Position numbers and translations under genes: made by a program. Of a stretch of 37,423 nt of DNA, positions 1 to 37,423 are shown piece after piece. Source of the DNA: a virus; IMG/VR virus record IMGVR_UViG_3300035183_000538, positions 1-37,423 of that record; one strand, given 5' to 3'. The notes under the pieces were generated by a model. It ran no database searches, was not told the DNA's origin, and saw only the letters and a list, made by a program, of their open reading frames with translations. Positions within the stretch are counted from its first letter, which is position 1. Each line of letters opens with the position of its first letter.

Positions 1-158
1 CGGGCAGCGTTGTTGTGATAATAATTCAAATAGTGATATTTAGCAAACATTTTCCAGTAATAGTTTTTCTCCGATGTACCGGAGACTTCGTAGATTTTGA
101 AGTTGAGGTCTGGTCGTTTTTTTTTTCATCGCATGTTCGAAAGGTCATCGTGTCGGTT
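1..158. repeat. Terminal direct repeat, left copy
   Basis: Bases 1-126 are identical to 37266-37391. The next 32 bases (127-158) match 37392-37423 at 26 positions; the differences are at 127, 130, 138, 146, 148 and 149. A repeat of about one assembler k-mer at both ends is typical of a circular or circularly permuted phage genome reported as a linear contig. The six mismatches cluster at the extreme right end and change two reading frames, so they are either contig-end errors or real strain variation. The true genome would then be about 37.27 kb. Confidence 0.85.
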
Positions 159-727
159 TCAAATACCCAATCAGGCAAAAGCCACTCTTCTACATCGAAG
201 TGACATGTGACGGCTATGAACTTTTTGCTGGTTCTTCGGATCGCTTTCTGCAATGCGAAAGAGCCAACCTTTGCCACTTGCCGGTCAACTACGCTGGTGA
301 ACTCATCGAATACTATTAAATCGTTGTCGCTTAAAATTGCACGGGCTAAATCCACTCTCATTTTTTCGCCATTACTCAGCACATCGTAAGGCTTCAGCCA
401 ACTTGGCGGGCTGTTAAATCCAACAGAGTTGAACGTCTTTACTATCTCATCAACCGTTTTGCTTTTGGGCATGTCGTCCAGCACTGATTCACTTTCATAG
501 GCGAAGCGAGTAATGTATGCATCAGGATAAAGCTGCTTAGCTATGGTTGTTTTGCCGGTTCCGGACTTGCCGACAATTAAGCCTATCTGCCAGCCTTCTG
601 GCGGCTCTATTGAGCCGGTAAAGCGCTCTTCAATGTGATTGCTTTGCAGGTCAAACTTGCCCATCACTGAAGCTATACGGAAGGTCTTTGGCGGTGCTGC
701 TTTTTTCACAATGTCAAAAGTCGGCAT
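26..727 (-). CDS. ABC-type ATPase linked to a Mom-like GNAT
   Basis: This is a soluble P-loop ATPase with ABC features: Walker A at residues 53-61 (GKSGTGKTT), signature LSNGEK at 117-122, Walker B LIVFDEF at 137-143 and an H-loop His at 176. It has no membrane segment and no partner permease, so it is not a transporter. It overlaps the ParB-like gene upstream and runs into the GNAT gene across the contig junction, an association I recall for phage Mom-type DNA modification loci. Real homology probably stops near residue 201: from there the frame crosses an A10 tract (117-126 on the plus strand) and the last 32 or so residues read GNAT DNA in the wrong frame. A -1 slip at A10 would fuse it to the GNAT. 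The right-end copy instead has a stop here, overlapping a GNAT start. Confidence 0.8.
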   Translation of the reverse strand: MPTFDIVKKAAPPKTFRIASVMGKFDLQSNHIEERFTGSIEPPEGWQIGLIVGKSGTGKTTIAKQLYPDAYITRFAYESESVLDDMPKSKTVDEIVKTFNSVGFNSPPSWLKPYDVLSNGEKMRVDLARAILSDNDLIVFDEFTSVVDRQVAKVGSFALQKAIRRTSKKFIAVTCHFDVEEWLLPDWVFETDTMTFRTCDEKKNDQTSTSKSTKSPVHRRKTITGKCLLNITI

Positions 728-1266
728 TGGTATCCTTTTTTTACAAGCTCATTATATAACTTTTCTTGCTCGCTCTCGCTGGCGCAAGTTACCTCAACTA
801 CAAATGTTGGTTCAATCTTGTCGCTTAGATCTTTTGAACGTGCCTGAAATGCTGATGTATTTTCCTGACTGCTTTTCCAAGCATCAAAGCCTTCGATATT
901 GAATCCTATATCAGCGATTGAAATGTCTGAAAACTCAACCTCAAGCATCAGGAAATCCCACTCGCCAGCGTGCGTGTTGCTGATAAGGTTGTACTCTTTT
1001 ACCTCTGCTTCGGTCAGCTGACGGCTTGGTACTCGCACGTCAATTAGCTCCTCGCCTCTGCCAATCATTTGCAGCGCTTTTATCCGCTGATTTCCTGATA
1101 TGACTGTGCCATCTTTATTGATGGCGGGAATTTCGGCAAGATTGAATTTTTCCAATGACCTGATTAGCTGCTGTCTTTTTTCTTCGGTTATCTTTCTCGG
1201 GTTGATTTCAAAAGGCAGCAGGTCATTTACTTTTCTTTTTTCAGTATGCCATTCAATTTTTTTCAT
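706..1266 (-). CDS. ParB/Srx-fold nuclease-like protein
   Basis: A 186-aa protein with a ParB-like N-terminal domain: the NPR motif near residue 22 and the ISGNQRIKAL block that forms the nucleotide-binding and catalytic pocket in ParB and sulfiredoxin-like proteins. The C-terminal half has no domain I recognise. I chose the ATG at 1266 because translation further upstream, to 1371, would start inside the predicted -10-like element at 1369-1376. The gene overlaps the ABC ATPase start by 22 nt, so the two are co-translated. In phages such stand-alone ParB domains often sit beside DNA-modification genes, and here it heads the ParB-ATPase-GNAT group. A role in DNA modification is inferred; chromosome partition is unlikely, as no ParA is present. 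Confidence 0.75.
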   Translation of the reverse strand: MKKIEWHTEKRKVNDLLPFEINPRKITEEKRQQLIRSLEKFNLAEIPAINKDGTVISGNQRIKALQMIGRGEELIDVRVPSRQLTEAEVKEYNLISNTHAGEWDFLMLEVEFSDISIADIGFNIEGFDAWKSSQENTSAFQARSKDLSDKIEPTFVVEVTCASESEQEKLYNELVKKGYQCRLLTL

Positions 1267-1368
1267 ATATAAATAAAACCAAAAAGAAGGGGTATTTTTT
1301 CGGTCAGCATCGCCTAAAACATGGCCTTTTAGGGGCTTTCGGGGCCAGCCATAGGCCGCCCATAAAGC

Positions 1369-1399
1369 CAAAAATAGCGTTTTTTCGTAAAAAATCGAG
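1369..1399 (-). promoter_or_regulatory. Probable promoter of the ParB-ATPase-GNAT operon
   Basis: On the minus strand, TATTTTTG (1369-1376) matches the Bacteroidetes -7 consensus TAnnTTTG. Nineteen bases upstream lies CTCG (1396-1399), a poor match to the -33 TTTG. Transcription would start near 1362, leaving an untranslated leader of about 95 nt before the ATG at 1266. That leader is GC-rich and has several GGCC-containing inverted repeats (about 1320-1365), unlike the AT-rich surroundings. Confidence 0.45.
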
Positions 1400-1458
1400 A
1401 TTTTCAGAGAATTTAGATAAAATGTAGATAAATTTTTTAAAAAAAGTTTTCAAAAAAT

Positions 1459-1489
1459 TTTGGTTTTTGTAAAATTTTATTTAAATTTG
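1459..1489 (+). promoter_or_regulatory. Consensus Bacteroidetes promoter
   Basis: TTTG at 1459-1462 and TAAATTTG at 1482-1489 are separated by exactly 19 nt, a perfect match to the TTTG-N19-TAnnTTTG pattern of primary-sigma promoters in Bacteroidetes. The expected transcription start is near 1496. This excludes the upstream TTG at 1492 as the start of the next gene and supports the ATG at 1513. Confidence 0.8.
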
Positions 1490-1512
1490 ATTTGAAATTA
1501 ATAACCAAAACC

Positions 1513-2439
1513 ATGAAATCGAACTACATAGAAAAGATAAGAAAAAACTTAGAACAAGGGAAAAGCGTAAAATCAATACTGAAAAAAATTTATGAACAAA
1601 CCGGAGCTTTTGAAATTCAGCAAAATCATATTGAAAATCTTCTTAAATCGGTACTGGATTATCAGAAATTATACGAAAAAGAAAAAGAGCGTTCTGAAAA
1701 ATTCGGGTTGGAATATAAACTCGAAGCCCATCATAAGGAGCTGATCAGCAGAGAAACTGGGCAACTTTTGACCTGCCTGCAGAAATTGCTTAAGCCCATT
1801 CTGGTTGCCGACAGCACCTACGAAGGTAAGCATCAGATTTCCAAATTGATATTAGACTCAATATACGAGTCAGAAGATGTTTGCGATGTGCCTGCAAGAT
1901 TTGAAATTGCAGGTATTGGCGTTTTCGACATTGATTTGATTTTTGAAAAAGATGGTGATACGATGGAAATTACCCTTGACCTGAGTTTAGAAGGCAATTC
2001 TAAACAGATTATCTTGGGTAATTTCTATTACGATAGAAACGACCAGAAAAAGTTCGCTTATAAAGTTGAAGCGAAGGAATTGATTGAAGCTATCGATGAT
2101 TTGATCGAGCTTCAATCTCAGAATCTTAAAAGAGTAAGCCAGCAAGAAATAGCTGATGTTGTAAGAAAATTCTTCGCCGACAACAATATATCCTTCGAGG
2201 AAAATCGTGCCATAACAACAAGCACGATCTACTTTTTGGCAAACGGTCTGAAAATAAGAGTTAGTGATCATGACAAGGTCACTAACCCCTCTAAAATGTT
2301 CACGACATCTGACCCTTTCTTCATGCAGCGCTATCAAAAAGCCCAGGAGAGGGAATTGCCCAATTTTGATTTCGTAGCCGGTAAATATCCAAGCGGCAAA
2401 GAATACTTTGAAAATGAGATGAAAAGAATATTCGGGTAA
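1513..2439 (+). CDS. Hypothetical protein, first gene of a plus-strand operon
   Basis: A 308-aa soluble protein that I cannot assign. The first 80 residues are Lys/Glu-rich and predicted helical or coiled coil; the middle (about 130-190) is beta-rich; the C-terminal third contains a segment ending IRVSDH, similar to small conserved modules in Bacteroidetes mobile elements. No membrane segment or nuclease motif is visible. An in-frame TTG lies at 1492, but the promoter geometry puts the transcript start near 1496, so the ATG at 1513 is used. The gene is transcribed opposite to almost all of the genome, divergently from the ParB-like gene, and is followed by two small genes and a terminator. 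An early or host-takeover role is possible but not shown. Confidence 0.75.
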   Translation: MKSNYIEKIRKNLEQGKSVKSILKKIYEQTGAFEIQQNHIENLLKSVLDYQKLYEKEKERSEKFGLEYKLEAHHKELISRETGQLLTCLQKLLKPILVADSTYEGKHQISKLILDSIYESEDVCDVPARFEIAGIGVFDIDLIFEKDGDTMEITLDLSLEGNSKQIILGNFYYDRNDQKKFAYKVEAKELIEAIDDLIELQSQNLKRVSQQEIADVVRKFFADNNISFEENRAITTSTIYFLANGLKIRVSDHDKVTNPSKMFTTSDPFFMQRYQKAQERELPNFDFVAGKYPSGKEYFENEMKRIFG

Positions 2440-2471
2440 GCCATTCGCTAAAGACAAAAAACCAAAAACAT

Positions 2472-2639
2472 ATGAAAACACTGGAGGAAATTTTAATTGA
2501 ACAGGCACAAAACGGCTTTAATACGTACGGCCGTTACGCTATCACCGCAGCCGATATCCGGGCTGCAGCAAAAAGCGAATTTCTGCCCATCACAAAGGCA
2601 GACTTTGGAATTCGCCTGATCAGGCGTTCAAAGTCCTGA
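2472..2639 (+). CDS. Small hypothetical protein (55 aa)
   Basis: A short frame starting MKTLEEILIEQA and ending in RLIRRSKS. It lies 32 nt after the 308-aa gene and 30 nt before the next gene, in an otherwise compact operon. The start is preceded by an A-rich stretch, as at other starts here. The N-terminal half is predicted as an amphipathic helix and the C-terminus is basic (Arg/Lys-rich), which could suit nucleic-acid contact. I do not recognise a family. Support comes from operon position, start context and normal amino-acid composition. Confidence 0.55.
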   Translation: MKTLEEILIEQAQNGFNTYGRYAITAADIRAAAKSEFLPITKADFGIRLIRRSKS

Positions 2640-2669
2640 ATCCTTCTCAACTCAATCGCAGGCGCAAAG

Positions 2670-2987
2670 ATGGAATACTTTGCTGTAAAAGGCGGTGAAA
2701 TATTCCGGACTGAAAGATTCATCCCGACATCTATCAGACTTGACCAATGGTGCTTTGACATTATCGATGAGCAGGCAGAAAAGCTTGAGGTTGAAAAAGT
2801 CGTCCAGTATTTGGAGGCGTGCGATCGCTTCCATGCGCAAAATCCGGAAGATACTCGCACAGACTATGACTGCTTTACGTGGTTTAAGGGGTCGAACACC
2901 GTAATTCTGGCTCCGAACTATAGCGAGGTTAGAGGTAGCCTGCCAAAGTCGGCAAAAAGGGTCATCCCCGATTACTCTTCGGTTTAA
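2670..2987 (+). CDS. Hypothetical protein (105 aa)
   Basis: Last gene of the plus-strand operon, ending about 95 nt before a hairpin terminator. The product is an acidic soluble protein with one long predicted helix (about residues 25-50) and no recognisable motif. Two further frames overlap it, one on each strand, but this one fits the operon direction, the spacing and the terminator. Function unknown; probably acts with the two upstream genes. Confidence 0.6.
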   Translation: MEYFAVKGGEIFRTERFIPTSIRLDQWCFDIIDEQAEKLEVEKVVQYLEACDRFHAQNPEDTRTDYDCFTWFKGSNTVILAPNYSEVRGSLPKSAKRVIPDYSSV

Positions 2988-3082
2988 AATTCGAATCAAG
3001 CTTTTCCATCTTTTCATTTTCTTAATTATCTTTGCCTTAAGCAAATCACAATAAGGCATTAGCCGTAGTGATAAATCACTTT

Positions 3083-3107
3083 ACGCCCGCAACACGTGGG
3101 CGTTTTT
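3083..3107 (+). terminator. Rho-independent terminator of the plus-strand operon
   Basis: An 8-bp stem (3083-3090 with 3096-3103, containing one G-T pair) closes a 5-nt loop and is followed directly by a run of T (3103-3107). The stem has no T-run on the other strand, so it serves plus-strand transcription and separates this operon from the convergent oxygenase gene. Confidence 0.75.
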
Positions 3108-3110
3108 ATT

Positions 3111-3824
3111 TTAATCCATTCCATTGATACTGTAATAGACAATGCTATCTCTATAATCGCCTTCGAATGCACTCACTCCATGCATTATCTCTCTGACATT
3201 GAGCAGCGCAAGCGAATAGCTTTTGCTGTCAATGCACAGATCTAACTCGGGCAATACAAGGTTGCCGCCTTTGCCTCTCCGCTTGTAAAATATCAAATTC
3301 AAAACAGACGGCAAAGAGGCAGTGTCGTAGTGCAACCCAAGCAAACCATTGAAGTTAACCGAACCACTGGTGAAATGACTTGAGATGCAAACGGATTCAT
3401 CGCACAACAACCTCTGTTGCCGTTTTTGATTTTCAAAAATTTCTTTTATCTCAGCATTCTTAGCGGATGCAAATTCAACGCCTAACTCACCGAGTAGTGA
3501 AACGGCTTTCAGCACTTCAATATGCTCTTTTTCTTTGTGGTAAGCAGCAATAGAGCACTTGTGCCGTCCTAAACTACCATCCGTTCTCAACCCGCCAAAA
3601 AAGATGCTCTCTAATTGCCGGCCACCATATACGTGTGGAATGAATGACTTTTTATCATCTCTGCATCCTTCAACGATAAAGTCAATCAGAAACCTGATGT
3701 TGGCAGTCGTTTCAGGAAAGTATGCGCCAACTATCTTCCCTTTGTGTCTGATGATGGTTTCTTCAGTAACATTGGGCTCGTGCCATCCTGGTATATCCCG
3801 CTCCTTATAATCGCTCAATTCCAT
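3111..3824 (-). CDS. 2OG-Fe(II) dioxygenase, TET/JBP-like
   Basis: A 237-aa protein whose C-terminal half carries the full facial triad of 2-oxoglutarate/Fe(II) dioxygenases: H165-x-D167 (GLHYD), H215 (MHGV) and the 2OG-binding R225 (YRDSIVYY), with the GGNLVLPEL strand at 187-195. The spacing and the GLHYD/GG.LVLPEL pattern resemble the TET/JBP branch, which hydroxylates thymine or 5-methylcytosine in DNA. This suggests base hydroxylation in phage DNA. It is the last gene of the cas9-like operon and overlaps the 76-aa gene upstream by 20 nt. With the ParB-ATPase-GNAT group and the glycosyltransferase elsewhere, it suggests modified virion DNA. A role on protein or free nucleotide cannot be excluded. 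Confidence 0.75.
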   Translation of the reverse strand: MELSDYKERDIPGWHEPNVTEETIIRHKGKIVGAYFPETTANIRFLIDFIVEGCRDDKKSFIPHVYGGRQLESIFFGGLRTDGSLGRHKCSIAAYHKEKEHIEVLKAVSLLGELGVEFASAKNAEIKEIFENQKRQQRLLCDESVCISSHFTSGSVNFNGLLGLHYDTASLPSVLNLIFYKRRGKGGNLVLPELDLCIDSKSYSLALLNVREIMHGVSAFEGDYRDSIVYYSINGMD

Positions 3825-4035
3825 TCTCTATCTCTTTTAATTCAGTTTCCAGAATTGCTATTGCCGAAAGTATTCTATTGCGTCTCAAATATAGAGGATA
3901 ATTGCGATGCATCAACTCTATCCTTCTGTCAACCATTGACAATAGACTTTCATCTACCTTCTCAGGTAGCATCGCCCAAAGCTCAGATGCTTTCTGCTCG
4001 TGCTTTGGCTCTTCTATGCCGTTAAGATATTTCAT
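3805..4035 (-). CDS. Small hypothetical protein (76 aa)
   Basis: A helical, charged protein with no transmembrane segment; the last 30 residues (RNRILSAIAILETELKEIENGIERL region) are predicted to form a coiled coil. It overlaps the helicase stop by 14 nt and the oxygenase start by 20 nt, so it is translationally coupled to both. No family recognised. The context suggests an accessory subunit of one of its neighbours. Confidence 0.65.
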   Translation of the reverse strand: MKYLNGIEEPKHEQKASELWAMLPEKVDESLLSMVDRRIELMHRNYPLYLRRNRILSAIAILETELKEIENGIERL

Positions 4036-5578
4036 TATTCAGTAATTTAATATTATCCTGCTTCATGAAGTGCGATATATCATTGCTCAAGTCAATCTTG
4101 CGCTGATAAAGATTATTCACATAGCCCTCCACGCTGTTGTTGATATAGATATTATGCGAATAGCATTGCTTCTTCTGAGTCAGCCTGTCAATCCTTCCAA
4201 CGCCCTGAAAGCGATGTATCGGGTTAAGCGAATGACCGAACAGAATCACATGGTTGGCATTAGGAAAGTCGAGCGACTCCGCACCGCAGCCATAGCTTGC
4301 AATAAGTATGCGATACTTGCCTTCTCTGAATAAGTGAATGGCCAGTGCATTATCTTCATCGCTTCGCTCGCCGTGCAGCTCAATGAATGATTGCTGCTGC
4401 TCAATCATTGCTTCCCTGGCAATAGATATGTCCGAGTATTTCCCATTAACGGTGAAGCCGAAAATAATTACTTGGTCGGTTCCAGGAATATTTTTGAGTA
4501 TCTCTCTGAGCTTGCATTTCTTTAACTCCGCCCCTCCTGCACGATAGCAGCAACGCACCATCAAAGAGTAAACATCTACTATGCTTTGATTGTCTTTAAT
4601 GATTCTATTGCTGCGGTTATATATAGCATTCATAGTTGCTGATTGATTGGCGTTCAGCATCAGCTTGTGCTCTACTTCAATAACTCTCCTGTCATCATAG
4701 TCTTTGCGATTGCGATGGAAAATGTATGGAGCAACAGATTGAAGGAAGTTTAACATTGATCTTACTCCTTTAATCTTATCGCCGTTCACGTTCAGGTAGT
4801 GATATGCTTTTTTGCCTTCTTCAATGATTATCCGCTTGTCAATGGCGAAGAATATTCCGAACAAGTCAAGCACGCCATTGATGCAGCTCGTTGCGGTTAG
4901 TCCGTGAACATAGCCTGCACTGAATACCGAAATGCGAACGTTGTTAGCCAGCTTGCAATCGGGTGTCTCATTGATAGCAATAATGCCGTTCTTTACTCGG
5001 TGGCACTCATCAATAATCACGCAATCGCTCTCACCGATACTTTCGTCTCTGTTGTAGCTGAACCAGTTGATGCTTACTACTTTCAGTTCAATAGCAGGAT
5101 TCAGCCATCGCTTGAATGATGTGTTTAATTGCTCAATTGACCGCTCGTATTGCGGTGTAATCCAGTATAGGCGCTTTATCTTGCCATGACGAAAAAGAGT
5201 GTTGGCAATTTCAATTGCTATTTTTGTTTTACCGCAGCCCGTCCATAGCCAAATCAAGCTGCGTTTCAACTTCACTGCAAATTCGACTGCTTCTTTTTGA
5301 ACCTGCACCAAGTCGGCAGGAAAGTCTTTTTCATCAATGCCGGTAACGAATTTAAAGTCTGGCGGTAGCTTTTGCTGCAGCAAGTCAGATAGTGAGATAT
5401 CGCTGAACGATTCGTTCGCCTCAAACCAATCTTCAACTACTACGCTGTATGAGTTGCCACTCGGCCTCATATCTACTATGGCAGCGTTTGGTATCCAAAA
5501 CCTGCTGCCATTCATGAACAGCTTTGCCTTCTTGGTTGACTTAACCAAGACTAAGTTGCTTGCAATTTTCAATCCCAT
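4022..5578 (-). CDS. SF2 DNA helicase/translocase coupled to the Cas9 homolog
   Basis: A 518-aa superfamily 2 ATPase. Motif I TGCGKT is at 113-118, the DECH box (motif II) at 190-193, GLTATS (motif III) at 226-231, motif V around 424-437 and motif VI HRFQGVGRIDR at 455-465. The DECH box and overall order suit a DNA helicase or translocase of the UvsW/SNF2-like phage type. Residues 15-60 form a small N-terminal beta domain with a FWIPNAAI segment, often found ahead of phage helicase cores. Its start codon lies 38 nt inside the end of the cas9-like gene, so translation of the two is linked. No DnaB-type helicase is seen elsewhere, so it may be the main replication helicase; partnership with the Cas9 homolog is inferred from the overlap. 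Confidence 0.85.
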   Translation of the reverse strand: MGLKIASNLVLVKSTKKAKLFMNGSRFWIPNAAIVDMRPSGNSYSVVVEDWFEANESFSDISLSDLLQQKLPPDFKFVTGIDEKDFPADLVQVQKEAVEFAVKLKRSLIWLWTGCGKTKIAIEIANTLFRHGKIKRLYWITPQYERSIEQLNTSFKRWLNPAIELKVVSINWFSYNRDESIGESDCVIIDECHRVKNGIIAINETPDCKLANNVRISVFSAGYVHGLTATSCINGVLDLFGIFFAIDKRIIIEEGKKAYHYLNVNGDKIKGVRSMLNFLQSVAPYIFHRNRKDYDDRRVIEVEHKLMLNANQSATMNAIYNRSNRIIKDNQSIVDVYSLMVRCCYRAGGAELKKCKLREILKNIPGTDQVIIFGFTVNGKYSDISIAREAMIEQQQSFIELHGERSDEDNALAIHLFREGKYRILIASYGCGAESLDFPNANHVILFGHSLNPIHRFQGVGRIDRLTQKKQCYSHNIYINNSVEGYVNNLYQRKIDLSNDISHFMKQDNIKLLNNEIS

Positions 5579-8306
5579 AACTTCTTAGCGTTTCACCTAA
5601 CTGATTCACTTCAACCTTTTTGATTTTCAGCCACTCATCGGCTTTTATCTTGTGTGTGTCCGTAGCAGATAGTATGTGTATAGGGCGAAGTGACAAAGCT
5701 TCTGCTGCTCCAACAACAAACCACCGCCTGCCGTTCAGCTCAATAATATCATTCTCAAAAAGCATGAAGGACGGCTCGATTGTCTTTCCTTCATTAAGCT
5801 GATCGATGTGCTGTATAAGCGCAATGGCTTCTTTTTTCACCTTCCCTTTTTCATCAATCCATACTTTGAGGCAGTAGTTCTTATCGCTGAAAACATAGTC
5901 AATCTTGCGCTCGAAGTCCTTATACCTATATGTCCTTCCACTGCCGTCAGTAGAGTGAAGGGCAAATATCTTCTCTGCATTCTGAGCAACCGATACACGC
6001 TTAACAGGCTTGCCGTTGTGCGTTATCGGATTTTCAATCAATGATAAAATACCATCTTCATGATTGCTCTTCTCTGCTATTCTTGCTTGTATCTTTTCAC
6101 GAATGGCTTTGTCCATTATCTTCGGGATCATCGCTTCGGTGAGCTTACTTACGGGTTGACGGATTTTGAAATATTCCTGCTCTACGATCTCCCCTTTGGC
6201 ATTTCTGCTTTTAATCTCTCTCCTGCCGTACATACTTTCCTTGTGCAGCGCGAATCGAGGCGTGAAGCCGAACTTCGTTTTACGCACAAACTTGATGCGT
6301 GGTATAAAAACAGGGGCATTCTCAAAATCAATCGATGCAAGTGCCGGCTGAATTGCATACACTGAGACGCTGTCATTGCTTTCGCTGTGCTGCTTGATGC
6401 TGTCGAAGTAGTTCACGGTGTCCTGGCTCATATTAGCCATTACCCACGCCTTGCATAAATAGTGCCTTGCGTCTTGCTCGCCATAGCTATCAACTTTCCA
6501 CTCTTTCATATAGCGACTGATTAACTTGTTTGGAATATTCACGGCATTTCCGATAGTGGCAAAGCAGCGGGTGTTGTAGTCGCTGTTTTGACGTCTTGAA
6601 AGCCAATCGGTCGGTATATCGGCTTCACTCATTAGAAGAAGTTCCTTCTTGCTTTCTGGGAACTTTTCAACTGCTTTCCGATACGCCTCTTCAATGCCTA
6701 AGTGCTTCGCAAAGTCAAGCCCCGTCATCCTGTCTTTCAACTTGTTCAACTCGGCCCGACAAAGCACCTGATTGGTCATACTACGCTCGAACAGCTTGCT
6801 TTTCGGCACTATATGGTCAATGTTGTATTGATCCGTGAATAGCTGACTTCTATCAATTATCACATCAGGCTCGTAAGGACTGATGCCGCCGCTTTCTTCC
6901 CATAATTGCAACTTAATTCTGTCATACTGGCTCAACTCAGGATATTGCTTCGCCAACTTTTCTTCCTTGCGCCTGCTCTGCGCTATCTCTTTCCTGCCTT
7001 TGTTGCTCTGCTTCAGCAAGTGGTCAATCTCGAATTGGTACTCGGTAATTGGATACTTCGACTTCAGCTGCTCAACCAGTGCTTTATAGCTTTCAAAGTG
7101 TTGCTCTAAGACAACGTTGCGCAGTGCAACTTCGCCCATTGCTACTTTGCCGTAGACATCAAGTATGGCTTCTTTCAATCTCTTGCCCTGCTGCATCAGC
7201 GGCAGTAGTTTTCTGATAGCTTTCATGCTGTAATCTGACCAGCCTAATTTGTTGAAGTCGAGGTCGAGCAGCTCATTGATAACGGTGTCGCTGAGCTTAT
7301 ACTTATCGGCCAGTAGCCGACCGAGCCGTTCATTGTCGGTAGCCGAGTAGATGTCTTGCCATAACTCGTAGTAATCGGCTTCAATCTTTAGTTCTGAGAA
7401 GACTTTGTTGATGGGATTGCCGGCTATCACTTTGCCGCTATACCAAGTATATTGCGCCGGCCTCTTTATGCCTAAGTCCTTCAGGCAGCTTGCTTTGGTC
7501 AGGTTCTTGCCTGCGTTGCACTTTTCGAACCATCGCTTGCGCTGCTCGAAGGATATTTCCAGCTCATTTTTTTCTGCATCATATATGACAATGTTCATCA
7601 CATCACGCCAGATTCTGAATGTTTGATAAATCGGGTTGCTGGCGTGGCATACGCTGCGGTTGCTCTCGTACTTGCATCTTGCAACCTTTGGCTTTTTGAG
7701 AGGGCGCTGATAATAGATGATATCAAATATCTTCTTGCGCAACTTCTCATCTATCTGCTGCCTGTCCATTATTTTGTTGAACTCCCTCTCGTAGCTTTTT
7801 CTGGTAACAATGACGTTCTTGCTGCTATCCATCGTAAGCAGATATGCTGCTAATGATGGATACTGCTTCAGCTCCTCTTCGTGCCTTTCAATCTCTTTCA
7901 GGTAATCGCTGTTGCTATCGTTCACGCCACGCAGCGACTTATAGCCACGTTTCTTCTGTAGCTGCATCAATACATTAACTAACTCTTGATTGGATAGCTT
8001 TTCGGTAAGACCTTTCACACGCAGTTGCAAATTCTCTGTGCGTGTGAGATGCTGCGGCTTGCAGCCGAAGTGCATTTCAAGTAATCGCAATAAGTTGTTC
8101 CTTCGGCTTTTGTAGCGCCATAGGTTGCGCCGTGCCTGCGCTTTCATGCGTCTATTGATACGCTTACTTACTGGCAGCCCGGCAATGAACTCGTAGTAGT
8201 CATCGAATGAGACATTAACTCTTTTAATGCCGTATTTGATAATATCTTCTCCTTCGGTAAGGACATAGGCTATCGCTCGCAAGCCTATGTAGGTGTTTAG
8301 CTTCAT
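5541..8306 (-). CDS. Cas9 homolog with intact HNH and degenerate RuvC
   Basis: A 921-aa protein with Cas9 architecture. It has an Arg-rich bridge helix (about 47-75), RGYKSLRG at 120-127, the type II-C recognition-lobe block YYQRPLK at 198-204 followed by NPIYQTFRIW at 224-233, an HNH domain (about 460-560), RuvC-like segments on both sides, and a C-terminal region (about 640-921) where the PAM-interacting domain should be. HNH residues D497, H498, N512 and N521 keep the exact SpCas9 spacing (839/840/854/863). RuvC is broken: the first motif reads IGLRAIAYVL, losing the catalytic Asp and the following GTNS turn; motif II keeps E426; in motif III, RHYLCKA (614-620) replaces HHAxDA, giving Tyr616 and Lys619. 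A bound target would be nicked, not cut. Length is near the small end for Cas9. No cas1, cas2 or array is present. Confidence 0.9.
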   Translation of the reverse strand: MKLNTYIGLRAIAYVLTEGEDIIKYGIKRVNVSFDDYYEFIAGLPVSKRINRRMKAQARRNLWRYKSRRNNLLRLLEMHFGCKPQHLTRTENLQLRVKGLTEKLSNQELVNVLMQLQKKRGYKSLRGVNDSNSDYLKEIERHEEELKQYPSLAAYLLTMDSSKNVIVTRKSYEREFNKIMDRQQIDEKLRKKIFDIIYYQRPLKKPKVARCKYESNRSVCHASNPIYQTFRIWRDVMNIVIYDAEKNELEISFEQRKRWFEKCNAGKNLTKASCLKDLGIKRPAQYTWYSGKVIAGNPINKVFSELKIEADYYELWQDIYSATDNERLGRLLADKYKLSDTVINELLDLDFNKLGWSDYSMKAIRKLLPLMQQGKRLKEAILDVYGKVAMGEVALRNVVLEQHFESYKALVEQLKSKYPITEYQFEIDHLLKQSNKGRKEIAQSRRKEEKLAKQYPELSQYDRIKLQLWEESGGISPYEPDVIIDRSQLFTDQYNIDHIVPKSKLFERSMTNQVLCRAELNKLKDRMTGLDFAKHLGIEEAYRKAVEKFPESKKELLLMSEADIPTDWLSRRQNSDYNTRCFATIGNAVNIPNKLISRYMKEWKVDSYGEQDARHYLCKAWVMANMSQDTVNYFDSIKQHSESNDSVSVYAIQPALASIDFENAPVFIPRIKFVRKTKFGFTPRFALHKESMYGRREIKSRNAKGEIVEQEYFKIRQPVSKLTEAMIPKIMDKAIREKIQARIAEKSNHEDGILSLIENPITHNGKPVKRVSVAQNAEKIFALHSTDGSGRTYRYKDFERKIDYVFSDKNYCLKVWIDEKGKVKKEAIALIQHIDQLNEGKTIEPSFMLFENDIIELNGRRWFVVGAAEALSLRPIHILSATDTHKIKADEWLKIKKVEVNQLGETLRSYGIENCKQLSLG

Positions 8307-8356
8307 AATACTTGTTTTTCAATTTGATTGCTTCAGGGTATAATACATTGTTATGA

Positions 8357-8722
8357 TTAGCGAAAATTGCCATTGCCATAATACCAATTGGCGAACTCCG
8401 CCATTAAATCAGAAACTTCATAGCTTTCTTTATTATTTCTATCTGTAATCCTCGGATGATTCCAGATGTCTTTATTTTTGCCTAACCAATCTTCTGCATC
8501 AAACCTGTCAGCAGCAACCTTAGAAGCAATTTCTTCTTTTCTATGCACATATAACTCTTTTTGTAGTGTTACAATTTGTTCGGCTGCTTGTTTGATACAG
8601 TTTATAACTGAATTTGTAAATGATTGCATATTTATGCTATACCATTGTTCTTTCGGATTTGGCTCTTGTCCTTCGTGTTCCACTGTTATAGAAATGTCTC
8701 CTGCTTTAATTGTTACTTTCAT
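8357..8722 (-). CDS. Hypothetical protein upstream of the Cas9 homolog
   Basis: A 121-aa soluble protein. The N-terminus (residues 1-20) is a beta hairpin-like segment with acidic and hydrophobic alternation, followed by a long helix (about 35-65) and an aromatic C-terminus rich in Asn, Gly and Tyr. No known domain. It lies 50 nt upstream of the cas9-like gene in the same operon with no terminator between. It could be a partner or regulator of that protein, which is inference from position only. Confidence 0.65.
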   Translation of the reverse strand: MKVTIKAGDISITVEHEGQEPNPKEQWYSINMQSFTNSVINCIKQAAEQIVTLQKELYVHRKEEIASKVAADRFDAEDWLGKNKDIWNHPRITDRNNKESYEVSDLMAEFANWYYGNGNFR

Positions 8723-8794
8723 ATCAGTTTATGTTTTTGATTTTCTCAGCTGCCGCTTACGCTGCGGCTGATGCTTTTAATTAATATATATGGA

Positions 8795-9112
8795 TTAGCC
8801 CAGCTGAGCCAATCCCTTTACGCCGATGATTCTTCCTGATTCATCGCGGACCGAGTCGTCCGCGATGTATAGGTCTTTCCTGTCCCGGCATGCTTCGGCA
8901 ACCTGCCGGGATACTATATATACCGTGCCCTCTTCCGGCTCAGGTAAGCCGTATGGCTTCCCCAAACTTGTTTTGTGTACTGGGATGCCATTGACATCCT
9001 CAGCCGGAGTTCTTACGAGCTCGCAGCGAGCAACCTGCCCGCTCGGCTCTATATCGCCCCACCCTACAATGTTGATAGGGTGGGGTGTTAAGTTGACTAT
9101 TTTCATAATCAT
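8795..9112 (-). CDS. Small conserved phage protein of the NLTPHPINI type
   Basis: A 105-aa protein starting MIMKIVNLTPHPINI, an N-terminal signature I recall from many small bacterial and phage proteins of unknown function. The rest is beta-rich and includes the strand VYIVSRQVAEA and a C-terminal ESGRIIGVKGL segment. It overlaps the stop of the upstream gene by one nucleotide. In the 72-nt gap downstream (8723-8794) is a GC-rich hairpin, stem 8752-8756 with 8764-8768. Role unknown. Confidence 0.7.
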   Translation of the reverse strand: MIMKIVNLTPHPINIVGWGDIEPSGQVARCELVRTPAEDVNGIPVHKTSLGKPYGLPEPEEGTVYIVSRQVAEACRDRKDLYIADDSVRDESGRIIGVKGLAQLG

Positions 9113-9537
9113 TACGCTGGCGGGGTTGAGTTCATGGCTTTACTTGCCTCACACTCGGCTATCGTTTTACCGATAGCCAATTGTAGTCCTTGCCCAAAAA
9201 CATTTCCTTTGGCTTCCATCAGATTCTTTTCTGAGAGACATACTTCCTTAATTAGCTGGAGACACTCTTCAGTGAACTTGCATCCACTAAATATGTCCCC
9301 GTCAAATGATTCTTTGGTTTCCACAAGAATGCCTTCTTTGAAGAAAGCAAATCCTTGTGGCTCTCCGTCAGCTATCAAGCTAACAGGAAGCACCCCGTCT
9401 TCTTCTTTATAGAAGCGGGGGTAGAATGCACTCCCGTAATTCACGCAAGTGCCTTCCTCATACACTCCCAGTCTCTTGTCCATTTCCATCCGCAAGTTGC
9501 GGATGAAATCTTTTACTTCTTGGTTTGTCATATTCAT
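9112..9537 (-). CDS. Hypothetical protein, first gene of the cas9-like operon
   Basis: A 141-aa soluble, acidic protein with no motif I recognise. The middle carries alternating hydrophobic strands (VLPVSLIADGEPQGFAFF region) and the C-terminal 50 residues are helical. It is the promoter-proximal gene of the seven-gene operon, with a leader of about 18 nt from the predicted transcription start and an A-rich region before the ATG. The product should therefore be made earliest or most abundantly of this set. Confidence 0.65.
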   Translation of the reverse strand: MNMTNQEVKDFIRNLRMEMDKRLGVYEEGTCVNYGSAFYPRFYKEEDGVLPVSLIADGEPQGFAFFKEGILVETKESFDGDIFSGCKFTEECLQLIKEVCLSEKNLMEAKGNVFGQGLQLAIGKTIAECEASKAMNSTPPA

Positions 9538-9561
9538 TGTTTTTTGTTTTTAAATTCAAAA

Positions 9562-9592
9562 CAAAATTAAATAACTTTTTGAAAATTGCAAA
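9562..9592 (-). promoter_or_regulatory. Consensus Bacteroidetes promoter of the cas9-like operon
   Basis: On the minus strand, TTTG (9589-9592) and TAATTTTG (9562-9569) are separated by exactly 19 nt, a perfect fit to TTTG-N19-TAnnTTTG. It lies in the 80-nt AT-rich gap between the terminase gene and the 141-aa gene. It would drive all seven genes down to the oxygenase at 3111. Confidence 0.82.
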
Positions 9593-9617
9593 AAAATTCA
9601 GAAAAAATTTTAAAAAT

Positions 9618-10868
9618 TTACCTCGTGCCTCTTTCAATGAACCATTGCATAAACGTGTTGCAGAAATATCTAAATGTGTCCAGCGCATCGGCTTGCTGCT
9701 CTGGCTTGTCTCTGTCGCGCTTATCAATTGAACCATCGGGCAGCATCCTGACACTCTGCATGTCGTAAATCAATCCCTTTGCCTTTGTCTCATGTATCGT
9801 TACACAGTAGCGCGACAGCAGCGCATTGATAAGGACTTGATTGTCCTCGAGTCTTGGGTTGGCCTTAGGCACCAATATCTGATTGGGCGACAGATTGAGC
9901 TCTTTCTGAATGACAATGTAGTAGTTCAAGTTATCACGAACAAGCGCTGACAGATTGCTGCCAGTGGCATCGCCTGTAACAAGATATAGCATATTAGGGT
10001 AGGTTGATCGAATGTACGTGCACAGTTGATAGATGTCGCTATTGGACAGCTTGATTGTCTCGATAACCCTAATGCATTCATCGTACCATTGTATGACAGA
10101 ACAGCATATCGGATTGCGGTTAAAGTCGAACGATAGATAAAGCATCTCAGACGGATTCAGCTCTGGCTGTCCTATATGTCTGGCCGGGTCAAACGCAAAC
10201 GCCCACGCCATGCCTGTAAGATCTACGTCTTCAGCAAGGAACTCGCAACGAAAGTAAAGGTCATCCAATGTCGCTCTCGCAGAGTCAATCTCTTCTTTCA
10301 GTATGAAAGGGTTGTCATATGTCGTGTATTTGCATGCGAACCACTGGCCGTCAGTGTCTCTTTGGGCATTGCTGAACAACTCTTTGAAATAAGTCTTACC
10401 GAACTTCGGCGTAGATAGAAACCAGCAATCCCCCGAATAATCGGCAAGCGTAGCTCTTATCGTGCCTTTCCATGCCTCTTCGAGATGCCTGACCTTCTCG
10501 CACTCATCAATAACCACTCTCTTGTAGCTCCTTCCTCTGCCGCTGTCTGGGTCATCGAGACTCCACATCTCTATCGTGCCGCCTGTGATTAGCTTTATCT
10601 TCTTGATTGTCTCATCTTTCTGAGAAGTGATAGTGTAGGTCATGCCTTTGACATCTACCCAGAAGTCGTACAGGTCCTTGTAGGTTGGTGCGAAGTAAGC
10701 CACCGGGTAGCCGTCAAGCGCCGGAGAGATGATAAGCTCTTTGGCCAGCGTAGTCTTACCGAACCTGCGGCCGCATTTGATTATATTGAATCTCCTTGCG
10801 TTGGCAAGGATTGACTGCTGCGCATCGTGCAGTCTTGGCAGCTTGATGACATATTCAATGTCATTCAC
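9618..10868 (-). CDS. terL: Terminase large subunit
   Basis: A 416-aa packaging motor. The ATPase half has Walker A GRRFGKTT at 33-40 and Walker B VVIDEC at 118-123 with the catalytic Glu. The nuclease half has the RNase H-like acidic residues D248 (SFDFN), D300 (TGDATG) and D394/D397 near the end (ADALDTF). It translocates DNA into the prohead at the portal and cuts the concatemer. The start overlaps the small-subunit gene by 8 nt. Together with the circularly permuted contig, this suits headful packaging, though the cleavage mode is not proven. The cas9-like operon promoter lies just past its stop codon. Confidence 0.95.
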   Translation of the reverse strand: MNDIEYVIKLPRLHDAQQSILANARRFNIIKCGRRFGKTTLAKELIISPALDGYPVAYFAPTYKDLYDFWVDVKGMTYTITSQKDETIKKIKLITGGTIEMWSLDDPDSGRGRSYKRVVIDECEKVRHLEEAWKGTIRATLADYSGDCWFLSTPKFGKTYFKELFSNAQRDTDGQWFACKYTTYDNPFILKEEIDSARATLDDLYFRCEFLAEDVDLTGMAWAFAFDPARHIGQPELNPSEMLYLSFDFNRNPICCSVIQWYDECIRVIETIKLSNSDIYQLCTYIRSTYPNMLYLVTGDATGSNLSALVRDNLNYYIVIQKELNLSPNQILVPKANPRLEDNQVLINALLSRYCVTIHETKAKGLIYDMQSVRMLPDGSIDKRDRDKPEQQADALDTFRYFCNTFMQWFIERGTR

Positions 10869-11286
10869 GGATTACTCTGATTGTTATTGGTGTCTGCGTC
10901 AGTTCAATCTTACTCGGCTCGTAGCCTCCTTCCATTTTGTTGAGCTCTTTTATCGCATTGATGCGGTCGGCAGTGGTGATGATGATGCCCTTTTCCTTGT
11001 CCGATAAGCCTTTGGCAATCTTGCTCAGAAGCTCTTTGCGTTCAAGGACCGAAAGGATCTGCTGCTTCTTTTTCTCAGCTTCTTTCTTAAGCAGCTCTTC
11101 TGTTTCTTTTTGAATTAGCTGCTGTTCTTCGGTGAACAGCTTGTATGCGGCAGCAATTCTGCGTGCGAAAGTTCTATCAGAGACATTCTGCCACTTCTTA
11201 TCGAACTGCTCTCTAATGTCTTTCCACTTAGCCCCGTTACGGACTAAGCTAAGGACGAACTGTATCTGTGCGTCTTGGCCTTTCAT
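10861..11286 (-). CDS. Terminase small subunit-like protein
   Basis: A 141-aa protein encoded directly upstream of terL. Residues about 1-50 look like a helix-turn-helix (NGAKWKDIREQF and a following DRTFARRI helix), followed by a long charged coiled coil (about 50-85, EEQQLIQKETEELLKKEAEKK region), the layout of a small terminase: DNA recognition plus oligomerisation. I chose the ATG at 11286 because it follows a -7 element at the right distance; the longer frame to 11367 has a Phe/Tyr-rich extension that would begin upstream of the promoter. It would recognise the packaging site and bring DNA to the large subunit. Confidence 0.75.
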   Translation of the reverse strand: MKGQDAQIQFVLSLVRNGAKWKDIREQFDKKWQNVSDRTFARRIAAAYKLFTEEQQLIQKETEELLKKEAEKKKQQILSVLERKELLSKIAKGLSDKEKGIIITTADRINAIKELNKMEGGYEPSKIELTQTPITIRVIRE

Positions 11287-11299
11287 GCGAGCTTTTGTG

Positions 11300-11307
11300 C
11301 AAATATA
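11300..11307 (-). promoter_or_regulatory. Possible terminase promoter (-7 element)
   Basis: TATATTTG on the minus strand matches TAnnTTTG and lies 14 nt upstream of the terminase small-subunit start. The -33 position, 19 nt further upstream, reads CTGG and is a poor match, so activation or a weak promoter is likely. Confidence 0.45.
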
Positions 11308-11357
11308 AAAAAAGAAGAGATGAATGCCAGAGCCATAGGTCTGGTAGATAAGCTGGC

Positions 11358-11392
11358 AAAAAAACAAAAAGCCCCAGATTAACTCTGGGGCT
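11358..11392 (-). terminator. Strong rho-independent terminator of the early operon
   Basis: On the minus strand a 9-bp GC-rich stem (AGCCCCAGA with TCTGGGGCT; 11384-11392 with 11370-11378) closes a 5-nt loop and is followed by a broken run of T (TTTTTGTTTTTTT). It ends transcription of the replication and recombination genes before the terminase promoter. Confidence 0.85.
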
Positions 11393-11696
11393 CGCTCGAG
11401 ACGGCAAGTATTATTGCCAAGCTGTGTACTTGCCGTCCTCGCCCTTTATCATAACCTTAAGATGAGCGCCAAGCACAATGCGTGCTTCATAGCACTCAAC
11501 TATCAGGCTTTCAAAGTGCTCAAAAACACAAAAACAAATTTTTCAGCAATTTTTTTACATTTTTTTCTTTTATATATGATGTTTGTTAATATACACTGTG
11601 CTTAAATGGTGTGTATGTGCCTTCTTGTAGAGTGGGTGCTGCGCTATTGTTAATATTATAGCCCGGAATTATATTTCAAAGTAAGACGCATCATTA
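11393..11696 (-). other. Structured intergenic region with possible gene remnants
   Basis: Transcribed as the tail of the early operon. An 11-bp hairpin (11400-11410 with 11427-11437) precedes the terminator. Upstream, 11492-11497 can pair with 11464-11469, with an inner stem 11471-11476/11482-11487; alternatively 11491-11496 can pair with 11515-11520. The two states exclude each other. Two short stretches also look protein-like but lack a usable start: one ends GEDGKYTAWQ just before the 11-bp hairpin, the other ends EGTYTPFKHSVY near 11585. They could be decayed small genes or genes with an indel error. I cannot decide between a regulatory RNA 3' end and remnants, and no plus-strand gene is convincing. 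Confidence 0.4.
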
Positions 11697-12191
11697 TTAT
11701 TGCTTCATGCTCTTGCTGATACTTTCTCGAAAGTATGCGGCTTTAACTCGATGAAACTCGTCTTCCTTAATCAGTCGCTGCTGCCTGTTGTCGCCAAGAC
11801 ATCTTAAGTCCTCATTGATGACCGCCTGATGCCTTTCTATTGCCCGCTGCTCAAAGAACTCCATTCTGTCTCTTACATAGCTGCTCAGCCACTCGAATAT
11901 CACGGCACCGTCAATGCGGTCATATACCTTGCCGTACTTGCCCTTCTTTGCGTTGTCGAAGCACAACTTAAAGTCATCTGGCTTAAGATAGTAGAACTCG
12001 TCAATAATCAGCTTGACCGTCTGTACTACTTGCTTTTCGTTCATCGTCTTGCCGACATTAAAGAACTCGACCAAGTCTATCACAATGATTGTCAGCAGCG
12101 CCTGCAACTGCGCAAGGCCTGCTTCTTTACGTATTGAAGCAATAGTCGGACTACTTGACCGATATATGTCATCAAGTGTCCTGACTGCCAT
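11697..12191 (-). CDS. DUF6633-like protein, last gene of the early operon
   Basis: A helical protein of about 164 aa. The core, with motifs such as DDFKLCFDNAKKGKYGKVYDRID and IFEWLSSYVRDRMEFFEQR (read in parts), resembles a family I recall as DUF6633 in Bacteroidetes phages and mobile elements, found next to replication genes. The start at 12191 (MAVRTLDD) gives a 20-nt overlap with the upstream replisome-organizer-like gene; starts at 12251 or 12275 would give overlaps of 80-104 nt. Being paired with a DnaD-like protein, it may load or recruit a replicative helicase, which is inference. Confidence 0.6.
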   Translation of the reverse strand: MAVRTLDDIYRSSSPTIASIRKEAGLAQLQALLTIIVIDLVEFFNVGKTMNEKQVVQTVKLIIDEFYYLKPDDFKLCFDNAKKGKYGKVYDRIDGAVIFEWLSSYVRDRMEFFEQRAIERHQAVINEDLRCLGDNRQQRLIKEDEFHRVKAAYFRESISKSMKQ

Positions 12192-12849
12192 GCCCTCGTA
12201 GTACTTCACTGGCGAGGTTCTTAAGACTTTTAAGTCCAATTTGCTGTCCATTTGTTTTCGCTTTGTTATTAGCAATGTCTTTCAAAATAAAGTTGCGAGC
12301 CTGCGCAATCCAATCCTTACGCATGACACCCTTACTGTCGGACCAATTTAAAACGGCTTCGTAGTAATAATCTAAGTCATAAGCCTCGTATTTAGTGCCT
12401 GCCAATGCCTCTTTGAACTTTTCCTTGTCATAATACTTCGAGTTGCGGAATAGGCACTCCGACTTTGTCGCTCTTTTGATAACCGGCTGCTCTTTTTCTT
12501 CTTCAATCTCAATGTACGAATCAGGAGCTGGCGCTGGATACTTTGGCTTCTTTATCCTAATGGTCTGATTAAAATTAAGTATTTCAATATATGTTTTCCC
12601 CTCCACCGTGTACATGCGGACCAGCTGTGCATCGATACACTCTTTAAGCCAGCTAATGATGTCCTTCTGGCTGACTACGTCTATTTTAAGCGGATAAAGC
12701 CTAACTCTCAGTATCTCTGCTCTTCCGTCATATCTGCCGTAGTCATCTACTACGCTCATCAGCCTGCGATAAAATACTTCGGCAGCCCATGATAGCTTAT
12801 TCACCCGTTCGCTGTCTATTATTCCTTCTCTGAGAATCCTGTTCGGCAT
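12172..12849 (-). CDS. Phage replisome organizer-like protein (DnaD N-terminal-like)
   Basis: A 225-aa protein. The N-terminal 110 residues have the winged-helix pattern of phage replisome organizers: MPNRILREGI, then LSWAAEVFYRRLMSVVDDYGRYDG and LYPL, ending with a strand that carries FNQTIR and a Lys/Pro linker. The C-terminal region (about 130-200) has the aromatic DLDYYYEAVLNW segment and a WIAQARNFI helix typical of helicase-loader partner domains. It probably binds the phage origin and recruits the host DnaB helicase. It sits late in the early operon, next to the DUF6633-like gene. Confidence 0.7.
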   Translation of the reverse strand: MPNRILREGIIDSERVNKLSWAAEVFYRRLMSVVDDYGRYDGRAEILRVRLYPLKIDVVSQKDIISWLKECIDAQLVRMYTVEGKTYIEILNFNQTIRIKKPKYPAPAPDSYIEIEEEKEQPVIKRATKSECLFRNSKYYDKEKFKEALAGTKYEAYDLDYYYEAVLNWSDSKGVMRKDWIAQARNFILKDIANNKAKTNGQQIGLKSLKNLASEVLRGHGSQDT

Positions 12850-12878
12850 ACTATTATTTGCTCGTTAGCTAATACATC

Positions 12879-13109
12879 CTAAAACATCAACTTCTGTTTA
12901 CACTTACACCCAAACAGCTTTCTCACCTGCTCCTTGCTTACATTCTCTACTTTATACCCGTTATAGATGTGGTTAATAATCTCATGCTGTGCCTCTATGT
13001 CATTCCTAATTTTATCGTATAGCACAGCGTAAACTATCCTACCACATTTACAATATGCTCCCATACCAATAAGCTCCTGGCTCTTCTGAGTTTGAGTGCT
13101 GCTTTCCAT
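12879..13109 (-). CDS. Small protein with paired Cys motifs
   Basis: A 76-aa protein with C-x-C (YCKCGR, residues 19-21) near the N-terminus and C-x-C (FGCKCKQK) near the C-terminus, spaced by a helical stretch. Four cysteines in this pattern may bind one zinc ion. The gene follows the previous one by 2 nt. Family unknown; a nucleic-acid or protein adaptor is possible. Confidence 0.6.
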   Translation of the reverse strand: MESSTQTQKSQELIGMGAYCKCGRIVYAVLYDKIRNDIEAQHEIINHIYNGYKVENVSKEQVRKLFGCKCKQKLMF

Positions 13110-13111
13110 GT

Positions 13112-13342
13112 TTATCTTTTATTTGCTTGTTTAATTAGCTTCGGTATATCTCGAATGTGCACCATGTATTCTCTGATAAATTTAGTGGCATCTTCCTGTG
13201 CTTCACAAGCGCCTTCCAACCAGCACTTTTCAGCAAACCGGCGAAGTATCTCAACGCTTGCCGCTAAACTTTCGCTTTGCATTATTTGCTTGGCAATCTC
13301 TTGCAATTCTTGTAACTCTTTTTCTTTTTCAATGTTTTTCAT
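13112..13342 (-). CDS. Small helical protein (76 aa)
   Basis: A Glu/Lys/Gln-rich protein, nearly all helix, with a coiled-coil N-terminus (MKNIEKEKELQELQEI). No motif recognised. It lies in the early operon, 2 nt from its downstream neighbour. Upstream is a 79-nt gap (13343-13421) with no promoter match. Confidence 0.6.
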   Translation of the reverse strand: MKNIEKEKELQELQEIAKQIMQSESLAASVEILRRFAEKCWLEGACEAQEDATKFIREYMVHIRDIPKLIKQANKR

Positions 13343-13421
13343 TGGTTTAGTTTTTAAGATTTAACATTAATGCCTCATGCTATGTGTTAAGCTCAGTAAA
13401 GTATAAGTATCACGCTGCACA

Positions 13422-13712
13422 CTATATCTCAACCCAATCTGTCACAGGTTTTAATATCTTATATCCGTTCGATTTTAGCAGGTCAATAGCCTCCTTTATT
13501 CTATCTGACTTTTGATTGTCCGAAGTAAGATCACTACGCTTTCTCCACATCCGCCTTGTTTCTAACTGAACGGCATTTTGATGCAGAAACAAAGCGATTG
13601 CACCGTTATTTATTTCTTTTTTTGATAGCCCGTTTTTCTGGGCTTGTTTACTGAACTCGTTGCTTGAGAAAGTAGAGCTCATTTCGCTTAAGGTTTTTCT
13701 AAGAATTTCCAT
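13422..13712 (-). CDS. Hypothetical protein (96 aa), probable winged-helix
   Basis: Residues about 12-45 contain a helix-turn-helix-like stretch (FSSNEFSKQAQKNGLSKKEI), a linker with RRMWRKRS and an ending LKSNGYKILKPVTDWVEI. This resembles small DNA-binding domains common in Bacteroidetes elements, but I cannot name the family. The flanking gap at 13713-13805 holds a 7-bp inverted repeat TGCCTAC/GTAGGCA (13731-13737 and 13769-13775) that could be an operator. It may be an early regulator. Confidence 0.6.
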   Translation of the reverse strand: MEILRKTLSEMSSTFSSNEFSKQAQKNGLSKKEINNGAIALFLHQNAVQLETRRMWRKRSDLTSDNQKSDRIKEAIDLLKSNGYKILKPVTDWVEI

Positions 13713-13805
13713 TTTCTTATCTTTATTAAATGCCTACGCTTAATTATTTTTCAGACACATAACAGCAGGTAGGCAAAATGCCGCTATGAGTCTGAATGCT
13801 ATGAT

Positions 13806-14279
13806 TTAAAGTTTGTGGTAAGCAGCACTATCGCCTACCTGCGAAACGTTATCTCCGTGCACAATAACGAAATATAGCTTATTTGGCTCTGCACCCCACT
13901 CAGGATTGCCAGTCCTTATTTCGATACGTTTGTGCTCCAATTTCAATATCCTTTCTTTATCGTCTGCTCTCGGATAGCCCAACGTCATTATATTATAGTC
14001 GAACTTTTTGAAGCATAAGCCATGATAAGTGAATACTGCCGATACATCTACATATCTGTAGTGCTTGTAGTTGCTAATATATCGAACTATTTCTTCAATT
14101 GCTAATTCAGACTCCTGATAATGGATCAGTCTCTTAACCCAGTATTCGTTTATCTCTCTATAGTCCTCAGTCTTAGCTTTTGCTTTGGTCATTTCAAACC
14201 ATTTAGCTTTCAGTGGAAGATGCAAACATGAAGGCATAGCGCCATGTTTATGCAACTGATGGTTTTGTGATGTGTTCAT
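13806..14279 (-). CDS. ASCH-domain protein
   Basis: A 157-aa protein. Its N-terminal block (LPLKAKWFEMTKAKAKTEDYREI, residues 21-43 in parts, then YWVKRL) and its C-terminal EIRTGNPEWGAEPNKLYFVI are the two conserved parts of the ASCH fold, a PUA-like beta barrel that binds RNA or modified bases. A phage with modified DNA might use it as a reader, but ASCH proteins have varied roles. An internal start at 14237 (MPSCLHLP) is also plausible, since the longer form overlaps the exonuclease gene by 32 nt. Confidence 0.75.
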   Translation of the reverse strand: MNTSQNHQLHKHGAMPSCLHLPLKAKWFEMTKAKAKTEDYREINEYWVKRLIHYQESELAIEEIVRYISNYKHYRYVDVSAVFTYHGLCFKKFDYNIMTLGYPRADDKERILKLEHKRIEIRTGNPEWGAEPNKLYFVIVHGDNVSQVGDSAAYHKL

Positions 14280-15093
14280 CGTTATAGTTGTTTATTAAGG
14301 TTATACCATTTTGCTGCGCATCGATCATGCCAATAAACTCACGGCACTGAATCACACGCTGCCTTAAGCGCTCAATCTCATCCTCATCCCTCTCTATCTC
14401 CACCGTGAACAGCCGCTCTTCTGCCGGGATGTCCCATCTCCATTCGCTAATATCATTATGCAGCGCATAATAAGGGTATTGGCTCAAAAACTGCTTAATG
14501 TCATAGATCATGTTTTTTTCCAACTCCCTGCAAAGCCGGATGTACTCTGTGTTGGTATCATCGTTATCAAAAGCACCCATAGCATATGCCAGTCTTCTCT
14601 TCTCGTCATCCAATAGCATGTCCGTAGCATTAACAAGACAGTATCTTATCTTCGCTTTCTTCGCTCCGGTGAGCCACATATAGCCAACCATCTGCCAGTA
14701 GTGGTTCTTGCTCAGCTTGCCGAACTTCACTTTCGTGAACGTGAACAGGTCCCAGCTGCTCTTGATGTCTTCTACTACTTCAATTGCTTGTCCGTTCTTT
14801 ATGAACAGGTCCGGCACTCCTTTGATATAGTCGTTCTCGAATATATCATTATTCTTTAAATATAAGTTTTTAGTCAGCAGTGAAAGCATCGTGATTGCGT
14901 CTTCTTCCACTGCATTGCCCTTCTCGATGTACTTTGACATGACTTCTTTCTCATGCCTGTCGTAAACATGCCTGATATAGACATCAATACAGTATGACTT
15001 GGCTGTCTCTGACAGCGGCTCGGACTTTGAGCGACTGTCTGTCATTATCTGTCCGAGTTCGCTGCATCTGAACTTAATGTTATTGGCTTTCAT
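14248..15093 (-). CDS. YqaJ-like PD-(D/E)xK exonuclease
   Basis: A 281-aa nuclease with the PD-(D/E)xK core: E63/E64 (NAVEED), D95 in GVPDLF, the D109-I-K111 motif in VEDIKSSW and Q134 in HYWQMVGYMW. The Q-containing helix is typical of lambda exonuclease and YqaJ proteins, which degrade 5' strands of double-stranded DNA to produce 3' overhangs. The gene is directly downstream of recT and overlaps it by 14 nt, the classic exonuclease-annealase pair that repairs and concatenates phage DNA. Confidence 0.85.
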   Translation of the reverse strand: MKANNIKFRCSELGQIMTDSRSKSEPLSETAKSYCIDVYIRHVYDRHEKEVMSKYIEKGNAVEEDAITMLSLLTKNLYLKNNDIFENDYIKGVPDLFIKNGQAIEVVEDIKSSWDLFTFTKVKFGKLSKNHYWQMVGYMWLTGAKKAKIRYCLVNATDMLLDDEKRRLAYAMGAFDNDDTNTEYIRLCRELEKNMIYDIKQFLSQYPYYALHNDISEWRWDIPAEERLFTVEIERDEDEIERLRQRVIQCREFIGMIDAQQNGITLINNYNDEHITKPSVA

Positions 15094-15973
15094 TTGGCTG
15101 CTGTGCTTTTGTTATCGTGTCGTTTCTTTCATACCACATCTTCATATAGTCTTCATTATGTGAGATTGAAGGGAAGAGCTTGTCCAGCTCCTCTACTGTG
15201 CTGGCCTGCTCAATCATTAGTCTGACTCTCTCAGACTCTTTATCTACCTCTGGCCGCTGGTTGTCAACGTACTCTACTTCTTCGCCGCTTTCATCCTTAA
15301 TGACGGCTTGGTCGGCAATAATTGCTCTCTGCATCTGTATTGACAATGGCGCATATTTCCATAACAGTAACTTTAGCACAGTCTTAAGAGCCATTGACTC
15401 GAAGTCCGTCTCCCACATCGAACTCTTTCTCGTCTTTTCGTTTCTGTACATATTAGAGTATTTGAGTCCGTGACTTTTCAGCTGTTCTGTACTCATATAG
15501 AGTGTCTTCTCAAAGCCGTTTATAAGGCTGAAGTATGCGGCAAAGCCGATTACTTTGTCGCTGTCTTTCCTGCTGAAGTCGAAGACGTACCCTTTGAGCG
15601 GGTCCTGCTGCACAATCTGTCCTTCATATATAGGCGCAGCCGATATTGTTTTAAACTGGCCTGTCCTGTGCGCCAATTGAATCAGCCCACGATACCCAAT
15701 CTGGAATTGGGCTACCTGCTTATAAGTGCCGTCCTTCTGCCTCGTGTTGTACGGCACTATGTAGGCGAATCCAAGATTGCTGTTAATCGGCAGTTCGAGA
15801 GTAGCCGCCAAGACTGCTGCGTTATAGACGCTGATTGGGTCAGCGCTTTTCAGCAGCTCGTTCTGCGCAACCACCTGCATCAGCGATACTATGAAGTGCG
15901 CTGAGCGGTCACCGAGCAACTCGGTGAACCTTCTCTTTACGCTGTCTTGTTCAAAGAATCTTTTAATTTCCAT
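15080..15973 (-). CDS. recT: RecT-family single-strand annealing protein
   Basis: A 297-aa annealase. Recognisable blocks are NAAVLAATLELPINSNLGFAYIVPY (about 46-70, read in parts), QFQIGYRGLIQLAHRTGQ (about 88-105) and the MALKTVLKLLLWKYAPLS helix (about 195-212). RecT binds single-stranded DNA exposed by the exonuclease and anneals homologous strands, supporting recombination-dependent replication. It overlaps both neighbours (11 and 14 nt). The C-terminal 60 residues are acidic and low in structure, as usual for RecT. Confidence 0.92.
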   Translation of the reverse strand: MEIKRFFEQDSVKRRFTELLGDRSAHFIVSLMQVVAQNELLKSADPISVYNAAVLAATLELPINSNLGFAYIVPYNTRQKDGTYKQVAQFQIGYRGLIQLAHRTGQFKTISAAPIYEGQIVQQDPLKGYVFDFSRKDSDKVIGFAAYFSLINGFEKTLYMSTEQLKSHGLKYSNMYRNEKTRKSSMWETDFESMALKTVLKLLLWKYAPLSIQMQRAIIADQAVIKDESGEEVEYVDNQRPEVDKESERVRLMIEQASTVEELDKLFPSISHNEDYMKMWYERNDTITKAQQPNESQ

Positions 15974-16253
15974 AAGCTTTTTCTTTTATTTGTTTGAAAG
16001 CAATATCCAAAATTTTCATAAATTCTTCCTTGTCGATGACCTCAGCGTTAGCAGCATCCTCGCACTCGTACTCGAACGCCCAATTGGAGATGTGCCTCAG
16101 TTCATCTCCAAAGAAAGTAATGACAATATTGTAGTCTTGGTTGCTCATAGAGCCAACCAAGTAGTACGTTGTATGCCAACCGCTTTGCCTCTTGGCATAG
16201 AAGGGCAGGCTCAGGCCTACCTCTTCTTTTACATTAGCTTTTTCTTTAATCAT
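15963..16253 (-). CDS. Hypothetical protein (96 aa)
   Basis: A small soluble protein that overlaps the recT start by 11 nt. The core has beta strands (WHTTYYLVG, NIVITFF) and a C-terminal helix, ending FKQIKEKAYGN. No motif known. The coupling to recT suggests an accessory role in recombination, by position only. Confidence 0.65.
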   Translation of the reverse strand: MIKEKANVKEEVGLSLPFYAKRQSGWHTTYYLVGSMSNQDYNIVITFFGDELRHISNWAFEYECEDAANAEVIDKEEFMKILDIAFKQIKEKAYGN

Positions 16254-16270
16254 TTTTTTGGCTTTTTTGG

Positions 16271-16528
16271 TTAGTTAATATCATTAATTGAAGTTATTGC
16301 TCCCTCGTCTATGAGTATCCTCAGCGCTTCATCTTCGAGCCATCGGATGCCCCATTTCGAGAGACGGTTAGTAATAGGCTTTCCTTTGTAGGATGCCTTT
16401 TCTAACCAAAACAAAAAAGGGTTGTCAATCTCACGATTGAGCAACCCTCCGACCGGCAGCAACCATGAAACGGTTACTGTCAGCTCACGATTTTTGTAGT
16501 CGATGACTTTTAATGTTCTGCTATTCAT
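16271..16528 (-). CDS. Hypothetical protein (85 aa)
   Basis: A small soluble protein with an N-terminal beta part (TLKVIDYKNRELTVTVSW) and a helical C-terminus containing KWGIRWLEDEALRILID. It overlaps the stop of the HTH regulator gene by 4 nt (ATGA-type overlap). No family recognised. Confidence 0.65.
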   Translation of the reverse strand: MNSRTLKVIDYKNRELTVTVSWLLPVGGLLNREIDNPFLFWLEKASYKGKPITNRLSKWGIRWLEDEALRILIDEGAITSINDIN

Positions 16529-16746
16529 TTTGCCGAGTTTTCGCTTTTTTCCAATAATTCATCTATCGGAGTCTTCAAGTACTTCGATAATGCTTCAAGT
16601 GCGCTATGCATTGTCAAAAATTGATGATTCGTTCTCGCCCATCTGATGATGGACTGAACGTTCCTGCCAGTGCTGTTGGCGATGAGCGCCTGCAAGACTT
16701 GGTCCTGCAGGATGGCTGTTGAAAACTTTTTCTTTAGCTTTGTCAT
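16525..16746 (-). CDS. Helix-turn-helix regulator, first gene of the early operon
   Basis: A 73-aa protein with a Cro/C1-type layout: VLQALIANSTGRNVQSIIRWARTNHQ (helix-turn-helix region, about residues 17-42 in parts) followed by ALEALSKYLKTPIDELLE, the common ending of such domains. It lies 18 nt from a consensus promoter and faces the divergent resolvase gene. It may repress or time the early operon and the resolvase, acting on the shared 89-nt region. Confidence 0.7.
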   Translation of the reverse strand: MTKLKKKFSTAILQDQVLQALIANSTGRNVQSIIRWARTNHQFLTMHSALEALSKYLKTPIDELLEKSENSAK

Positions 16747-16763
16747 ACTCTTTTGATTTGTTG

Positions 16764-16795
16764 CAAAAATAAAGCAAAAAAAATAAAAATCAAAA
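16764..16795 (-). promoter_or_regulatory. Consensus Bacteroidetes promoter of the early operon
   Basis: On the minus strand, TTTTG (16791-16795) and TATTTTTG (16764-16771) are separated by exactly 19 nt. It fits TTG-N19-TAnnTTTG and would start transcription near 16757, about 10 nt before the HTH gene. The same AT-rich stretch must also supply a start for the divergent resolvase, where TATCTTAG (about 16824-16831) is an imperfect -7 element. Confidence 0.82.
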
Positions 16796-16835
16796 TAATT
16801 TTTTAAATTATTTTTGCGTTTATATCTTAGCGCCT

Positions 16836-17285
16836 ATGTCTGATCTGATTATAGGTATTGACTGCGGCGTAAATACAGGCTTCGCCGTATGGAACACCGC
16901 CTCCATGTCGTTCGATCGCATCGAGACGCTGCCGATACATAGAGCAATCCTTTCTATTATCGATTACCATCAGCAAGGAAGGCTCATCGGTATTATCGTG
17001 GAAGACGCACGTAAGCGCAAGCTATTCAAAGGTCTTGGTAATATTGATAACCGGGCACAAGGCGCTGGCTATGTTAAGCGAGACGCTGTGATATACGAGC
17101 AGCTATGCAAAGACTACAGCATTGCGGTTGTCTTTAAATCGCCCAGAAATACGAAAGTAAATGCCGATTACTTTAAGGTGCTTGCGAGATGGTATGATCG
17201 CACCAGCAGTCATGCCAGAGACGCAGCCATGCTCGTCATCGGCATGACGGCTAAGTACTTCCATGCACTACGCAAAGAAGAGTGA
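16836..17285 (+). CDS. RuvC-like Holliday junction resolvase
   Basis: A 149-aa RNase H-fold nuclease. The active site is complete: D9 in IGIDCGVNTGF, E56 in IIVEDAR and H126/D129 in SHARDAAML. It should cut four-way junctions made by RecT-driven recombination and resolve branched DNA before packaging. It is one of very few plus-strand genes, with its own leader, and its end overlaps the convergent DUF5675 gene by 18 nt. It is unrelated to the degenerate RuvC of the Cas9 homolog, but shares the fold. Confidence 0.85.
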   Translation: MSDLIIGIDCGVNTGFAVWNTASMSFDRIETLPIHRAILSIIDYHQQGRLIGIIVEDARKRKLFKGLGNIDNRAQGAGYVKRDAVIYEQLCKDYSIAVVFKSPRNTKVNADYFKVLARWYDRTSSHARDAAMLVIGMTAKYFHALRKEE

Positions 17286-17756
17286 AAGCCTGCTAAGTTG
17301 TATACGCTTGTCCCAATTGATTATCTCGAGAGTGAATGCCTCTTTGCCCATGAATGACTCAAACGCTTTGACAGTCTCACCGCTGTGCACCAGATCCATT
17401 ATCATGTCTGCGTTCAGATCTTTGTGCGCTGCGCCAAGAGCTATGCAGCCTCTCAGCTGATGAAAGTAATTGGCTGGATGAATCCTTATTCCAGCCCGTC
17501 CCGGCACTCCAGTGATTTCGTACGTAAATACGTCTGTTCCCTTCTTTGCAGATAGTACGCTGGACCTTGTATAGTAGCATTGATACCGACCTGCGGGAAT
17601 GCAGCTGATGCTCGGCTGATTGTCTTTCCATGCCAGCTCGAGCGTCTTACACGTGAAAAGTTTATCGCCAGCACTGGCAATCAGCACGCCTAAGGTCTGC
17701 CTGCTATCGTGACTGGTCCTGATGAGTGTTGCGATGTTACTTCTCTCTCTTGCCAT
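17268..17756 (-). CDS. DUF5675-family protein, probable lysis-region protein
   Basis: A 162-aa protein with the family landmarks: an early TLGVLIA strand, TLELAWKDNQPSISCIPAGRYQC (residues 38-60 in parts), GRAGIRIHPAN and GCIALG. These proteins are common in phage lysis regions; the paired IHPAN/GCI motifs resemble metal or peptidoglycan-processing sites, but the activity is unproven as far as I recall. It follows two small membrane proteins, which fits an endolysin-like role. Confidence 0.7.
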   Translation of the reverse strand: MARERSNIATLIRTSHDSRQTLGVLIASAGDKLFTCKTLELAWKDNQPSISCIPAGRYQCYYTRSSVLSAKKGTDVFTYEITGVPGRAGIRIHPANYFHQLRGCIALGAAHKDLNADMIMDLVHSGETVKAFESFMGKEAFTLEIINWDKRIQLSRLSLFFA

Positions 17757-17976
17757 ATCTTTCCTTTATCTCTTCAATCATCATCTTGATAATGATGCCG
17801 CCTAAGCCACCGCCTATGCCGCATATTACTGAGACGAAGAACTTTACTACCATCTCTTCCCATATTGAAGAGAATGTAGTATAAAAAAAGATTATATTAT
17901 GCCACTTAATGCTCAGCAGCAGCCCGGCTATCGTCCCCAGTATCTCTTCTATATGCTTATTCAGAAAGTTATTCAT
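17737..17976 (-). CDS. Small membrane protein, holin-like
   Basis: A 79-aa protein with two predicted membrane segments (about 12-32 and 46-66; FFVSVICGIGGGLGGIIIK in the second) and a basic C-terminus (KERYGKREK). This is the shape of a class II holin. It overlaps the DUF5675 gene start by 20 nt. Assignment is by shape and neighbours; no sequence signature decides between this and the 81-aa protein upstream. Confidence 0.55.
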   Translation of the reverse strand: MNNFLNKHIEEILGTIAGLLLSIKWHNIIFFYTTFSSIWEEMVVKFFVSVICGIGGGLGGIIIKMMIEEIKERYGKREK

Positions 17977-17978
17977 AT

Positions 17979-18353
17979 TTACACTTTTTCTGATAGTTCA
18001 TCAATCAATGCTGTAAATGCTTGCTGCTCGCTCATCCCTTCGGCTATCATGTCCTTATATCTGGCCAGCACATACTCGATAATCAGCTTAATTATCTCAT
18101 CCTTCATCGAGTTCAGAGCATTCCTTCTCATGACTCTGATATTGTAGTACAGGATAACACGGCCAATGTCTTTCTTTGCTTCTTCTAAGATGAAGGACAT
18201 GTTTTTGTCCAAGTCTCGAACTCTTGCCATCTTCAATCCAAGCGACTTAGCAAGTCTTGCCACGAATAGATTGCCAAACGGCTTTGAGCTGACTTCGTTC
18301 AGTGTCTGCTCCAGCTGGCTCAGTGATGCGTTCTTTGGCAATGGCTTCAGCAT
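17979..18353 (-). CDS. Hypothetical protein (124 aa)
   Basis: A mostly helical soluble protein between two small membrane proteins. The N-terminus is Ser/Leu-rich, the middle basic (NIRVMRRNALNSMKD) and the end helical (MSEQQAFTALIDELSEKV). No known motif. Position suggests a link to lysis or virion release, which is weak evidence. Confidence 0.6.
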   Translation of the reverse strand: MLKPLPKNASLSQLEQTLNEVSSKPFGNLFVARLAKSLGLKMARVRDLDKNMSFILEEAKKDIGRVILYYNIRVMRRNALNSMKDEIIKLIIEYVLARYKDMIAEGMSEQQAFTALIDELSEKV

Positions 18354-18354
18354 A

Positions 18355-18600
18355 CTACTCTTCTTTATCTTTCTTTGCTGTCAGCGCAACGACAGCTACT
18401 GCTGTTGCGGCTGCGCCAATCATTTTTATGTAATTATATGCCTTTTCGCTAATATGAAACTCTCCCATGTTCGCTCCTGCGACAAGCGCTGCGCAGATGA
18501 CAGCAACCAGCCCGGATATCTGTGCGATGCGCTTGAACCATATCGGCGTATCTGAAAGTAGTCTCGATGCTATCTCTGTTGCTATCCTTTTCATTGGCAT
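18355..18600 (-). CDS. Small two-span membrane protein, holin-like
   Basis: An 81-aa protein with two hydrophobic segments (about 28-45, ISGLVAVICAALVAGA, and 60-75, IGAAATAVAVVALTA) and a charged KKDKEE tail. I use the ATG at 18600, which overlaps the previous gene's end by 10 nt; a longer frame to 18690 would lie inside that gene. It resembles class II holins. It may pair with the other small membrane protein downstream as holin and antiholin. Confidence 0.55.
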   Translation of the reverse strand: MPMKRIATEIASRLLSDTPIWFKRIAQISGLVAVICAALVAGANMGEFHISEKAYNYIKMIGAAATAVAVVALTAKKDKEE

Positions 18601-19283
18601 TGTATCTTTAGTTGTCCGTGAGCGCTTAACCCAAGCCAGTCGTTCGTATCTAAGTCCGGGAACTCGTTGGTGTCGAAAGTGAAGAGACAAATTAGCAAAT
18701 CAGCCTCAACGTTAATGGTGCCTGTGTACTTAGATTTATTGCTTGCCAGCAGCTGTGATGTTAATGTCTCCTTATCGTAAGAGTACCAGCTCACTGAGAC
18801 TGGCACTCCCGGCTGACTTCCGTTCCATGATACATAGTGTGCCAGCGCTTCAATATGCCTGCAGCCGATAACCTGCATCTCTACTCCCCGCTGCACAATC
18901 TTTCTGATAATGCCGCTCTCTTGATCGAGTTGGAAGATTCCGGAGATACCGAAATATGGTCCGTTCATGTTTACATATTGATAAGTCACCTCTACTACCA
19001 GAGTTCCGCCATTTGGTGCGTTGACTGTGAACTGACCGGGACTGCTCAGTGTAATGTTGTTGCTATCCACAATAGTGCCTGCAATATGCAGCTCGTAGTA
19101 TATATAGATTTCATACGGCGGCCCTGTCTGTCCATAGACAGCAGTAGGATAGCCAATGTTGAATGTATAATCGCCGCTTTGAGCGTCATACACAACATCA
19201 TCAATTATTGCTGTGCCAAACACGTATTCAGTGATGCAGCAAGGAGGAGGAATCGGCACTATTCCTCCTCCGGAATAAAACAA
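18591..19283 (-). CDS. Hypothetical structural protein (beta-rich)
   Basis: A 230-aa protein with a Pro/Cys-rich start (IVPIPPPCCI), then repeated beta strands with Tyr-rich stretches (YEIYIYYELHIAG, YQYVNMNGPY) and an Ig- or carbohydrate-binding-like look in the middle. It follows the tail-tube-like gene with a 25-nt overlap, so a tail-associated or decoration protein is likely. No named family. Confidence 0.5.
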   Translation of the reverse strand: MFYSGGGIVPIPPPCCITEYVFGTAIIDDVVYDAQSGDYTFNIGYPTAVYGQTGPPYEIYIYYELHIAGTIVDSNNITLSSPGQFTVNAPNGGTLVVEVTYQYVNMNGPYFGISGIFQLDQESGIIRKIVQRGVEMQVIGCRHIEALAHYVSWNGSQPGVPVSVSWYSYDKETLTSQLLASNKSKYTGTINVEADLLICLFTFDTNEFPDLDTNDWLGLSAHGQLKIQCQ

Positions 19284-19816
19284 GTCTGAACGACCGATTC
19301 AGGCGTGTTGAATGGGCATGGGAACTTGCTTGATTTCCACTTGACATGAACGTTCCACGTTACGAGCGATGACTCATCGTTCTCGACCTTGAACTTCGGA
19401 ATGATTGTTACAGGCACGGGCGTGATATAGGTCTTGCTCGATGTGCGGAAGAAGAACTTGAAGTTCCTGTTGCCAACCAGCGCCTGATAGAAGTCGCAAT
19501 TGCTGGCGAAGTTCGGATCGTTGAACGTTGCGCTGAAGTTGAAGCCGAGCAACTCTTCTGTAGTGTCGCCGAATCCCGGTCCAGTCAGTTCGCTTGGCTC
19601 AGCCAGCTCGCCATTGGTAGCCGGAATCACAAGGATCATCTTTTCGTTGATGCCCCGCTCCCACTCGCTGACATTGGTTGGATCGTCATTCAGAAAGTGA
19701 AAGTCTTTGTGAATGAATCCGGCAGAGCGAATCCTGCCGAACTCTTTCTCTTCGCATGGATCGCAGCTATGTACCGGAATCAGTACATCGCAGTTAGTTG
19801 GGTAGTAGCCTGGCAT
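19259..19816 (-). CDS. Probable major tail (tube) protein
   Basis: A 185-aa protein with a C-x-x-C-type start (SCDPCEE), GRIRSAGF, and a beta-rich body ending VTWNVHVKWKSSKFPCPF. Size, position after the head-completion genes and the long A-rich leader right before its start (19817-19845 on the plus strand is almost all T), a strong translation signal in Bacteroidetes, suit an abundant tail tube protein. The assignment rests on context and not on a motif. Confidence 0.5.
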   Translation of the reverse strand: MPGYYPTNCDVLIPVHSCDPCEEKEFGRIRSAGFIHKDFHFLNDDPTNVSEWERGINEKMILVIPATNGELAEPSELTGPGFGDTTEELLGFNFSATFNDPNFASNCDFYQALVGNRNFKFFFRTSSKTYITPVPVTIIPKFKVENDESSLVTWNVHVKWKSSKFPCPFNTPESVVQTCFIPEEE

Positions 19817-19846
19817 GTTTTTTCGTTTTTGTTTTTGTTTTTTGCA

Positions 19847-20458
19847 TTAATTAGTTAACGCTGCTTCTTTTCCGCAGCCGCATATGTTGATACAACTTCT
19901 GTTGTACAGAACAGTTACTTGATAAGTGATGCTAATCATGATATCCTCGATGCCAACAAACTCACGACTCCCTCTGTACTCCTCGTTGAACACGGCTGAG
20001 TGATTGATTACTCCGCCCTGCACCTCTATAGCGATGTCATCAATGCCTTCTTTGTCTATGCTGACTTTCGCCGGCATGGACAGCGACAGCAAGCTATACA
20101 GCTGAACATGCGTCATCTTGATTCTCGGCACTTTAGATATCGCAATCATCTTGCAGCTGTATATCGCCGTTCTCAATGCAGGCTGGTCGCCGAACGCATA
20201 CTTGGCCTGTACTGGTCGCTCGCTTACATCGCTTACCCTATGATAGATTGTCATTGGGTATGTGTCGTTGATAATGACATCCCTGATAACCGAGTACTCA
20301 TCAATCACAGCCGGCACCGTATCTGCTCCGCTATCGCCATTCCTCACCACGTTAAACGCAATGCCTTCCAGCTTGCTGCCGCTCAGATTGCTGAACTGCG
20401 ATAGCCGCTGGCTAAGGCTTGTGTTGATTGCTTCTACTATCTCATTTAAATAAGGCAT
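19847..20458 (-). CDS. Probable head-tail connector or tail completion protein
   Basis: A 203-aa mixed alpha/beta protein with a helical N-terminus (LNEIVEAINTSLSQRLSQF), central beta strands and a Cys-rich tail (CINICGCGK). It sits between the gp10-like gene and the tail tube candidate, the usual place for tail terminator proteins. No motif confirms this. Overlaps the upstream gene by 17 nt. Confidence 0.5.
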   Translation of the reverse strand: MPYLNEIVEAINTSLSQRLSQFSNLSGSKLEGIAFNVVRNGDSGADTVPAVIDEYSVIRDVIINDTYPMTIYHRVSDVSERPVQAKYAFGDQPALRTAIYSCKMIAISKVPRIKMTHVQLYSLLSLSMPAKVSIDKEGIDDIAIEVQGGVINHSAVFNEEYRGSREFVGIEDIMISITYQVTVLYNRSCINICGCGKEAALTN

Positions 20459-21032
20459 CTGTCACGTATCTTTTTGCTACATCTTTTACCAGCTGGAGCT
20501 CATCTTTCGATAGCGTCCATATCTTTTTCCCGTACTTCAGCTCAAAGCCTTTGGCACGGTCCGTAAACTCTGTATCGCCCCATCCTACGCCGTAGCCGTT
20601 AGACGATGGCTGTATTGTGAACTGGCTGTTCATCTGTCCGCTGAGGCTAAAGTTCACTTTGCCAAGCGTATTCCTCCCAATCTCGATCTTATACTGATTG
20701 TATCCGCCGGGAAAATACTTGCTTGCATGTCTTTGCCCTTCCTTCTTTCCGGATTCAAAAACATATCTACCTGTCTTTCCAGTCGGTAGCCCGAAGCTCC
20801 TGCCGGGATTGCTCTTGACGCTGATATATATTGGCACTGTGCTGTATCTGCCTATGTCTGAACCATCAGCCGCTTTGCCCTGTTCATGTATGCGGCTTTT
20901 GAGCTCCGCCAGCGCAGTGCTCGCAACAGTACGAGCCAGCCCGTCATAGCCGATAGTGCCACGATTGAACTGCTTCAATCTCGCAGCGAGACCGCCCATT
21001 ATGCTTTTGATATTGTCTCTAATCTCAATCAT
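20442..21032 (-). CDS. Tail completion protein (gp10/virion morphogenesis-like)
   Basis: A 196-aa protein with an N-terminal helix pair, then GKTGRYVFESGKKEGQRHASKYFPGGYNQYK (residues 85-115 in parts) and VNFSLSGQMNSQF. The FPGGYxQYK...LSGQM combination is a feature I associate with phage virion morphogenesis and HK97 gp10-like proteins that join head and tail. It overlaps both neighbours (4 and 17 nt). Confidence 0.6.
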   Translation of the reverse strand: MIEIRDNIKSIMGGLAARLKQFNRGTIGYDGLARTVASTALAELKSRIHEQGKAADGSDIGRYSTVPIYISVKSNPGRSFGLPTGKTGRYVFESGKKEGQRHASKYFPGGYNQYKIEIGRNTLGKVNFSLSGQMNSQFTIQPSSNGYGVGWGDTEFTDRAKGFELKYGKKIWTLSKDELQLVKDVAKRYVTDALFK

Positions 21033-22012
21033 GGCACGTATTCAACTGTTCTTATTAATGCATCGCACTCAATGCAGCAGTCTTGTTCGCTGATGTCAAT
21101 GCCGCTGATTACGTCTGAGAGTTCCTGCTGAAACATCTGCATATACTCGTCTCTCAGCTCTCTTGCTTTGTTCAGGTCCACAGTCGTATAGCGATTAATC
21201 CTATCGCTATGCAGTCTTTCGTTCATGACTTCAACCAGCGCAATATAAGCCAGTGCATTCGCAAAGAGTTGCTTGTTACTGCATATGAAGGCATCGTAGC
21301 TGCATCTCAAACTGAATGTGCCGATAACTCCGAAAGTATTGCCGACATCAACAGTCGCGCCGTTGTAGCTTCGCTTTGCTCCTGCAATGTAGAGGCTGCA
21401 TCGGTTACACGTGAAACACTCAGCACAACCGCTGACGCTGTCTGTCGTTATCGGCGTGAACGGAGAGCTGATTCCGGCAGCATCGTATCCGATGAACAAG
21501 GAGTCTTGCTCGAAGTCAATCCCTACATATATCTTGTTCCATCCTGCATTCAACATGACGTTGGATTGCCATAGTATGGTGCCGTACTCTGCGTCTGCGA
21601 TGATTATATCAGTCTGTGCTGCCTGCTTGGCATATATGGATATGTCCTGAACATGAAGAGACAGAAGGCTGCTGCCAGTAATATCGCTGTAGTAAAGCCT
21701 GATTCCTCTATACTCATTGGCTGGCGCAGTCTGATTGCTGACAGTGTCTGGCTCTTTGCTGAACGTGATGCTCTCAATGCTTCTGATGAGTCGGTAGCGT
21801 CTCGATAGTTCGCTGATTACTGCTGATTGCAGTCTTCTTATCGCTCTTCTCTCTATCGCTCTCCACGTCTCGATGAACGTCGCCTTCTCTTCATTAGTGA
21901 TGCCTTCAAGAGACTTGATCGACACACCGGGGTAATCGTTCAGCCAGATGCCGCTGTCAGGCGCATCTGCGCCACATCCTCGTATGCCGATCAAATTCTT
22001 AAGACATTGCAT
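21029..22012 (-). CDS. Hypothetical head-tail adaptor-like protein
   Basis: A 327-aa protein directly downstream of the major capsid protein candidate. The N-terminal 80 residues are helical (EEKATFIETWRAIERRAIRRLQSAV), the centre is beta-rich with CAECFTCNRC, a four-Cys cluster that could bind zinc, and the C-terminus ends in helices with DISEQDCCIECDAL. The site suits an adaptor or head-completion protein, though it is longer than usual ones. Confidence 0.5.
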   Translation of the reverse strand: MQCLKNLIGIRGCGADAPDSGIWLNDYPGVSIKSLEGITNEEKATFIETWRAIERRAIRRLQSAVISELSRRYRLIRSIESITFSKEPDTVSNQTAPANEYRGIRLYYSDITGSSLLSLHVQDISIYAKQAAQTDIIIADAEYGTILWQSNVMLNAGWNKIYVGIDFEQDSLFIGYDAAGISSPFTPITTDSVSGCAECFTCNRCSLYIAGAKRSYNGATVDVGNTFGVIGTFSLRCSYDAFICSNKQLFANALAYIALVEVMNERLHSDRINRYTTVDLNKARELRDEYMQMFQQELSDVISGIDISEQDCCIECDALIRTVEYVP

Positions 22013-22013
22013 A

Positions 22014-23135
22014 TTAGCACTCAGCGCATTCGTTGGTTATAATATATCTCAGCGAGCCGTTAACTCCTGCCAATACATCTCCTGCATTGTATACGTTGGA
22101 TGGATACTGCCACAGTCCGTATCGCTTGCTGATGTACAATGCCCAGCCTCTGTCGAACTGCTCTTCTTCTCCGTAGTGGTTCAGCAGTACAGTAGGACAA
22201 TCAATGTACTTTAGTTGCACATCGAAGTTGAACGGCTGTATGCCGGAGTTGGTTTGAACTGGCAGCGGCAGCTGGAAGAAGAAGCTGTTCGGACGTTCAC
22301 CTGCTCTGAAGCCGAGATAGCGGCTTACGTCAACGAAGCCGATTGAGCCTTTCTCGAACACGCCTATTTGATTGACGCCCCATGCCACTTTCGATAGCGT
22401 GTCATTATAGAATGTGTAGCCGGTGAACTTCGTAACATCAACACCGTTCATAGCTGCTACGGCTGCCATCTTTTGCAGCTCGTACGAGTTCATCAGTCCG
22501 TTGCCGACAATGATGAGATTGCCAGCAAACTCATTCTCTGACGCATCGAACAGTATCTTGGTGAAGCCGCTGTTCAGATCGTTCTTAGTGGCATCTTTGT
22601 TGATGTTGACGGTTACTGCAGCGTTGTTGCCGGTAGTAACGTTGACTCCCCAAGTAACATCGCTAAGCAGCTGTGCGTCAATCTTACGCATCAGCGCCTG
22701 AGCAATGCGCATGATTGTCTCTATGTGCTCACGCAGCAGCGTAGTGGGTGGCGTGCCCATCCTTACAGTCTGCGAAGCATCGTCAACGAGTTTAGAGATC
22801 TCTTCATCGCTGATATGGATGCCTATTTTCACGAACCGTTCGGCTTTGATTTCTGATACTTTCCATGCCGGCACCAGATCAATGTTGCAGTTGTCTTCAG
22901 TAGCTATAACGTTCTCATTATAGCGTGGCTGATACTTGATGAAGACTCTTTTCTGATGACCGCCCGTGTTGGTCAATGTCAGCTGTTCAAAGGCGCTCAG
23001 CTTTGGATTGTTTTCGATGAGCGCAGCAAGAAAGCCGACTGGTGATATCTTGAACTCAGGATTGTTCTCTTGCGCCAGTTGCGCGAGTGATTCGAGAATA
23101 TGCGGCGCATAAGCCGTCAATATTATGTTTGCCAT
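22014..23135 (-). CDS. Probable major capsid protein
   Basis: A 373-aa protein that follows a scaffold-like coiled-coil gene. Its middle has long helices and strands (ERFVKIGIHISDEEISKLVDDASQTVR; NLIIVGNGLMNSYELQKMAAVAAMNG, both in parts) and a Tyr/Pro-rich C-terminus ending CAEC. Gene order portal, MuF, scaffold, this gene, connectors matches the HK97-type head order, and the start is preceded by an A-rich stretch suiting high expression. I cannot point to a fold-defining motif. Confidence 0.65.
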   Translation of the reverse strand: MANIILTAYAPHILESLAQLAQENNPEFKISPVGFLAALIENNPKLSAFEQLTLTNTGGHQKRVFIKYQPRYNENVIATEDNCNIDLVPAWKVSEIKAERFVKIGIHISDEEISKLVDDASQTVRMGTPPTTLLREHIETIMRIAQALMRKIDAQLLSDVTWGVNVTTGNNAAVTVNINKDATKNDLNSGFTKILFDASENEFAGNLIIVGNGLMNSYELQKMAAVAAMNGVDVTKFTGYTFYNDTLSKVAWGVNQIGVFEKGSIGFVDVSRYLGFRAGERPNSFFFQLPLPVQTNSGIQPFNFDVQLKYIDCPTVLLNHYGEEEQFDRGWALYISKRYGLWQYPSNVYNAGDVLAGVNGSLRYIITNECAEC

Positions 23136-23154
23136 TTTTTATGTTGGTTTTTGG

Positions 23155-24024
23155 TTAGTTGCTTGCAATCTGTTCTACCGCAGCTTTCACTGCCGAGAGA
23201 TAGTTGCTGTTGCCGTTGGCACCGTGAGTGCTGATGCTTTTCGGCTCTGTCACTCTCCGCTGACTGTTGTCGGAGACTTTCAGGATAGCGTGAGTCGAAA
23301 GGACTTTGTCCACGAACTCACCGAAAGATACTTCTTTGTTGTTTTCCATATAGCTAAGGTCAGTGTTGTCCTGCCTTACCAGTTTTATCGACTTGTTACT
23401 ATTGAGCACAGGCTTGATGCCTTTCTCAGTGAACTCTTTCTTGAGAAGCTCTTTTGCTGCAGCTATTCTGACAGCTTCGGGCAACGCATCGCTGTACTGC
23501 CGCTTGCTTAGTTCGTTCTCAATCTTGAACAGAAGCAGGTCGTTTTCGTGAGATTGCTTCAGGTTGTTGATCTCGTCTTCATATTGCTTCTTAAGGTCGA
23601 GGATCTGCTGATTGAGCTTGTTGATCTCATTAGTCAGTTCGGCCTTGCCGCTTCCTTTTGCTTCGCTTCTTTTTTGCTCGAGCTCTTTAATCTTTCTGAT
23701 AATTGCTCCCAGTCTCTTGTAGCTTGACTTTTCAGACTTCAGCTCTGACTTGACTTCATCATCGAACTCAAACTCGTCCATCAGCTTTTCGAGTTCGGTA
23801 TCAATCGGCAGCAGGGCAAGGCTCTTGAAGTGGGCAGCCACGACAGGATTGTGCTTGGCTGATTCAATTGTCAATGTGCTGTCGAGATAGCCTTTGAGTT
23901 TGTTGAAAAGTCCTTCATCAATCTGTGCGTTGATGGAAAGGAGGTCAACTACAGATTTGTCTGTAGTGTCAACGCCCGCTTTTTCTGCGAGCAGTTGTAT
24001 GAGGTTGCCGAGTTGAACTGACAT
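23155..24024 (-). CDS. Probable scaffolding protein
   Basis: A 289-aa, highly charged, helical protein. A long coiled coil spans about residues 85-170 (Lys/Glu/Gln-rich, IIRKIKELEQKRSE region), flanked by an N-terminal helical domain and a C-terminal domain ending VKAAVEQIASN. It lies just upstream of the capsid candidate, the standard site of a scaffold, which directs shell assembly and then leaves the head. A protease domain is not apparent. The noncoding array locus begins just upstream, after the small plus-strand gene. Confidence 0.6.
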   Translation of the reverse strand: MSVQLGNLIQLLAEKAGVDTTDKSVVDLLSINAQIDEGLFNKLKGYLDSTLTIESAKHNPVVAAHFKSLALLPIDTELEKLMDEFEFDDEVKSELKSEKSSYKRLGAIIRKIKELEQKRSEAKGSGKAELTNEINKLNQQILDLKKQYEDEINNLKQSHENDLLLFKIENELSKRQYSDALPEAVRIAAAKELLKKEFTEKGIKPVLNSNKSIKLVRQDNTDLSYMENNKEVSFGEFVDKVLSTHAILKVSDNSQRRVTEPKSISTHGANGNSNYLSAVKAAVEQIASN

Positions 24025-24028
24025 GCTA

Positions 24029-24036
24029 CAAAGTTA
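24029..24036 (-). promoter_or_regulatory. Possible -7 element before the scaffold gene
   Basis: TAACTTTG on the minus strand matches TAnnTTTG, but the -33 position is AATT and the start codon (24024) would coincide with the transcription start. It would imply a leaderless message, so this is a weak call. Confidence 0.25.
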
Positions 24037-24094
24037 ACAAGTGATTAAACATGATAATTGCTTTTGATTAATTTGGTGCACAAAAAATAGCGCC

Positions 24095-24268
24095 ATGAAA
24101 AAAGCAGAAAGATTAGTCTTGATTGCCCCACCGAAAGAACTGATTGAGACTATCGAAAGGATCAAGGCAGAGATACTAAGCAAGAACAAGGCAAGAAAAA
24201 GGGTCAGCAATACGGAGGCGGTGATGAAGATGATGCGGGCGTATATGCAGCTTAAGCAGCACGAGTAG
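24095..24268 (+). CDS. Small ribbon-helix-helix-like protein (57 aa)
   Basis: A 57-aa plus-strand protein starting MKKAERLVLIAPPKELIETI. A short strand (RLVLIAP) is followed by a helix (ELIETIERIKAEILSK), a turn and a second helix (NTEAVMKMMRAYMQLKQ), the ribbon-helix-helix order of Arc/CopG/MetJ-type DNA-binding proteins. It stands alone on the plus strand inside a minus-strand operon, and its stop codon is only 7 nt from the start of the palindromic array at 24276. Binding to that array is an inference from proximity and fold. Confidence 0.55.
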   Translation: MKKAERLVLIAPPKELIETIERIKAEILSKNKARKRVSNTEAVMKMMRAYMQLKQHE

Positions 24269-24275
24269 CAATGAA

Positions 24276-24643
24276 GCACATGCACTGCAGACGATCGCAT
24301 ATGATCTCATATGCGCGCGCATGATCGCATATGTGGTGCAGACGCTATGCATGTGATACGCATATGTAGTGCACGTGCCATACATATGCACGCACATGCA
24401 CTGCACATGATCGCAGATGATACGCATATGCAGTGCACACGACGTGCATATGATGTGCATACGATCGCAGATGCTATGCGCGTGATATGCATATGTAGCG
24501 CATATGATCGCATGTGCTGTACACGTGCTGTACATATGATATACACATGTCATGCACATGTTGTACATATGTAGTGCACGTGCATCGCAGATGATTGCAC
24601 ATGATACGCACGTGCTATGCACATGCTATGCATCTGCGATCAT
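24276..24643. repeat. Array of degenerate 11-nt palindromic units (array 1)
   Basis: About 33 units of 10-11 nt share the core GCAnRYG with variable joints, e.g. GCATATGTAGT, GCACATGCTAT. The sequence alternates purine and pyrimidine almost throughout, so AA, TT, GG and CC steps are rare. Units carry six-base palindromes such as CATATG, CACGTG, GTGCAC, TGTACA, ATGCAT and CGATCG, and a 12-base palindrome lies at 24311-24322. There are no constant repeats or unique spacers, so it is not a CRISPR array. The period is close to one DNA turn, suggesting phased protein binding, Z-DNA or cruciform tendency. Frames through it give Cys/His/Met-rich translations that are artefacts. Confidence 0.8.
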
Positions 24644-25087
24644 TCTTGAAATTTTTTGAATTGATAATCAAAGATTTATGAAATTGCTAATCGTTGCGAG
24701 GCGCGCCCGATGCGCCTGCTCGCCGCCCGCCGGCCGTTTTTGGCGCCAGTTGTTCGTTTAAAAGAAAGAAAAAAAAAGAAGCAAAAAAAAAGAAAGAAAA
24801 TATGTATAAGTAGTATAATTAAGTATATATAATATTAGTTAGTTAATACTTAAGGTAAGTAGTACTAATTAAAGTAAGTTAATTATTATTTTATTGAAAG
24901 AAAAAAAATTAAAAAATCGCTCGCAAAAAATGCGAAAATTTTAAGCGCAAACGCGCCTGATTTTTAAGATTGCGCAAAAGCTGATAATTCTATTGTCTGA
25001 GCAAAAAAGTTGCTTAAAAACAAAGGCAAACGTGTTTATTGAGAAAAAACGAATATAAAAAAGTTGAATAAAAAGAACAAGCGCTCG
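24644..25087. other. Noncoding GC patch and AT-rich core between the arrays
   Basis: After array 1 comes a GC-rich patch (about 24697-24755) with GGCGC/GCGCC inverted repeats and GCCGGC, CGGCCG and GGCGCC palindromes, then a purine run (about 24760-24800, A and G only apart from single bases) and an AT-rich stretch (24800-24920). The AT part holds an 8-bp inverted repeat TTAAGTAT/ATACTTAA (24819-24826 and 24846-24853) and a direct repeat TAAGTAGTA (24807-24815 and 24856-24864). The layout suits an unwinding element of a replication origin. No gene is visible. Origin function is a guess from composition; a packaging or transcription-punctuation site is the alternative. Confidence 0.5.
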
Positions 25088-25204
25088 TGCAGATGATTGC
25101 AGATGTAGCACGCATGCTATGCACGTGCTATGCATATGATCGCATATGCGCGCATATGATACGCATATGCATTGCATGTGCATGCAGATGCGAAGCGCAT
25201 ATAT
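25088..25204. repeat. Array of degenerate 11-nt palindromic units (array 2)
   Basis: About ten more units with the same core (GCATATG, GCACGTG, GCAGATG) and the same purine-pyrimidine alternation, including GCATGC and TGCGCGCA palindromes. It lies about 445 nt from array 1, on the other side of the GC and AT blocks, and ends about 50 nt before the MuF gene stop. Confidence 0.75.
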
Positions 25205-25256
25205 ACTTGAATCAAAGGAATGATTTTGGCCGAAATTTGCCGATTGCTGCCGAAAT

Positions 25257-26207
25257 TCACAACCTAAACCCTTCGGCATCGTACCTGATGCCATATCGGT
25301 CGTACACCTTCACCCGAACTTGTCTCGGAACTGCCACTTCTGAAACCGGCACCAACTGATGCCCGCATTGATAGCCGCCACGATACACATGAAAGTTGGT
25401 CTCATCGGTGCCCGATACCATTCCTTGCGGAAGCCCAGTCTTGCTGTTTATCTTGCCGTCAACCTCTTTAAACTCATCGAACCTGCCTTTGATAACGTCT
25501 TTGAACTCGACCTTGTGTATGTACTTTTTCCGCACCAGTGCTTTGCACAGGTCGCGCGACGTCTCGATAATTGCTCCGGTATACTGAAACCACTCCAACC
25601 CAAGATCACCAGCCACTGTCGCCGTATACTCGGCTGCGTACTGGTTCAACGCATCTGTCGTTATCTGTTTTGCCCAGCGTTCTAATACGCCTGCCGTCTC
25701 TGGCGTGCCTGTAATATAGTCCCTCAACTGATTGAGCATCGTAGCATAACTGCCGCCACTCGTGATATTCTGCCGCAGTATCTCCTCAATCTTCGGCATC
25801 ACGGCATTGTGTATCCCGGCTCCAAGTAATGACTGCTTAGCCGCATCGATGCTATGCTGCTTTATCTCATTGAGCAGCGGTCTTTCCTTGAACTTCTCGA
25901 CTGACGCCTCAAAGTACGCACGCTGTAACTTCGATAACTCTTTGAATCCGTTTAGATACTCGCCAACATCTTTTTTCCATTGGTCCGACAATACGGCCTT
26001 CTCTATCTTCCTGCTGATCGTGCCTATACGCTTGAGATTGGCTACCGTCTGCTTTATGCGGCCGTTTTTGACCTCGATGTCTTTCAGCAGCGTCTGTATT
26101 TCATCGTATAGCTTCTGCTGACGAGTCGGAATGTTGCGACCAAAGCCATCGACTTTATCGGAGATGAGCTCAATAATGTCATTCAATATCTTCTGCTGGG
26201 ACGCCAT
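25257..26207 (-). CDS. MuF-like head morphogenesis (minor capsid) protein
   Basis: A 316-aa protein. The N-terminal 140 residues are helical and Lys/Glu-rich; the C-terminal part has ERWAKQITTDALNQYAAEYTATVAGDLGLEWFQYTG (read in parts), SRDLCKALVRKKYIH and the ending NFHVYRGGYQCGHQLVPV. This R-x-x-C and YRGGYxCGHQL pattern is typical of SPP1 gp7/MuF proteins, which sit inside the head at the portal vertex. It overlaps the portal gene end by 29 nt. The noncoding array locus is directly downstream. Confidence 0.8.
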   Translation of the reverse strand: MASQQKILNDIIELISDKVDGFGRNIPTRQQKLYDEIQTLLKDIEVKNGRIKQTVANLKRIGTISRKIEKAVLSDQWKKDVGEYLNGFKELSKLQRAYFEASVEKFKERPLLNEIKQHSIDAAKQSLLGAGIHNAVMPKIEEILRQNITSGGSYATMLNQLRDYITGTPETAGVLERWAKQITTDALNQYAAEYTATVAGDLGLEWFQYTGAIIETSRDLCKALVRKKYIHKVEFKDVIKGRFDEFKEVDGKINSKTGLPQGMVSGTDETNFHVYRGGYQCGHQLVPVSEVAVPRQVRVKVYDRYGIRYDAEGFRL

Positions 26208-27924
26208 CTTCTTTCTCTTTGTTCAGCCTGCTGATTATATCGATGCTGGCCAGCTTCCGTATCTGCTCCTTCCTTTCGCTCAGCGACCTGCTCATGAACG
26301 CCTCATCCTGCTCCATTGCCATGCGGACCAGTTGCAGTATGTTGCAGCTTATCACGTAGTCTTCTTTCGTTATGCCGCCATTGCTGAGCCTGACCATCTT
26401 CTCTTCATCGCTAATCAGCGACAGCGGGTCGAGCTCGTACACGCTGATGAGCTCATCTCTCAGCTTTTGATTGTCGTAGAACTTCTTGTTCACCAGATCA
26501 ATATCGAGCGCTGTCAGTATCAGCGGGTTCAGCTTTGAGTCATGAGCCCTTTTAATCTCCTCCATCAGATATTGCGACGACAATACATCGAACCGCTCAG
26601 GCACCGCCACAACAGGCAGCATCTTGTCGCGCTCTGCCTTCGATGGCACGATGACTGAATAGCGGTAATCGTTAATCAACTCATAAATCTTGTCCATCAT
26701 CATCACCAAGTCTTCCGCTACGGTGTAAATGAAATTGTTCAGCTCTTCCTTGTCAACCTCCTTCGCAAGCCCGGACTGATTGAGAGGCACATTGCTCAGG
26801 AACTGCATATTGACGGCGCTCAGCGCATTATACAGATGTCTTTCGATGCGCTCGTCAATGACCTTAATGATCTCGGTGTCCTTTGTCACGTATCCGAATG
26901 GCGGTATTGGCGGCTCGCTCTCTCCGAGATTGGCTTTGTGCGGCCTGATGATGTGCTTCTTGAATGGTCCAGAAGCTGCAACCACTCCGCTGCCACCGCA
27001 GCTCTTACACGTGACGGTCTTGAATGTCTTCTTGCCGTCTTGCTCGGTCTCAACTTTTATACGCCCGATGCTGATGCCGTGCTCATTGACGCATTCCGGA
27101 CATTGCTGCGTTGCGTACTCCCATCTCTCAGGATAAAGATAATTGACGATATTGGCCTGCTGATCGCTGTACTCGCGCACTGCCTCGTCAAGCTCCGGTA
27201 TCATATCGCCAATACGGCTATGATTGATCACATAGCCATCCTCAATCTTACTGACCAGCGAATGGACTTTGAATGCCGGCAGCCTTCCTAAGTTGTGCTC
27301 GTACTCTTGCGTCAGCTTCCAGCTGCCGTCTCCTGTCATCTCGTACTCGACTATCAGCTGCTCGTCAGCCACAGTGGCTTTGTCCTTCTGCCTAACTATC
27401 AGCAAGTCGTCTTTGAACTCTAAAACCGAACTGCTGTTGATAACAACCGGGAACGGCTTCACATACTCGTTGTCGGCAATATCAATGCTAAGCGGCGCAA
27501 CCAGCACAATAGCATTAGGGTCAACAAGATACTCCTTAAGCAAGATAGAAAAGACCCAGTTGGTCAAAGAGTTGAAGTACGGGAAGCGCTTCTCACAGTA
27601 CTGCTCCAACGTCTCATCAGCCGCTGTCTTAGGGTTGACCAGTGTCGGATCGTACTTGATGCTCCAGTCTGACGAGCGTCTTATCTTGCCCAATGCATGT
27701 ATGACAGAGCCTATTACACGCTTCGTGATTGGCTTGTAGAGCTTCTTACGGTAAGCATAGATATACTCACTCTCATGCGGTCGTCTCTCTTCTATGAGCT
27801 TGGCAGGATACTCGCCGTTTGCATGCACCCTGATGCTATCATAGATAGACACATACTCACTGTATACCGGCATTCGGCGCTTGCCGATAAGGTACTCCAT
27901 TATCAGTTCGGTTGCTGCTGGCAT
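26179..27924 (-). CDS. Portal protein with zinc-ribbon-like insertion
   Basis: A 581-aa protein forming the DNA entry ring at the head vertex, judged by size, its place before MuF and the helical clip and wing-like regions after residue 340. An unusual insertion has two C-x-x-C pairs, C275/C278 (CPEC) and C306/C309 (CKSC followed by GGSG), resembling a DnaJ-type zinc ribbon. I use the ATG at 27924, one nucleotide after the upstream stop; a start at 27966 would overlap the glycosyltransferase gene by 41 nt. The protein docks the terminase and then the tail connectors. Confidence 0.8.
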   Translation of the reverse strand: MPAATELIMEYLIGKRRMPVYSEYVSIYDSIRVHANGEYPAKLIEERRPHESEYIYAYRKKLYKPITKRVIGSVIHALGKIRRSSDWSIKYDPTLVNPKTAADETLEQYCEKRFPYFNSLTNWVFSILLKEYLVDPNAIVLVAPLSIDIADNEYVKPFPVVINSSSVLEFKDDLLIVRQKDKATVADEQLIVEYEMTGDGSWKLTQEYEHNLGRLPAFKVHSLVSKIEDGYVINHSRIGDMIPELDEAVREYSDQQANIVNYLYPERWEYATQQCPECVNEHGISIGRIKVETEQDGKKTFKTVTCKSCGGSGVVAASGPFKKHIIRPHKANLGESEPPIPPFGYVTKDTEIIKVIDERIERHLYNALSAVNMQFLSNVPLNQSGLAKEVDKEELNNFIYTVAEDLVMMMDKIYELINDYRYSVIVPSKAERDKMLPVVAVPERFDVLSSQYLMEEIKRAHDSKLNPLILTALDIDLVNKKFYDNQKLRDELISVYELDPLSLISDEEKMVRLSNGGITKEDYVISCNILQLVRMAMEQDEAFMSRSLSERKEQIRKLASIDIISRLNKEKEDGVPAEDIE

Positions 27925-27925
27925 T

Positions 27926-28801
27926 TTAGATAAGTTTACGTTTTTCGTCCCATTGCTTCTTAGCATAGATACGATAGTGATACGGCAGCTTCATGGCTCT
28001 TGCATACGCTGCGCATATCTTATCATATCTATCACGTATATACGTTGACAGATTGTTACCGCCTACAGAGATGCCGTAGTAGTCTTTAATGACGTCAATC
28101 CATGCGCTATACTTGTCCAGAAGATACCAGTATATGAGCGGTCTTTCGCACGCCATCTTCACTGCGTAAGACGATGTGGCTATGTTGAATGCAAACTCAT
28201 CCGGAATGTCGCCGGCAAAGTCAACAACAGGCACCTGAGGCTCATCGAATATCTTCTGTGCAGTCTCCAGAACTATCATGGCTGGCTTAACCTTCTTGAA
28301 CCATACCAGCTCGCTGGACAGCTGATAGACAATGTCGCTCATGTCGTATGCGGTCTTTGCTTTAGCGACATCGAACCAATGCATATAATCACCATGCGTC
28401 TTGCCTGTCCTATAGTCGTGCCAGCCTCTGACCTGCAACGCTATCCCATGCTTATTCCTCATCTCATCGAACAACAGCGATGCCGGCTTGCCTGCAAACA
28501 ACACCGTGTCAACATCAATCATCAGCGTCTCATGGAACGGGCTTAGCTCGTTGATGTACAGCTTCGCTTTGAAATAGTTCGTCTTGCCTTTCCGCATGTA
28601 GTAAGTCTCCTGGCATTCCGATGCGCTGTCAAACAGCTTCATGTGCTCGTGCGACAGCGAAGACAGCGAGTATTCGGAATAGCATAGATGTATCTTCATG
28701 TCCGGACAGCTGTACTTTATCGACATCGCTAAGTTGGCAGCCATCTTGCCGTAATGCGGGCTACCAAGCGCTAACAATAGTATCCCTTTCTTCTTTTCCA
28801 T
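27926..28801 (-). CDS. GT-A-fold glycosyltransferase-like protein
   Basis: A 291-aa protein with a Rossmann-like N-terminus (GILLLALGSPHYGKMAANLAMSIK), a middle strand ending LMIDVDTVLF with the metal-binding D96-x-D98 motif and a later FNIATSSYAV region, consistent with GT-A glycosyltransferases of the GT8-like type. It has no signal peptide or membrane anchor. It lies between a tail protein and the portal gene. Substrates could be the hydroxylated DNA base made by the oxygenase or a virion protein; neither is shown. Confidence 0.65.
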   Translation of the reverse strand: MEKKKGILLLALGSPHYGKMAANLAMSIKYSCPDMKIHLCYSEYSLSSLSHEHMKLFDSASECQETYYMRKGKTNYFKAKLYINELSPFHETLMIDVDTVLFAGKPASLLFDEMRNKHGIALQVRGWHDYRTGKTHGDYMHWFDVAKAKTAYDMSDIVYQLSSELVWFKKVKPAMIVLETAQKIFDEPQVPVVDFAGDIPDEFAFNIATSSYAVKMACERPLIYWYLLDKYSAWIDVIKDYYGISVGGNNLSTYIRDRYDKICAAYARAMKLPYHYRIYAKKQWDEKRKLI

Positions 28802-29824
28802 TTAAGCACAATTTGAGTTAACGTAGTCTGCTGCGATGCTTACCTTAACCTTCGTCTTCGCCATTGCCTCCTGAACTCTTATGTCTTTCGGCCACTCAAT
28901 ATCATACGCAGCGCTGCTCACAATGATTACAGACTGGATTATGTTCGTATTGTAAATCTCCACAAAATCATGCTCCAGCGCAATCTTCAGCCGCTCGTGC
29001 CACTCTATCGGCATATAGTCGGTGAACAGCTCGTACTCCTGAACTATCCTCGAGTGCAGCTTAATGAACGTGCCATCGCTCTTCTGATAGCTGCTTTCCT
29101 CTGTAATGAACTGCGGATTGCCAAGATAAAGCGGCAAGCGGATCTGATTGATGAAGCTCAGATTCGCTCCTTTTGTCGCCACATCGTCATAGAACTCCGG
29201 CACATACGTGAATCCAAATTGGTTCTCCCGACACTTGTACTTCAGCACTGAAGTATCGCATTGCTCTGCTACTCTGACAAAGCAATTGCTGCAGCCGATG
29301 ATGTAAGACCGTTCGGTGCAGTCTTTCCTCTCCTGACTCTGATGCAGGTCAGATTGAATCACAATCAGCCTGAAGCACTGCCCGATGTCAATCAGCCCGG
29401 CACCAAGACTGCCAACCCAGTTGCTGCTGTCCGCATACAGATTGTAGTATGGCGGTGATGGCAGTGTAGGATGCGGATCGAGCCACAGCAGCTCATTATA
29501 TGGCATTGGCGGAGGTATCGTGCCGGGCAGCGGATTGCTGCAATTGTAGTACTTGTTGTTTATGCCAACGGGCGGTATCTGTCTCGGCAGGTCTTCGCAG
29601 TACTCGTCCGTCTGGTCGTTCACCGGGACAGCGCAAACAAAGAATCTTGCTCCCGATTGAGGCGCATCAAGATTGAGCACAATCTGGAATGCCAAATCCT
29701 TGATGTCATATACCGGCAGGCATGTATTCTTCACGTCCGGGTAGCAATGATTATTGCGATGGAGATACTTGCCAGCTTTAAATCTGACAAACGAATGGCC
29801 GGGTGAGTGTACTGTGCTTGGCAT
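28802..29824 (-). CDS. Tail-associated structural protein
   Basis: A 340-aa Cys- and Pro-rich, beta-rich protein with a SNPLPGTIPPPMPYNELLWLDPHPTLP stretch (residues 96-122 in parts) and paired Cys at several places (IIGCSNCF). It sits after the large tail-tip-like gene and before the glycosyltransferase. A tail-tip or fibre-related role is likely by position; no domain recognised. The gene starts one nucleotide after its upstream neighbour ends. Confidence 0.5.
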   Translation of the reverse strand: MPSTVHSPGHSFVRFKAGKYLHRNNHCYPDVKNTCLPVYDIKDLAFQIVLNLDAPQSGARFFVCAVPVNDQTDEYCEDLPRQIPPVGINNKYYNCSNPLPGTIPPPMPYNELLWLDPHPTLPSPPYYNLYADSSNWVGSLGAGLIDIGQCFRLIVIQSDLHQSQERKDCTERSYIIGCSNCFVRVAEQCDTSVLKYKCRENQFGFTYVPEFYDDVATKGANLSFINQIRLPLYLGNPQFITEESSYQKSDGTFIKLHSRIVQEYELFTDYMPIEWHERLKIALEHDFVEIYNTNIIQSVIIVSSAAYDIEWPKDIRVQEAMAKTKVKVSIAADYVNSNCA

Positions 29825-29825
29825 A

Positions 29826-32075
29826 TCAATACTTTCTGATGAGCTTAAACTTCGCTAACCCACTGTTTGGCTGGTAGTCAATCTCGTCTATCCATCCGTC
29901 ATATATCCTGCCTCTTTGCGTTGCTTTGATATAGCCTCTCGGATTGCTCCTCAATTGGTTGAACTTCTCAACGCTCAGAGGGTACTCAAACTCGATGCTT
30001 TCCGGATACCACAGCGGCTTTGCATTATTGATGTCGGCAAAGATAGTCTTTCCGATGGATAAATTTTCAGCCAATGTGAGTTGATAGTAGTCACAGTCGT
30101 TACCGTACTTGAGCTTCATCTCAGCTATGTAATTGCCTTCTGCCTCCGTCATTATCATGTATCTGTTGTGCGTTGCGAACTGCCATGCCCATGATGCAGC
30201 AACACTGCGAAACCATCGAAACGCATTCCTCGCCGGCGATATCCTTGCATTATAGACTGTATCAGGACCAATCAGATTAAGCGGATCGTCTACGCCTAAG
30301 TCAACAACATAGACAATGCCCTCCTTCTTCACGCACACAATGAAGACATCATTATCATACTTAAAGTCCTTAGTGCTCTGCGACTCCCTTCTGGTTACCT
30401 CGATTGCATATCCTGATGCGATGAAGTGCGACAGCTGAGTCAGGCTATTCCTCATCGAGCTCAGCTCTGTGCGATACTGTCTTTTGGTCAGGAACTCGTC
30501 CAGCCCATTAAAGAACTCCGACTCCCACTTCTGATATCCGATAGATACTAACGAGTAAATAAGGCTGTTTTCAGTCGCTATCTTAATCTCCTTAACCTCA
30601 TCGCATGTATGGATGAGCGTATCCTGATACCAGTATGCAACAGGCTCGACACGCAGTAGCTCGTAGCCCGGTCTGTTCGGGTCTGGCTCGATGCCGATGC
30701 CGATATTGTCTATTGCATTAAGCGAGCTTATCATGTCTTTGAGTGATAGCCACATCTTAGGCTCAGTGCCGTCAGCCATCTTCACACGTCTTATCTTCAG
30801 ACCATTAGTCAATACACGCTCCGACCCGCAGCCTACGCTGACAGACGGATACGGCTGCGCATCAGGTCTGCCATAGTAGTCTGAATAGACACGCATGCAA
30901 TCGCCAGTCAGCGACTCGACAATGCGTGATAGGACTTCGTTGACAAAATAGACTTTAGCAACCGTAGGCTCGCATATTGACAAGCCACGCATCTTGAAGT
31001 GCGAGTCGTTGAACTTGCAATTGGTATAGACAGTGCCAAAACCGCTCGATGGACCAGTCGTAAATAAGTAGTTGCTGAGACTGAAGACAAGGAACAGCTT
31101 ATCGCCAACCGCTAAAGTTACAGAAAGGGTTTGGTTGATATTAAAGTTAATTGTGTTCGCTGTGCCTGCGTTAACATATGGAAATGGTACGCTCATCAGC
31201 GAGTTACCGGCAATGAGCGTATTGTTCTTGTCGTATTGATTCAGGAATATATTAAACGTATAGCCTCTGACGCCATCGTTGCTGAGCTCTGTGAATGTGC
31301 CGTTCAGCTTTATGCTTATGTCATACGTAACCGGCATACACTTAATTCCGGCTATCTCTGCGGACTCTATGGTTGGCGTTAGGTCGCTGATTATATTATC
31401 AAAACCATTTGTCCCGAAGCTGAACTGATATGTAAGATAACTATCCTTCACCTCAGATAGTATAACATTGTCGAAGCCTATGATGTAATAGAAGTGATTC
31501 AATTGATTAATCGGTATCGCTTCTGACTCGTTGAACTGTGTCGGCGTGTCGGCTTCTGTTTTGAGCAATATCTCCTTAGACTCAAGCCTAAGATCAACAC
31601 CAAGATAGTTGTACGGTGTCAGTGCTGCCCCGTCAAACGCTTGGAGCGAATCAAGATCAACATTCTGATCCCACCTGTTTCTGAGCGTTGCTAAACAGCC
31701 CTTCTGCTCGACTGTAACATTGAATACGCAGGCATCCTTCAGCTCTATTTCTACACTCGAGAAGTCAATCCTGCCCTTGTAAAAGAGCTCATAGCTGTCG
31801 CTGTCAGAGCACTTATACTCAATCAGCAGATCAACTGCTGCGTCGGTGCCGTTGCTGTTGTATGCATTCTTTAGAACCTCAAATCCTTTATTGATGAATC
31901 CGAGCTTGCTTACCGATGCCTCAAAGATTATTCCGTGCGTGCGTTCGCCGGTGCTCAGCAACCCTCTCTTTATTCTGAGAACAATCTCAGACCAACCGAT
32001 TGGCTCGTCATCTAATACAATGGTGTCGCCTGACGGGTTAACTGTATAATCAATCAATGTGAACCGCCAATTCAT
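29826..32075 (-). CDS. Large tail tip or baseplate protein
   Basis: A 749-aa protein directly downstream of the tape measure gene, which it overlaps by 4 nt. The N-terminal 140 residues form a beta domain (SEIVLRIKRGLLSTGE, YELFYKGRIDFSSVEIEL) like distal tail or baseplate hub proteins, and the C-terminus ends with beta strands (GYIKATQRGRIYDGWIDEIDYQPNSGLAKFKL, read in parts) that close a barrel. It probably forms the tail tip that touches the host. Family not named. Confidence 0.6.
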   Translation of the reverse strand: MNWRFTLIDYTVNPSGDTIVLDDEPIGWSEIVLRIKRGLLSTGERTHGIIFEASVSKLGFINKGFEVLKNAYNSNGTDAAVDLLIEYKCSDSDSYELFYKGRIDFSSVEIELKDACVFNVTVEQKGCLATLRNRWDQNVDLDSLQAFDGAALTPYNYLGVDLRLESKEILLKTEADTPTQFNESEAIPINQLNHFYYIIGFDNVILSEVKDSYLTYQFSFGTNGFDNIISDLTPTIESAEIAGIKCMPVTYDISIKLNGTFTELSNDGVRGYTFNIFLNQYDKNNTLIAGNSLMSVPFPYVNAGTANTINFNINQTLSVTLAVGDKLFLVFSLSNYLFTTGPSSGFGTVYTNCKFNDSHFKMRGLSICEPTVAKVYFVNEVLSRIVESLTGDCMRVYSDYYGRPDAQPYPSVSVGCGSERVLTNGLKIRRVKMADGTEPKMWLSLKDMISSLNAIDNIGIGIEPDPNRPGYELLRVEPVAYWYQDTLIHTCDEVKEIKIATENSLIYSLVSIGYQKWESEFFNGLDEFLTKRQYRTELSSMRNSLTQLSHFIASGYAIEVTRRESQSTKDFKYDNDVFIVCVKKEGIVYVVDLGVDDPLNLIGPDTVYNARISPARNAFRWFRSVAASWAWQFATHNRYMIMTEAEGNYIAEMKLKYGNDCDYYQLTLAENLSIGKTIFADINNAKPLWYPESIEFEYPLSVEKFNQLRSNPRGYIKATQRGRIYDGWIDEIDYQPNSGLAKFKLIRKY

Positions 32076-34315
32076 AGCATGAACTTTTTATTGAGTATCT
32101 CTCTTTTTTGATTCACGCTCACCAGATAAGTATTAAAGCCTTCGCTATCAATCTTTACATGCAGCGAAGGATTCTTGGCGAGCTCACGTGCTAACGCCTT
32201 TCCAATCTCTGACGCATCAAGATATTGAGCCGACTTGCCTGCTTTAAAGTCATCGTAGCCGACAATTGCCGGTATTTCGTACCGCTCGAGTATCGCTTTG
32301 GTCTCCGGTGCTGTAATCACCTTCTGCCCTTTCTTTAGGTACACTAACTCTGGTCCTTCTTCACCGACAATTGCAAAGCCTTCCGGCGCATCCTTTGTAC
32401 CTTTCCTGAACTGTGGCGGTCTCTTAGCTGCTATACTCGCAACAGACATGGCCGTCAGTGCGCCTGCCGCTGCTATACCGGCAACACCAGCAGGCGAAGG
32501 CGGTGGACCAAGTTTAGCAATGGCAGTTGTGATAGCAAGCAGCCCGTTGATCATCGCCTGAGAGATGGCTGCCGCTTTGTCGGCTTTCCATGCTTCGAGC
32601 TTGATCTTAGCTTCTTTCCGCCTGTACTTTTCGTTAATCGCAGCCAGCTGCGACTCGGTCAAGTCCTTGTTCTTGATCGCCGCTTCTCGCTCTGCTTCAA
32701 TCTTCTTCAATGCATCTTGCAGCTCTCTGTCTCTACGCTCAGAGCCTATATTGAAAAGCGTATCAGACATCTCTCTGCCAAGACCGATAGCGGTCTGCTC
32801 GATCGCGCTCCTTTGCTCTTCTTCCCACTGCTTGCGGAACTCTGGGTCAATCTTCAATCGTACGGCTAACGACACTGGAATTTCCGGCTCATCAATAACT
32901 TCTTCCGGAACAATATCTCTCATCCACTTTTGCAGCTCTATTTGCGCTTCTTTCTTTTTATCTTCATCTTCAAACTCCTTAATAAGCTGTTCATTAAACT
33001 TCGCAGTCCAGCTGGCAAACTGCTCTTCTGCCTCCCTTTCAATCTCTTTGGCAAGTGTTTTCATATCAACCTTTGCCTTTTTCGCCTTTTCTGATAGATC
33101 TGCCAACTGCTTGCTCAGACCTTCAACCTTAGCCTTTAACAACTCATTAGACTTGCTTAGTTTATCGCTTTCTTCCTTCAGCTTGCTTTTGTGGAATATT
33201 AAAGACCTCGTCCTTTTCTCACTCTCTTCATAGACACTAATGAGTCTTTTGTTCGACAATATACGTTTGTTGTTACTGTCTATCTCGTATCGTGCCAGCT
33301 CAATCTCTTTCTTTATAATGTCCATTTGCTCTGCGCCTTTCAGCTTCAGTACTTCGAGCTCGTGCTCAAGTTGCTCCTTTCTTTTATCTTTCTGCTTCGC
33401 CAGTCTATCGTATAGATCAATCGTCTCTTCCATAGAGTCATTGGACTCTTTGTTAACGCCAATAAACTCCTTAACCTTCTGTATCACCTTATCCCAGTTT
33501 GAAACCAGTGCTATTATTCCAGATATTAACACAGACAAACCAAGCGTTGCTTTCGTCCATGCTGCTGCTGATGCAGTGCCAAAGAATTGAACCGTTCTGG
33601 TTGACAGTGCCAACACAGTCTGATAAGTCCTCTGCGCTGCGATCATGACGAAAACCTTCAAAGCGCCTTGCCCGGTTATTATGTTGGCAATCTCCTGTAC
33701 TGCTGTAAGAGCAGTAGTTGCTGCCTGCACCTTCAGTATCGCCCTCTGCAGGTTCTCGTTCTTCTCGCCAAATAATGCTGCTGTGCTTTGTGCTGCTGCA
33801 AACGCCGCAGCCAGCCCTCGTACTGCTCCTACTGCAACATCAAACTTGAACGTGTCTGAAGCCAGTACTCGTACACGCTCATCCACATCTTTAATCTTAT
33901 CCTCGAGCTTTGCTGCTTGGAGTGCAAGCTTTTGGAATCGAGGCGACCCTTCATCGCCGATTTTCTGCAGCTCAGCCTTGATCTCCCTTAGTCTCGCCTT
34001 CAGCGATGCCGATACTTTCACCATATTGCCCGCCTCTTTACTGACCTTCTCAAACTTTCCGGCTGCTTCATTCAGCTCATTGCCTGCTATCGCCTTCGAA
34101 ATGTTTTTCAGAACCTGAGATTGCTTCTCCAGCGAACGTGCTGTGTCTTCTATGCTTTTTTTTACAGCCTGCTGTGCCTTTGCCATCGCCTCGCCAGCCG
34201 TCTTAAACTTTTCTACCTGATCATCAGATAGTGATCCGATAGCGCCCATCTTCTCTGCAAGCTGCGTCAGCGACTCTGTATTGACGCTGAAGTCAAGTAT
34301 TATCTGCTCTGCCAT
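32072..34315 (-). CDS. Tape measure protein
   Basis: A 747-aa protein with long coiled coils (about 20-140 and 280-520), hydrophobic stretches in the middle (residues 155-270, with alanine-rich helices and a likely membrane segment near ATLGLSVLISGIIALVS) and an Ala/Gly-rich segment around 590-640 (LGPPPSPAGVAGIAAAGALTA). This is the classic tape measure layout, and its gene follows the tail assembly chaperone. The length suggests a tail around 110 nm, using about 0.15 nm per residue. It overlaps the frameshifted chaperone extension by 16 nt. Confidence 0.85.
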   Translation of the reverse strand: MAEQIILDFSVNTESLTQLAEKMGAIGSLSDDQVEKFKTAGEAMAKAQQAVKKSIEDTARSLEKQSQVLKNISKAIAGNELNEAAGKFEKVSKEAGNMVKVSASLKARLREIKAELQKIGDEGSPRFQKLALQAAKLEDKIKDVDERVRVLASDTFKFDVAVGAVRGLAAAFAAAQSTAALFGEKNENLQRAILKVQAATTALTAVQEIANIITGQGALKVFVMIAAQRTYQTVLALSTRTVQFFGTASAAAWTKATLGLSVLISGIIALVSNWDKVIQKVKEFIGVNKESNDSMEETIDLYDRLAKQKDKRKEQLEHELEVLKLKGAEQMDIIKKEIELARYEIDSNNKRILSNKRLISVYEESEKRTRSLIFHKSKLKEESDKLSKSNELLKAKVEGLSKQLADLSEKAKKAKVDMKTLAKEIEREAEEQFASWTAKFNEQLIKEFEDEDKKKEAQIELQKWMRDIVPEEVIDEPEIPVSLAVRLKIDPEFRKQWEEEQRSAIEQTAIGLGREMSDTLFNIGSERRDRELQDALKKIEAEREAAIKNKDLTESQLAAINEKYRRKEAKIKLEAWKADKAAAISQAMINGLLAITTAIAKLGPPPSPAGVAGIAAAGALTAMSVASIAAKRPPQFRKGTKDAPEGFAIVGEEGPELVYLKKGQKVITAPETKAILERYEIPAIVGYDDFKAGKSAQYLDASEIGKALARELAKNPSLHVKIDSEGFNTYLVSVNQKREILNKKFML

Positions 34316-34608
34316 GTCTTTTGCTTTTTCTTTTTTTCCTTCATCCTGCCTATCTCATTGTTCAATCTGTATAAGTACTCATATAACGTCCAGCTCTCAA
34401 TCTTACTCAGTTCAGATGCTGTTCCGCCGCAAATGGTCTCGATCGTAAGAAACTCCAATGCCTTTTCTGTTGCTCCGACAGATTCGAGAAGATGCTTTCC
34501 AAATGCATCTTCGTCAGCTCTTCCGCTACCTTGAAATACATTTCCAAATTCTCCTCTCGCTCTTTTAAGAACGGTATCAAACGCTGTAATGGCGTTTGCA
34601 AAAAAAAA
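34300..34608 (-). CDS. Frameshift extension of the tail assembly chaperone (GT-like)
   Basis: In the -1 frame, after the T9 run at 34600-34608, there is an uninterrupted 99-codon stretch starting ANAITAFDTVLKRARGEFG and ending KTWQSR at the stop 34300-34302, which overlaps the tape measure start. It has no start codon of its own, so it should be made only by a -1 slip from the 214-aa chaperone, giving a product of about 250 aa. Protein-like features include TIETICGGTASELSKIESW and LYEYLYRLNNEIG. This matches lambda G/GT and many siphophages. The alternative is a homopolymer miscount that hides a single long gene. Confidence 0.7.
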   Translation of the reverse strand, partial: FFFANAITAFDTVLKRARGEFGNVFQGSGRADEDAFGKHLLESVGATEKALEFLTIETICGGTASELSKIESWTLYEYLYRLNNEIGRMKEKKKKQKTWQSR

Positions 34609-35051
34609 TCAGCACTCCGCATGTGCTTCTTCCAATGCGCAATCTTCTTTTGTGCGTACGCAGCATCGTAGTCTATAGGGCTTTCCGCGTCATCAAAGAA
34701 CACAACAGACGCCAGCTTGTAGCCGATATCTTCCGGCACCACGAACTCGAGCCGCTCCCTTAGCTGATTGTTCAATCGCTTAAGCTCAACCAGATTATTG
34801 ACGTTGAACTTCGTTGCGTTCAATATATTGTCAATAGCCTGACAGTGCGCCTTCAGATATTCATATGTGCAGCGCATCCTCAGCTCTTCATAAACGCTGA
34901 ATGCCTTCAGTGCTCTTTTGTACGGCATATTGAACAAGTCATCCATCTCATAGTAATCAATGCCGCCAACGGTAAAGGCATACTTAATCTGATGCTTCAC
35001 TTCCGGCAGCCTGTTTCTGCGTATAAGCCTATTGATTAGTTTTCTTATCAT
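34407..35051 (-). CDS. Tail assembly chaperone (G-like)
   Basis: A 214-aa helical, basic protein upstream of the tape measure gene. It is rich in Leu/Arg/Lys and opens MIRKLINRLIRRN. A slippery T9 run follows codon 147 (DFFL at 148-151), and the downstream -1 frame stays open to the tape measure start. The in-frame product continues 63 residues past the slip and ends AAEQHLN. Such chaperones coat the tape measure and help start tail tube polymerisation. Assignment rests on position and the frameshift, and only weakly on sequence. Confidence 0.75.
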   Translation of the reverse strand: MIRKLINRLIRRNRLPEVKHQIKYAFTVGGIDYYEMDDLFNMPYKRALKAFSVYEELRMRCTYEYLKAHCQAIDNILNATKFNVNNLVELKRLNNQLRERLEFVVPEDIGYKLASVVFFDDAESPIDYDAAYAQKKIAHWKKHMRSADFFLQTPLQRLIPFLKEREENLEMYFKVAEELTKMHLESIFSNLSEQQKRHWSFLRSRPFAAEQHLN

Positions 35052-35058
35052 TGCTTTT
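35034..35058. repeat. Direct repeat at the chaperone start, inner copy
   Basis: This stretch covers the first codons of the chaperone gene and its upstream bases. It matches 35390-35414 with two internal mismatches and shares a 16-nt identical core, TTCTTATCATTGCTTT. The two copies lie 356 nt apart and frame the segment with the 62-aa gene. Confidence 0.7.
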
Positions 35059-35101
35059 TATCAATAATGTCGGGCGATGCTGCTTCGAACGTATGTGCTA
35101 T

Positions 35102-35290
35102 TCATAGGTACCACCTGAAATTAACGAAACATACGCTTATCCATAACCTTCTATCTTGCGGCTGCCAAAATACACCGAATAAACTTCTATCAACTTCAAA
35201 ATTATCAAATGTAAGCACAGCAAATCCAATGCACCTATACATGTTTAGCCACAAGTCAAAAAAGTGAATCTGATAATCAAAACGACACAT
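35102..35290 (-). CDS. Small protein (62 aa) in a possible inserted segment
   Basis: A 62-aa protein with a central VDRSLFGVFW motif and aromatic beta-like strands on both sides (LWISVCFVNFRW at the end). The plus strand carries a frame of similar length, but this one agrees with the operon direction and has a more structured composition. It lies in the 356-nt segment flanked by direct repeats, so it may be a later insertion. Upstream (35291-35403) is a short stretch with no clear start codon whose translation ends KEEWQQLKKI. Confidence 0.45.
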   Translation of the reverse strand: MCRFDYQIHFFDLWLNMYRCIGFAVLTFDNFEVDRSLFGVFWQPQDRRLWISVCFVNFRWYL

Positions 35291-35389
35291 AGCAAAGTAT
35301 TTGCATTGTATCTAACTATATTTTCTTGAGCTGCTGCCATTCTTCTTTCAGCTTTGCTTTTAAACTGCCACTGAGACAATGCCCGAAAC

Positions 35390-35414
35390 GATTAATCTTC
35401 TTATCATTGCTTTA
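35390..35414. repeat. Direct repeat at the chaperone start, outer copy
   Basis: This copy of the 35034-35058 sequence contains the end of the 64-aa gene (CAATGA, stop overlapping an ATG) and a duplicate start reading MIRRLIV, close to the chaperone start MIRKLIN. It looks like the original chaperone start, displaced by a 356-nt insertion or a duplication. Confidence 0.65.
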
Positions 35415-35598
35415 GTTCTGATAACTTTCCTTTGATGATCTTGCCATTCTCAATGTATTGATACATGTCTTTGCTCGGATACACAGTCATAACCGTGCTG
35501 CCACGCTTCCATTGCTCTTTCTTTATACCGCTGCATCTGCAGCTCTCTCCGGCATATATCCATCCGAGCTTGGTCAATGCTTCTCTCCAGCTATTCAT
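35404..35598 (-). CDS. Small hypothetical protein (64 aa)
   Basis: A 64-aa basic protein opening MNSWREALTKLGWIYAG with two Cys (SCRCSG) and a YPSKDMYQYIENGKIIKGKL tail. It overlaps the membrane protein gene upstream by 8 nt. No family known. It lies at the head of the tail module. Confidence 0.6.
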   Translation of the reverse strand: MNSWREALTKLGWIYAGESCRCSGIKKEQWKRGSTVMTVYPSKDMYQYIENGKIIKGKLSELKQ

Positions 35599-35923
35599 TG
35601 TCGCTATTGTATAGGCTCAGGAGCTTGCTAACCGGGTATGCCAGTACAGTGTTCATCCCGCAGGTAATGATGATGGCAGGCACTAATAGAGAAGGGCTGA
35701 TGCAGTCTATTGCAGCAGCTTTGAGAATAATCCACAGCACAATCGTCCACACGCTGGCCATGCATGACAGGCACTCGTACAGTGGTGCTCTGAGCCATCC
35801 CGGACAGCGTATGTCAAGAAAGAAAGCGATACTGCTGAATATCATGTTCGGACCATTGAAAGCGATGAATACGCCGCAGCTCATGAAGCTCGAAAGGGTG
35901 CAAAACAAAAGAAGCTTTTCCAT
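35591..35923 (-). CDS. Conserved-looking small membrane protein (110 aa)
   Basis: A protein with three hydrophobic segments (about 3-22, 52-72 and 78-97). The central part, SIAFFLDIRCPGWLRAPLYECLSCMASVWTI (read in parts), holds a short loop with C-x-x-C between the segments. I recall similar proteins in Bacteroidetes phage genomes upstream of tail genes. Its role is unknown; an inner-membrane function such as exclusion or lysis control is possible. Confidence 0.65.
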   Translation of the reverse strand: MEKLLLFCTLSSFMSCGVFIAFNGPNMIFSSIAFFLDIRCPGWLRAPLYECLSCMASVWTIVLWIILKAAAIDCISPSLLVPAIIITCGMNTVLAYPVSKLLSLYNSDNE

Positions 35924-35933
35924 GTCTATTAAT

Positions 35934-36305
35934 TTAACAACATCTTATCTCAGCCGTTTCTGGCTGAGGATATAGCTGGTAGAATGTTATAGTGATGCAC
36001 TCAAACTCATCCTTGCAGAATGTAATTGCTTCCGGCTCGCACTCGCAATCATCATTGCTGCTGCACTTGTAGAGTGAAAGATTAAACGGACCAGAAAAAG
36101 GCGTGAACAGTCCCTGAGAAAAAACAGACGTGTCAATAGTCAACTGGCCGTCAGCATCAGCAGTGATAATTGTCTGATATGCGTTATCGAACTTATCTCT
36201 CAATAGAGCTTTGTAGAGAGCATTAGCCTGCAGGTCAGCGTTTATCACAATTTTGCTAACACACGCTGGCAGCGATACGTTGAAGCACTTTTTGCAGTCT
36301 GTCAT
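35934..36305 (-). CDS. Cys-rich hypothetical structural protein (123 aa)
   Basis: A beta-rich protein with ten Cys, including DCKKC near the start, NDDCECEP in the middle and IRCC at the end. I use the start at 36305 (MTDCKKCF) instead of 36323, as it begins right at the conserved-looking Cys pair. Composition resembles small virion proteins. It lies between membrane proteins at the top of the tail module. Confidence 0.55.
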   Translation of the reverse strand: MTDCKKCFNVSLPACVSKIVINADLQANALYKALLRDKFDNAYQTIITADADGQLTIDTSVFSQGLFTPFSGPFNLSLYKCSSNDDCECEPEAITFCKDEFECITITFYQLYPQPETAEIRCC

Positions 36306-36329
36306 TGTGGCGAAAATAAGCAATTTGTC

Positions 36330-36593
36330 TCACTTTGCCACAAATAGCCGATAAGTTTTAATAAACAAAGCTCCAAAGATGAACCAGAGTAGTTTCTGAA
36401 CAGCTACAACCTGCGTGTGCTGCTCGGCTATCCGGGCGAATATTACAAACAAGATTGCAAACACAGCGAACACGATGGCGCTGTTGATGTAAACTTCTGA
36501 GTTACTTTTCATAAATATTTTATTAATATTTTGGTGCTTCTTAATTTCTGCCTGTAGAAGTCTTTCTTTAACTTCTTCTTTTAGCATCGTCAT
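36330..36593 (-). CDS. Small membrane protein (87 aa)
   Basis: The protein has a charged helical N-terminus (MTMLKEEVKERLLQAEIKK) and two membrane segments (about 34-50 and 66-80). Longer frames to 36713 would lie inside the HTH gene. The chosen start overlaps that gene by 26 nt; 36512 is a possible shorter start. No family recognised. Confidence 0.55.
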   Translation of the reverse strand: MTMLKEEVKERLLQAEIKKHQNINKIFMKSNSEVYINSAIVFAVFAILFVIFARIAEQHTQVVAVQKLLWFIFGALFIKTYRLFVAK

Positions 36594-36867
36594 TTTTGTT
36601 AATATTTTTATTATACCTATATAGTTCTTTTCTGATTTGGCCGATTCCGCTGGAGACGAAATGCGCAGGCACGCCAAGCGCTGCAGACACGCTTTCGTAT
36701 GTAGCGCCAACACAGTTGTTGTACAGCCAGTAAGCCATGCACTTCAACTGATACAGGGTCAGTTGGTCGCGATTCTTGCTTTTCTTCCTGAACTCTCGCT
36801 GATAGACCTTTAGCGGCTTGCTGAACGTGTCTATTAAGATGTTGTTGATGAGCTCTTGTTTTAGCAT
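36568..36867 (-). CDS. Helix-turn-helix protein, DnaA domain IV or Trp-repressor-like
   Basis: A 99-aa protein. TLYQLKCMAYWLYNNCVGATYESVSAALGVPAHFVSSGIGQIRKEL (residues 37-82 in parts) has the helix-turn-helix pattern of DnaA C-terminal or Trp-repressor-like domains: a first helix, a turn at GATYESV, and a recognition helix ending in KELY. Such domains bind short DNA boxes. It follows the GNAT gene by 34 nt and could regulate the late operon or take part in origin binding. Confidence 0.65.
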   Translation of the reverse strand: MLKQELINNILIDTFSKPLKVYQREFRKKSKNRDQLTLYQLKCMAYWLYNNCVGATYESVSAALGVPAHFVSSGIGQIRKELYRYNKNINKNDDAKRRS

Positions 36868-36901
36868 TGTTGTGTGTATTTAGATTGTGCCATAATTAAG
36901 G

Positions 36902-37399
36902 TTAGCCGCCATGCTGCGATATTAGCTCCCAGCTTGTCGTCAGTCTGTTACTGCTGCCGAAATGTCCTGCTCCATTAAGCCCTTGATGAGGATTTTTTCT
37001 GCCATAATGCACACATCTCCAATTCTTATCCTTTTTTAAGCCAAAGACTAAAGAAGGCGAGCTGGTCATAATCGTGTAGCGATACCCTTCCGATATGATT
37101 ATCCTGCCCACTTCATTCAATAGCCTGATGCCTATGCTAATACCCTGATAATCGGGCAAAACGACAAGACGATGCACTCTTTTAATATTTGGAGACAGTG
37201 GGTGCGGAGTGTGCAAAACGCTACAAAACCCGCATACTTCATCGTTGATCATTGCGATGAAAATTCGGGCAGCGTTGTTGTGATAATAATTCAAATAGTG
37301 ATATTTAGCAAACATTTTCCAGTAATAGTTTTTCTCCGATGTACCGGAGACTTCGTAGATTTTGAAGTTGAGGTCTGGTCGTTTTTTTTTTAATAGCAT
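36902..37399 (-). CDS. GNAT acetyltransferase, Mom-like
   Basis: A 165-aa GNAT protein. Motif A is RLVVLPDYQGISIGIRLLNE (residues 77-96), where the QGISIG loop binds acetyl-CoA, and FAKYHYLN (30-37) resembles the HHYL segment of phage Mom-type enzymes, which add a carbamoylmethyl-like group to adenine. The C-terminus has a RKNPHQGLNGAGHFGSS stretch. It lies after the ABC ATPase across the contig junction. In the right-end sequence it has its own ATG overlapping the ATPase stop; in the left-end sequence it has none and would need a -1 slip at A10 from the ATPase. Either form suggests a functional link. I expect a DNA modification role. Confidence 0.75.
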   Translation of the reverse strand: MLLKKKRPDLNFKIYEVSGTSEKNYYWKMFAKYHYLNYYHNNAARIFIAMINDEVCGFCSVLHTPHPLSPNIKRVHRLVVLPDYQGISIGIRLLNEVGRIIISEGYRYTIMTSSPSLVFGLKKDKNWRCVHYGRKNPHQGLNGAGHFGSSNRLTTSWELISQHGG

Positions 37400-37423
37400 G
37401 TTAGAAAGGTGAAAGTGTCGGTT
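37266..37423. repeat. Terminal direct repeat, right copy
   Basis: This copy of 1-158 is identical for 126 nt and then has six differences in the last 32 nt. In this version the ATPase frame ends with a TAA that overlaps the ATG of the GNAT gene, giving two separate genes. The left version reads through. The differences lie at the very contig end, so they should not be relied upon without reads. Confidence 0.85.

What the first reader, a model, noticed from the sequence alone, without database searches (positions are those of the whole stretch)
5541..8306. Phage-encoded Cas9 homolog with intact HNH but dead RuvC
Seen: bridge helix, type II-C recognition-lobe blocks and an HNH centre with exact SpCas9 spacing (H498, N512, N521). 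The RuvC-I Asp and its turn are missing, and RuvC-III reads HYLCKA where HHAxDA is expected. Known: Cas9 needs both nuclease sites for a double-strand break, and HNH alone nicks the guide-paired strand. Inference: a natural RNA-guided nickase or binder carried by a phage, possibly used in replication, in control of host or rival DNA, or to capture host guide RNAs. The mutations spare HNH specifically, so this is not general decay.
Basis: partly seen in the sequence, partly recalled or inferred. Interest (0 to 1): 0.96.

Follow-up and report, generated by a model that had tools for sequence, protein, structure and literature searches.

The report
Phage Cas9 with half-disabled scissors
A bacterial virus carries its own stripped-down Cas9 that has lost one of its two DNA-cutting sites, together with a matching helper RNA. 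It probably steals the host's CRISPR guide RNAs; this kind of system was described from sequence in 2023, and no experimental test of it was found in the papers searched.

Summary
Window 5541-8306 (minus strand) encodes a full-length 921-aa type II-C Cas9. Its RuvC-I Asp is Tyr6, the RuvC-III His/Asp are Tyr616/Lys619, and the RuvC-II Glu426 and the whole HNH site are kept. It is not new in kind: Altae-Tran et al. 2023 (PMC10910872) described phage II-C Cas9s with dead RuvC, active HNH, an SNF2 helicase and a tracrRNA, later named variant II-C2 (PMC12669027), and proposed that they capture host crRNAs. This window fits: helicase neighbour, no CRISPR array, and a tracrRNA that I located at 3040-3107 (+). 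Additions here: two divergent orthologues (71% and 45%) share the RuvC losses, intact HNH, helicase and tracrRNA core, under purifying selection (pN 0.20, pS 0.82). The tracrRNA, a TET/JBP-like dioxygenase, a small ORF, the helicase and Cas9 form one 5.3-kb block shared by two phages with no other detectable similarity: a mobile cassette. The anti-repeat is short (13-16 nt), and with proxy repeats its duplex is weaker, not stronger, than host duplexes. A pure decoy does not explain the intact HNH; 'decoy or guide-hijacking nickase' is a testable open question.

The parts
5541..8306 (-). RuvC-dead, HNH-intact type II-C (variant II-C2) Cas9, 921 aa
8289..8291 (-). codon of Tyr6, position of the RuvC-I catalytic Asp
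   Evidence: alignment
7029..7031 (-). codon of Glu426, RuvC-II Glu (kept)
6723..6857 (-). HNH domain (aa 484-528) with D497/H498/N512/N521/K524 intact
   Evidence: DNA of 6802-6907 is one of three stretches still alike in the 45%-identity phage G397
6450..6452 (-). codon of Lys619, position of the RuvC-III catalytic Asp
4022..5578 (-). SF2/SNF2-like helicase whose ORF overlaps the end of cas9 by 38 nt
   Evidence: phrog_62 DNA helicase E 1.7e-38, Helicase_C and ResIII, FUN30/fft3/SNF2 chains; helicase at the same place in L111 and G397
3805..4035 (-). 76-aa ORF of unknown function, conserved in the cassette (58% in G398)
3111..3824 (-). TET/JBP-like Fe(II)/2-oxoglutarate dioxygenase (PHROG and some RefSeq records call it queuine tRNA-ribosyltransferase)
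   Evidence: H165-x-D167, H215, R225 invariant with phage 'Tet-like J-binding proteins'; 81% in G398
3040..3107 (+). tracrRNA: anti-repeat AAGCAAATCACAA, nexus UAAGGCAUUAGCCG, terminator
   Evidence: covariance model of host II-C tracrRNAs hits 3030-3112 +, 27.3 bits, E 0.0015; 79% identical over 68 nt in G397, E 1.5e-7; core invariant in three phages; fold z -4.1
3027..3034 (+). TATCTTTG, match to the Bacteroidota -7 promoter consensus TAnnTTTG, just 5' of the tracrRNA
   Evidence: sequence; TATATTTG and TACATTTG at the same place in L111 and L109; consensus from general knowledge
3083..3103 (+). intrinsic terminator of the tracrRNA
3011..8310 (.). whole cassette: one colinear DNA match to phage G398 (70.6% over 5334 columns), the only DNA match between the two phages

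Best explanation
It is a member of the phage type II-C2 Cas9 group and most likely acts as an anti-CRISPR by guide capture. Shown: Cas9 fold, lost RuvC site, retained HNH site, a phage tracrRNA whose anti-repeat matches the repeat family of Bacteroidota II-C arrays, no array of its own, selection to keep it. Inferred: the phage tracrRNA pairs with host crRNAs, the phage Cas9 binds the hybrid, and host Cas9 is starved of guides; where a guide matches the phage genome, the phage complex can occupy the site and at most nick it, so no double-strand break is made. The helicase and dioxygenase are probably accessory counter-defence parts of the same cassette (weak inference).
For: RuvC Asp to Tyr and Asp to Lys in all three divergent phage Cas9s, HNH kept. 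tracrRNA in the window by covariance model and in L111 and L109. The 13-nt core AAGCAAATCACAA (window) and 15-nt GAAAGCAAATCACAA (L111) are exact parts of the repeats of eight host arrays. No array-like repeats in the window or in the parts of G398 and G397 read. pN/pS 0.195/0.818. Phage clade monophyletic, support 100. Independent published description with a matched host: perfect anti-repeat and four host spacers against the phage (PMC10910872).
Against: A pure guide sink need not keep an HNH active site, yet all three do. With proxy host repeats the predicted crRNA:tracrRNA duplex is weaker for the phages (-17.9 kcal/mol window, -22.7 L111) than for the hosts' own (-26 to -28 for matching repeats), opposite to the published case. 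The true host is unknown; no convincing spacer match to the window was found among 1118 spacers or in a 393-genome search. No activity has been measured.
Confidence: 0.6

Rival explanations
1. Guide-hijacking nickase: the phage Cas9, loaded with host crRNAs through its own tracrRNA, nicks guide-matched DNA (its own protospacers, rival phages or plasmids) with HNH. Nicking is the function; the helicase then acts at the nicked site.
For: HNH residues intact in three phages at 45-71% identity. HNH pN against L119 is 0.32, below the whole-protein 0.38. The HNH-site DNA is one of only three stretches still alike with G397, beside the tracrRNA. Helicase adjacent in all three.
Against: HNH is not clearly more conserved than the rest (53/105 against 402/894 identical). 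Host guides would mostly point at phages, including this one. No activity data.
Confidence: 0.27
2. RNA-guided binder that represses host or rival genes with host-derived or unknown guides, like a natural dCas9.
For: RuvC dead; natural dead effectors of other families exist (TldR, Cas12m).
Against: HNH is kept, which a binder does not need; no phage-encoded guide was found; the tracrRNA fits host repeats instead.
Confidence: 0.07
3. Nuclease used in phage replication or recombination without RNA guides.
For: The phage also encodes RecT, an exonuclease and a replication initiator.
Against: The tracrRNA is conserved with the gene; the other phages carrying the cassette share no replication genes with the window; bridge helix and REC motifs are kept.
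Confidence: 0.04
4. Degenerating or captured host cas9 with no function.
For: RuvC residues are lost and the protein is shortened; long stem branch 2.44.
Against: Open frame, pN/pS 0.195/0.818 with every domain alike, same substitutions in three phages, conserved tracrRNA, exchange as a cassette between unrelated phages.
Confidence: 0.02

Closest known systems
Phage type II-C2 Cas9 (Altae-Tran 2023, PMC10910872; named in PMC12669027; reviewed in PMC11656645)
   Same: Phage-encoded II-C Cas9, RuvC inactivated, HNH apparently active, SNF2-type helicase beside it, no CRISPR array, tracrRNA nearby with an anti-repeat to II-C repeats.
   Different: RuvC-II Glu is retained here, whereas the PMC11656645 legend speaks of three inactivated motifs. 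The anti-repeat is only 13-16 nt and not predicted to out-pair host tracrRNAs with the proxy repeats. The cassette also holds a TET/JBP-like dioxygenase and a small ORF. Whether this very contig was in the published set could not be checked.
Bacteroidota type II-C Cas9 (e.g. L015, L056, Persicobacter P0002)
   Same: Domain order, bridge helix, HNH, C-terminal motifs, tracrRNA nexus.
   Different: Those are longer (about 1100-1400 aa) with full RuvC sites and, where complete, cas1/cas2 and arrays; identity to the window is at most about 30%.
CbCas9 (8iyq) and Nme1Cas9 (6je4), solved II-C enzymes
   Same: Best sequence and fold matches.
   Different: Both nuclease sites active as wild type; cellular immune effectors (from knowledge).
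IscB with inactive RuvC and active HNH next to an inactive Cas12 (PMC10910872)
   Same: Same split of RuvC dead and HNH alive, predicted nickase.
   Different: IscB, not Cas9; found with a Cas12 system.

Membership tests
Type II Cas9 | Passes the curated Cas9 profile and has the Cas9 fold | tested here: met
   TIGR01865 203.7 bits against cut-off 100; Foldseek top hits all Cas9
Type II Cas9 | Intact RuvC active site | tested here: not met
   D to Y6, H to Y616, D to K619; E426 kept
Type II CRISPR-Cas locus | CRISPR array with cas1/cas2 | tested here: not met
   No array-like repeat in the window; no adaptation gene among the proteins scanned
Phage variant II-C2 | Encoded in a phage genome | tested here: met
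   Terminase, portal, tape measure and structural genes; exact 126-nt terminal repeat
Phage variant II-C2 | II-C Cas9 with inactivated RuvC and apparently active HNH | tested here: met
   by residues; activity itself untested
Phage variant II-C2 | SNF2-type helicase association | tested here: met
   SF2/SNF2-like helicase overlapping cas9; PF00176 in the G397 neighbour
Phage variant II-C2 | tracrRNA near the locus | tested here: met
   3040-3107 +
Phage variant II-C2 | Anti-repeat perfectly matches the host repeat and pairs more stably than host tracrRNA | tested here: inconclusive
   13-nt core is exact in eight proxy repeats, but duplexes are weaker than the hosts' own; real host unknown
Phage variant II-C2 | Inhibits host CRISPR immunity | not testable with these tools
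   needs experiment; no experimental test found in the held papers

The most novel reading that the evidence does not exclude
A mobile phage counter-defence cassette (tracrRNA, TET/JBP-like dioxygenase, small ORF, helicase, RuvC-dead Cas9) that turns host crRNAs into guides for an HNH nickase: immunity's own guides direct single-strand nicks that replace double-strand breaks or strike rival elements, while DNA modification protects the carrier phage.
Probability: 0.2. Interest if true: 0.85.

Novelty: new member of a known kind. Interest (0 to 1): 0.52.

Why it matters
Anti-CRISPRs derived from Cas proteins are very rare, and in the papers found II-C2 is known only from short computational descriptions. 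Here three members give conserved parts, exact coordinates and a compact cassette that can be tested. The retained HNH site makes a clear question testable: guide sink or natural RNA-guided nickase. A natural 921-aa HNH-only Cas9 could also interest genome engineers.

Tried and rejected
Exact-peptide scans of IMG/VR and GTDB with the Cas9, terminase (25) and a structural protein (26) found nothing. A general Cas9 alignment scan gave nine viral contigs: the six with long Cas9 frames group with ordinary Cas9s (the alignment columns show no other RuvC-III loss) and three have only a short HNH protein; not relatives of this kind. The GenBank-phage hit MT837457 is an ordinary Cas9 with intact RuvC-I. 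First tracrRNA guess, 11369-11545 (-), a strongly folded RNA with a terminator (z -4.25), was dropped once the covariance model found 3030-3112 (+). Smith-Waterman with host repeats at score 30 missed the short anti-repeat. Host search by predicted repeat GTTGTGATTTGCTTAAGG in 393 genomes: none. Spacer search: none convincing; 20 kb of window DNA against the same 393 genomes gave only weak short matches, many in AT-rich stretches. Structure of the dioxygenase was unusable (pLDDT 42). The PHROG name queuine tRNA-ribosyltransferase was rejected for 3111-3824 in favour of TET/JBP-like dioxygenase by motif. Decay and host contamination were rejected.

Full report
OBSERVATION. It passes NCBIfam's Cas9 model at twice the cut-off, has Pfam HNH_4, and an AlphaFold model built on 50 aligned sequences (pLDDT 78.2, pTM 0.58) finds full-length Cas9s as its closest solved structures, first Nme1Cas9, E 4.8e-33. 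The TM-scores (about 0.5) are modest, as expected for a multi-lobed protein with movable lobes.

ACTIVE SITES. Against 88 other Cas9s the RuvC-I motif LGLDIG reads LNTYIG, so the Asp is Tyr6; RuvC-III HHAxDA reads HYLCKA, so His and Asp are Tyr616 and Lys619; the RuvC-II Glu is kept as Glu426. No acidic residue lies in the first RuvC strand to stand in. The HNH centre is complete: D497, H498, N512, N521, K524. The comparison set was fetched partly with HNH and RuvC-III patterns, so it is biased towards intact sites; the window's departure is nevertheless plain, and the two plasmid loci inspected (L003, L004) are ordinary type II systems with cas1 and cas2.

RELATIVES. Exact-peptide scans failed. 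Scanning IMG/VR with the tracrRNA core AGCAAWTCACAATAAGG found two phages with the same system: IMGVR_UViG_3300044994_000363 (L111/G398, Cas9 71% identical; L123 is a near-copy) and IMGVR_UViG_3300031578_000039 (L109/L119/G397, 45%). All three have Tyr for the RuvC-I Asp and Lys for the RuvC-III Asp, all keep the RuvC-II Glu, and all keep the HNH residues. Window against L111: pS 0.82 (saturated), pN 0.195, similar in every domain, so the whole protein, including the dead RuvC fold, is under purifying selection. The three form one clade with full support on a long stem outside the sampled II-C Cas9s (midpoint root, for drawing only), so RuvC loss probably happened once. Lys619 and Glu426 being fixed together suggests a salt bridge in place of the metal site (inference, not measured).

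GUIDE RNA. A covariance model from 17 Bacteroidota II-C tracrRNAs hits 3030-3112 (+) at 27.3 bits, E 0.0015, the next best hit being 14.6 bits. The RNA has AAGCAAATCACAA, then UAAGGCAUUAGCCG, then a terminator; a TATCTTTG box, matching the Bacteroidota -7 consensus TAnnTTTG (general knowledge), stands just upstream. DNA of 3040-3107 is 79% identical in the distant phage G397 (E 1.5e-7), and the core is invariant in the three phages. The third nexus pair, A-U in hosts, is C-G in the phages, which keeps the small hairpin. The anti-repeat matches the GTTGTGATTTGCTT repeat family exactly over 13 nt (window) and 15 nt (L111). Predicted pairing with such repeats is -17.9 (window), -22.7 (L111) and -17.0 (L109) kcal/mol, against -26 to -28 for those hosts' own tracrRNAs. 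The published 'more stable than host' feature is therefore not reproduced here; the real host repeat is unknown and could match over a greater length.

CASSETTE. Window 3011-8310 aligns in one piece with G398 2436-7729 (70.6% over 5334 columns), and nothing else of the two phages matches at the DNA level or by BLASTP. The block runs from the tracrRNA promoter to four bases before the cas9 start. It holds the tracrRNA, a 2-oxoglutarate dioxygenase, a 76-aa ORF, the helicase and Cas9, and its GC content fits each phage. The dioxygenase has H165-x-D167, H215 and R225 in common with phage 'Tet-like J-binding proteins' that sit beside ParB-like or methylase genes; the window too has a ParB-like gene. 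With G397 only Cas9, the tracrRNA and a distant helicase (PF00176 SNF2 there), plus weak matches of two structural proteins, are shared; DUF5131 and a radical-SAM gene lie nearby. Against G397, the DNA that still matches is the HNH site (6802-6907), the tracrRNA and a REC segment.

WHAT IT IS. Altae-Tran et al. 2023 (PMC10910872) reported a phage II-C Cas9 with inactive RuvC and active HNH, beside an SNF2 helicase, without array, with a tracrRNA whose anti-repeat matched the host's repeats, and proposed that it derails host CRISPR by binding crRNAs. PMC12669027 calls it variant II-C2; PMC11656645 repeats the proposal. The window meets every structural feature except the stability claim, which is inconclusive. 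No experimental test was found in the held papers.

HOW IT WORKS. Most likely the phage Cas9 with its tracrRNA soaks up host crRNAs (about 0.6). Shown: the parts and their conservation. Inferred: RNA binding, competition, protection. The main misfit is the preserved HNH site, which a pure sink would not need; a guide-hijacking nickase is the leading rival (about 0.27). Replication use, repression and decay are less likely.

LIMITS. Host unknown; no convincing spacer match; only three independent members; the start of the tracrRNA is inferred from a promoter box; whether this contig is among the published examples could not be checked because supplements were closed.

Noticed in passing
window 11369-11545 (-): Strongly folded intergenic RNA (z -4.25) ending in the strongest terminator of the first 19 kb; no Rfam family at its gathering score.
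   Followed up: partly
window 24276-24625 and 25089-25190: Degenerate direct repeats with an 11-nt period around GCANNTG, largely non-coding; possibly replication-protein sites or bent DNA.
   Followed up: partly
window 26-727, 706-1371, 36902-37399: ABC-type ATPase, ParB-like protein and GNAT acetyltransferase; ATPase and GNAT match the two halves of phrog_11143. With the TET/JBP-like gene they suggest DNA hypermodification.
   Followed up: no
window 1-126 and 37266-37391: Exact 126-nt terminal repeat; the six mismatches of the longer 158-nt match lie only at its far end. Genome is circular or terminally redundant, about 37.3 kb.
   Followed up: yes
window 3111-3824: RefSeq and PHROG label this family queuine tRNA-ribosyltransferase, but motifs fit a TET/JBP-like 2-oxoglutarate dioxygenase; probable misannotation across many phages.
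   Followed up: partly
L005 9563-13628: IMG/VR contig with tail genes next to an intact Cas9, a Cas1-like protein and a repeat array; probably a prophage edge or a viral CRISPR system.
   Followed up: no
L123 about 6440-7438 against G398: Two near-identical phages carrying the cassette differ by a roughly 1-kb stretch upstream of cas9.
   Followed up: no
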